Shown here: in pieces, positions 1 to 37,024 of the stretch
How positions within the stretch are numbered: position 1 is the stretch's first letter
Layout: each line of letters begins with the position of its first letter
NCBI GenBank assembly: GCA_016200005.1
Contig: JACQFP010000055.1
Coordinates: 1-37,024 of the forward strand
Length of the DNA: 37,024 nt
Direction: 5' to 3'
DNA from: Verrucomicrobiota bacterium
Lineage (GTDB): Bacteria; Verrucomicrobiota; Verrucomicrobiia; Limisphaerales; PALSA-1396
Notes under the pieces: generated by a model
Databases searched by the model: none
Told to the model about the DNA's origin: nothing
The model's input: the letters and a program-made list of their open reading frames with translations, nothing else
Program-made: the position numbers and the translations under genes

Positions 1-2
1 CG

Positions 3-92
3 TTGCTCCGACTCGTCTCGGCCCTGCTCCAGGAAACCAGTGAAGTCTGGGAAACCGGAAAAGTTTACCTCAACATGGAATGCCAAACCTAG
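3..92 (+). pseudogene. C-terminal end of an IS256-family transposase (cut by window edge)
   Basis: The reading frame from base 3 encodes about 29 residues ending in a stop at 90-92. It includes RLVSALLQE and, further on, WETGKVYLNME. IS256/Mutator transposases commonly end with an RLV-A-L-E-...-W-x-G-x-x-YL-x-M stretch, so this is most likely the last part of such a transposase, with the rest lying left of the window. Whether the full gene is intact cannot be seen. The next gene to the right is broken at about the place where the element should end, which supports an insertion sequence. The call rests on one short motif read by eye. Confidence 0.65.
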
Positions 93-140
93 CCCTCAGT
101 TTGATGCTCAACAAATTTACAGAAAAAGAATTGCGCCGCC
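93..140. mobile_element. Probable right end of the IS256-type element
   Basis: The stretch between the transposase stop (92) and the point where the AIPR-like protein stops resembling its family (about 135-147) should hold the terminal inverted repeat. Read from the outside inward on the minus strand, it begins GGCGCAATTCTTTTTCTG, a plausible IS256-type terminus. The left end and the target duplication are outside the window, so the exact boundary is an inference. Confidence 0.45.
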
Positions 141-980
141 CGTGTAATTTGACGCGATGACGATCAGGCCGTTGTTGTAATGGTGAAAGCTCCGTCGACT
201 TTTGTGGTGCTTCAGAGAGTCGATGATGTCTCCGTTAACTGCTGAGTTGCGAACTTCGTAGCGGAGGTTCAAGTCGAACAGACGCCAACCATAATCCTTG
301 AACGCTTTAAACAGGTCGCCAGCGTTAACGAGGAAATAGCAGTAATCACGGGCGTGCAGAACGCCTGAATCTGGGATTCGCCAATCCAACTGAATCTGGT
401 CCGTTGCGCGCGACGCACCAACAATGAATTCGTCAACGAGATCGTCGACCTGCTGAAGGAGGATTCGAACGTTCTTCTTCTCGTACTCCTTTTTCACCTC
501 GCGGAAGCCATCCTCTGCGCGGTCGTTTAGCCGTCCAAATACGATTAGCAAGAAAGTCAGCGAGAAATCTTCTTGATGGCGGTCAGCGGCGATGAGCGAG
601 TAGAGGTGCCGCACGCGATCGTTCACCGTGAGCTTTGAGTCTCCGATCAGGTACCGAAGCGCGTCGCGAGCATCGTTGAGCACGTTTGGGCCAAAAGATC
701 TGATCTTCTCAGGGTGAGCTTCCAGCCAATCCCTCTCCGGGATCTTGCATTGAGCGACATGATAAAGTTTGTCTTTGGTGGAGTAGAAATCAATTCCGCA
801 ATCGTGCTTGCCAGCCGTTCTGTGCGTGGTGGCAGCACTCCCAAGGGCGTACTTGGTCATGCAATAGTCTTCAAACGCAGCATGAAAGTCGCCCAGTTCC
901 GGTTTCTCGTCGCGGAGCTCTTCAAGATGTTTCGACAAAAGCTCCGTTCCCAGTTTGATCTGCTCGGGGTCTAGCGTCAT
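117..980 (-). pseudogene. AIPR-family (abortive phage infection) protein, truncated by an insertion element
   Basis: AIPR proteins are 500-700-residue phage-defence or nuclease-like proteins; this one stops at 287. Residues 60-79 carry D-C-G-I-D64 ... Q77-C-K79, which fits the metal and lysine pattern of a PD-(D/E)xK nuclease core. Residues 236-276 carry the AIPR hallmark: LNLRYEVRNSAVNG followed by HHYNNGLIVIAS. Right after this the last codons (GAILFL, stop) appear to come from the end of the neighbouring insertion element, so the C-terminal half is missing. The start at 980 gives a normal N-terminus (MTLDPEQIKLG). Whether the truncated product has any activity is unknown. The family call is fairly secure; the cause of truncation is inferred. 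Confidence 0.7.
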
Positions 981-1048
981 GGGTAATCACTTAACAAACA
1001 AATCATGATACATCAAGATTGGTTGGAGCCATGAGATTTTTCCCCTCA

Positions 1049-1186
1049 CTACGGCCACAACAATTCAACTCGCCGCTCTTTGGCAATCACTTCCGTCGAG
1101 ACGCCGAATTTTGGCGCGGTGCACATGACGATGTAGTCGAGCGCGCTCGTATTCAATCCAATTCCGATCCATGACTGCAGTGATAG
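1049..1186 (-). pseudogene. Unassigned open stretch, probable decayed gene end
   Basis: On the minus strand an open stretch without a convincing start runs to a TAG at 1049-1051. It includes GLNTSALDYIVMCTAPKFG and ends VELLWP. It lies in frame directly after the stop of the quinone oxidoreductase tail (1187-1255). I do not recognise the family. The 981-1259 interval holds this and the oxidoreductase tail, and no complete gene. Confidence 0.25.
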
Positions 1187-1255
1187 CTAAAGCAACAACA
1201 CGGTTGCCCCGGTGGTCTTGCGCACCTCCAAGTCGCGGTGAGTCTGCGCGGGATT
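1187..1255 (-). pseudogene. 3' remnant of a quinone oxidoreductase gene
   Basis: The minus strand encodes AQTHRDLEVRKTTGATVLLL and then TAG (1187-1189). The intact quinone oxidoreductase at 3657-4628 ends AQAHRDLEARKTTGSTVLLP, so 16 of 20 residues match. Only about 20 codons survive here and nothing upstream of them belongs to the family, so this is a leftover gene tail. The nucleotide sequences differ at many positions, so it is not a fresh copy of the neighbouring gene. It more likely derives from a related oxidoreductase. Confidence 0.65.
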
Positions 1256-1259
1256 GAGC

Positions 1260-1748
1260 TCAGCTAAACAATGATGCGCGCAAGGCCATGCGGTGCTCGC
1301 GCCACCAGATCAGGAATAGCGCCGCCAGCGTCAACAACGTATTCTCGGCAAGCTTGCGACAGATGAACACTTCGCCAGCGCCGCAGCCGCAATCGAACTT
1401 GATGGCGCAAAATGGGAGGCCGCTGGTTTCATGCAGACCCATCGCGCGGTTCAGCACAACGATGGTGAAGGGCACGAGCATCGCCACGAGCATCAATGCA
1501 ACGCCCCGCACGGCGACACCGGCGATCAGCAACAAACCGCAGAAGATTTCAAACCACGGCAGTCCGGCGGCGATCAAATTCAGCAGCAACGGCGTGTGCG
1601 TGAGGTCGTATTGACGGACCAGTTTCAAAAACTCCACCGGGTGCAGCGCCTTGCTCAGGCCCATGTAGATGAACAGTCCGCCGAGGATCAGGCGCGCCAA
1701 CAGTGCCACCAACCAAACATTCCGCGATTTGGCCACCGTTGAATTCAT
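1260..1748 (-). CDS. DoxX/MauE-like membrane protein
   Basis: This is a 162-residue protein with four predicted membrane segments (about 12-31, 55-80, 82-100 and 136-150). It has the DoxX/MauE N-terminal pattern LARLILGGLFIYMGLSKALHP. Between the third and fourth helices lies a cysteine-rich loop with C114, C120, C122 and C130 (FDCGCGAG). MauE-type proteins are thought to support disulfide or redox chemistry in the periplasm. The start at 1748 overlaps the rhodanese stop (ATGA), and AAGGAGG sits seven bases upstream, so start and coupling are well supported. With the rhodanese and DUF1573 genes it forms one operon. The substrate is unknown. Confidence 0.85.
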   Translation of the reverse strand: MNSTVAKSRNVWLVALLARLILGGLFIYMGLSKALHPVEFLKLVRQYDLTHTPLLLNLIAAGLPWFEIFCGLLLIAGVAVRGVALMLVAMLVPFTIVVLNRAMGLHETSGLPFCAIKFDCGCGAGEVFICRKLAENTLLTLAALFLIWWREHRMALRASLFS

Positions 1749-2392
1749 CGCACTGCCTCCTTCATTACACGACTGCCGCGAGCGCCGAGTTCGACCGGCT
1801 CACCATGCTGTGTCCACTCGGCAATTCCGCCCGCGTAAACGAACAATCGGTCGGCGGGAACGCCCGATTGCGTCAACATGATGGCTGTGAACTCGCTGTC
1901 TTCGCACTCCCCGCCATTGCAATACACGACGATCTGCTCCGCGGACATGCAGGCGCCCAGGACTGCGGGCAGATACTTCTCCGGTCGATAGTGGTCCAGT
2001 TGATGCGCGCCCGGAATGTGCCCTTCCTGGAAGTGCTGGTCGTCGCGCGCATCCACGAAGAGCACCAGCCCAGAAGCGTATCGCGCATCATGCAAGAGAG
2101 AAACAACGTTGGTGTGCTCGATGATTTGAAGACCTTTGGAACGCAGTCGCGACGCGGCATCGTTCGTGGTCACGACTGAAGTTGTCGGAGTGTTGGTTAG
2201 TGTGACGGCGGCTACTCTGGGCATAACACCCCCAGGAAAATAATCTCGGTTCAGGGCCAGCCCGCGGGGCGAGAGCTGATTTGCCATCAGCGCAACCATA
2301 CTGCCGCATAGAAGGACGAGCGCACCTTCAACCAAAACCCGTCGCCAGTCGCTCACGCGCGGTTCTGGTGAACTGGCTGCGGGGGGTTCCAT
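1745..2392 (-). CDS. Membrane-anchored rhodanese-domain protein
   Basis: The product is about 215 residues. An N-terminal hydrophobic segment (about 20-38) probably anchors it, and a single rhodanese domain covers roughly 85-205. The domain has VDARDDQHFQEGHIPGAHQL and the active-site loop YCNGGECEDS, where the first Cys (about 158) would carry the persulfide. It ends with the usual YAGGIAEW. The ATG at 2392 overlaps the DUF1573 stop by one base (TGATG); a GTG one codon earlier is also possible. Its place between a DUF1573 protein and a DoxX/MauE-like protein suggests sulfur transfer or thiol redox work at the cell envelope. The partner is not known. Confidence 0.85.
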   Translation of the reverse strand: MEPPAASSPEPRVSDWRRVLVEGALVLLCGSMVALMANQLSPRGLALNRDYFPGGVMPRVAAVTLTNTPTTSVVTTNDAASRLRSKGLQIIEHTNVVSLLHDARYASGLVLFVDARDDQHFQEGHIPGAHQLDHYRPEKYLPAVLGACMSAEQIVVYCNGGECEDSEFTAIMLTQSGVPADRLFVYAGGIAEWTQHGEPVELGARGSRVMKEAVR

Positions 2393-3462
2393 CACTTTGT
2401 CGGCGCGGCGGCAGGAGCAGGAGCCGTCACCGGCGCCGGATAAAACGGCACGGTGACCACCGGCACCTGCGGATCGCTGGTATTGATCTTTAGTTCGGCG
2501 CGCTGGCCGGGCGGGAGTTGGAAGCCGGCGGGGAATTTCAACGCGACATTAAAGACATGGCCCGTCTGCCGTTCGCCAACCTGGACCGTGACATTGGTCA
2601 GGCTCACTGTGGGATCAGAGAGAGCAATGGGTGCGGTCTGGTTGTTCCAGATCGTCACATCATATTGCGCGGCTTTGGCGAGCGGTCCGGACTGCACCAT
2701 CAATTGAGCGGGCGTGACGACGACTGGTTGCGGCACCATCGCAATCGCCGTGATCATGATGTTTGGCAGATTGGTGGAGGAAGACTTCGCCGTGATGGCG
2801 CCCTGCACGTTGCCGATTTTCAGAGGCGGCACGGTGGCAATCACAATCTCGAACTCCTTGCCCGGCGTGACTTCCTTCAAGGTGGCGGCGAAAGATGGAT
2901 TGCCGCTTTGCAGGTCGGTGATTTCGAGAGGTTGGCCAGTCCTGTTGGTCACGCGTACCACGCGCACCTCATTCGTTTGCGGATTTGCTGGATTGAAGAC
3001 AACGACGTTGGGCGCGACATCAATAGGCTTCCAGATTTCGCCTTTGATCTGCAGCACCACGGTGGGTTGCTTGGAATCGTTGCAAGTGACGGTGGCTGTT
3101 TTGATGACTGTGCCGCCGTAACTTGCGACGTTCAACTGAAGCGGAATCTTGCCTGTCTGGCCAGGTTCGACGCGCTTATCCCAAGCGCCGGCGGTCGTGC
3201 AACCGCAGCTAGGTTTCACGTCGATGATCTCCAACGTGGCGTTGCCTGTGTTGGTGAACACGAAGTCGGCACGAACAGGATTTCCATTGGACGACGTGCC
3301 GAAATCAAAGATCGTGGAGGCAAACTGTATCTTCGGCGCATTGGTCGTGGCAGTCGCGACGCTGGCGCCAGCGGGTGCAGGCGCCGCCGGGGATGGATCG
3401 GCGGCTTCGACAACCACGATCGTGGCTAAGAAAATCCCTGCACAAATAGTCTTCATGTTCAT
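2392..3462 (-). CDS. Secreted DUF1573-domain protein
   Basis: DUF1573 proteins are exported beta-sandwich proteins of unknown role, frequent in Bacteroidetes and the PVC group. Here a signal peptide (MNMKTICAGIFLATIVVVEA) leads into a Pro/Ala/Thr linker. The DUF1573 core follows: FDFG ... FVFTNTGNATLEI ... PSCGCTT, the last being its hallmark with two Cys (about 86 and 88). At least two more Ig-like units follow to residue 340. The frame is open to an ATG at 3537, but the ATG at 3462 (or 3456) gives the expected signal peptide, so I use 3462. It is the first gene of the overlapping DUF1573-rhodanese-DoxX set. Confidence 0.85.
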   Translation of the reverse strand: MNMKTICAGIFLATIVVVEAADPSPAAPAPAGASVATATTNAPKIQFASTIFDFGTSSNGNPVRADFVFTNTGNATLEIIDVKPSCGCTTAGAWDKRVEPGQTGKIPLQLNVASYGGTVIKTATVTCNDSKQPTVVLQIKGEIWKPIDVAPNVVVFNPANPQTNEVRVVRVTNRTGQPLEITDLQSGNPSFAATLKEVTPGKEFEIVIATVPPLKIGNVQGAITAKSSSTNLPNIMITAIAMVPQPVVVTPAQLMVQSGPLAKAAQYDVTIWNNQTAPIALSDPTVSLTNVTVQVGERQTGHVFNVALKFPAGFQLPPGQRAELKINTSDPQVPVVTVPFYPAPVTAPAPAAAPTK

Positions 3463-3589
3463 ATCGGCGCTAAATGTAACTGAGCATCCAGAAAAATCGA
3501 GCGTTTTATTGTGCGCCTGAACGGCACGTGGCCACACGGATTCAACGTGGTGTTGGCGGGGGTGCTTCTAAGTAACTATGCAGACCGAC

Positions 3590-3630
3590 GAACCCCTCCC
3601 CCTTACCCTCTCCCCATCGGATGGGGAGAC
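3590..3630. repeat. Short intergenic palindrome
   Basis: CTCCCCAT (3610-3617), a three-base loop, and ATGGGGAG (3621-3628) form a perfect eight-pair hairpin, preceded by a pyrimidine-rich run. It lies between the 3' end of the quinone oxidoreductase gene and the start of the DUF1573 gene, both on the minus strand. No T-run follows, so a repeat element fits better than a terminator. Confidence 0.45.
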
Positions 3631-3656
3631 GGGCGTGTTCAACTGCCTGGTTCCGG

Positions 3657-4628
3657 CTAAGGCAAGAGCACGGTCGAACCGGTGGTTTTGCGCGCTTCGA
3701 GGTCGCGATGTGCCTGTGCCGCTTCGCGCAACGGGTAAGTTTGGTTGATGGCAATCTTGACCGCCTTGCGCTTTACCACGGCAAACAGTTCGCGAGCCGC
3801 CCGCACCAGGTCCTCCCGTCGGTCGGTGTAATGAAACAAAGTCGGGCGCGTCAAAAACAATGAGCCTTTCTGCGAGAGAACGGCAGGGTTGAATGCGGCC
3901 ACCGGCCCGGAAGCGTTTCCGAAACTCACCATCAGTCCGAGCGGCGACAGGCAATCAAGCGAATCCATAAATGTGTCTTTGCCGACTCCGTCATAGACCA
4001 CCGGTACTCCCTTGCCCTTCGTGATTTCTTTCACGCTCTCGACGAACTTTTCTCTGGCTGTGACGATGACGTGTTTGCATCCGGCTTTCTTCGCAAGCGC
4101 AGCTTTCTCGTGGCTGCCGACGGTGCCGATTACAGTTGCGCCGAGATGTTTTGCCCATTGACAAAGAATCTGACCCACACCACCCGCCGCCGCGTGCACA
4201 AGAATCGTGTCTCCTTGCTTGACGTTGAAGGTGCGTCGGATGAGATACCACGCGGTCATGCCCTTGAGCATGATCGCCGCGGCGAGTTGATCGGCGATGC
4301 CAGCCGGTATTTTCACCAAGCGCTCCGCCGGACGCAACAGCACTTCGGCGTAGGCACCGATGGGGTTCGCGTAGGCAACACGGTCGCCGACCTTGAACTC
4401 TTTGACTCGCGGACCGACCGCTTCAACGACGCCTGCGCCCTCCATGCCGGGCGTAAACGGCAGCGGCACTGGATAAAGTCCGCTGCGATGATAGGTGTCG
4501 ATGAAGTTGAGGCCGACGGCGGTGTTGCGCACAAGAGCTTCGCCCGGACCGGGCGTTCCAACCTGAACTTCTGCCCAGCGCATTTTTTCAGGGCCGCCGG
4601 TTTCGTGAATGTGGATTGCGTGAGGCAT
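3657..4628 (-). CDS. qor: NADPH:quinone oxidoreductase (zeta-crystallin type)
   Basis: This 323-residue member of the medium-chain reductase family lacks the zinc-binding cysteines, as quinone oxidoreductases do. It would reduce quinones or enones with NADPH in the cytoplasm. Visible marks are the N-terminal catalytic fold with GLNFIDTYHRSGLYPVPLPF and GMEGAGVVEAVG, and the nucleotide-binding HAAAGGVGQ at 145-153 followed by a Rossmann fold. It ends with the usual AHRDLEARKTTGSTVLLP. Length is typical. The start is fixed by GAGGAG about seven bases upstream of the ATG at 4628. It is transcribed alone, divergent from the acyltransferase-like gene. A decayed relative of its 3' end lies at 1187-1255. 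Confidence 0.92.
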   Translation of the reverse strand: MPHAIHIHETGGPEKMRWAEVQVGTPGPGEALVRNTAVGLNFIDTYHRSGLYPVPLPFTPGMEGAGVVEAVGPRVKEFKVGDRVAYANPIGAYAEVLLRPAERLVKIPAGIADQLAAAIMLKGMTAWYLIRRTFNVKQGDTILVHAAAGGVGQILCQWAKHLGATVIGTVGSHEKAALAKKAGCKHVIVTAREKFVESVKEITKGKGVPVVYDGVGKDTFMDSLDCLSPLGLMVSFGNASGPVAAFNPAVLSQKGSLFLTRPTLFHYTDRREDLVRAARELFAVVKRKAVKIAINQTYPLREAAQAHRDLEARKTTGSTVLLP

Positions 4629-4840
4629 GGCTATTCTCCTCTGGACGTTTTAATTGAACTGAAAAGGTTCAGACTTGTCACAAGGACATGCTAATGGAAC
4701 CGCAGCAAAGCTCAAGGTGCTTGCGCAGGCCAATTCGGAACAGACTTTAACTGCGCTTTTGCACTTCTACTTTCGATCAATTGCTTTAAAATTGTTTTTA
4801 GTGAAATCGTTCGTGTTCATTCTTCCGGCATCAACCCTCA

Positions 4841-6076
4841 ATGGACGCAGCCCGGCAAACACTCCACGTTGTCATGAATGCTGACGCTGGTCCCAAAACC
4901 GCACCCCAACGTCTCGCCTCGCTCGACGCGTACCGCGGCTTGGTCATGTTTCTGATGATGGCGGAGGTGTTGCGATTTTGCGAGGTGTCGGCTGCTTTGC
5001 CTGCTTCCGGTTTCTGGAGATTTCTGTGTCACCATCAAAGCCACGTGCCGTGGGTTGGCTGTGCACTGCACGACCTCATTCAGCCGGGCTTTTATTTTCT
5101 CGTGGGCGCGGCGTTGCCGTTTTCCATCGCGAGCCGCCGCGCACGGGGACAACTGTTTCCGGCCATGTTCCGGCACGCCGTGATACGCTCACTGATCCTC
5201 ATCGTTCTGGGCATGGCCGTGAACGCCATCCATGCGTGGAAGGAGTTTTTCAACTTAATCGACACACTCACCCAGATCGGTCTCGCCTACAGCTTTCTTT
5301 TCCTGCTGGGGTTCCGTCCGGTCCGCGATTGGTGGATCGCGCTCGGTGTGATCTTAACCGGCTATTGGCTCTTCTTCGCGCTTTACCCTGTGCCCGGGGC
5401 TGATTTCGATTACGGGAGGGTGGGCGTCACACAGGAATGGCTGGGTCAATTCGGGGTGACGGGCTTCGCCGCGCACTGGATGAAAAACTCCAACGTCGCT
5501 TGGGCGTTTGACACCTGGTTTCTAAACCTGTTTCCGCGCGGTGGCCCGTTCGCTTACTACGTAAATGGGCTTACGACACTCAATTTTATTCCGACCATTG
5601 GCACGATGATACTTGGCCTGATCTCCGGCCACGTGTTGCGAAGCGAACGTAGTCCGTGGGAAAAGGTTCGCTGGTTTGTGGTGGCGGGCGTCGTCGGCTT
5701 GTCAAGCGGTTGGGGATTGGGCGCGTTGGGTGTTTGCCCCGTCGTGAAAGCGATCTGGACGCCAAGCTGGGTGCTCTTCAGTGGCGGTTGGTGCTTTCTG
5801 TTCCTGGCGGCGTTTTATTTGGTGGTGGATATTTGGGGACAGAAGCGCGCGGCGTTCCCATTGGTCGTCATCGGCATGAATTCAATCGCGGCTTACTGCG
5901 GTACCCATGTCTATCAGGCTTGGGCGTTCGGCGCCCTTTACAGAGTGTTTGGTCGGGGGATCTTCAAACTGTTCGGCGACACCTACGAACCTGTCGTTTA
6001 CGGCGTCGCGGTGCTTCTACTGTTCGAACTGGGCCTGTATCTGATGTATCGGCGAAAAATGTTCTTGCGAATCTAG
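4841..6076 (+). CDS. DUF5009/HGSNAT-like acyltransferase membrane protein
   Basis: A polytopic membrane protein of 411 residues (400 if the ATG at 4874 is used), with about ten hydrophobic segments. The motif RLASLDAYRGLVMFLMMAE opens the domain, as in the family related to heparan-alpha-glucosaminide N-acetyltransferase (DUF5009). An early conserved segment follows (HVPWVGCALHDLIQPGFYFLVG). Family members are thought to move acetyl groups across the membrane onto sugars; the substrate here is unknown. Neither candidate start has a clear Shine-Dalgarno sequence. It precedes the carbohydrate-degradation run on the same strand, which would fit a role in handling acetylated or amino sugars, though that is inference. 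Confidence 0.8.
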   Translation: MDAARQTLHVVMNADAGPKTAPQRLASLDAYRGLVMFLMMAEVLRFCEVSAALPASGFWRFLCHHQSHVPWVGCALHDLIQPGFYFLVGAALPFSIASRRARGQLFPAMFRHAVIRSLILIVLGMAVNAIHAWKEFFNLIDTLTQIGLAYSFLFLLGFRPVRDWWIALGVILTGYWLFFALYPVPGADFDYGRVGVTQEWLGQFGVTGFAAHWMKNSNVAWAFDTWFLNLFPRGGPFAYYVNGLTTLNFIPTIGTMILGLISGHVLRSERSPWEKVRWFVVAGVVGLSSGWGLGALGVCPVVKAIWTPSWVLFSGGWCFLFLAAFYLVVDIWGQKRAAFPLVVIGMNSIAAYCGTHVYQAWAFGALYRVFGRGIFKLFGDTYEPVVYGVAVLLLFELGLYLMYRRKMFLRI

Positions 6077-6172
6077 GCCAGCCCGACCAACTCATTTCTT
6101 CGAAATGGCAACGGCTGCAAAAAACGCTCGCCAACCAAATTCGGAATGTCATATTGAACAGCGGAAATTCCT

Positions 6173-7363
6173 ATGAAACCGAAACGTTGTGATCGCCGAA
6201 CTTTCCTGCGCTGGAGCACCACCCTCGCAGTCGGAGTGCCGATGGCTTTCAAGCTCGGCGACCGGATTTTCGCGACTGAACGGCCCGTCACCGGCCTTCT
6301 CTCGCCGCTCACTCCAACGAGGGCCAACGCCAAAGTCGCCATCGTGAACTGCCGATCGTACGGAGCGGAGGTTGGACGCGCTTTGCAGCAGAGTTTTGAC
6401 CTGCTTGGTGGCATCGGTTCGCTCGTCAAAAACAAAACGGTCACGGTGAAGCTCAATCTCACCGGCACGGATTTCACGCCCTACCTCAACCGTCCCGTCG
6501 GCGAAACCTACATGACGCATTACTCGACAGCGGCGGCGCTCGCTTCATTGCTCTTCGCCGCGGGCGCCAAGCGCGTGAGGTTTGTGGAATCCACCCAGAG
6601 CCGTTCGGAGTTGGAAGGCACATTGTCGTTGGCGGATTGGGACGTGAATGCGTTGCGGGCGCTGGGGAAGGTTGAATTTGAGAACACCCGGAACCTCGGC
6701 AGCGCCAAGCGCTATTCTCATGTTAAGGTTCCCACTGGCGGTTACCTGTTCTCTTCTTTCGAATTCAACCATGCCTACGAGGAAACTGACGTGATGGTTT
6801 CGCTGGCCAAACTCAAGAACCACATCACGGCCGGTGTGACGCTTTCGATGAAAAACCTCTTCGGCGTCACGCCAAACTCGTTGTACGGCGACCAGGCCGG
6901 CAACGAAGAAGCCACTGCTGGTCGCGGGCCACTCCACAACCCCAAAGGTTTTGAGAAAATCAAACTACCCGGATTGAAGGACGGGATTTCTGAGACTGAC
7001 CCGACCTACCGCGTTCCGCATATCGTGGCGGACATTTGCGCAGCTCGGCCCATTCATCTCTCGATCATTGACGGCATCACCTCGATGAGCGGCGGCGAAG
7101 GGCCGTGGTGCCGGGATGCGGCGGAATTGAAGTTGACGACACCCGGCGTGCTCATCGTTGGGTTGAATCCCGTTTCGACGGACGCGGTTGGCACGGCAGT
7201 GATGGGTTATGCGAATCCGCGCGCGGCGCGCGGCACCAAACCGTTCCACTTTTGCGACAATCATCTCTTGCTCGCGGAGCAAGCCGGAGTGGGCACCGCC
7301 GACCTCGCGCAAATCGACGTGCGCGGGATTCCGATCGACAAGGCACGGTATCCTTACAGTTGA
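6173..7363 (+). CDS. Tat-exported DUF362-domain protein
   Basis: The 396-residue product begins with a twin-arginine signal (RRTFLRW at 8-14) and a hydrophobic stretch ending near residue 31. The rest matches DUF362: VAIVNCRSYG, VTVKLNLTG, an AGAKRVRFVES segment, a central MVSLAKLKNHITAGVTLSMKN and a late IDGITSMSGGEGPW. DUF362 proteins are of uncertain function. Some have ferredoxin-like clusters, but no Cys-rich cluster motif is seen here. It is about 100 bases downstream of the acyltransferase-like gene on the same strand and could be cotranscribed with it. Confidence 0.85.
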   Translation: MKPKRCDRRTFLRWSTTLAVGVPMAFKLGDRIFATERPVTGLLSPLTPTRANAKVAIVNCRSYGAEVGRALQQSFDLLGGIGSLVKNKTVTVKLNLTGTDFTPYLNRPVGETYMTHYSTAAALASLLFAAGAKRVRFVESTQSRSELEGTLSLADWDVNALRALGKVEFENTRNLGSAKRYSHVKVPTGGYLFSSFEFNHAYEETDVMVSLAKLKNHITAGVTLSMKNLFGVTPNSLYGDQAGNEEATAGRGPLHNPKGFEKIKLPGLKDGISETDPTYRVPHIVADICAARPIHLSIIDGITSMSGGEGPWCRDAAELKLTTPGVLIVGLNPVSTDAVGTAVMGYANPRAARGTKPFHFCDNHLLLAEQAGVGTADLAQIDVRGIPIDKARYPYS

Positions 7364-7482
7364 GACGAGCTTCTCCAGAAGCTTAGCGGCCAAAGGCCAA
7401 GCCAACCGACTGCCGACGTCAATGAACCAGACCCGAGCGTCACTGGTTCGAGTTCCTTTCCCCTGATGAGCCTGGTTTGACT

Positions 7483-7496
7483 TTGATTTGAGTCAA
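7483..7496 (+). promoter_or_regulatory. Palindromic operator-like site TTGAT-N4-GTCAA
   Basis: TTGATTTGAGTCAA lies 34 bases before the ATG at 7531. The same TTGA-N6-TCAA palindrome occurs at a similar distance before three other genes (13887, 32312 and 36701). The half-sites resemble those of Crp/Fnr-type regulators. The binding protein is not identified. Confidence 0.5.
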
Positions 7497-7530
7497 GGTC
7501 ATGAGTTGCGGCTGCCCTGACTATCACCCC

Positions 7531-10500
7531 ATGAAAACTCCGGACGGCTGTTCCAGATCGTCGGCCCTGATTCATCCACTGCTCGCGTTGCTTGTCTGCC
7601 TTTTCGGAATTCAGGCGCGCGCCATTGATTCATCTGCCGTGAAGAAACTCTTCGCAAATCCGCCACGCGAATACAGCACCGGTCCGCTCTGGGTCTGGAA
7701 CGATCTGCTCACTGAACGGGAAATCCGCGACACCATGCGCGATCTCGCCAGCCAGAAAGTCAAACAGGTGTTCGTCCATCCGCGTCCCGGTTTGATGACG
7801 CCTTACCTGTCAAAAGACTGGTTCCGGCTGTGGAAAGTGGCTCTCGACGAAGCGAAACAACTCGACATGAATGTCTGGATTTACGACGAGAATTCCTATC
7901 CGTCGGGGTTCGCGGGCGGACTGGTGCCGGAGGCCATGCCGGAATCGCGCGGGCGTGGATTGATTTTGAAAGAGGCCAAATCACCGCCGCCTTGGGCCGA
8001 TAATCTCATCGTGGTTTACCGCGTCGAGGGTGACGTTTCGGAAAACGTCACCGCCAAAATAAAAGCGGGCGAGGCGCTGCCCGAGGCGCGTTACCTCGTC
8101 GCATCCGAAGCGCGCGCCGCCAACTCACCGTGGCACGGCAATCGGAGTTATGTAAATCTGCTCTCGCCCGGCGTGACGGAGAAGTTTCTCGACATCACGA
8201 TGGAGGCCTATCGGCGCGAGATTGGCGACCAATTCGGCCAGCGCGTTCCTGGTGTCTTTACCGATGAGCCGAACATCCGGCCAGCCGGCGGCTTGCCGTG
8301 GAGCGAGATTCTGCCGCAGGAATTCCAAAAGCGCTGGGGCTACAACCTCCTTGACCATCTGCCGAGCCTGACGCAGCCCATCGGTGACTGGCGGAAGATT
8401 CGGCACAATTACTATCAGGTCCTCAACGAACAGTTCATCGAGCACTGGTCCAAGCCGTATCACGATTACTGCGAGAAGCACGGCCTCGAATGGACCGGTC
8501 ATTACTGGGACCACGAGTGGCCAAACTGCGTTGGCGTGCCGGACAACATGGCGATGTATGCCTGGCACCAACGCCCCGCCATCGACAGTTTGATGAATCA
8601 ATACGCTGAGAACACGCACGCCCAATTCGGCAATGCGCGCATGGTCAGGGAACTCTCCAGTGTGGCCAACCAACTCGGTCAAAAGCGGACGCTCTGCGAA
8701 GTCTATGGCGCTGGCGGTTGGGACTTGCGGTTCGAGGACATGAAACGCATCGGCGACTGGCTCGCCGTGCTTGGCGTCAATACCTTCGACGAGCACCTTT
8801 CCTACGTCACCATTCGCGGTGCGCGAAAGCGCGACCATCCGCAATCGTTTTCATATCACGAACCGTGGTGGGAGGCGTATCACGTCTCTGCCGGCTACTT
8901 CGCCCGGCTCTCGGCGGCGCTCTCGCAAGGTCAACAAATCAATCGCGTGCTGATCATTGAGCCGACGACGACCGCGTGGATGTACCAAGGCGATCAGGCG
9001 CGGTTGAAGGAAATCGGTGATTCGTTTTTCCAGTTCTTGATGACCCTCGAAGCCGCTCAAGTCGAATATGACCTCGGCTCCGAGGACGTGATCGCCCGGC
9101 ACGGCGCAGTCGAAGGGCAGGAGTTAAGAGTCGGCAAGCGGCGTTACCACACCGTTGTTTTGCCACCGATGATGAATCCACTCTCCACGCTTACGCCGCC
9201 GGTGAAGTTGAATCTGAACCGCCGAACGATGACGTTGCTGCATGACTTCGTAGTGGCACGAGGCTCGGTGCTGGACTGCGCTAAAGGGGTGGAGTGCATC
9301 GACGGTCAACGCGCGGACGCCGCACACTTTCCGGAGCTGCAGGTGATGCTGAACCAGAGCTGGAAGCGGGTCGAACCTGCCGCACTCCCTGAAATGTTAT
9401 TGGCCTCGACGAAGGCCGACGGTTTCGCCATCACCCGAAAACCCGAAGACAAAGGCATTCTCTTCCACATGCGGCGACAACTCGACGATGGTGAGTTGTT
9501 ATTCCTCGTCAACACCAGCATTGAATCACCCACCGCCGGCACGATTGAGTCACGCGGAAAGGGAATTGAACAATTGGATTTGGAAACCGGCACCACGAAG
9601 CCTTTCGCTTTTCGAGTCGATAAGGACGGCGTCCGCTCTGTGTTCAACCTTCCACCCTGCGGAAGTCTCCTACTGTTCCTGTCGAATAAACCGCGCCCAC
9701 CGAAGCCGGAGATTGCCGCCCACGCGACGATGATCGCAGCCAGTGGTTCGCCTGAAATCCAGCGCGTGGAGCCGAATGTCTTGACATTGGACTACGTGGA
9801 CATCACGGCCGGCGGCGAGACGCAAACGAATGTTTACTTCTATCAGGCCAACCGATTCGCCTTTTACAAAAACGGCATGGAGCGAAATCCGTGGGATAGC
9901 GCCGTGCAATTCCGCGACGAGCTGATTAAAAGAACTTTCCCAGCAGACAGCGGCTTCACGGCGAACTATCGCTTTATGATTCAAGAGAAAGTTCCGGCGT
10001 CGCTGTTCATCGTCATCGAACGCCCGGACCTTTACGGCATCTCCTGCAACGGCAAACGCATCTCGGCAAAGAAAGACGCATGGTGGCTGGACAAATCGTT
10101 TGGCCGGATCGACCTCGCCTCGGCGGCGCGCGTTGGGGAGAACGTGGTGACGATTAAAGCCAGTCCGTTCACAATTTGGCACGAACTGGAACCGGCCTAT
10201 GTACTCGGAGATTTTACCCTCAAGGCGGTGGAAAATGGATTTGTTATCACGCCGGAATCTGTACTGCATCTGGGTCGGTGGAATGACCAAGGCCATCCCT
10301 TCTACAGCGCCGGCGTTGGCTACCGCGAGCAGTTCAAGGTGGACGCTCTCGCCAACAAGTATTTTGTCACGCTGAGCGACTGGTATGGCAGTGTCGCCAA
10401 AGTGCTCGTCAACGGAAAACCGGCGGGCTACATCACCCACGCACCGTGGCAGTGTGACGTTACAAAATGGGTCAAGCGCGGCAACAACAACATCGACGTG

Positions 10501-10680
10501 ATTGTCATCGGCACGCTGAAGAACACGCTGGGGCCGCATCACGGAAAGCCGGCCCTCGGCAGCGCGTGGCCCGGCTCGTTCCAACGCGGCCCGAATCCTG
10601 GCCCGCCGCCGGGCGACAATTATTCGACAGTCGGCTATGGATTATTCAAGCCGTTTGGCTTGAAGGCCAACCCCCGCTGA
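7531..10680 (+). CDS. Secreted GH106-like glycoside hydrolase (alpha-L-rhamnosidase type)
   Basis: About 1049 residues from the ATG at 7531, which opens on a signal peptide (CSRSSALIHPLLALLVCLFGIQARA). The frame runs ten codons further to 7501, but those codons would spoil the signal peptide. The catalytic part has the GH106-type signatures STGPLWVWNDLLTEREIRD, PGLMTPYLSKDWFRLW and IYDENSYPSGFAGG, then FTDEPNIRPAGG. The C-terminal third is beta-rich and ends in a galactose-binding-like domain (VLVNGKPAGYITHAPWQCDVT). Such enzymes remove rhamnose from plant or algal polysaccharides; here the sugar is inferred from family only. It heads a run of carbohydrate genes, has a putative operator upstream and is followed 75 bases later by a GH5 gene. 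Confidence 0.8.
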   Translation: MKTPDGCSRSSALIHPLLALLVCLFGIQARAIDSSAVKKLFANPPREYSTGPLWVWNDLLTEREIRDTMRDLASQKVKQVFVHPRPGLMTPYLSKDWFRLWKVALDEAKQLDMNVWIYDENSYPSGFAGGLVPEAMPESRGRGLILKEAKSPPPWADNLIVVYRVEGDVSENVTAKIKAGEALPEARYLVASEARAANSPWHGNRSYVNLLSPGVTEKFLDITMEAYRREIGDQFGQRVPGVFTDEPNIRPAGGLPWSEILPQEFQKRWGYNLLDHLPSLTQPIGDWRKIRHNYYQVLNEQFIEHWSKPYHDYCEKHGLEWTGHYWDHEWPNCVGVPDNMAMYAWHQRPAIDSLMNQYAENTHAQFGNARMVRELSSVANQLGQKRTLCEVYGAGGWDLRFEDMKRIGDWLAVLGVNTFDEHLSYVTIRGARKRDHPQSFSYHEPWWEAYHVSAGYFARLSAALSQGQQINRVLIIEPTTTAWMYQGDQARLKEIGDSFFQFLMTLEAAQVEYDLGSEDVIARHGAVEGQELRVGKRRYHTVVLPPMMNPLSTLTPPVKLNLNRRTMTLLHDFVVARGSVLDCAKGVECIDGQRADAAHFPELQVMLNQSWKRVEPAALPEMLLASTKADGFAITRKPEDKGILFHMRRQLDDGELLFLVNTSIESPTAGTIESRGKGIEQLDLETGTTKPFAFRVDKDGVRSVFNLPPCGSLLLFLSNKPRPPKPEIAAHATMIAASGSPEIQRVEPNVLTLDYVDITAGGETQTNVYFYQANRFAFYKNGMERNPWDSAVQFRDELIKRTFPADSGFTANYRFMIQEKVPASLFIVIERPDLYGISCNGKRISAKKDAWWLDKSFGRIDLASAARVGENVVTIKASPFTIWHELEPAYVLGDFTLKAVENGFVITPESVLHLGRWNDQGHPFYSAGVGYREQFKVDALANKYFVTLSDWYGSVAKVLVNGKPAGYITHAPWQCDVTKWVKRGNNNIDVIVIGTLKNTLGPHHGKPALGSAWPGSFQRGPNPGPPPGDNYSTVGYGLFKPFGLKANPR

Positions 10681-10755
10681 TCTCACAAGCTGTCGTTACG
10701 ATGGGATCGACTTCGCGTGGTGACTGACCGATCCTACGCCCTGATGACACCAGAC

Positions 10756-11871
10756 ATGAACACCAAGCACTTGACCCGGCGACAGTTTCTCCGCTCGACC
10801 GCGGTGGCTCTGGCTGGTTGCGCTACGGCGATGTCGGCGGCAGATCTTTCAAGCGCGTCCGGGCAAAAGAAAGTGCTTCCGACACCCACGGCATCGCGTT
10901 TGCCGCGCTGGCGCGGCTTCAACCTCTTGGAAAAATTCATCGCCCAGCCGGGAGGCAATCCACCCTATCGCGAATCTGATTTCGAGTGGATTGCGGAACT
11001 GGGTTTCGATTTTGTCCGCCTCCCGATGTCCTACCTATGCTGGAGTGATCCCACTGACTGGTTGAAGCTGCGTGACGAAGAACTCAAGCACGTTGATCAG
11101 ACCGTCGAGTTCGGACGCAAACACGGTGTGCACGTGAACCTGAACTTTCACCGCGCGCCGGGCTACTGCGTCAATCCGCCCAAGGAGCCGCTCAGTTTGT
11201 GGAATGATGAGAAGGCGCTGGAGGCTTGCGCCTTTCATTGGGCGCACTTTGCGAAACGCTTCAAAGGCATTCCCAATTCCCAGGTGACTTTCGATCTCCT
11301 CAACGAGCCGGGAGAAGTTCCTCAAGCAACTTACACCCGCGTCGTCAAGCGGCTCGTCGAAGCAATCCGCGCCGAAGATCCGGAGCGCCTGATCATCGCG
11401 GACGGCTTGAGTTGGGGCACGAAGCCCGTCGCCACTCTTGCCGAATTTCGCATCGCCCAAAGCACGCGTGGCTATGGGCCAACGCGCATCAGTCATTGGA
11501 AAGCGGGTTGGATGTCCGGCTCGGATCAATGGCCCGAACCAACGTGGCCGCTCACAATCAAATCAGGCAACGTGTGGGACAAGGAGCGTCTCCATCGGGA
11601 ATACATCGAGCCGTGGAAAGCGCTTGAGGGCCGGGGCGTCGGCGTTCACGTCGGCGAGTGGGGCGCGTTCCAGCACACACCGCACAAGGTCGTGCTCGCC
11701 TGGATGCGCGACTGGCTTGAGTTGTGGCAGGAAGCCGGCTGGGGTTGGGCGCTATGGAATTTTCGCGGGTCGTTTGGCATTCTTGACAGCAATCGCGCAG
11801 ACGTCGCCTACGAACATTGGCGCGGTCACAAGCTTGATCGCCAGATGCTGGAACTCATCCAGGCGCACTGA
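10756..11871 (+). CDS. Tat-exported GH5-family glycoside hydrolase
   Basis: A TIM-barrel enzyme of the cellulase superfamily (371 residues from the ATG at 10756). An N-terminal twin-arginine signal (RRQFLRSTAVALAGCATA) shows export; the frame extends 13 codons upstream to 10717 without adding a domain. Family marks are RWRGFNLLEKF, FDFVRLPMSYLCW, HVNLNFHRAPGY, the acid/base Glu in TFDLLNEPGE and the nucleophile Glu in GVHVGEWGAF, then WGWALWNFRGSFG near the end. Both catalytic Glu are present, so it should be active. The substrate cannot be read from sequence. It lies five bases before the heparinase-like gene and is surely cotranscribed with it. Confidence 0.88.
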   Translation: MNTKHLTRRQFLRSTAVALAGCATAMSAADLSSASGQKKVLPTPTASRLPRWRGFNLLEKFIAQPGGNPPYRESDFEWIAELGFDFVRLPMSYLCWSDPTDWLKLRDEELKHVDQTVEFGRKHGVHVNLNFHRAPGYCVNPPKEPLSLWNDEKALEACAFHWAHFAKRFKGIPNSQVTFDLLNEPGEVPQATYTRVVKRLVEAIRAEDPERLIIADGLSWGTKPVATLAEFRIAQSTRGYGPTRISHWKAGWMSGSDQWPEPTWPLTIKSGNVWDKERLHREYIEPWKALEGRGVGVHVGEWGAFQHTPHKVVLAWMRDWLELWQEAGWGWALWNFRGSFGILDSNRADVAYEHWRGHKLDRQMLELIQAH

Positions 11872-11876
11872 ACGCA

Positions 11877-13808
11877 ATGACGCGATCAACCATCAACGTC
11901 AGCGATGGGACAATGCGGATGCGAACCAGAATGCACCGACTCGTGTTTACGGTTTTGGCGATCATGGGGATTGCGGGCCAACCATCTTCAGGTGCAGAAC
12001 CTCAATCCAGCCCCATCCCGGTCCCCGAGCCGAATGCGATTCTCGCCAGGCTGCAACCGGAACATCCTCGCTTGCTGGCCACGACGAAGGATTTCACGCG
12101 CTTAAAACAACAAATTGCAACGAACGCCCAGGCCAAAGCGTGGCACGATGCGCTTCAGCGCGATGCGGAGAAGATCCTTGCGGACCCGCCGTCGCGCTAC
12201 GAAATCCCGGACGGTCTCCGTTTGCTGGCAACGAGCCGTCGTGTGCTTCAACGAATTCAGACCCTCGGCTTGCTTTATCGGTTGGACGGAGATCGACGTT
12301 ACATCGAGCGCGCTTGGAAGGAACTGGACGCCGCCGCCAGTTTTCCAGATTGGAATCCGCGCCACTTTCTCGACACGGCCGAGATGACCCACGCCTTTGC
12401 CATCGGTTACGACTGGCTCTTCGACGCGTGGTCGCCTGACGAGCGCGCCACGCTCCGCACGGCAATGGTTGAAAAAGGAATCAAGCTGGCACTGAAAATC
12501 CATCGCAATAAAAGCGGCTGGACGCGCGCGCGGCACAACTGGAACCAGGTTTGTAATGGTGGCATCGGCATGGGCGCGCTGGCACTGGCCGACGTGGAAC
12601 CGGAATTGGCGGGTGAGTTTTTACATTCTGCATCGGAGTCGCTGCAAATTCCCATGGCCGAATTTGCACCCGATGGCGCGTGGAGCGAAGGGCCGGGTTA
12701 CTGGAATTATGCCACCAGTTACAACGTGACGTTCCTCGCGGCGATGGAGACAGCGCTCGGCACGGATTTCGGACTGTCGGCAATGCCCGGCTTCGCTGAC
12801 GCCGGTATGTTTCCGATCCACCTGACGGGCCCGCTGGGGCGCACCTTCAATTACGCCGACGGTGGCGATGGCACCATTCGCGCGCCGCAAATGTTCTGGC
12901 TGGCTCGAAGGTTCAGCCGACCGGAATACGCAGCGTATCAGCGCGCCGTCGCCGCTCCCCATCCGCTGGACTTGCTCTGGTTCACCGCCGCCAGCTCGGC
13001 CCAACCCGCCACGATGATGCCGTTGAACAAGTATTTTCGTGGCGCCGAAGTGGTGACGTTTCGCAGCGCGTGGGACAACCGAAACGCTGTATTTGTCGGC
13101 TTCAAAGCCGGCGATAACAAGGTCAATCACAGCCATCTTGATCTCGGCACATTTGTCCTCGATGCCTTGGGCGTGCGCTGGGCGCTTGATCTCGGTGCCG
13201 ACAACTACAACCTTCCGGGTTACTTCGGTGTACAACGCCGGACTTACTACCGCCTCCGCGCCGAAGGTCACAACACCATCGTCATCAATCCGGGCGGCGA
13301 GCTGGACCAAGCGGCTTCTGCTGTCGGACGAATGATCAAGTTTGAATCGAAACCCGACCGTGCAGTCGCCGTGGCCGATCTCACCGCCGCGTATGCGCGC
13401 TCCGCTTCGCGAGCACAACGTGGAGTCGCTTTGCTAAAGCAGAAGCAAGTGCTGGTGCAAGATGAAGTTGAAGCCGCAAAGCCCGCCGTGATTTTCTGGT
13501 TCATGCACACGGCTGCGCAGATCACCCTCAGCCCTGATGGGACACTGGCGACGTTAACCCAAGGCAAGGCACGCTTGCTGGCGCGATTACTTTCTCCGGG
13601 ATCCGCTCGCTTCGAAATCATGAAGGCAGAACCGTTGCCCGACTCACCACATCCCGAAAGGCAGGCGACCAATGAGGGCGTGCGCAAACTGGCAGTCCAT
13701 TTCGTGAATGTGGAGACAGTTCGCGTTGCTGTTTTGCTCACGCCCTTGCGCGAGGGCGAAACTGATGCAGACGCCCAAGCGGAGGTTTGGCCGCTGGCGA
13801 AATGGTAG
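11877..13808 (+). CDS. Secreted heparinase II/III-type polysaccharide lyase
   Basis: A 643-residue protein with a signal peptide (HRLVFTVLAIMGIAGQPSSGAE). The alpha/alpha-toroid part spans about 60-380, including WTRARHNWNQVCNGGIGMGAL. The heparinase II/III beta-sandwich begins with FRSAWDNRNAVFVGFKAGD and carries NHSHLDLGTFVLDALGVRW, the signature of the superfamily that includes oligo-alginate lyases. Lyases of this type split uronic-acid-containing glycans by beta-elimination. Start choice is uncertain: ATGs at 11877, 11913 and 11931 all precede the signal peptide. With the GH106-like and GH5 enzymes it suggests a rhamnose- and uronate-containing polysaccharide as target (inference). Confidence 0.85.
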   Translation: MTRSTINVSDGTMRMRTRMHRLVFTVLAIMGIAGQPSSGAEPQSSPIPVPEPNAILARLQPEHPRLLATTKDFTRLKQQIATNAQAKAWHDALQRDAEKILADPPSRYEIPDGLRLLATSRRVLQRIQTLGLLYRLDGDRRYIERAWKELDAAASFPDWNPRHFLDTAEMTHAFAIGYDWLFDAWSPDERATLRTAMVEKGIKLALKIHRNKSGWTRARHNWNQVCNGGIGMGALALADVEPELAGEFLHSASESLQIPMAEFAPDGAWSEGPGYWNYATSYNVTFLAAMETALGTDFGLSAMPGFADAGMFPIHLTGPLGRTFNYADGGDGTIRAPQMFWLARRFSRPEYAAYQRAVAAPHPLDLLWFTAASSAQPATMMPLNKYFRGAEVVTFRSAWDNRNAVFVGFKAGDNKVNHSHLDLGTFVLDALGVRWALDLGADNYNLPGYFGVQRRTYYRLRAEGHNTIVINPGGELDQAASAVGRMIKFESKPDRAVAVADLTAAYARSASRAQRGVALLKQKQVLVQDEVEAAKPAVIFWFMHTAAQITLSPDGTLATLTQGKARLLARLLSPGSARFEIMKAEPLPDSPHPERQATNEGVRKLAVHFVNVETVRVAVLLTPLREGETDADAQAEVWPLAKW

Positions 13809-13886
13809 CCACGTATATCAACCGTTTTTCGGCTGCACACAGTCTTGATAAGAACAAGGCGGAGGCGCAGCAAACCGTCACAGAGC

Positions 13887-13900
13887 TTGACCGAAATCAA
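13887..13900 (+). promoter_or_regulatory. Palindromic operator-like site TTGAC-N4-ATCAA
   Basis: TTGACCGAAATCAA lies 33 bases before the ATG at 13934. That matches the position of the three related sites in this window and helps choose 13934 as the start. It sits in the gap after the heparinase-like gene. Confidence 0.5.
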
Positions 13901-13933
13901 TTTCGCCTCGGCCTGACTGAGCCAAGCTGGAGC

Positions 13934-16900
13934 ATGACCTTGAAAGGCGCATTGCATTCTGAATGGATAATGTGTGGCAACTGCAGGTTCGTCGTAACGC
14001 TGTCGATTCTTCTCTTGTCGTTCGCCGTGGAGGCGCAAGTTCCCGAATGGATCTGGCACGACGAACAGGGCGCAGCCCCTCAACCCAGCGACGTTCGATT
14101 CTTTCGCAAGCAATTTAACGTCGGGTTCAAGGCGCAGAAGGTTGAGCTCACAGCCAGCGGCGACGATGAGATCACCGTCTATCTGAACGGCAAGGAGGTG
14201 GCGAACAGTTCAGATTGGAAAAAGCCGGTGACCGTCGAGGTCACGGGCGCCATGCGTGAAGGGAACAACGCGCTCGCCGTGCGCGGCAAAAACCGCACCG
14301 CCGATACAGCCGCCGTCGTCGTCAAACTCGAGGTCCGGTCACCGAACATGTCCGCGATGTTTGTAGTGACGGACAGATCGTGGTTGAGTTCGCCGGTCGT
14401 GACGAATGGTTGGGAAACTCCTGAGTTTGCGACTGCGGGATGGACGCATGCCGTCAGCCTCGGGAAAATGGGAGTCGCACCGTGGGGTGAGGTGTTCAAG
14501 CCGCCGTTGGCGACACCGGCGGAATCGTTGACGGTTTTGCCGGGATTCAAAGCTGAACTACTCAAGTCCGCCTCTTCGCGTGAAGGTTCGTGGATTTGTA
14601 TGACGGCGGACAACCTCGGTCGGTTGATCATTTCGCCGGAAAAGGACGAAGCCCCGTTGCTGCGCATTACGTTGACAGCGGAGGGAAAGATCGCAAAGAC
14701 GGAAACAATTCCGACGCCGGTGCGCGCGGCGATGGGTTTGCTCTACGCGCACGACAGTCTTTATCTCAATGGCCACGGCCCGCAAGGCGTCGGGTTGTAT
14801 CGGCTCATCGACAAGAACCAAAACGACCAGTTCGATGCCGACGAAGTCACCTTGTTGAAAAATTTCGATGGCGACACTGAACATGGCTATCACGCAGTTG
14901 TGCTGGGTCCGGACGGAATGATTTACGTGATGAACGGCAACCACACCAAAGTTCCGCCCGGAGTGGCGCCGGATTCGCCCTACCAGAATTACGCCGAGGA
15001 TCTGCTCCTACCACGCCAATGGGACGCTCGAGGCCACGCGAAGGGAGTGTTGGCGCCCGGCGGCTATGTTTTGCGCACGGATGCCGAAGGAAAAAAGTGG
15101 GAGTTGCTCTACGGAGGATTTCGGAACACCTACGACTTCGATTTCTCGCCGGATGGTGAGATGTTCACCTTCGACAGCGACATGGAATGGGACGTCGGCG
15201 CACCGTGGTATCGGCCGACGCGCATCCTGCACTGCGTCATCGGCGGCGAATACGGCTGGCGTTCCGGCACCGGGAAGTGGCCGGTCTATTATCCCGACAG
15301 TTTACCGAGCGTGGTTGATCTGGGACTCAGCTCGCCCACGGGAGTGAAGTTCGGAACGCACAGCAATTTCCCGCAGAAATATCGTGAGGCAATGTTTGCC
15401 GCCGACTGGGCTTATGGAAAAATCTTTGCCGTCCACCTCCAACCGCGCGGGGCAAGCTATACCGGCACATTCGAAACATTCTTGAGCGGAAAACCGCTGG
15501 CCGTCGTCGATCTCGAGTTTGGTCACGACGGTGCGATGTATTTCATTGTGGGTGGTTGGAAGATTCAATCCGGCCTCTACCGCGTCAGCTATGTCGGCGA
15601 CCCGGTCGGATCTCAGCCCATCGCGTCGGAAACCAAAACAAAAAACCGAACGGAAGATAAGCTTGCCGCCGAACAACGCGCCATCCGACACCGGCTCGAA
15701 TCATTCCACGGGAAAAGAAACGCCGACGCGATTGATTTCGCCTGGCCGTACTTGAACAGCGACGACCGTTGGCTTCGCTACGCCGCGCGGGTGGCCATCG
15801 AGTCGCAGGACGTTTCCCTGTGGCAGAAGCGCGCGCTGGAAGAAACTCGCGTCAACGCGTCCATCACCGCGTTGCTCGCGTTGGCACGCCGGGGCGATCG
15901 AAGTCAGCAAGACGGCCTGCTCCAGAGTCTTGCCCGCCTCCGACGTGAACCGCTCACCGAGGCGCAAGCCTTGGAAGCGTTGCGCGTGCTGGAACTTTGC
16001 TTCATCCGCATGGGCAGACCGGATGACGAAAATGCCGGTGCAGTCATCAAGGCGCTCTCTCGATTTTATTCGGCGCAAAGCGAATCGCAGAATCGCGAGC
16101 TTTGTCAGTTGCTGGTTTACCTCGAAGCGCCGGAGGCGATCACCAAGACGCTGGCGTTGATGGCCGCGGCACCGACCCAGGAGGAACAGATGCACTACGC
16201 GTTCGCGTTGCGCAACGCGAAGAGCGGTTGGACCGCGGAGCAACGCCGCGTTTACTTCAGTTGGTTTAACAAGGCCCTGCGCGAATACAAGGGCGGCGCC
16301 AGTTTTGCTCCTTACCTCGTCAACATCCGCCAGGATGCCATAGAGAAACTTACCGAAACTGAGCGCGCCGAACTCGCCTCCATTCTGGAAGATCGCAGGC
16401 CGGTGACCGTCACCATTCCGCCGCGTCAATTCGTAAGAGAATGGACGATGGCCGATCTTGAACCGCTGCTGCCGCAAGCGGGCGAAGGACGTTCATTCAC
16501 GAAAGGCAAGGAAGCGTTCACCGCGGGTCAGTGTGTGCTCTGCCATCGCGCCGGAAACGAAGGCGGCGCCATCGGGCCGGACCTCACCGGCGTTGCAAGC
16601 CGGTTTGGCCGGCGCGATTTGCTGGATAACATTCTGTTGCCGTCGAAAGTCATTTCCGATCGCTACCAGAGTTTCGTCATCACCAAGCGCGACGGCGAAG
16701 ACGTCAGCGGCTGCATCACGGAGGAAACCGACGAGAAGCTGGTTCTGATCGTGAACCCACTAGAGCAGCAGCGCGTTGAAGTGTTGAAGAAGGACATCCA
16801 ATCGCGCCAGGTTTCCAAACTCTCGCAAATGCCGGAGGGCCTGCTCAATGGTTTTCAAAAGGAGGAAATCCTCGACCTGCTCGCCTATCTTGAATCAAAC

Positions 16901-16999
16901 GGCCGGGCCGAGTCGCCGGCGTTCACCGCATTAAGTCAGTCGCCCGGTTCGATTTCCGAACCGCCAAGCCGCGAATCTCCTCCAAACAATCTCCGATAG
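13934..16999 (+). CDS. Large secreted dehydrogenase: jelly-roll, beta-propeller, HEAT and cytochrome c haem domain
   Basis: About 1021 residues from the ATG at 13934. The frame opens at 13787 inside the previous gene; 13934 or 13970 puts a signal peptide (FVVTLSILLLSFAVEAQ) near the N-terminus. Domains in order: a jelly-roll like that at the N-terminus of rhamnosidases (WIWHDEQG ... FFRKQF ... VYLNGKEV, about 35-185); a six-bladed soluble-dehydrogenase propeller (about 190-550, with GFRNTYDFDFSPDGEMFTFDSDMEWD); helical repeats (570-800); and the Planctomycetes/Verrucomicrobia haem domain with CVLCH at about 867 and GPDLTGV. Such proteins are thought to oxidise sugars outside the cytoplasm and pass electrons on. 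It closes the polysaccharide run. Confidence 0.85.
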   Translation: MTLKGALHSEWIMCGNCRFVVTLSILLLSFAVEAQVPEWIWHDEQGAAPQPSDVRFFRKQFNVGFKAQKVELTASGDDEITVYLNGKEVANSSDWKKPVTVEVTGAMREGNNALAVRGKNRTADTAAVVVKLEVRSPNMSAMFVVTDRSWLSSPVVTNGWETPEFATAGWTHAVSLGKMGVAPWGEVFKPPLATPAESLTVLPGFKAELLKSASSREGSWICMTADNLGRLIISPEKDEAPLLRITLTAEGKIAKTETIPTPVRAAMGLLYAHDSLYLNGHGPQGVGLYRLIDKNQNDQFDADEVTLLKNFDGDTEHGYHAVVLGPDGMIYVMNGNHTKVPPGVAPDSPYQNYAEDLLLPRQWDARGHAKGVLAPGGYVLRTDAEGKKWELLYGGFRNTYDFDFSPDGEMFTFDSDMEWDVGAPWYRPTRILHCVIGGEYGWRSGTGKWPVYYPDSLPSVVDLGLSSPTGVKFGTHSNFPQKYREAMFAADWAYGKIFAVHLQPRGASYTGTFETFLSGKPLAVVDLEFGHDGAMYFIVGGWKIQSGLYRVSYVGDPVGSQPIASETKTKNRTEDKLAAEQRAIRHRLESFHGKRNADAIDFAWPYLNSDDRWLRYAARVAIESQDVSLWQKRALEETRVNASITALLALARRGDRSQQDGLLQSLARLRREPLTEAQALEALRVLELCFIRMGRPDDENAGAVIKALSRFYSAQSESQNRELCQLLVYLEAPEAITKTLALMAAAPTQEEQMHYAFALRNAKSGWTAEQRRVYFSWFNKALREYKGGASFAPYLVNIRQDAIEKLTETERAELASILEDRRPVTVTIPPRQFVREWTMADLEPLLPQAGEGRSFTKGKEAFTAGQCVLCHRAGNEGGAIGPDLTGVASRFGRRDLLDNILLPSKVISDRYQSFVITKRDGEDVSGCITEETDEKLVLIVNPLEQQRVEVLKKDIQSRQVSKLSQMPEGLLNGFQKEEILDLLAYLESNGRAESPAFTALSQSPGSISEPPSRESPPNNLR

Positions 17000-17006
17000 A
17001 AGATGG

Positions 17007-17098
17007 GCGGAAGTCGCCCTGCAGATCCACAGCGGATTGGATTGCGACGTGTGGTTCAAGGACATGGACATTTCAGTCGATAAAGACGGAACGATGCA
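17007..17098 (+). pseudogene. 3' remnant of a DUF1080 (3-keto-disaccharide hydrolase) gene
   Basis: The frame encodes AEVALQIHSGLDCDVWFKDM followed by DISVDKDG. DUF1080 domains typically end with LALQ-x-H-x-G-x-x-x-V-x-FKDI, so this is the last beta-strand pair of such a domain. Nothing upstream belongs to it: the preceding DNA is the end of the dehydrogenase gene in a different frame. The frame then runs on into a GC-rich repeat without a family match. It is an isolated gene tail. Confidence 0.6.
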
Positions 17099-17100
17099 AG

Positions 17101-17260
17101 TGCTTCGGGGAGCGCGCCCGCCCCGGGCGCAGCCGAGGACGCCCTCGTCGTCGGCATTGGTCTGGGGACGAGTGAACGATTTTGTGGAATCGCCGTACGA
17201 AGCGTTCGGCGCGAGGGCGCGACCAACTGCAGCCGAGGCGGCTGCGCTCCCCAGACGCTG
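17101..17260. repeat. GC-rich element with inverted ends
   Basis: TGCTTCGGGGAGCGC (17101-17115) is matched in inverted form by GCGCTCCCCAGACGCTG (17244-17260), enclosing about 130 bases of GC-rich DNA with a second CAGCCGAG motif near both ends. It looks like a small non-autonomous palindromic element. No transposase is present. Together with the DUF1080 tail it fills the 17000-17396 gap; I see no gene in the rest of that gap. Confidence 0.4.
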
Positions 17261-17396
17261 CGCGACTTCCGTTTTGGCTGGTGCGCGTTCGGGATTCATT
17301 TCCGGGTAAAAACCATGCTCGACTGGGATTTGCGTTCAGAATAGTGTCGGCTCATGAAGAAAGATAGACGGAAGAAGCCGGTGTCCATGTACTGTT

Positions 17397-17702
17397 ATGC
17401 GTAGGTTTCGACTTCGTATCGTGATCACCATCGGTTTGGTGATTACTGCGCTTTACAGCGGGACATTTACCGTATGGTGGTTACGGTGTCCACGGACAGT
17501 TTATGATGTGCAAGGACAAAAAGTTCAGGTAGTCGAAAGCCACGGTAGTAGCATTCCTCTCAGCAGCGAATTCTTATGGCTTCCGGCCTGGTGGGTCTTA
17601 CAGCACGTGTGCGGATATCATCCTATCAGTTTTGCCCCCACGATAAACGGCGACATAGTTTATTGGGCCAGAAATCCACCCGCCGAGTGGCGGCACCAGT
17701 GA
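17397..17702 (+). CDS. Small membrane protein of unknown function
   Basis: A 101-residue frame with one clear membrane segment near the N-terminus (about 7-30: RIVITIGLVITALYSGTFTVWW), then a mostly extracytoplasmic part with two Cys and several Trp. I do not recognise the family. The base composition is lower in GC than the flanking genes. It stands alone among repeats and gene remnants. The ATG is the first usable one: an upstream ATG in another frame stops after five codons. No strong ribosome binding site is seen. Confidence 0.55.
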   Translation: MRRFRLRIVITIGLVITALYSGTFTVWWLRCPRTVYDVQGQKVQVVESHGSSIPLSSEFLWLPAWWVLQHVCGYHPISFAPTINGDIVYWARNPPAEWRHQ

Positions 17703-17769
17703 ATGCTGCACTCGAGGTTACAACAGCCACATAATACAAGGATAAGCGGAACTCGTTTGCTCGTGCCGG

Positions 17770-17844
17770 CTACTTTTCCGCTTTGAACGCCGAGTGCTCG
17801 GCGGGCACATTATCGTGCATGTCAATGGTCACAAGACCGCTGGT
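17770..17844 (-). pseudogene. Unassigned gene tail
   Basis: Reading directly on from the stop of the isomerase tail (17845-17847), the minus strand encodes 24 residues including TIDMHDNVPAEHSAFKAEK and a TAG at 17770-17772. It reads like a genuine C-terminus but I cannot assign it. There is no start codon of its own with a ribosome binding site. Confidence 0.3.
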
Positions 17845-17916
17845 TCACTCACAACACCGCGCCAGGCTTTGCAGATGGTCAATTGAACGCTCCGCCTGTT
17901 CCAGAGCGATTTCATC
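17845..17916 (-). pseudogene. 3' remnant of a sugar isomerase/epimerase gene
   Basis: The minus strand encodes EIALEQAERSIDHLQSLA, then RCCE and a stop at 17845-17847. The intact isomerase at 30422-31255 ends VEQAGRSIDHLKSLRRGR, so the core EQA-RSIDHL-SL is shared. Only about 20 codons remain and no further part of the TIM barrel is present upstream, where a palindromic repeat begins about 40 bases on. It is an isolated gene tail from a related gene. Confidence 0.6.
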
Positions 17917-17954
17917 TGGTCGGTGGACGGATTTCGGTCTGAACCGGAGGCAAC

Positions 17955-18005
17955 GTAACGCCGCTTTTCGAGTCGGCAACGCGCCGGTTCGAAAACCGTC
18001 GTTAC
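17955..18005. repeat. Palindromic GTAACGCCG repeat, copy A
   Basis: The element starts GTAACGCCGCTTTTCGA and ends with the inverted TTCGAAAACCGTCGTTAC. Related copies lie at 20877-20930 and 25747-25811. It is an extragenic palindrome of about 50 bases. The 17703-18171 gap holds this repeat and three gene tails, and no intact gene. Confidence 0.6.
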
Positions 18006-18018
18006 TCGGCCGTTTTAC

Positions 18019-18110
18019 TCACGGGCTGGGGCTGCGCAGGCGGAAGAATTTGGTGACGCCGGTGATGGGCACTTGCACGCTGCGCTCGGTCGGGCCGACG
18101 TTTCTCGAAC
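18019..18110 (-). pseudogene. 3' remnant of a secreted-protein gene (FFRL-type C-terminus)
   Basis: The minus strand encodes NVGPTERSVQVPITGVTK followed by FFRLRSPSP and TGA (18019-18021). Verrucomicrobial exported proteins often end in a beta domain finishing with F-Y/F-R-L/A, as in the FG-GAP protein of this window (GAAFYRTAQP). The frame stays open upstream to about 18170 but the residues there no longer look like protein of this kind. It is an isolated C-terminal fragment. Confidence 0.45.
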
Positions 18111-18171
18111 GGGAAAAACTTCGCGCTACTCCCAATCTCAATGCGGAACACAATTCTTGCCGCGGCTCGAA

Positions 18172-19260
18172 TTACGGCTGACCCGGGGCCAGCACAACCC
18201 GGAAACCGTTGTAGTTGTCCCCGCTGCCCGGGGCATCGGCGCCCCGGTACGCGGAGCGGCAGAACCTGGCGCGGTTGTACCAGGCGCCGCCGCGAACCAC
18301 GCGGTTCACGCCCGCAGCAGGCCCTTGCGGGTCAGCGGCAGTCCCGGCGGGATACGCGCCACGCCAGTCCTGACACCACTCCCAAACGTTCCCAATCATG
18401 TCGTACAATCCCCAGCCGTTCGCTGCATAGCTCCCAACCGGCGTCGTTTGTTGGAGGTAAATGCCGCCGGGGATGTCAATAGTGCCCACAGACGCTTCGT
18501 ATTCGTATTGGCCATCCAAGTTCGCCTGGCCCGAGTACAAACCACTCCCCAGGTAAAACGCCGTCGTCGTCCCCGCTCGGGCAGCATACTCCCACTCCGA
18601 TTCCGTCGGCAATCGGTACGCATAGTTCGTGGGAATCAGACCCCCAGCCCGCTCTTGCTGCGTCCGCAGCGTGCAATAGTTAGTCGCATCAAGCCAACTC
18701 ACTGTCTCCACCGGACGAGTCAAATCATCGGAATATCCGTTGGCCGACGTGAAATAACTCGGATTCGTCGCCATGAGTGAAAGATAATCTCCTTGGGTCA
18801 CCAGATACTTCCCCATCCAAAACCCACGACTGATCGTCACCAGATGCTGAACCTCGTCCGAAACCCGCTCAGCCTCGTTCGTCGGGCTGCCCATTGTGAA
18901 CGTGCCCGGTTGGATGAACACCAGGTTGGTGTCGGCCGGTGCAGGAACGGATACGGCGCGATAAAACCGCTGCTCCGTCGAGGAGGCTGACGGATCAGAC
19001 CAAACATTGCTGCCACCCTGTGCTTGGAGCAGCGTCCGATCAGTCCAATGGCTCGTGGGGGAAAGGTTGGTGGCGTATTGAATCGAGTAAACGGTCCCCA
19101 AGGTTCCTGTGAGGCTCAGGGTTGGCTGGCCCGAGGAAAATCGCAGCCCAAGACTGGGCTGGGGTTGAGCAGTGGCTCGTGGCGCTATCGCCCAAGCGGT
19201 CAGGAACAACACGGAGATTACTTGGCCAACCAGAATGCTTCGTCTTTTCATATTCATCAT
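18172..19260 (-). CDS. Exported FGE/SUMF1-like protein, probably not a true formylglycine enzyme
   Basis: The product has 362 residues. It has a signal peptide (MKRRSILVGQVISVLFLTAWAIAPRA, cleaved near ATAQ). A short beta domain (YSIQYATNLSPTSHW ... RFYRAVSVP) precedes the FGE-sulfatase fold from about residue 115: FIQPGTFTMGSP, RPVETVSWLDATNYC, YRLPTESEWEYAARAG, GLYDMIGNVWEWCQDW and RVVRGGAWYN. Formylglycine-generating enzymes use a Cys pair in the segment after GG-x-x-x; here the first position is Asn (GGAWYN) and only the second Cys is present (RFC), so the copper site is incomplete. It may bind ligands, like other FGE-fold proteins. It lies 63 bases downstream of an S8 protease gene and is probably cotranscribed. 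Confidence 0.85.
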   Translation of the reverse strand: MMNMKRRSILVGQVISVLFLTAWAIAPRATAQPQPSLGLRFSSGQPTLSLTGTLGTVYSIQYATNLSPTSHWTDRTLLQAQGGSNVWSDPSASSTEQRFYRAVSVPAPADTNLVFIQPGTFTMGSPTNEAERVSDEVQHLVTISRGFWMGKYLVTQGDYLSLMATNPSYFTSANGYSDDLTRPVETVSWLDATNYCTLRTQQERAGGLIPTNYAYRLPTESEWEYAARAGTTTAFYLGSGLYSGQANLDGQYEYEASVGTIDIPGGIYLQQTTPVGSYAANGWGLYDMIGNVWEWCQDWRGAYPAGTAADPQGPAAGVNRVVRGGAWYNRARFCRSAYRGADAPGSGDNYNGFRVVLAPGQP

Positions 19261-19323
19261 GTATGCGGTCCCGGGTCTGCCGCGCTGTGACTTGAATGTC
19301 TTTATGGAACTCCCGAATCCATT

Positions 19324-20763
19324 TCACTTGGTGGTCACGGAGATTGTTGTCGCAATTCCAAGATTCAAAGCCGCGTCAAGGGCGCGCGCAGAGATTTTGT
19401 AATTCACTCCCGGTTTGCTGTCGGTCTTGAAACTGAAAGCATAGGGCGCGCTGGAGTCCGTGGCCGTCAATACACCATTGAGATAGAAGTCCACTTTGGT
19501 GACGCCAACATTGTCCGAGGCCGTCGCAGTGACCGTCAGCGTGGTGCGCTTCGGCACCGTTGCTCCATTGGCTGGGCTGGAGATAACAACGGCCGGCGCA
19601 GTGATGTCACCTGCTGGCGGGAGTCCTACTTCGTCGAAGGCATAAAGCAGGTGATTGTTTTCCGTGCCCGCCAGTTTCACGACGTTCTTGGTCGTGAATG
19701 CGTATAGCGCGTCTCGCACTCCGCGCGCGTCTGCCGACGGAGTTCCTTCCAAGTAAAGCGCCGCTCTCCCGGAACTGAACGCGGTCGCCGCGGAGGTGCC
19801 GGATTGCACCACGTAGCTGAAATCATTGCTGTGCGAGGCAGCAGGAATGTTGATTCCTGGCGCAAACCAATCGATGCACGAGCCGTAGGTGGAATACTCC
19901 CTCGTGTCGCTGGCATTGCTGCCTGCTGTCGCCATGACCCCATCGACCGTCGTAAAAAGCCAGAGACACGAATCATCGTCGCCGTTGCCGGCGGCGACGG
20001 CAGTAGCGACTCCTGAGTTGACCATCGCTTGGACGGCCGTCAGAACCGAGGTGGCGGCCACGGTCAACGACATATTCGCAACAGCGGGCGAGACGTGATG
20101 CGCTGTCACCCAATCCACGCCAGCGAGAATCGAACTGGCCGTCCCGGTCCCGCTGCAATCGAACACGCGAACTGACACGAGATTCACCTGCTTCGCGACT
20201 CCGTAATTCAGCCCACCGATGATCCCCGCGACCCACGTTCCGTGTCCGATGCAATCCGATCCGTCCCCGCCAAACGCATCGAAGCCGAAGCTTGCGCGCT
20301 CGGAAACCTCCTGATGAGAATAGCGTATTCCTGTGTCAATGACATAGACGGTGACTCCCGCTCCGAGCCGATCATAAGAATAAAGGCCATCCAACGGCAG
20401 GTTTCGCTGGTTGATTCGGTCCAATCCCCAAGCGGTTGTCGTTTGCTGAACGGTTGCCTCGGCGGTGGGCAAAGCCTGCACGATCTCATCGGGCTCCACC
20501 ACTGAGACTCGCGGGTCGCGTTGCAGCCTTTCGACCTGCGCGTCTGACAAGTTGCCTGCAAAGCCTCTGAGCGCGTGCTGGAAAAGACGCTTGGGCTTGA
20601 TCCCGAGTTCGGCGGCGACGGTTCCAGCATCGACGTTCGGCTTCAGCGTCACGATGAATTGGCCGGGGATGATTCTCGGCGCGTCGGGTTCAGCGTCGGC
20701 AATAAAGGCGGCGGCAACGAGCGCAGTCGCGAGGAGGGTGATGAAGGCGTATCTTGGTGTCAT
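19324..20763 (-). CDS. Secreted subtilisin-family (S8, proteinase K-like) protease with Ig-like tail
   Basis: A 479-residue exported protease. Signal peptide 1-24; an I9-type inhibitor propeptide about 30-96 (PGQFIVTLKPNVDAG ... VSVVEPDEIV); an S8 catalytic domain 105-385 with D143 (VIDTGIRYSH), H174 (GHGTWVAG), oxyanion N260 (AAGNGDD) and S324 (SGTSAATAF); and a C-terminal bacterial Ig domain (ITAPAVVISSPANGATV ... to the end). All catalytic residues are present. The upstream DNA carries the CGTGAAAGA-N11-CGTGCGATT motif and a CCAAAACCATTT leader, both shared with the other S8 gene. It is followed by the FGE-like gene. Control by the ECF sigma factor at 29684-30343 is inferred from that motif. 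Confidence 0.92.
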   Translation of the reverse strand: MTPRYAFITLLATALVAAAFIADAEPDAPRIIPGQFIVTLKPNVDAGTVAAELGIKPKRLFQHALRGFAGNLSDAQVERLQRDPRVSVVEPDEIVQALPTAEATVQQTTTAWGLDRINQRNLPLDGLYSYDRLGAGVTVYVIDTGIRYSHQEVSERASFGFDAFGGDGSDCIGHGTWVAGIIGGLNYGVAKQVNLVSVRVFDCSGTGTASSILAGVDWVTAHHVSPAVANMSLTVAATSVLTAVQAMVNSGVATAVAAGNGDDDSCLWLFTTVDGVMATAGSNASDTREYSTYGSCIDWFAPGINIPAASHSNDFSYVVQSGTSAATAFSSGRAALYLEGTPSADARGVRDALYAFTTKNVVKLAGTENNHLLYAFDEVGLPPAGDITAPAVVISSPANGATVPKRTTLTVTATASDNVGVTKVDFYLNGVLTATDSSAPYAFSFKTDSKPGVNYKISARALDAALNLGIATTISVTTK

Positions 20764-20769
20764 AAAACG

Positions 20770-20781
20770 AAATGGTTTTGG
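20770..20781 (-). promoter_or_regulatory. Shared leader element CCAAAACCATTT
   Basis: CCAAAACCATTT lies exactly six bases before the ATG of this S8 gene. The same 12 bases at the same distance precede the other S8 gene (25642-25653), although the sequences on both sides differ. It may be a translation-start or regulatory element. It is not a Shine-Dalgarno sequence. Confidence 0.4.
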
Positions 20782-20833
20782 TTTTCTTGTTCGATCTTAA
20801 GTTCAAAAGTGCGTTATTCGGGCACGGAGATGT

Positions 20834-20862
20834 AATCGCACGCGGCGCGAAAATCTTTCACG
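20834..20862 (-). promoter_or_regulatory. Bipartite ECF-type promoter candidate, S8 operon 1
   Basis: On the minus strand, CGTGAAAGA (20862-20854), an 11-base spacer and CGTGCGATT (20842-20834) lie 70 bases before the start codon. The surrounding 71 bases (20817-20887) match the DNA before the second S8 gene at all but one position. The same two boxes with the same spacer precede the ECF sigma gene, where the flanking sequence is different. Confidence 0.65.
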
Positions 20863-20876
20863 GAAAATGGGGGGAC

Positions 20877-20930
20877 GTAACGCCGACTTTCCAGGCGGCG
20901 GGAACAGGCCGGTTGGAAAATCGGCGGTAC
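20877..20930. repeat. Palindromic GTAACGCCG repeat, copy B
   Basis: GTAACGCCGACTTTCC at the left is matched by the inverted GGTTGGAAAATCGGCGGTAC at the right. It lies between the FG-GAP gene end and the promoter candidate of the S8 gene. Confidence 0.6.
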
Positions 20931-20949
20931 GATTCAGCCAGCGCGTTTC

Positions 20950-23562
20950 TTACGGCTGGGCGGTGCGGTAGAAGGCGGCGCCGGGCAGCGGAGCGGTTTC
21001 GTGATATTCGATGAGGCCGGAGGCAGGCGTGGTGTTCGTGGCAATGGCAGACCAGGGGCCGGTCACGCTGGGAGCGCGCTGCAAACGGTAGGTGATATCC
21101 GGTGCGCCGGTGAACCGGAGAAAGTAACCGCTGCTGCCATCGGGCACGAGTGCGAGCCGGGGGCCGATGCCCACGCCGGTCAAGACGTAGGCCGCACCTG
21201 CGTATGAGGCGCTATTGTTACTCTGGTCGCCGTTCACGCCGGTGGCGTTGCTGTCTTCCCAAATCGCTCCGACCACCACCGTGCCGCCCGACACTGCCAC
21301 CGAATTGCCGAACCGGTCACCGGCCCACCCATCCGTTGCCCCGCCGGTGTTGGAGGCTTTGAGATACGCTTGCTCACTCCATGTCGTCCCGCTACGCACG
21401 AAGACGTAGGCCGCTCCGGAGTTTGTGGCGCTGTTGTCGCCCTGGTTTCCGTTCACACCGGTGGCGTTGCTGTCCTCGTGATACGCTCCGACCACCACCG
21501 TGTCGCCCGATATTGCCACCTGGTCGCCGAACAAGTCATCCGCCCCGGTGTTAGCAGCTTTGAGGTAGGCCTGCTGGGTCCAGGTTGTCCCGTTGCGCAC
21601 GAAGACGTAAGCTGCGCCGGAGCTTGCGGCGCTGTTGTTGCTCTGGTTACCGTTCACACCGGTGGCGTTGCTGGACTCGACCGGAGCCCCGACCACCACC
21701 GTGTCGCCTGACAGTGCCACCGACTGGCCGAAATAGTCACCCGCGTCGGTGTTGGAGGCTTTGAGATAGGCCTGCTGGGTCCAAGTTGTCCCGTTGCGCA
21801 CGAAAACGTAAGCTGCGCCGGAGCTAGCGGCGCTGTTGTCGCTCTGGTTTCCGTTCACCCCGGTGGCGGCGCTAGCCTCGCCAGCCGCGCTGACCACCAC
21901 CGTGTCGCCGGACACCGCTACCGAACCGCCGAAATGATCACCCCCGTCCGTGTTGGAGGCTTTGAGATAAGCTTGCTGGGTCCAGTTTGTTCCACTGCGC
22001 ACGAAAACGTAAGCTGCGCCGGCGCCTGAGGCGCTGTTGTCGCTCTGGTTGCCGTTCACCCCGGTCGCATTGCTCTTCTCCCAACTCGCCCCGACCACCA
22101 CCGTGTCGCCCGACATCGCTACTGAGTTGCCAAACCCATCGTACTGCCCCGTGTTGGAGGCCTTGAGATAAGCCTGTTGGCTCCAATTGGTCCCGCTGCG
22201 TACGAAGACGTAGGCCGCGCCGGAGTACGGGGCGCTGTTGTCGCTCTGGTTGCCGTTCACCCCGGTGGCGTTGCTGTCCTCTTGATACGCTCCAACCACC
22301 ACTGTGTCACCCGACACCGCCACTGAGTTGCCAAACCCGTCATCTGCGTCGGTGTTGGAGGCTTTGAGGTAGGCCTGCTGAGTCCAAGTTGTCCCATTGC
22401 GCACGAAGACGTAAGCCGCGCCGGACTTTGGGGCGCTGTTGTCGCTACCATCGCCGTCCACTCCGGTGGCGCTGCTGTCCTCATAAACCGCTCCGATCAC
22501 CACCGTGTCGCCCGACACCGCCACCGAACTGCCGAATTCGTCACCGTATCCGTATTGGGCATCGTATCCCGTGTTGGAGGCTTTGAGATAGGCTTGCTGG
22601 GCGATGGGGTCAATGGTCAGCGGGTAGCGCGCGCCGCGTTCGTCAATCACGAGGCGGAGCGCCGATTCGTCGGAGCGCGACTGTATCCAACGGACCAGTC
22701 GCAGCGGGTCGGCATCGTCGAGCGTGTAGCGGCTGGTGCTGCGCACACAGCCGCGCTCCTCTTCCACCGGTTCAAACCGCGCCGGAAGTTTCCGCCCGTC
22801 GGCGTCGAGCACGGTCAAGTCCGAGTAGGTCAGGGCCGCCGCGCCTTGAGCATCCACGAAGCGCACGCTGCGTCCATCCGCCTGCACTTTCGGGCGCAGT
22901 CCGCCACGCACCGACAGGAGAAAGTTGAGAGTTGAGGGTTGAGGGTTGAGCGAAGGCGCACTTCGGAGGGACGAGCTCTGCGAGTCCCCATCTTCCGAGG
23001 TTCGGGCCTCGCGTAACTCGGCCCTCCGATCGGTGGGCCGCTCGCGGACGGTGAAGCCGTGTTCCAAGCCGTACCGGTCGTTCACGAACCATTCCTGCAA
23101 CGTCGCATCCCAATCGTACGTCACGCGCTGGCCGACGGAGTTCACGCGGGGTTTGCCGCTGACGGTGCGCTCGCTGCCGGCGAAACCGTAGCTCTGGAGT
23201 TCCAATCCCCATTGCCAGGCGGCGTCATTGGGCTTCGTAGTGAAGCCGCGGCCATCGAAGCGCGTCTGCCATTGCTGGCCGGGATTGCGCGCCTGATATC
23301 CGCCGTCCACGGGGACGGCGGCGTGGCGATGCTGCTCAAATTGCTGGCGGATGCTGAACCACTCCGGCGCGCTGAGGCCCTCGGGCACGGTGTCGGGGGA
23401 AGCGAGAGTTTGCGGGCGGCCCGATTGGGAGGGGGCGGCCCGGACTGTTGGCGAGAGGAGCGTCGCGAGCATCAGCGCAGCGGCGGTCTGTCGGAAGAGA
23501 TTCGACACCTGCTTGCTCCTGGAGTCTTTGATTTGCCCGAGGTTATTCATCGTGGTTGGCAT
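20950..23562 (-). CDS. Secreted seven-unit FG-GAP beta-propeller protein
   Basis: The product has 870 residues. Signal peptide about 20-42; an N-terminal beta domain (65-320, with FDGRGFTTKPNDAAWQWGLELQSYGF); then seven tandem FG-GAP units of about 67 residues (322-800), each with QQAYLKASNT, FGNSVAVSGDTVVVGA, ATGVNGNQSDNSA and GAAYVFVR. Seven units would close one integrin-alpha-like propeller. The end (YRLQRAPSVTGPW ... FYRTAQP) is a beta domain common in exported verrucomicrobial proteins. Residues about 179-213 come from an inserted palindromic repeat. FG-GAP propellers usually bind proteins or glycans, often with calcium. It lies 66 bases downstream of the second S8 protease gene and is probably cotranscribed. 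Confidence 0.88.
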   Translation of the reverse strand: MPTTMNNLGQIKDSRSKQVSNLFRQTAAALMLATLLSPTVRAAPSQSGRPQTLASPDTVPEGLSAPEWFSIRQQFEQHRHAAVPVDGGYQARNPGQQWQTRFDGRGFTTKPNDAAWQWGLELQSYGFAGSERTVSGKPRVNSVGQRVTYDWDATLQEWFVNDRYGLEHGFTVRERPTDRRAELREARTSEDGDSQSSSLRSAPSLNPQPSTLNFLLSVRGGLRPKVQADGRSVRFVDAQGAAALTYSDLTVLDADGRKLPARFEPVEEERGCVRSTSRYTLDDADPLRLVRWIQSRSDESALRLVIDERGARYPLTIDPIAQQAYLKASNTGYDAQYGYGDEFGSSVAVSGDTVVIGAVYEDSSATGVDGDGSDNSAPKSGAAYVFVRNGTTWTQQAYLKASNTDADDGFGNSVAVSGDTVVVGAYQEDSNATGVNGNQSDNSAPYSGAAYVFVRSGTNWSQQAYLKASNTGQYDGFGNSVAMSGDTVVVGASWEKSNATGVNGNQSDNSASGAGAAYVFVRSGTNWTQQAYLKASNTDGGDHFGGSVAVSGDTVVVSAAGEASAATGVNGNQSDNSAASSGAAYVFVRNGTTWTQQAYLKASNTDAGDYFGQSVALSGDTVVVGAPVESSNATGVNGNQSNNSAASSGAAYVFVRNGTTWTQQAYLKAANTGADDLFGDQVAISGDTVVVGAYHEDSNATGVNGNQGDNSATNSGAAYVFVRSGTTWSEQAYLKASNTGGATDGWAGDRFGNSVAVSGGTVVVGAIWEDSNATGVNGDQSNNSASYAGAAYVLTGVGIGPRLALVPDGSSGYFLRFTGAPDITYRLQRAPSVTGPWSAIATNTTPASGLIEYHETAPLPGAAFYRTAQP
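21170..22599 (-). repeat. Seven tandem ~201-bp FG-GAP coding repeats
   Basis: The seven propeller units are strikingly alike in DNA as well as protein, with stretches such as the codons for ATGVNGNQSDNSA and SGDTVVVGA nearly unchanged between units. This suggests recent amplification or gene conversion. The fourth and seventh units show the most change. Confidence 0.8.
22922..23035. repeat. Palindromic repeat plus heptamer run inserted in frame in the FG-GAP gene
   Basis: The arms at 22964-22988 and 23004-23028 match in inverted form at 20 of 25 positions (CGGAGGG ... CGAG ... GCGAG ... CCC). Next to them, 22924-22950 is a run of four GTTGAGG-like heptamers. In the protein this gives RRAELREARTSEDGDSQS and SLNPQPSTLN, low-complexity residues that interrupt the N-terminal domain without breaking the frame. 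Confidence 0.6.
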
Positions 23563-23628
23563 AGTTGTCGCGCCAGCGGCAGCCCAAGCGCCTTCACGGC
23601 AGGGCCGGCCGCCGCCCGACTGCTTTCG

Positions 23629-25635
23629 TCATTTCGTTGTGACGCTGGCTTGGTTTGAGTAAGCCGAACTGCCCGCAACGTTGAAGGCCCGGACGCGATA
23701 GCTGTAGCTGGTCCGCCGCGCTGCGGAGGCATCCGTGAACGTCTTCGTGTTGGCCGCCACGGTGGTGAGCAGTTGCCACGTGGTGCTGGTCTTGCGCTCG
23801 ATCTGGAAACTGTCTTCATTGTTGGAGTTGTCTTTCCAGGCAAGACGGACTCCGTATCCAGCGCTCAAAGCCGTGGCCGTGAGGCTGGACGGCGCGTTTG
23901 GCAGAGATACAGCCGGTGTGGTCACCGATGGAGCATCAGCGTAACCAGAGCTGCCGCCGGGGTTGTAAGCGCGCACGCGATAGAAGTAGGTGTTCCCGGG
24001 TTGCACGGTGCGGTCGGAATAGTTCACGTCGCCGGCGCCGACGGTGTCGGCCAGATAAAAGGTCACGCCATCGGTCGAGCGCTCGAGGGCAAAACCGAGT
24101 TCGTTGTTGGATTGATCGGCCCAGCTCAAGTCCACGCGAGTGCCGGAAGCCGGTGTCGCCTGCAAGTTCGCCGGCGCCGCGGGTGCGGGAAGTCCGTTGG
24201 CTGGCACCGCCATGAGCGTGCCGACGTCGAGCGATCCGCCCGTTACGGTGATGCCTTCGAGCGAGGCGAGCGGGCGGACCCCGGCGGTCAGGAGATCATT
24301 TCGGGTTTGCACCGGCGTCGAACCGGGATGGGTCGAGGCGTAAAGCGCGACCGCGCCGGTCACGTGCGGTGTCGCCATGGAGGTGCCGTTCAGGGAGCCA
24401 TAGCTGTTGGTCAGAACGGTCGAAAAGACCTCCCCGCCGGGCGCCCCCAGGTCCACGTTGGTCGCGCCGTAATTGGAGCTGGTCCGCTTGTTGCCGTCTC
24501 TATTGATCCCTGCTACCGAGATTACCGCGTCGTATCCGGCGGACGCCGTCGTGTTGAGAGCCGCCGGGTAAACAGGCGACACATCAATGTTGTTGGTGCT
24601 ATTCGCGGCGGCGGCGACCGAGAGAATGCCCGCCTGCGCGGCACGCGTGAAGGCATCGAGCAAGGCCTGGCTGAAGGCAGTACCGGCCCAGGAATGATTC
24701 AGCGCCACGATGTTCAGCCCTTTCCGGGTTTTGAGTGTGGTCATGTAATCAATGGCTTGAATGGCGTCGGAGTAATATCCTGTTCCTGCCTTTAAGAACT
24801 TGCCGGAGATCATGGTCACATTCCAGTTCACGCCGGCCACTCCAATGCCGTTTCCGCCGACGGCGCCAATCGTTCCAGCCACGTGGGTGCCGTGAATATC
24901 GGCAGTGTCGTCAACGAACGACACGTTCCCATTGTCATCGGCCGCATTCCAGCCATGCACATCGTCCACATAACCATCGCCGTCATCGTCAATGCCGTTC
25001 CCGGGGATCTCACCCGGATTGGTCCAGATATTCGCCGCAAGGTCCGGATGGTCAGTTTGGATTCCTTGGTCGATGATGCCCACGAAGACGTCCGGCGAGC
25101 CGACGAACCCGACCGCCCAGGCTTTTTCGGCCTGCGTGCCGAACGGGTTGTAGGTGGGTGCCGGTCCGATGGACAACGGAGAATCATCGCTGAACATCCC
25201 CCACAAGGAGCCATCAAGATAAAGCGGATCGTTCGATTCGAACTCTTGAGTCGCCACCCAGTCCGGCTCGGCAAACTCCACCCCGGGCAACCGGTTCAGC
25301 AGGCGGACCGCTTCCGGCACCGACAAGACCGTCGCTGTGCGCGTGATGCCAATCCGGCCATGAGCTTTCATGGCCGGGGTTTGAATGTGCTTGATCAGAC
25401 CCAACCGGCCTTGCTGGAAGGCGCCCGCCAGTTGTTGATCGGTGACATCGGCCTTGAACTGGACCAGGACTTCGCCGGCCCGATAGCGTGGGCCGCCGGG
25501 CGAGATTTCCACCGGGGGAAGCGCCTGGCCCTGGCAGAGCGTGGCTACGAAGAGGTTGATGGATGCCAGCCAGACCCCGGCACGGGGTGCGGCGGCGGTG
25601 AGCGCGGTCTTGGTGAGCGAGTTTCTTTGCTTCAT
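23629..25635 (-). CDS. Secreted subtilisin-family (S8) protease with two fibronectin III domains
   Basis: The product has 668 residues with a signal peptide ending near residue 37 and an inhibitor-type prodomain about 48-125 (GEVLVQFKADVTDQQLAG ... GVEFAEPDW). The S8 catalytic domain at 160-470 has D189 (GIIDQGIQTDHPDL), H248 (DIHGTHVAG), N345 (AAAANS) and S419 (NGTSMATPH). A calcium-type loop (GNGIDDDGDGYVDD) sits after the first catalytic Asp. Two FN3 domains follow (about 482-572 and 577-668, each with LxW-D-SNNE). All catalytic residues are present. It heads an operon with the FG-GAP gene and shares its promoter motif with the other S8 gene and the ECF sigma gene. FN3 domains suggest polymer or surface binding. 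Confidence 0.93.
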   Translation of the reverse strand: MKQRNSLTKTALTAAAPRAGVWLASINLFVATLCQGQALPPVEISPGGPRYRAGEVLVQFKADVTDQQLAGAFQQGRLGLIKHIQTPAMKAHGRIGITRTATVLSVPEAVRLLNRLPGVEFAEPDWVATQEFESNDPLYLDGSLWGMFSDDSPLSIGPAPTYNPFGTQAEKAWAVGFVGSPDVFVGIIDQGIQTDHPDLAANIWTNPGEIPGNGIDDDGDGYVDDVHGWNAADDNGNVSFVDDTADIHGTHVAGTIGAVGGNGIGVAGVNWNVTMISGKFLKAGTGYYSDAIQAIDYMTTLKTRKGLNIVALNHSWAGTAFSQALLDAFTRAAQAGILSVAAAANSTNNIDVSPVYPAALNTTASAGYDAVISVAGINRDGNKRTSSNYGATNVDLGAPGGEVFSTVLTNSYGSLNGTSMATPHVTGAVALYASTHPGSTPVQTRNDLLTAGVRPLASLEGITVTGGSLDVGTLMAVPANGLPAPAAPANLQATPASGTRVDLSWADQSNNELGFALERSTDGVTFYLADTVGAGDVNYSDRTVQPGNTYFYRVRAYNPGGSSGYADAPSVTTPAVSLPNAPSSLTATALSAGYGVRLAWKDNSNNEDSFQIERKTSTTWQLLTTVAANTKTFTDASAARRTSYSYRVRAFNVAGSSAYSNQASVTTK

Positions 25636-25641
25636 AGATTC

Positions 25642-25653
25642 AAATGGTTTTGG
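25642..25653 (-). promoter_or_regulatory. Shared leader element CCAAAACCATTT
   Basis: Same 12 bases and same six-base distance to the ATG as at 20770-20781 before the other S8 gene. The neighbouring bases are not conserved. Confidence 0.4.
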
Positions 25654-25703
25654 CTGAGTTCAATTATTGATTTCATTGGTGCTGGTTTCGGGCACGGAGA
25701 TGT

Positions 25704-25732
25704 AATCGCACGCGGCGCGAAAATCTTTCACG
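25704..25732 (-). promoter_or_regulatory. Bipartite ECF-type promoter candidate, S8 operon 2
   Basis: CGTGAAAGA (25732-25724), 11 bases, CGTGCGATT (25712-25704) on the minus strand, 68 bases before the ATG at 25635. It lies in the 71-base block (25687-25757) that is almost identical to the one upstream of the other S8 gene. Confidence 0.65.
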
Positions 25733-25746
25733 GAAAATGGGGGGGC

Positions 25747-25811
25747 GTAACGCCGACATTCGTGTCGGCGCGGTTCAAGGTTGGACTCGCCGGTTGGAAA
25801 ACCGGCGTTAC
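25747..25811. repeat. Palindromic GTAACGCCG repeat, copy C, supplying the kinase stop codon
   Basis: The element runs from GTAACGCCGACATTCG to CCGGTTGGAAAACCGGCGTTAC. The kinase stop codon TAA (25810-25808 on the minus strand) is inside the terminal GTAAC, so the kinase now ends where the repeat begins. Confidence 0.6.
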
Positions 25812-28800
25812 TCGAACAACTGCGGCGCGCGGGCGCGGAGGGAGCGGCAGAGTTCGGCCAGTTCGTCGGGTTTCAGCGGGAGCAACACGCCGCTGGCGTT
25901 GAGCCGACGACCTGACGTCAACTTCGCGTAGTCGGCAAGCACGTCCGGGGCAAGACGCGATTCCTTGAGATCCCAGGCCCGGAGCTTGTTCGGCAGGCTG
26001 AGCGTGATGAGCCGGTTGTTCGCCACGAGATGCGCAAGGCGAACGTCACCGTTGTGCTTCAGCAGCGGCGTCACGGCTTCCCCGGTGGTGGAGTCCCAGA
26101 CACGCACGACATTTTCACCGCTGCGCGCCACGATGAACCGACCGTCCAAGCTCCACATCACCGTTCCAAGTGGCTTATCCCCGATGCGCAGCGGCGGCAG
26201 CGAGAGTTCGCCCGTGGACGCTTCCCATACCCTGACTTCCGGCGTGACTCCGGCCATGGCAATACGTTTGCCATCCGGACTCCAATCCACCCAGGTCAAG
26301 GCGCCGTCATGCCTGACGGGCGGACTTAGTGGCGCTCCCGTTTTTGTGCTCCAAACCCGTCCCCACTGTTCCGCGGTCACCGTGGCGAAACGCTCGCCGG
26401 CAGGATCGAATGCGAACGCGGTAACGGTGCCCGGTCCAATGGGCGTGGGAGTGATACTGCCGGTCACCAGGTCAAAAAGCGCAAAGCCAATGTCGCGGTG
26501 AACAATGAAGATGGTCCTTCCATCCGGGAACAAATCACCACTTTCGTCAATCGTCTCGGGTGCCGTCACTGAATGCTCCAATGCGCCGTCGTCAGTCCGC
26601 CAGGATCGAATCTGTCGGTCGCCACTAACGGTAATCAAACTCGCGCTGCCGGTAGCAAAACGCATATTCCGGATTTTCTGCGGATGCAAATGCCATGGGA
26701 ATCTGCCCGCGCCATTCTCGTCGTACCACATTTCCACGATCGCGCTACGGGGAGCAAAACCAGTATTCTGGATTTCCTTCGCATGCGGGAGCATCTGACG
26801 TCGGAGCTTCCCTCCCTCGTCGCGCCAAAGCTCCACGACAGACGATTCCAGTTTATTAGTCGGGGCGTAAGCTATCGCCCACTGGTGGTTGTCGGCTGAG
26901 AAAGTCCATTGATGCGGCGCGCAGTTGGTAGGTTTGGTGCCGGGCAGGTTCACTTCCGCCAGGCGCTCCACGTCCACCAACCGCACCGTTTCGTCGTCCA
27001 AGGGGATTAGGAACCGCCGCCGATCAGGGCTGAAGCCCTTCAGGAGTCTTTGCGGAGAACCTCTGCGAATGCCGGGAATGTTGGCATTGAAGCGATGGAC
27101 GGCGTCCTCCCGGCGGAGGTTCAACTTCCACAGCACGCACGCGCCTTCGTCGGTGATGGTCGCCAACTGCGATCCGTCCGGGCTGAGTGCGATATCCAGA
27201 ATCTGCCGGCCATGCCGGAATGGAGGCGCAAGCATCTCACCCGTCTCGAGACTCCAGAGGCCATCGATTCTGTCCCGGCCGCCGAACATGACGCGGCGGC
27301 TGTCCTGAGTTGCGGCCCAGGTGCCGTGCGGCTTGTCGAGCCGTATCGCCGGCAAAAGCTCGGCTTGGGTATCCAAGTCAAACACCCGCATTTGCCCGCC
27401 GAACGAGGAGAACAGACGCCGGCTCGGCACCTGATCAATCCAAAATGCTCCGCTGGCGCCTGACGCTTCGATCGGTTTGCCGACACTGGTTAAGGTCTCA
27501 GTGCTCCAAATGCGGATAAAATCGTTGGTCACGCCATCACGGACGATTTCCTCTCGGATGGCGAGCCGCTGTCCATCCGGGCTGAGGGCAGGAAAGTGCT
27601 GCTCCAGTTGAAACGGAAGCGGAGCACCAACTGGTTCACCAGAAGGCAGACGCCACAACCGGATTGTCCCATCCTCGCTGGTCGAAGCCAGCAAGTTGCC
27701 GTCGGTGCTGGTGGAGAACGCAAGAATGTTGTTGGTATGGCCTTTCAGGGCCGCGACCTGACTTCCGTCACGAACATCAAGCACCCGGATGACGTAATCC
27801 GATTCAGCCGTCACCAACCAACGACCATCTCCAATGAGCGCTGCGAGGGCGAGATTGGTGGCGACTTTTGTGAAAAGCCGTTGCCCCGTGGCTACATCAA
27901 TGACCGCCGCACTGGTGGTGCGAATTCGTTCGGAAGGACTGACGCCTCCACCGTACAAAGTGTCCACGCACAAGCGCCGACCATCGGACGTGAAACTCAT
28001 CTGAGGGATTCCATCGCTCTCCAGACGCAAAGGCTTCCAAAGTGGCTCACCCGTTTGGACATCCCACAGGTGGACCCAACCCCATTCTGTGCCAATGGCC
28101 AATCGCTTTCCATCCGGGCTGAACGCCATGGATCTGACGGGATGCTCGTGAACCAGGACTTGTGCCGGGCGCGGCATCTGATTCAGCGTTTGCTGGATGC
28201 GGATGCGGTGGATGGTTTCCTCGGCGGAATTATTTGTGACCAGCGGCAGCGCATCGGCAAACCAGAGTAGCGCGCCCGCAGGATCGCCATCGTCGAGCAG
28301 GCGCACGCCGTTGGCCACGTCCAGCCGGACGATGCGCTGACGGTTTTCCTCGGCCAATCGCGCGTTCTCGGCCGCGAGGCGGCGGGCTTCACGAGTTTGT
28401 TTTTGCTGCCAAAGCCAAGCACTCGCTGCGAGCACGGCCAGGGCGGTCACAAGGGCGCCGGCCCGCGCCAGCGTGCGCACGCGGCGTTCGACGGTCCGCA
28501 TCCGGCTGACCGATTTGCCGCTCTGGAGCAAGGCGAGATCGGCGTGGAGTTCGGCGGCGGTTTGGTAACGTTGCTTGAGATCGGCGTGGCAGGCGCGGAC
28601 GATTATTTCGTTCAACTCCGCGAGTTGGGCGCGCTCGGCGGCGGGTTGCGCGATGAGGTTCGTCGGCAGTTCGGGATATTCCTGGCGGTCGCGGCCGGTG
28701 GCCATTTCGTAGAGCACTTTTCCAAGACTGAAGATGTCGGCCTGAGCGGTGCCCGGTCCTTCGGGCGGCAGATAACCTTCCGTGCCCACGAGCGACAGCG

Positions 28801-29479
28801 TGGCCTCGGCCTGCGCCACGAGGCCGATGTCGGCGAGCTTTGGAATGCCGTTCACGAAGACAATGTTTGACGGCTTGATGTCACGGTGAACGAGTCCGTG
28901 GCGATGCAAGTGGTCGAGCGCAGTGGCAGGGGCGAGGCCGATTTGCAGGCATTCGTCGAACGGAAGGCAGCCGCGTTGCAGGAGATCGGAACGCAAGGTG
29001 CGGGGGGAGTAGGAACTGGAGTATTGGAGTGTTGGAGTAGTGGAATCTTGAGCCGACGCTCGTTGCCCATCACTCCGACACTCCATTACCCCATCACTCC
29101 GTTCCGCCGCGTCTGCCAGTTCCATGACGTAGTAGAAATGGCCGGCGGCATCGTTACGACCAACGTGCAGCACGTTGAGCTGGCTGGGGTGCGTTCGGGA
29201 AATCGGCTCGAAGCGGCGAATGCCTTCGAACTCGCGTTCGTATGGACGGTCGTGATCAAACGCGGCGCGGTGGACAATCTTCACCGCCCGCCAGGTGCCG
29301 AGGGCGTTGCGAGCGAGCCACACCTCCCCGTAACTGCCGCGTCCAATCCTCCGGATCAGTTCATGGTCAGGAATGACCGGCGGCGCGAGAGGCGTGTCGG
29401 CAATCGCCTCCGACGCCGGCGACATTGTGCTGCCGAGGTCGTTCAGCATTTTGTCGCGTGCGTTGGGGTCGGCGTTCAT
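25808..29479 (-). CDS. Transmembrane Ser/Thr protein kinase with WD40 repeats
   Basis: About 1223 residues from the ATG at 29479 (the frame opens at a TTG at 29500). In numbering from 29500: glycine loop GRGSYGEVW (53-61), Lys74 in AVKIV, HRDIKPSN with Asp207, DIG at 224-226 where most kinases have DFG, and GTEGYLPPEGPG. One membrane helix (about 345-364) and a short charged coil (366-390) lead to a long WD40 region (about 430-1200: FSPDGKRLAIGTEWGWVHLWD and many more). The kinase would face the cytoplasm and the WD40 part probably the periplasm. About 33 residues after YYVMELADAAE come from an inserted repeat. It is third in the sigma factor operon, so it is a likely controller of that sigma factor. 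Confidence 0.9.
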   Translation of the reverse strand: MNADPNARDKMLNDLGSTMSPASEAIADTPLAPPVIPDHELIRRIGRGSYGEVWLARNALGTWRAVKIVHRAAFDHDRPYEREFEGIRRFEPISRTHPSQLNVLHVGRNDAAGHFYYVMELADAAERSDGVMECRSDGQRASAQDSTTPTLQYSSSYSPRTLRSDLLQRGCLPFDECLQIGLAPATALDHLHRHGLVHRDIKPSNIVFVNGIPKLADIGLVAQAEATLSLVGTEGYLPPEGPGTAQADIFSLGKVLYEMATGRDRQEYPELPTNLIAQPAAERAQLAELNEIIVRACHADLKQRYQTAAELHADLALLQSGKSVSRMRTVERRVRTLARAGALVTALAVLAASAWLWQQKQTREARRLAAENARLAEENRQRIVRLDVANGVRLLDDGDPAGALLWFADALPLVTNNSAEETIHRIRIQQTLNQMPRPAQVLVHEHPVRSMAFSPDGKRLAIGTEWGWVHLWDVQTGEPLWKPLRLESDGIPQMSFTSDGRRLCVDTLYGGGVSPSERIRTTSAAVIDVATGQRLFTKVATNLALAALIGDGRWLVTAESDYVIRVLDVRDGSQVAALKGHTNNILAFSTSTDGNLLASTSEDGTIRLWRLPSGEPVGAPLPFQLEQHFPALSPDGQRLAIREEIVRDGVTNDFIRIWSTETLTSVGKPIEASGASGAFWIDQVPSRRLFSSFGGQMRVFDLDTQAELLPAIRLDKPHGTWAATQDSRRVMFGGRDRIDGLWSLETGEMLAPPFRHGRQILDIALSPDGSQLATITDEGACVLWKLNLRREDAVHRFNANIPGIRRGSPQRLLKGFSPDRRRFLIPLDDETVRLVDVERLAEVNLPGTKPTNCAPHQWTFSADNHQWAIAYAPTNKLESSVVELWRDEGGKLRRQMLPHAKEIQNTGFAPRSAIVEMWYDENGAGRFPWHLHPQKIRNMRFATGSASLITVSGDRQIRSWRTDDGALEHSVTAPETIDESGDLFPDGRTIFIVHRDIGFALFDLVTGSITPTPIGPGTVTAFAFDPAGERFATVTAEQWGRVWSTKTGAPLSPPVRHDGALTWVDWSPDGKRIAMAGVTPEVRVWEASTGELSLPPLRIGDKPLGTVMWSLDGRFIVARSGENVVRVWDSTTGEAVTPLLKHNGDVRLAHLVANNRLITLSLPNKLRAWDLKESRLAPDVLADYAKLTSGRRLNASGVLLPLKPDELAELCRSLRARAPQLFE
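29006..29101. repeat. Palindromic GGAGT repeat inserted in frame in the kinase domain
   Basis: GGAGTATTGGAGTGTTGGAG on one side (about 29019-29038) is matched in inverted form by ACACTCCATTACCCCATCACTCC on the other (about 29078-29100). The insert encodes roughly residues 134-165 of the kinase (RSDGVMECRSDGQRASAQ and onward), a low-complexity loop placed after the hinge. The frame is kept on both sides. Confidence 0.6.
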
Positions 29480-29496
29480 CGGTCGAGGAGAGTATC

Positions 29497-29676
29497 TCAA
29501 CTATGCCGGCGGGCGGGCAGCGTGGCAAACGCGGCATCGCGCTTCAACTCGCGCATCGCCTCGCGGACCAGCGCACGGCGGAAGGCGTAAGCATTGCGGC
29601 GCGGGGTAATCCGGTAACGGCGGATCGGCTGGCGCGGCCGGAGCCAGGTGAGGAAGTAATGGAAACGGGCGGTCAT
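29497..29676 (-). CDS. Small basic protein (59 aa) between the sigma factor and kinase genes
   Basis: ATG at 29676 and TGA at 29497-29499 give 59 residues (start MTARFHYFLTWLRPRQPIRR, end FATLPARRHS). The ORF fills the gap between the sigma factor stop (29684, seven bases before) and the kinase ATG (29479, 17 bases after), so the three genes would be translationally close. It is very rich in Arg (about one residue in four) with a few aromatics and no predicted membrane helix. I do not recognise the family. The placement suggests a role with the sigma factor or kinase. No strong ribosome binding site is visible, and a chance ORF in GC-rich DNA is not excluded. Confidence 0.55.
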   Translation of the reverse strand: MTARFHYFLTWLRPRQPIRRYRITPRRNAYAFRRALVREAMRELKRDAAFATLPARRHS

Positions 29677-29683
29677 GATGCTT

Positions 29684-30343
29684 TCACGCTTCCGCCTCCA
29701 TAAGTTTCCGCAGTTTCTCGGTTTCCTGCTTGATCAGCGCGGTAACGCGGTGTTTGGCGAGGTAAACTTGGGCGATGTTGGCATGGAGCGTTTTCGCGAC
29801 TTCGCCGACGGGCCATTCCTTCAGCACGTAGAGATCGAACATTTGAAACTGTTTGGCGCCGACGCGCTGTTTCACCCGTTCAATCGCGGCGTCGGCGAGG
29901 TTTTTCGCCCATTCTTCGTCCCACACTTCGTCCACGACGCTGGCTTCAGGCGCGGGAATTTTTTCCACGAGAGGCGTAAGTTCGGTGTCCTCGCCGTCGG
30001 AAGCAGGCTCGGCGAAAGGCAGGCGACGACGACGCAGGTGATCGGCGACGCGCCGTTGCACGATCAACTTGAGCCACGCCTTGAACGAACTGCCTTCCGC
30101 CGCCTTGAAGCGTCCCTCGCGCAAGCCCTTGGCCACGGCCACCACGGTTTCCTGCACCATGTCCCGCGCGTCATCGTCCGAGAGGCCGGCCTTGAGGGCG
30201 ACGCTGTAAAGGAATTTCCAGTAGGTGTCGAAGAAATCGCGCCAGCTTTCCTGATCGTCCCAGCGCTTGAGACGGCTCAGGAGGCTCAGCCGCGTGGGGA
30301 TGAATTCATCCCCGGCGGAATTGCTGTGGGCAGATTGCACCAC
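29684..30343 (-). CDS. ECF-type RNA polymerase sigma factor
   Basis: A 219-residue sigma-70 family protein lacking region 1 and most of region 3. Region 2 spans about 30-105 (FFDTYWKFLYSVALKAGLSDDDARDMVQETVVAVAK ... WLKLIVQRRVADHLRRRR). Region 4 is about 150-210 (FQMFDLYVLKEWPVGEVAKTLHANIAQVYLAKHRVTALI). The start shown is a GTG at 30343, followed by a second GTG. The protein resembles verrucomicrobial ECF factors paired with Ser/Thr kinases, and the kinase gene is indeed in the same operon. No anti-sigma factor gene is adjacent. A bipartite motif shared with two S8 protease operons lies directly upstream, suggesting that it drives its own gene and theirs. Confidence 0.92.
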   Translation of the reverse strand: MVQSAHSNSAGDEFIPTRLSLLSRLKRWDDQESWRDFFDTYWKFLYSVALKAGLSDDDARDMVQETVVAVAKGLREGRFKAAEGSSFKAWLKLIVQRRVADHLRRRRLPFAEPASDGEDTELTPLVEKIPAPEASVVDEVWDEEWAKNLADAAIERVKQRVGAKQFQMFDLYVLKEWPVGEVAKTLHANIAQVYLAKHRVTALIKQETEKLRKLMEAEA

Positions 30344-30349
30344 GGATAG

Positions 30350-30378
30350 AATCGCACGAAGGCGTGATTTCTTTCACG
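30350..30378 (-). promoter_or_regulatory. Bipartite ECF-type promoter candidate at the sigma factor gene
   Basis: CGTGAAAGA (30378-30370), an 11-base spacer and CGTGCGATT (30358-30350) on the minus strand, six bases before the GTG start. Spacer and flanks differ from the two S8 copies while the boxes are the same, which argues for function. If the second box is a -10 element, the transcript would be leaderless or translation would begin further inside. Confidence 0.6.
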
Positions 30379-30421
30379 AAAAATTTTGGAAAGTGATAAT
30401 GCCCATCGCAACTCCAGCCAT

Positions 30422-31255
30422 CTAACGCCCCCGCCTCAAGCTTTTCAGGTGATCAATCGAACGCCCGGCCTGTTCCACGGTCCCGCATTCCACCGACAGC
30501 ACGATGTCGCGTTTGGCACGACGGCAAATCTCAATCACCGCGGCCCAGTCAATCACACCATCACCGCAGGCGCAACCGACCGGCGTGCCGGTGACCTTGC
30601 CGCGCCCGGTTGAAGATTGCGCATCCGAGATGTCCTTGGCGTGCAAGTGCACGAGCCGATCCACGACGCGCTCCAGCCATTCCAGCGGATCGTGGCCGCA
30701 GAGGTGAGCGTTGCCGGTATCGAAGTTGATGCCGATGGCCGGGCTTTTCACCAACGAGTAAATGCGATCCAGACCGTCGGGCTGTTTGCTGTATTGCTGA
30801 TGCGGTTCAAGGCCGATGAGAATGCCGCGCGGCTCGGCGACTTTGGCGGCTTCCATCAATGTGTAGCGCATGAGCATGAAGTCCTCGGCCTCGGTGGTCC
30901 ACAGCGGCTTCGGACCTTCGTCGGTGTTCACCACCGGCGCGCCGCACTCGGCGGCGAAGCGGATGGCCTGCTTGAGATACTCGACGCTGATTTCCGGTTT
31001 GCAAAGCGGCGTGTGGGTCGAAAGGCCGGAGAGTTTCACGCCGAATTTTTCACAGGCGCGTTTGATGCGCAAAGGGTCGTCGAGCATCGACACGCTGTGG
31101 AAATAGCCGGCTTCGCTCAGCAGTTCGCGCCCCCAATGCACCATTGGCTCGACGTGCGTATAGCCGAGTTGCGCGGCCTTCTCCACGCCCCACTCAAACG
31201 GCTTGTCGTTGTGGCGGACGAATTCAAGGTTGATGCCGAAATAGATTTTGCCCAT
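30422..31255 (-). CDS. Sugar phosphate isomerase/epimerase (xylose isomerase-like TIM barrel)
   Basis: A 277-residue cytoplasmic TIM-barrel protein of the AP endonuclease 2/xylose isomerase-like fold. The metal ligands expected for this family are in place: E150 (GLEPHQQY), D179 (GINFDTGNAHL), H205 (LVHLHAKDI) and E256 (LSVECGT). It would isomerise or epimerise a sugar or keto-sugar. The start is well fixed: GGAGGT lies six bases before the ATG at 31255. It is 35 bases downstream of the DUF6807 gene and likely cotranscribed with it. A decayed relative of its C-terminus lies at 17845-17916. Confidence 0.9.
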   Translation of the reverse strand: MGKIYFGINLEFVRHNDKPFEWGVEKAAQLGYTHVEPMVHWGRELLSEAGYFHSVSMLDDPLRIKRACEKFGVKLSGLSTHTPLCKPEISVEYLKQAIRFAAECGAPVVNTDEGPKPLWTTEAEDFMLMRYTLMEAAKVAEPRGILIGLEPHQQYSKQPDGLDRIYSLVKSPAIGINFDTGNAHLCGHDPLEWLERVVDRLVHLHAKDISDAQSSTGRGKVTGTPVGCACGDGVIDWAAVIEICRRAKRDIVLSVECGTVEQAGRSIDHLKSLRRGR

Positions 31256-31290
31256 GGGTCACCTCCGGGTTGATTGGTTTACAGCGGCAC

Positions 31291-32277
31291 TCATTTGTTC
31301 GCCGCGGCGCTTGATTTTTCCCAAAGCTGGTGGCGGCGTTGCAGAAATTCGGCGGACTTGAAGGCCGGATAAACCGTCACGAGATAATCCACGCTGAACT
31401 TCTCACCGGCGGAATACTCCAGCGGCGCCTTGTCCAGACCCTGCGTCACGGAAAGGTAGGTGAATGGATCAAGCATGGAGAAAAATTTCGTATCCCCGCG
31501 CACTGACCCGGGCTGGGCGAACAACGCGACCATGATTTCGTGCCCGTCCAGCTTATGCGAAACGGTGCTCCACTTTGCGGCGATGACGTCGCGGTTGTTC
31601 GTTCGAGTGTACGGAACGTTGTCTGAGTTTTGGTGCCGGGCGACATGATCGAACGCCTGTGGCAGGCGCAGACCGAGGCCGTTGTATTCGCTGCCGTGCA
31701 ATTTCACCTTGGGTGCGCCGTGCCCAACTTCAAACTCACCGCGCCACTCCAACGCCACTTCCTGGTTTGCTTTGTCCACCGTGATTGTGAGCGTGCGTTT
31801 CTCCACCAGCAACGCGACCGGCGCCGTGTCGGGCACCACCTTGTCGGCGTCGCGCACCCAATGAATCAACTGCGTGAAGCTCGCCTGCGGCAGTCCAGCA
31901 GTGCTCTTGCCGGTGGACTGCGACAGCAGTTCGATCGACCGCTCATGTCCCGCCTCACCGACCTCCTCCCAAAAATTCACGCCATTGACGCGGATGGCAT
32001 ACATCAGTCCGTGATGATGCAGATGGTCGGCGGGTGCATCACGGAGGACATTGTCGCCGGCGAGCGTGTAAAGTTCCTTAACGTAAGGTTTGAACTGGTT
32101 CGACGCGAACGCATAGGTGAGCAGTTTTTGACCGTCGAAACTCCACTCCAGCCGGCCTTCCTCTGGTTTCACAACGGCGGTGATCTCCGCCGCGCTCACT
32201 TGCAAGGTAATGGCCAAAAGAATGACAGTTGAAAATACTGGAGCCGCGAGGAGTCGCCACCGAAAGTTGCTTTTCAT
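31291..32277 (-). CDS. Secreted DUF6807 (PmoA-like) protein
   Basis: The product has 328 residues with a signal peptide (LLAAPVFSTVILLAITLQVSAA). Family marks are the His-rich DHLHHHGLMYAIRVNGVNFW at 84-103, a central YNGLGLRLPQAFDH and the late MVALFAQPGS. Proteins of this family are often annotated as methane oxygenase PmoA but lack any relation to methane oxidation; they occur in carbohydrate loci of Planctomycetes and Verrucomicrobia and their reaction is unknown. The TTGA-N6-TCAA site lies 34 bases before the ATG. The isomerase gene follows. Confidence 0.82.
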   Translation of the reverse strand: MKSNFRWRLLAAPVFSTVILLAITLQVSAAEITAVVKPEEGRLEWSFDGQKLLTYAFASNQFKPYVKELYTLAGDNVLRDAPADHLHHHGLMYAIRVNGVNFWEEVGEAGHERSIELLSQSTGKSTAGLPQASFTQLIHWVRDADKVVPDTAPVALLVEKRTLTITVDKANQEVALEWRGEFEVGHGAPKVKLHGSEYNGLGLRLPQAFDHVARHQNSDNVPYTRTNNRDVIAAKWSTVSHKLDGHEIMVALFAQPGSVRGDTKFFSMLDPFTYLSVTQGLDKAPLEYSAGEKFSVDYLVTVYPAFKSAEFLQRRHQLWEKSSAAANK

Positions 32278-32311
32278 AATGCGAACCTTAACTGCGTGCC
32301 AGCAAGAATCC

Positions 32312-32325
32312 TTGATTCAGGTCAA
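32312..32325 (-). promoter_or_regulatory. Palindromic operator-like site TTGAC-N4-ATCAA
   Basis: In gene orientation TTGACCTGAATCAA, 34 bases before the DUF6807 ATG. It is the same 14-mer as at 36701-36714. It lies in the 120-base gap after the GH38-like gene. Confidence 0.55.
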
Positions 32326-32397
32326 CTGCGACAGAGGTTGAAACCGAACACAGCGAAAGCCACTCGACAAGAAGACTTGATCCGCACCGGGCGATGA

Positions 32398-35300
32398 TCA
32401 ACGCGCAACGGTGAGTTGTCTGGCGTTTTCGATCTTGAGACGCACGGTGACATACTGGTTGGGTTTGTAAGGCACCTTCACCGCGTTCCCGGCGGCGGCT
32501 CGCCCCGTGGGATAGGGCGCCCCGGACTGTGGTAGCGTTCCAGAACGTTTATCCCACGGGGCGAGCTTGCGCTGGTTGACTTCCACACCATTGCAGAGAA
32601 TTGCTTCGCTGATCCGCAGGGTCGGAAACTTGATATCAGCCTCACCGGCGCGACCGGCAATTTCACGGAAGCGCAGGATGTAGCCATCCTCCTCATCAGC
32701 AGCTTTGAAAACGACGATCTGCAAGTTGGATGCGTCGAGGGAGAGAAACGATCCCGAAGCGGCTGGGAAAGGACGGCTCGTGTCGCCAACTTTTGCGGAG
32801 AAGGAGGAGACAAACGGATAAGCGAGCACCGGGCTGCGCGTGTCGGCGTCGAATCGGGCGAGCGTTTCGCGGTTGAGTCCGTCGCCGCTGGTTATCGAGT
32901 AGCGGAAGCGGAGCGTGCCGCCCTGCTGGGCGCGGTAATTGGTGAACCAATAATTGTGCATGACATAGGAATAGACGTGGCCGTTCTTGATCGCCAGGTG
33001 CGTTGGCCAATTGCCACGGTTGATGTCCGTCAGGCAAACCAGCGGCGCGTCGGGCGTGGCCCAAGCGATGTCGAAGGCAGCGTCGCGCAAGTGAACCAGA
33101 TTCTGCGGCGTGAACCATTCGCGACAAGCGCCGGGCAATTGGTCTTCGTTCGGCCGGCACCAGCCGTTCTGGATTTGATACTCGAAAGCCGGTTGCTTGG
33201 CGGCGAACGGAAATGCGAAATAACAGGCTTCCTTGGCGCGCGTGGGAAGTTTCTCAATGGTGTTCGCAATGTCCACGCGTTTGATGGCGTCATAGATCAA
33301 ATACTCGCTGCGGATGCTCGGCGCGTTGCTGCACGAGGTGACGACCACGATGCGCTGGCCAAGCGGAGTCTTGATGTTCTCGACGATCCGCGCGGCGGCG
33401 GGCGGATGCACAACAAGGTTCGCCGGCGGAGTGCCAAAAGTGTGGTTGAGGATGAGCGAACCTTCGCCACCAGTGACATAGACGTATTGATTCAATTTGT
33501 ACGGCGCACTCGTGTCCACCAACTCGCGCTGCGCGGCCTTGTCGTAGAGGCTTTTGACGCCGCCGGTCTGCAAATCCACGGTCAGACGATAGAACCGACT
33601 TTCAATGGTATCGCCGTCAATTGTTTCATTCTTCTTTAGGTCAGAGGGATTTAGTCCGCGGATCGCGTAGCCTTTGTAGCCCATGGCGGGAACGTTCTCC
33701 GCGAGGAAGCGTACGCGCTTCCAGCCGTCCTTTTGGGAAATCACGTCAAGCGGCACCGGCTTGTTGCCCGCCAGCTCAACCAAATGCTGGCCGGAGTTGA
33801 GTTCCACTTCCAACGGTTCGGTGCGCGTGTAATTCTGCCAGTTGAACGCGAGCACGGTGTCGCCTTCCACGGCGATGGTCTGGCAGAGGCGGTTGAATCC
33901 GCGCGCGAGCAGGTTGCGGGCGTCGAGGTTGGCGCGCGTCGCGTAGTTCTCCTTGATTTCCCATTGGCGCGTGACGAACTCGCGATCGGGCTGGCTGACG
34001 CTGTTGTGCGCGCCCCACGTGTGTTCGTCGTAGAACATCACGTTCTTCCAGGCCGCGTTGAAGTCCTCCGACGGATAACGATTACGCGGTTCGAAAATCG
34101 TCGCGAAACTCGCAGTCGTTTCCGCGGCGGGGAGAATCTGCTGCGAACGGCGGTTCAATGTCGTTTGCGCCGCACTCGACGCCACACCGTCTTCCCAATA
34201 CGCGCCGCAGTCGCCACGATAGACCGGCAACCGGTTGCCGAAATGTTTTTCGATGTAGCCGAAGTATTCCGCGTCCGAGGTGACCTCGAGTTTTGGAAAC
34301 GCAAATTCTTTATTCCATTGTTCGATGAGTTCCGCCTCGCCCGTGCGCGGAATGGCCGCGTTATCCACGTAAGCGCCGTAGATCATCACGGCATCCGGCG
34401 CGTATTCGGGACGCAGGAACTGCGTCAGGAACTGCGGCACACTGGTCTTGAGATACTCGGAATTCGCCGCGCTGCTGGTGAAATCCGGTCCGGTGAGTCG
34501 CTTCCATTGCGTGTAACTTCGCGCATACCACATGAAAATCCGTTCGCCGTTCATGCCTTCCCACCAGAACGGCGAGTTTTCGTTCAGATCACTGAAGTGC
34601 AGGATCGGCGCGCGCGTCTGGTTGCTGCCGTTGGAAAAGGCTTTGATGCCGACATCGGAGAGCAACGACGGCAGAAACCAACTGTGCGACGGCGCGTCGG
34701 TGAGACAGGCGAAATCGAAGTTGCTGCCGCGCTCGCGATGCAGGCGCTGGGTGAAATACATTGAGCGATAAAGCTCCTCGCCCGAGCAGACGCCGGTCAT
34801 GAGGTTTAGGTAGAAGGCGTTGATCGTGGCGCGGTTTCGCTTCGCGTAGCTGAAGAAACGTTCGCGCAGCACCGGCGGCCGGCAATCGAGGTAATTGTCC
34901 ACCAGCCACGCGGTCTCGAAGTTGAATTTGTAGAACGGGAACTTCGCCATGATGTCGAGCGCGCTGTCCGTGTTCCGGTTGTCGAGTTCGTTGACATGCG
35001 GTTGAAGGTCGGTGTAACCGACGTCGTTGTGGACTTTCGGACAGATGAACACCTTCCATTGTTTGGCCGGCTTGAACTCCTGCGATGCACTGAGCTGTGC
35101 GCCGTCGAGATCCACTTTGACCGTTGCTGTGCTTCCAGGAATCGAAGCCGGGATTTCCAATGGCTCAATCCACAAACCAAAGTCGAAATCGCCGCTGCTG
35201 AAGCTCGCGGTGAACTTCTGCTTCCCGATTTGCACGTCGGCAGTTCCATGGGCGAAACGTTTCGCGAAGGGAACTTCCAACTGGCAGACTTCCACCAACC

Positions 35301-35955
35301 CGCCTTTGCCTTTTTTGAAAAAAATGGTTGGTTCGAGTCTCAAACCCTTTGATGCCACCATGCCATCGGCAACTCGTTCCAGCGCGAGGGCGTCGTAATC
35401 TATTCCTCCGAGCCCAATCGGTGTCACCGTGATCTTGTTGTCCTTTGGTTTCAGCCAGGAGCCATCGAGCGGAACAACAAGATGCTGTCGCGCCAGCAGC
35501 ATCGCGTTGGCTTCTTCGCCGTCGTTGCTTTTCTTGGTTGCCGGACGAACGGGAAAGATTCCGTGCCGGCCGTTGACCATGACTTTGATCTGGCGCGGCG
35601 CCCCGGAGCGATAGATCAAATCCAATACGAGTTGATAATGACCTGTCGTCGGCTCCTTGAGATCAAAAGCGACCGTGTAAAGTTTCTCGGTGACCTTGCC
35701 ATCGAAACCGGTCGAGCCGTTTTGGTGACCGGCGAATTCGCGGCTCAGAACGGATTGACCGACGGTGAACGTAAGTTGCTCGCGCGCGCCGGGCGCGAAT
35801 TCAATCGACGAACCGTTCGCTTCACCGATTGACCAGATGGCTTCGTTGGCTGCAACGGAGATGGAGTGGAGTTGAGCAAGCGCGGCCAGCGTCGCCACGA
35901 CAAAGAGTGCGCGTTGTTTTGGACATGGTCGCGTAGGGCAAAGATTTTGGTTCAT
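32398..35955 (-). CDS. Secreted GH38-like alpha-mannosidase family protein
   Basis: The product has 1185 residues with a signal peptide (about 14-35). An N-terminal beta region (40-290) includes an NPCBM-like or carbohydrate-binding sandwich. The GH38-type catalytic part starts at about 298 with CPKVHNDVGYTDLQPHVNE, where H309 and D311 match the zinc ligands of alpha-mannosidases; D420 in CLTDAPSHSW is the candidate nucleophile. The mannosidase C-terminal beta domains follow (NRLCQTIAVEGDTVLAFNWQ onward). The motifs deviate from classical GH38 (HSHIDxxW), so the substrate may not be mannose. A 69-base palindromic repeat is inserted in frame near the C-terminus. A GGAA lies five bases before the ATG. 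It is downstream of the EF-hand gene. Confidence 0.8.
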   Translation of the reverse strand: MNQNLCPTRPCPKQRALFVVATLAALAQLHSISVAANEAIWSIGEANGSSIEFAPGAREQLTFTVGQSVLSREFAGHQNGSTGFDGKVTEKLYTVAFDLKEPTTGHYQLVLDLIYRSGAPRQIKVMVNGRHGIFPVRPATKKSNDGEEANAMLLARQHLVVPLDGSWLKPKDNKITVTPIGLGGIDYDALALERVADGMVASKGLRLEPTIFFKKGKGGLVEVCQLEVPFAKRFAHGTADVQIGKQKFTASFSSGDFDFGLWIEPLEIPASIPGSTATVKVDLDGAQLSASQEFKPAKQWKVFICPKVHNDVGYTDLQPHVNELDNRNTDSALDIMAKFPFYKFNFETAWLVDNYLDCRPPVLRERFFSYAKRNRATINAFYLNLMTGVCSGEELYRSMYFTQRLHRERGSNFDFACLTDAPSHSWFLPSLLSDVGIKAFSNGSNQTRAPILHFSDLNENSPFWWEGMNGERIFMWYARSYTQWKRLTGPDFTSSAANSEYLKTSVPQFLTQFLRPEYAPDAVMIYGAYVDNAAIPRTGEAELIEQWNKEFAFPKLEVTSDAEYFGYIEKHFGNRLPVYRGDCGAYWEDGVASSAAQTTLNRRSQQILPAAETTASFATIFEPRNRYPSEDFNAAWKNVMFYDEHTWGAHNSVSQPDREFVTRQWEIKENYATRANLDARNLLARGFNRLCQTIAVEGDTVLAFNWQNYTRTEPLEVELNSGQHLVELAGNKPVPLDVISQKDGWKRVRFLAENVPAMGYKGYAIRGLNPSDLKKNETIDGDTIESRFYRLTVDLQTGGVKSLYDKAAQRELVDTSAPYKLNQYVYVTGGEGSLILNHTFGTPPANLVVHPPAAARIVENIKTPLGQRIVVVTSCSNAPSIRSEYLIYDAIKRVDIANTIEKLPTRAKEACYFAFPFAAKQPAFEYQIQNGWCRPNEDQLPGACREWFTPQNLVHLRDAAFDIAWATPDAPLVCLTDINRGNWPTHLAIKNGHVYSYVMHNYWFTNYRAQQGGTLRFRYSITSGDGLNRETLARFDADTRSPVLAYPFVSSFSAKVGDTSRPFPAASGSFLSLDASNLQIVVFKAADEEDGYILRFREIAGRAGEADIKFPTLRISEAILCNGVEVNQRKLAPWDKRSGTLPQSGAPYPTGRAAAGNAVKVPYKPNQYVTVRLKIENARQLTVAR
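32498..32566. repeat. 69-bp palindromic element in frame inside the GH38-like gene
   Basis: GCTCGCCCCGTGGGATA (32498-32514) and TATCCCACGGGGCGAGC (32550-32566) are perfect 17-base inverted repeats around 35 bases. The total of 69 bases is exactly 23 codons, so the reading frame is kept. It adds a stretch read as LAPWDKRSGTLPQSGAPYPT before AAAGNAVKVPYKPN. Confidence 0.8.
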
Positions 35956-35986
35956 AAAAGTTCCGTTGGGTTTGGGTTAGGTAAAT

Positions 35987-36661
35987 TCACTTGTGCGCCC
36001 GGTGTAAAAACCACCGCGAGGGAATGAACAGGAAGCTCACGGCAATCGCAGCGAGCAAAGCGCCCGCGACCAACCAGGACGACGTTGCCGAAAGTGCGAG
36101 GGTGTGCTGTTGCGGAGGCAAACCGAGACTGTTCGCGGCGGTGGCAGGCGCGAACGTAACGGAGGTTGTTTGCTGATCAAGGTTCGCGAACTGTCGGCGA
36201 TCGGACGATGAGTAAGTAACCTGGGTGAGATGCGAGCCGCTGGTGATTGAAACGAGGTTGCACTCCACCGTGAGCGGCGACCGTCTGGCATCCACGCGAT
36301 AGTGAGCGCGCAGCATGAGATGGTGGCTGTCGATATCGGCGGTGACGCCCGACGTTTCCGCCGCGACGAGCCGGCCTTTCACCCGAAGCTTCAGACAATC
36401 CACGATCTTGCCGGCGACCTTTTCCTCCATAGAGGTTAATTCTGTCGGCTCCAGAAAACCATTTCGGTTGCGGTCCAATTCGGAGAAGAAGTTCAGTTCA
36501 AACGGATTGAGCATCAGCTCGACGTGCACATATTCTTTGTCTGGCACGACCGTCAGAAAGCTGATCGGCAAGGTGTGACCCAGGGCCGAGACTGCGAAAT
36601 AAACCAACCCACTGACCACGAATGCGAGCAAGCTCTTCAAGACGGAGTTGGGTCTTTCCAT
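35987..36661 (-). CDS. Membrane protein with an EF-hand-like loop
   Basis: About 224 residues from the ATG at 36661 (the frame opens 12 codons earlier at 36697). An N-terminal hydrophobic segment (VLKSLLAFVVSGLVYFAVSALG) and a C-terminal one (SSWLVAGALLAAIAVSFLFIP) bracket a soluble beta-rich part. Residues about 63-74 form an EF-hand-like calcium loop, DRNRNGFLEPTE. I do not recognise the family; proteins of this layout sometimes accompany HupE/UreJ-type transporters, but none is seen here. The TTGA-N6-TCAA site lies 39 bases upstream. The GH38-like gene follows after about 30 bases, so they may be cotranscribed. Confidence 0.75.
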   Translation of the reverse strand: MERPNSVLKSLLAFVVSGLVYFAVSALGHTLPISFLTVVPDKEYVHVELMLNPFELNFFSELDRNRNGFLEPTELTSMEEKVAGKIVDCLKLRVKGRLVAAETSGVTADIDSHHLMLRAHYRVDARRSPLTVECNLVSITSGSHLTQVTYSSSDRRQFANLDQQTTSVTFAPATAANSLGLPPQQHTLALSATSSWLVAGALLAAIAVSFLFIPSRWFLHRAHK

Positions 36662-36700
36662 AAGTGAGAGCAATCGAACCTGCGCCGGTGGCTTCACGCC

Positions 36701-36714
36701 TTGATTCAGGTCAA
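36701..36714 (-). promoter_or_regulatory. Palindromic operator-like site TTGAC-N4-ATCAA
   Basis: In gene orientation TTGACCTGAATCAA, 39 bases before the ATG at 36661. It is identical to the site before the DUF6807 gene, and both are followed by GG. Confidence 0.55.
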
Positions 36715-37024
36715 GACCAGCCGGGATGCCGTTTTGTCCGAGGTTGGCGGTGTTTCGCGGGCCAGCAAGTTACACACAATATCTGACAAAATCTGGTGAG
36801 CCTTCTCCCCGCTCAAGGCGCAGTTTCACGATGACACAAAAGCTTTGCTGAACTGAAAACTTACCCACTACCCAGATATTATGACGGCGCGTTTTTGAAT
36901 CAATGACCTCAGCCGCGGTTTAATTACACTACAAAGGGGCGGTCATGGTTATGTTGTTTTTTGTTATTGGTCTGGCGGTTTTCTGTTTTTTATTTTCGGC
37001 TCGGCGCCGGCGGCGCTGAGCCAG
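36715..37024. other. Gene-free end of window with a terminal GC hairpin
   Basis: No convincing gene is seen. The stretch turns T-rich around 36940-36996 and ends with GGCTCGGCGCC (36998-37008), a three-base loop and GGCGCTGAGCC (37012-37022), matching at 10 of 11 positions. A 24-codon frame from the ATG at 36945 encodes a hydrophobic stretch ending in arginines, but nothing supports it as a gene. Confidence 0.35.

Follow-up and report, generated by a model that had tools for sequence, protein, structure and literature searches.

A likely kinase-linked, autoregulated ECF sigma factor and its local regulon in a Verrucomicrobiota bacterium, with interchangeable sensor and output

A gene cluster within a 37,024-nt stretch of Verrucomicrobiota DNA, here called the window, likely encodes a kinase-linked, autoregulated ECF sigma factor with a strictly local regulon and an exchangeable sensor and output; we place the probability of this reading at about 0.75, and control by the kinase is inferred. 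In the proposed mechanism, a Hanks-type kinase that senses through a periplasmic WD40 region would activate the ECF sigma factor, whose gene lies two genes upstream. Activation would probably occur by phosphorylation and perhaps with the aid of a 59-aa basic protein, and the sigma factor would transcribe its own operon (positive feedback) together with adjacent operons for secreted proteins. Promoter choice would follow a code of a family-wide -35 element, TGAAAGA, and a clade-specific -10 element, here CGATT, the latter serving to insulate modules that coexist in a genome. The sigma factor, kinase domain, and promoter, which make up the relay core, are conserved, and sensor and secreted cargo are replaced from genome to genome and from one paralogous module to another. 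An autoregulated ECF regulon had been proposed in an earlier note made from the sequence alone, and that reading is supported with amendments to its second promoter box, its description of the cargo, and its statement on anti-sigma factors.

Table 1. Genes and putative promoters of the cluster (positions in the window)
Feature	Coordinates	Strand	Remarks
P1, putative sigma gene promoter	30350..30378	minus	-35 TGAAAGA, -10 CGATT; kept in 7/7 orthologs
ECF sigma factor, 219 aa	29684..30343	minus	PF04542; TIGR02937 E=8e-16, residues 33-206, above cut-off
Small basic protein, 59 aa	29497..29676	minus	Kept between sigma and kinase; RRYRVTPRxNxxAFRRxLL
Ser/Thr kinase with WD40	25808..29500	minus	Likely true start ATG 29479
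P2, putative cargo promoter	25704..25732	minus	75 nt past kinase stop, 68 nt before S8 start
Subtilase S8b with fn3 domains	23629..25635	minus	N-terminus resembles signal peptide
FG-GAP_2 repeat (propeller) protein	20950..23562	minus	N-terminus resembles signal peptide; 201-bp repeats
P3, putative cargo promoter	20834..20862	minus	Near-copy of P2
Subtilase S8a, I9 propeptide and Big_7 domain	19324..20763	minus	N-terminus resembles signal peptide
FGE-sulfatase-fold protein	18172..19260	minus	N-terminus resembles signal peptide

The gene order given in the earlier note held, with all genes from the sigma factor to the FGE-like protein on one strand (Table 1). The sigma factor meets the definition of an ECF (group 4) factor, namely sigma2 and sigma4 only and a length of ~200 aa, Pfam giving no separate region-4 match, and it carries a DAED-like motif (DARD), a -10 specificity loop (FKAAEGSSF), and a linker threonine, Thr123. 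Assignment as a Type III-E CRISPR sigma factor was rejected, the NCBIfam match lying far under cut-off (38 of 100 bits). The kinase comprises a kinase domain (residues ~48-330, HRDIK at 205), one transmembrane (TM) segment (343-363), and WD40 propellers (~385-1230), an arrangement predicted to place the kinase in the cytosol and the WD40 array in the periplasm; the signal perceived there remains a matter of inference, as does the job of the cargo. True FGE has two catalytic cysteines. The FGE-fold protein has cysteines at 196, 296, and 334, of which Cys334 is taken to be the C-terminal catalytic residue, with Asn at the partner position. The protein thus has just half of the catalytic pair, fails this criterion of the formylglycine-generating enzymes, and is likely not a formylglycine generator.

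The earlier note had claimed three minus-strand copies of CGTGAAAGA-N11-CGTGCGATT, one before each of three operons, and this held: the window contains exactly three matches to the pattern, P1 to P3. Among 100 dinucleotide shuffles of the window, none reached three matches at <=3 mismatches (mean 0.07). Across the bacterium's own genome (6.5 Mb), the window's three sites were the only matches at <=2 mismatches, with no match to the reversed-pattern control; allowing 3 mismatches added four sites, against three for the controls. No remote targets of the window sigma factor were found when its own genome was scanned with a looser pattern. Genome-wide scatter of the motif, which the earlier note had said would refute it, was thus looked for and not seen, an outcome that favors the claim. 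The note's worry that the two S8 copies might merely be a duplication is partly true, as 70/71 bases are identical within a 104-nt repeat at 87%, and its observation that the sigma copy has a different spacer and flanks with the same boxes and spacing also held. The first letters of its second box vary among orthologs, which makes TGCGATTA the better reading of this box and TGAAAGA-N13-TGCGATTAYATC the better form of the conserved core. The spacing TGAAA-N17-CGA is that of ECF promoters, and an autoregulated bipartite promoter, a common but not obligatory ECF trait, is seen at sequence level only. P1 ends 6 nt before the first sigma GTG (30343; a second GTG lies at 30340), so the sigma mRNA probably has no leader or hardly any. 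Recognition of the three sites by this sigma factor is inferred, in the absence of binding or transcript data, and is backed by comparison across genomes.

Orthologs of the sigma factor were found in seven genomes of the same order (61–90% identical), and the boxes precede the sigma gene in all seven with 0–4 mismatches and unchanged spacing, which satisfies the test of conservation upstream of orthologous sigma genes set in the earlier note. They also precede a second operon in 6/6 ortholog loci where the contig reaches. With the first pattern at <=2 mismatches, 16 places were matched in 15/57 other genomes against two control matches, and one of these (G004:C92:24908) is a real cargo site. 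An extended motif gave 17 matches over 320 genomes, 13 of them inside these clusters, and none for the reversed-pattern controls; it was drawn from these cluster sites, and its informative part is its absence elsewhere. Comparison thus shows the promoter to be both conserved and local. Matches to the extended motif across the order include genomes G245 and G247, and the one in G055 lies 5' of a gene for a sigma homolog and is divergent. The genes behind this promoter in orthologs encode BNR, SBBP, LVIVD, or PQQ propellers or an FGE-like protein, so that cargo families differ, although they are often beta-propellers, and the earlier description of a protease and adhesion module requires amendment: the cargo is not specifically of that kind.

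The -35 element extends well beyond this ortholog group. TGAAAGA is the commonest 7-mer upstream of 36 related sigma genes, occurring within 170 bp upstream of 22 of them against 115/6198 background windows, and upstream of 17/28 homologs outside the window's own ortholog group; the exact heptamer was absent upstream in 14/36 loci, and in six loci of the set it lies on the opposite strand. Region L077, a duplicate of L118, was excluded from these counts and from the sigma alignment. The own genome also contains weak sigma homologs, 21-29% identical, whose regions (L039-L042) lay outside the analyzed set, as did L087.

In contrast to the constant -35, the -10 differs from one sigma clade to another. 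The CGAT[T/A/G] and CGATC types each correspond to a single sigma clade (100/100 each) and CGAAT to one 99/97 branch, which also holds one CGCTT sigma factor; for these three types the correspondence is shown by comparison. The CGAAC and xGTTT types are not single supported clades. In ECF factors the -10 is read by loop L3 of sigma2 (PMC8103513), and this loop differs between the -10-type clades. Within a locus, the sigma promoter and the second promoter also tend to agree, as comparison shows: over 16 systems, six mismatches between their -10 elements were counted against 24.0 expected (0/100,000 permutations), and collapsing orthologs to ten systems gave 18/100,000. Restricting the test to 13 systems with the second site before a non-kinase gene gave 4/100,000, and collapsing these to seven and to five systems gave 492/100,000 and 1714/100,000, respectively. 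These restricted tests leave out G144, where the second site precedes the kinase gene, G260, where it lies between sigma and kinase, and G018, where no ORF follows it. The pair list was assembled by eye, and two members (G105 and G000C20) were found knowing the -10; the cargo -35 of G105 is degenerate (ATGAAAGG). An orphan S8 gene in G113, whose product shares 543/656 residues with the S8 of G112, has a homologous promoter that reads CGAAT, like the G113 sigma promoter, where G112 has CGATT. Six sigma–kinase loci whose contigs continue beyond the kinase (G014, G319, G039, G127, G264, and G070) yielded no matching second site on the same strand, in a scan that is leaky and missed the window's own P2; the paired layout is accordingly common but not universal.

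Core and sensor are decoupled, as comparison shows. Among orthologs the sigma factors are 61–90% and the kinase domains 76–91% identical, with sensors at 27–43%. Between G112b and G113 the values are 82% (sigma), 94% (kinase), and 27% (sensor), and between G112 and its own paralog G112b they are 59, 69, and 54%. A TM-like segment directly follows the kinase domain in 21/22 kinases.

The most serious rival, which remains possible, accepts the sites as promoters of this sigma factor but gives the kinase other substrates, leaving the sigma factor governed by the small basic protein, as anti-sigma factor or adaptor, or by transcription alone. In its favor, an acidic motif of the DARD/EAQD type is kept in 36/36 aligned sigma factors (one of them ESQD), so that binding of RNA polymerase without phosphate is conceivable, and four own-genome paralogs (C53, C6, C36, and C2) lack an adjacent kinase yet keep the linker Thr. 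The small ORF also occurs at the same place in five orthologs and seems modestly constrained as a protein: over the 10 pairs formed by five sequences, the three codon positions differ 90/60/165 times, and 97 codon differences are synonymous and 127 nonsynonymous. It can be considered a conserved component, for which an anti-sigma or adaptor role is possible; its AlphaFold2 model has two helices at low confidence (mean pLDDT 66.5), too weak a basis for searching by fold. The earlier statement that no anti-sigma gene is adjacent consequently holds for known families only. Against this rival, a kinase gene follows sigma in 28/36 loci (three of the eight loci without one end within ~1 kb) and is present in 9/13 loci outside the order, where an FGE-fold sensor mostly takes the place of WD40. 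Thr occupies the Thr123 position in 34/36 sigma factors, in the region where EcfK is phosphorylated (T106; PMC13147305), although homology of the two positions is not established. The earlier note was right that the sigma operon contains a kinase gene; action of the kinase on the sigma factor stays inferred, without phosphorylation data.

That the motif is instead the operator of some other repressor or activator appears unlikely. No transcript start has been mapped, and cargo sites too conserve the GTG (mostly CCGTGC) of the predicted start region, as an operator reading would allow. It is opposed by the ECF spacing and by a -10 half that varies with sigma clade and loop L3 beside a constant -35; moreover, no other shared regulator was seen, although the search of the clusters was confined to homologs of genes in the window. 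Least credible is the view that recent duplication or a dispersed repeat produced the shared motif and that it has no role in regulation. The near-identity of the two S8 copies over 71 bp and a genome rich in dispersed repeats speak for it, but the sigma copy and copies in seven other genomes keep boxes and spacing and not the spacer, and it is contradicted by the lack of any further own-genome copy at <=2 mismatches and by conservation at ortholog sites.

Beyond the kinase-linked regulon that we prefer, a bolder reading may be entertained, which taken as a whole seems to us as liable to fail as to hold. These loci may form a family of horizontally spreading plug-in cassettes in this order of Verrucomicrobia, with a constant relay (ECF sigma factor, 59-aa protein, and kinase domain), an exchangeable periplasmic WD40 sensor, exchangeable secreted effectors, and a -10 'address' for each. 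The address would shift together in sigma and cargo promoters, letting several cassettes operate in one cell without cross-talk, and stray cargo could be re-addressed by a single-base change, as with the G113 S8; coupled diversification of sensor and output would suggest that the cassettes recognize and answer biotic partners or substrates that change rapidly. ECF sigma–kinase pairs (ECF43 and groups predicted by synteny) and the L3/-10 code as a principle are already known. What is gained is a concrete putative regulon and a promoter code testable in the laboratory for a large, apparently uncharacterized sigma–kinase family. The sequences also point to the -10 element as a natural means of insulating ECF systems that run in parallel, and suggest a signaling design with a fixed relay whose input and output can be replaced. 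Should the kinase indeed target a sigma factor that keeps its DAED-like motif, this would be a further mode of phosphorylation-based sigma control.

The module was not found described in the literature searched, mainly open-access, which does not show its absence in print; the relevant sections on conflict systems (PMC8195603, PMC7159879) do not describe this composition. Identity as an anti-phage defense system was rejected: PADLOC matches were limited to kinase profiles, from 33 families in the case of the kinase, and a single subtilase profile, with no match for the other four proteins. Among known systems, ECF43 (EcfP–PknT of Vibrio parahaemolyticus and EcfK–PknS of Xanthomonas citri) is similar in pairing an ECF sigma factor with a transmembrane Hanks-type kinase without a known anti-sigma factor, and possibly in a conserved Thr of the sigma2–sigma4 linker, if this residue corresponds to EcfK T106. 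ECF43 lacks the DAED-like acidic motif (PMC8999054) that the window sigma factor keeps; for this reason membership of ECF43 was rejected, and the proven ECF43 switch is not directly transferable. The window locus further differs in its adjoining putative cargo promoter, its basic third protein, and the exchange of sensor and cargo between genomes. It does fit the gene layout of STPK-linked ECF factors (a Ser/Thr kinase gene beside sigma and no known anti-sigma gene), with activation by phosphorylation inferred, and shares the sigma–kinase neighborhood with ECF59, ECF61, ECF62, ECF217, and ECF283, which are predicted by synteny to be linked to such kinases but whose listed representatives are from Planctomycetes and Nocardioides (PMC8999054). 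ECF groups other than ECF43 are described as keeping DAED or a similar motif (PMC8999054), and ECF59 as having lost it (PMC8103513). The periplasmic WD40/TPR/FGE-domain Ser/Thr kinases of Planctomycetota have the same layout of cytosolic kinase, one TM segment, and external WD40 array (PMC11032199), but the relevant sections of that work present them as expanded kinases and not as sigma–promoter–cargo modules. As in the ECF–promoter specificity code and orthogonal ECF pairs, the type of -10 is tied to loop L3 of sigma2 (principle in PMC8103513), the difference being that here the divergence is natural and separates kinase-linked paralogs that reside in the same genome and have second promoters nearby.

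Three exact copies of a two-box motif lie on the minus strand of the window, one before the ECF sigma gene (P1) and one before each of the two S8 protease (subtilase) genes (cargo promoters P2 and P3), as the earlier note had claimed and a re-scan confirmed; at ≤3 mismatches, 0.07 copies per window would be expected by chance. P2 and P3 are identical at 70 of 71 bases and are enclosed by a 104-nt repeat at 87% identity, so that the accompanying caution, that these copies alone might represent a duplication, also held; by themselves they therefore prove little. Across the genome of origin (a 6.54-Mb draft in 87 contigs), the three were the only sites at ≤2 mismatches, and exactly 3 mismatches gave 4 additional matches vs 3 of a reversed control pattern. 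In the cargo promoters, a GTG (mostly CCGTGC) is kept 8 nt past CGATT at a place where no gene begins, and at the sigma site it coincides with the sigma GTG start; judged from sequence alone, it is likely to be a conserved start region, with a leaderless sigma mRNA.

Features of the cluster in the window (genes and promoter sites on the minus strand)
Feature	Position	Remark
P1	30350-30378	before sigma gene
Conserved GTG at sigma start	30339-30350	
ECF sigma gene	29684-30343	
WD40 kinase gene	25808-29500	
Variable repeat-like stretch, in frame, in kinase domain	~29010-29110	SDGVMECRSDGQRASAQDSTTPTLQYSSS
P2	25704-25732	before S8b
Repeat region of FG-GAP gene (gene 20950-23562)	21182-22651	built of 201-bp repeats, 63-86% alike; suggests repeat expansion
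P3	20834-20862	before S8a

A search of 320 genomes of the order (E<=1e-62) returned sigma matches in 29, own genome counted, including close orthologs in seven others: G105, G083, G106, G268, G112 and G004 (77-90% identity to the window sigma) and G088 (61%). Both boxes were found 5' of sigma in all seven, with 0 to 4 mismatches and the 11-base spacing unchanged; the conservation upstream of orthologous sigma genes that the earlier note had proposed as a check was thus borne out. A second site follows the kinase gene, 4.7-6.5 kb downstream, in six of the seven (weaker in G105, ATGAAAGG); the contig of the seventh, G083, stops before this position. At the sequence level the conserved core reads TGAAAGA-N13-TGCGATTAYATC (TGAAA-17-CGA, an ECF promoter layout). 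An extended pattern, derived from these same cluster sites and scanned over all 320 genomes at <=3 mismatches, gave 17 matches in 11 genomes and none when reversed. Sigma and cargo sites of the clusters account for 13, in own genome plus six others. The other four comprise one in G113, where it is the cargo site belonging to a related sigma locus, one in G055, lying divergently beside a sigma homolog, and matches of undetermined context in G245 and G247.

TGAAAGA is also the commonest 7-mer upstream of 36 sigma-homolog loci, standing within 170 bp on the coding strand in 22 (5/8 in the window's ortholog group, 17/28 outside) against a background of 115/6198 windows, although these loci are mutually related and hence not independent. 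It occurs on the opposite strand in 6 of the 36, in some as divergent sites beside the sigma promoter. The -10 types include CGATT, CGAAT, CGATC, CGAAC, xGTTT and others. A tree was built of 40 sigmas, of which 18 had no -10 label. In it the eight sigmas of the CGATT group, counting G004 and G088 (own promoter CGATA) and G268 (CGATG), formed a single clade with 100/100 support, as did the two CGATC sigmas (100/100), and the five CGAAT sigmas shared a 99/97 branch with one CGCTT sigma. The CGAAC type was not one clade in this tree (two changes needed) and the xGTTT grouping was unsupported. Loop L3 of ECFs recognises the flipped-out -10 base (PMC8103513); its sequence is FKAAEGSSF in 5/8 CGATT-group sigmas, and in all 8 it exceeds by one residue the YDRTKSSF type seen in the CGAAT group. 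At L034 (G000:C53), a kinase-less sigma paralog in the window's genome, TTGAAAGA-N15-CGTAT precedes by ~0.2 kb a gene for a hybrid histidine kinase/response regulator.

Within a locus, sigma and second promoters tend to carry matching -10 cores. Among 16 systems with both promoters, assembled by hand and eye, the summed difference between these cores is 6 letters vs 24.0 expected under partner shuffling (0/100,000 as low), and 3 vs 17.9 with orthologs collapsed to one (18/100,000). The second site lies before the kinase gene in G144 and between sigma and kinase in G260, and has no ORF behind it in G018; without these three the figures are 5 vs 15.2 (4/100,000), 2 vs 10.0 when collapsed to seven systems (492/100,000) and 1 vs 7.8 for five (1714/100,000). 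The systems G105 and G000C20, the latter a paralogous module in the window's genome, were identified with the -10 already known. The match is real, yet few independent systems carry it. G113, in which no CGATT-group sigma was found at E<=1e-62, retains an S8 gene 77 kb away from its CGAAT sigma; the product is identical to the G112 cargo S8 at 543/656 residues, and the homologous promoter reads TGCGAATA in G113 vs TGCGATTA in G112. This natural experiment would point, by inference from the sequences, toward -10 matching with the resident sigma.

Of the 36 loci, 28 have a kinase gene downstream of sigma; the other eight comprise three that end within ~1 kb of sigma, four own-genome paralogs and G308. 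In six of the 28 (G260, G253, G068, G144, G143 and G112c, a further module of G112), the kinase starts >1 kb from the sigma start with other DNA between. The 22 kinases of >600 residues contain HRD[ILV]K together with either DIG or DLG, and a TM-like segment directly follows the kinase domain in 21 of these, the sole one above threshold in 19 (hydropathy only). Because of this position, and by analogy with Planctomycetota kinases, whose WD40 part is likewise periplasmic (PMC11032199), the WD40 sensor is probably periplasmic. In both G106 systems, L081 (G106:C365) and L109 (G106:C13), the kinase is divided over two ORFs, and these copies may be broken or contain sequence errors. The window, G105, G106, G268, G112 and G004 all encode, between sigma and kinase, a basic protein of 59 aa (WLRP..P.RRYRVTPR.N..AFRR.LL); it was not detected in G088 at the threshold used, and looser likenesses were seen by eye at other loci. 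Among the codon positions of its gene the third varies most (90/60/165); of the codon differences, 97 are synonymous and 127 nonsynonymous.

Between the window and six orthologs, identity is 61-89% for sigma and 76-91% for the kinase domain but only 27-43% for the sensor. Mean pairwise identity along the kinase falls from 0.85 (residues 301-330) to 0.25 (451-480), with an extra low-identity stretch within the kinase domain at residues 121-150. Kinase domains of G112b (another G112 module) and G113 are 94% identical and their sensors 27%; the corresponding values for G112 vs G112b, two modules of one genome, are 69% and 54%. Comparison of 23 pairs shows that sensor history is not coupled to the core (sigma and kinase domain). 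Cargo families, assigned by Pfam except where stated, likewise vary among orthologous clusters: subtilase with FGE-like and subtilase with FG-GAP in the window's genome, BNR and LVIVD propellers in G105, BNR-like (under Pfam cut-offs in G106) and PQQ/SBBP propeller in G106 and G268, subtilase in G112, SBBP propeller and FGE-like (the latter by phmmer) in G004, and SBBP propeller with one protein without family assignment in G088. Cargo N-termini are signal-peptide-like when the true start is used (judged by eye, without a predictor); that of the third gene in the G268 cluster is not, by the same judgement.

The window's subtilase S8b and one encoded on contig C20, in a paralogous cluster of the window's genome, are identical at 448/645 residues although the two sigmas are only 49% identical, from which it is inferred that cargo was transferred, or gene-converted, between modules of that genome. 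Within the ortholog group the sigma tree conflicts with taxonomy: G083 and G004, of the same genus, are separated by supported branches, and G106 pairs with G268, a genome of another family. This disagreement suggests horizontal transfer, an inference to which old duplication followed by loss remains a possible alternative.

Across the phylum, sigma homologs (E<=1e-40) were found in 48 of 387 sampled genomes, own included. Thirteen loci retrieved from outside the order have a kinase with a fused FGE-like domain (7), kinase plus WD40 (1), a contig-cut kinase (1) or none (4), and TGAAAGA upstream in 1/13 (by eye). On these counts, the sigma–kinase pairing seems broader than its TGAAAGA/WD40/cargo form. 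The fused loci are L144, L145, L147, L149, L151, L152 and L153; in the window an FGE-like protein is cargo. A palindromic repeat, GGAGTTCAAGCTTCAGCTTGTC, has 163 copies at <=3 mismatches in the window's genome (0 controls), many standing as close facing pairs. Two copies lie in frame within the sigma2–sigma4 linker of paralogs L036 and L038 (G000:C6:55827 and C2:65668) and resemble protein-inserting palindromic elements.

In the proposed mechanism, a signal would reach the WD40 sensor, the kinase would become activated and would activate sigma, and sigma would transcribe its own operon and the secreted-cargo genes. The promoter step, though inferred from sequence, is backed by comparison between genomes and appears likely; kinase control of sigma is inferred from synteny and precedent. 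Thr17 (36/36 aligned sigmas), Thr66 (35/36) and linker Thr123 (34/36) are conceivable phosphorylation residues, phosphorylation itself being inferred; Thr123 is also present in the four paralogs that have no kinase gene next to them, so that its being conserved cannot count as proof. A variable biotic or substrate target would fit the diversity of sensor and cargo, but this is speculative, the signal and the role of the cargo being undetermined.

The literature searched, which did not extend to the 2021 ECF classification, held no account of a module with local matching cargo promoters, a small basic protein and sensor/cargo exchange; parts of it could already figure in that classification. 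The pairing of an ECF sigma with an adjacent Ser/Thr kinase is in itself already known, six such groups having been predicted, and PknT activates EcfP (PMC8999054), while PknS activates EcfK via Thr51 or linker Thr106 (PMC13147305). In ECF43, phosphate stands in for missing acidic residues; the window sigma instead retains a DAED-like motif, and the ECF43 mechanism is therefore not simply transferable to it.
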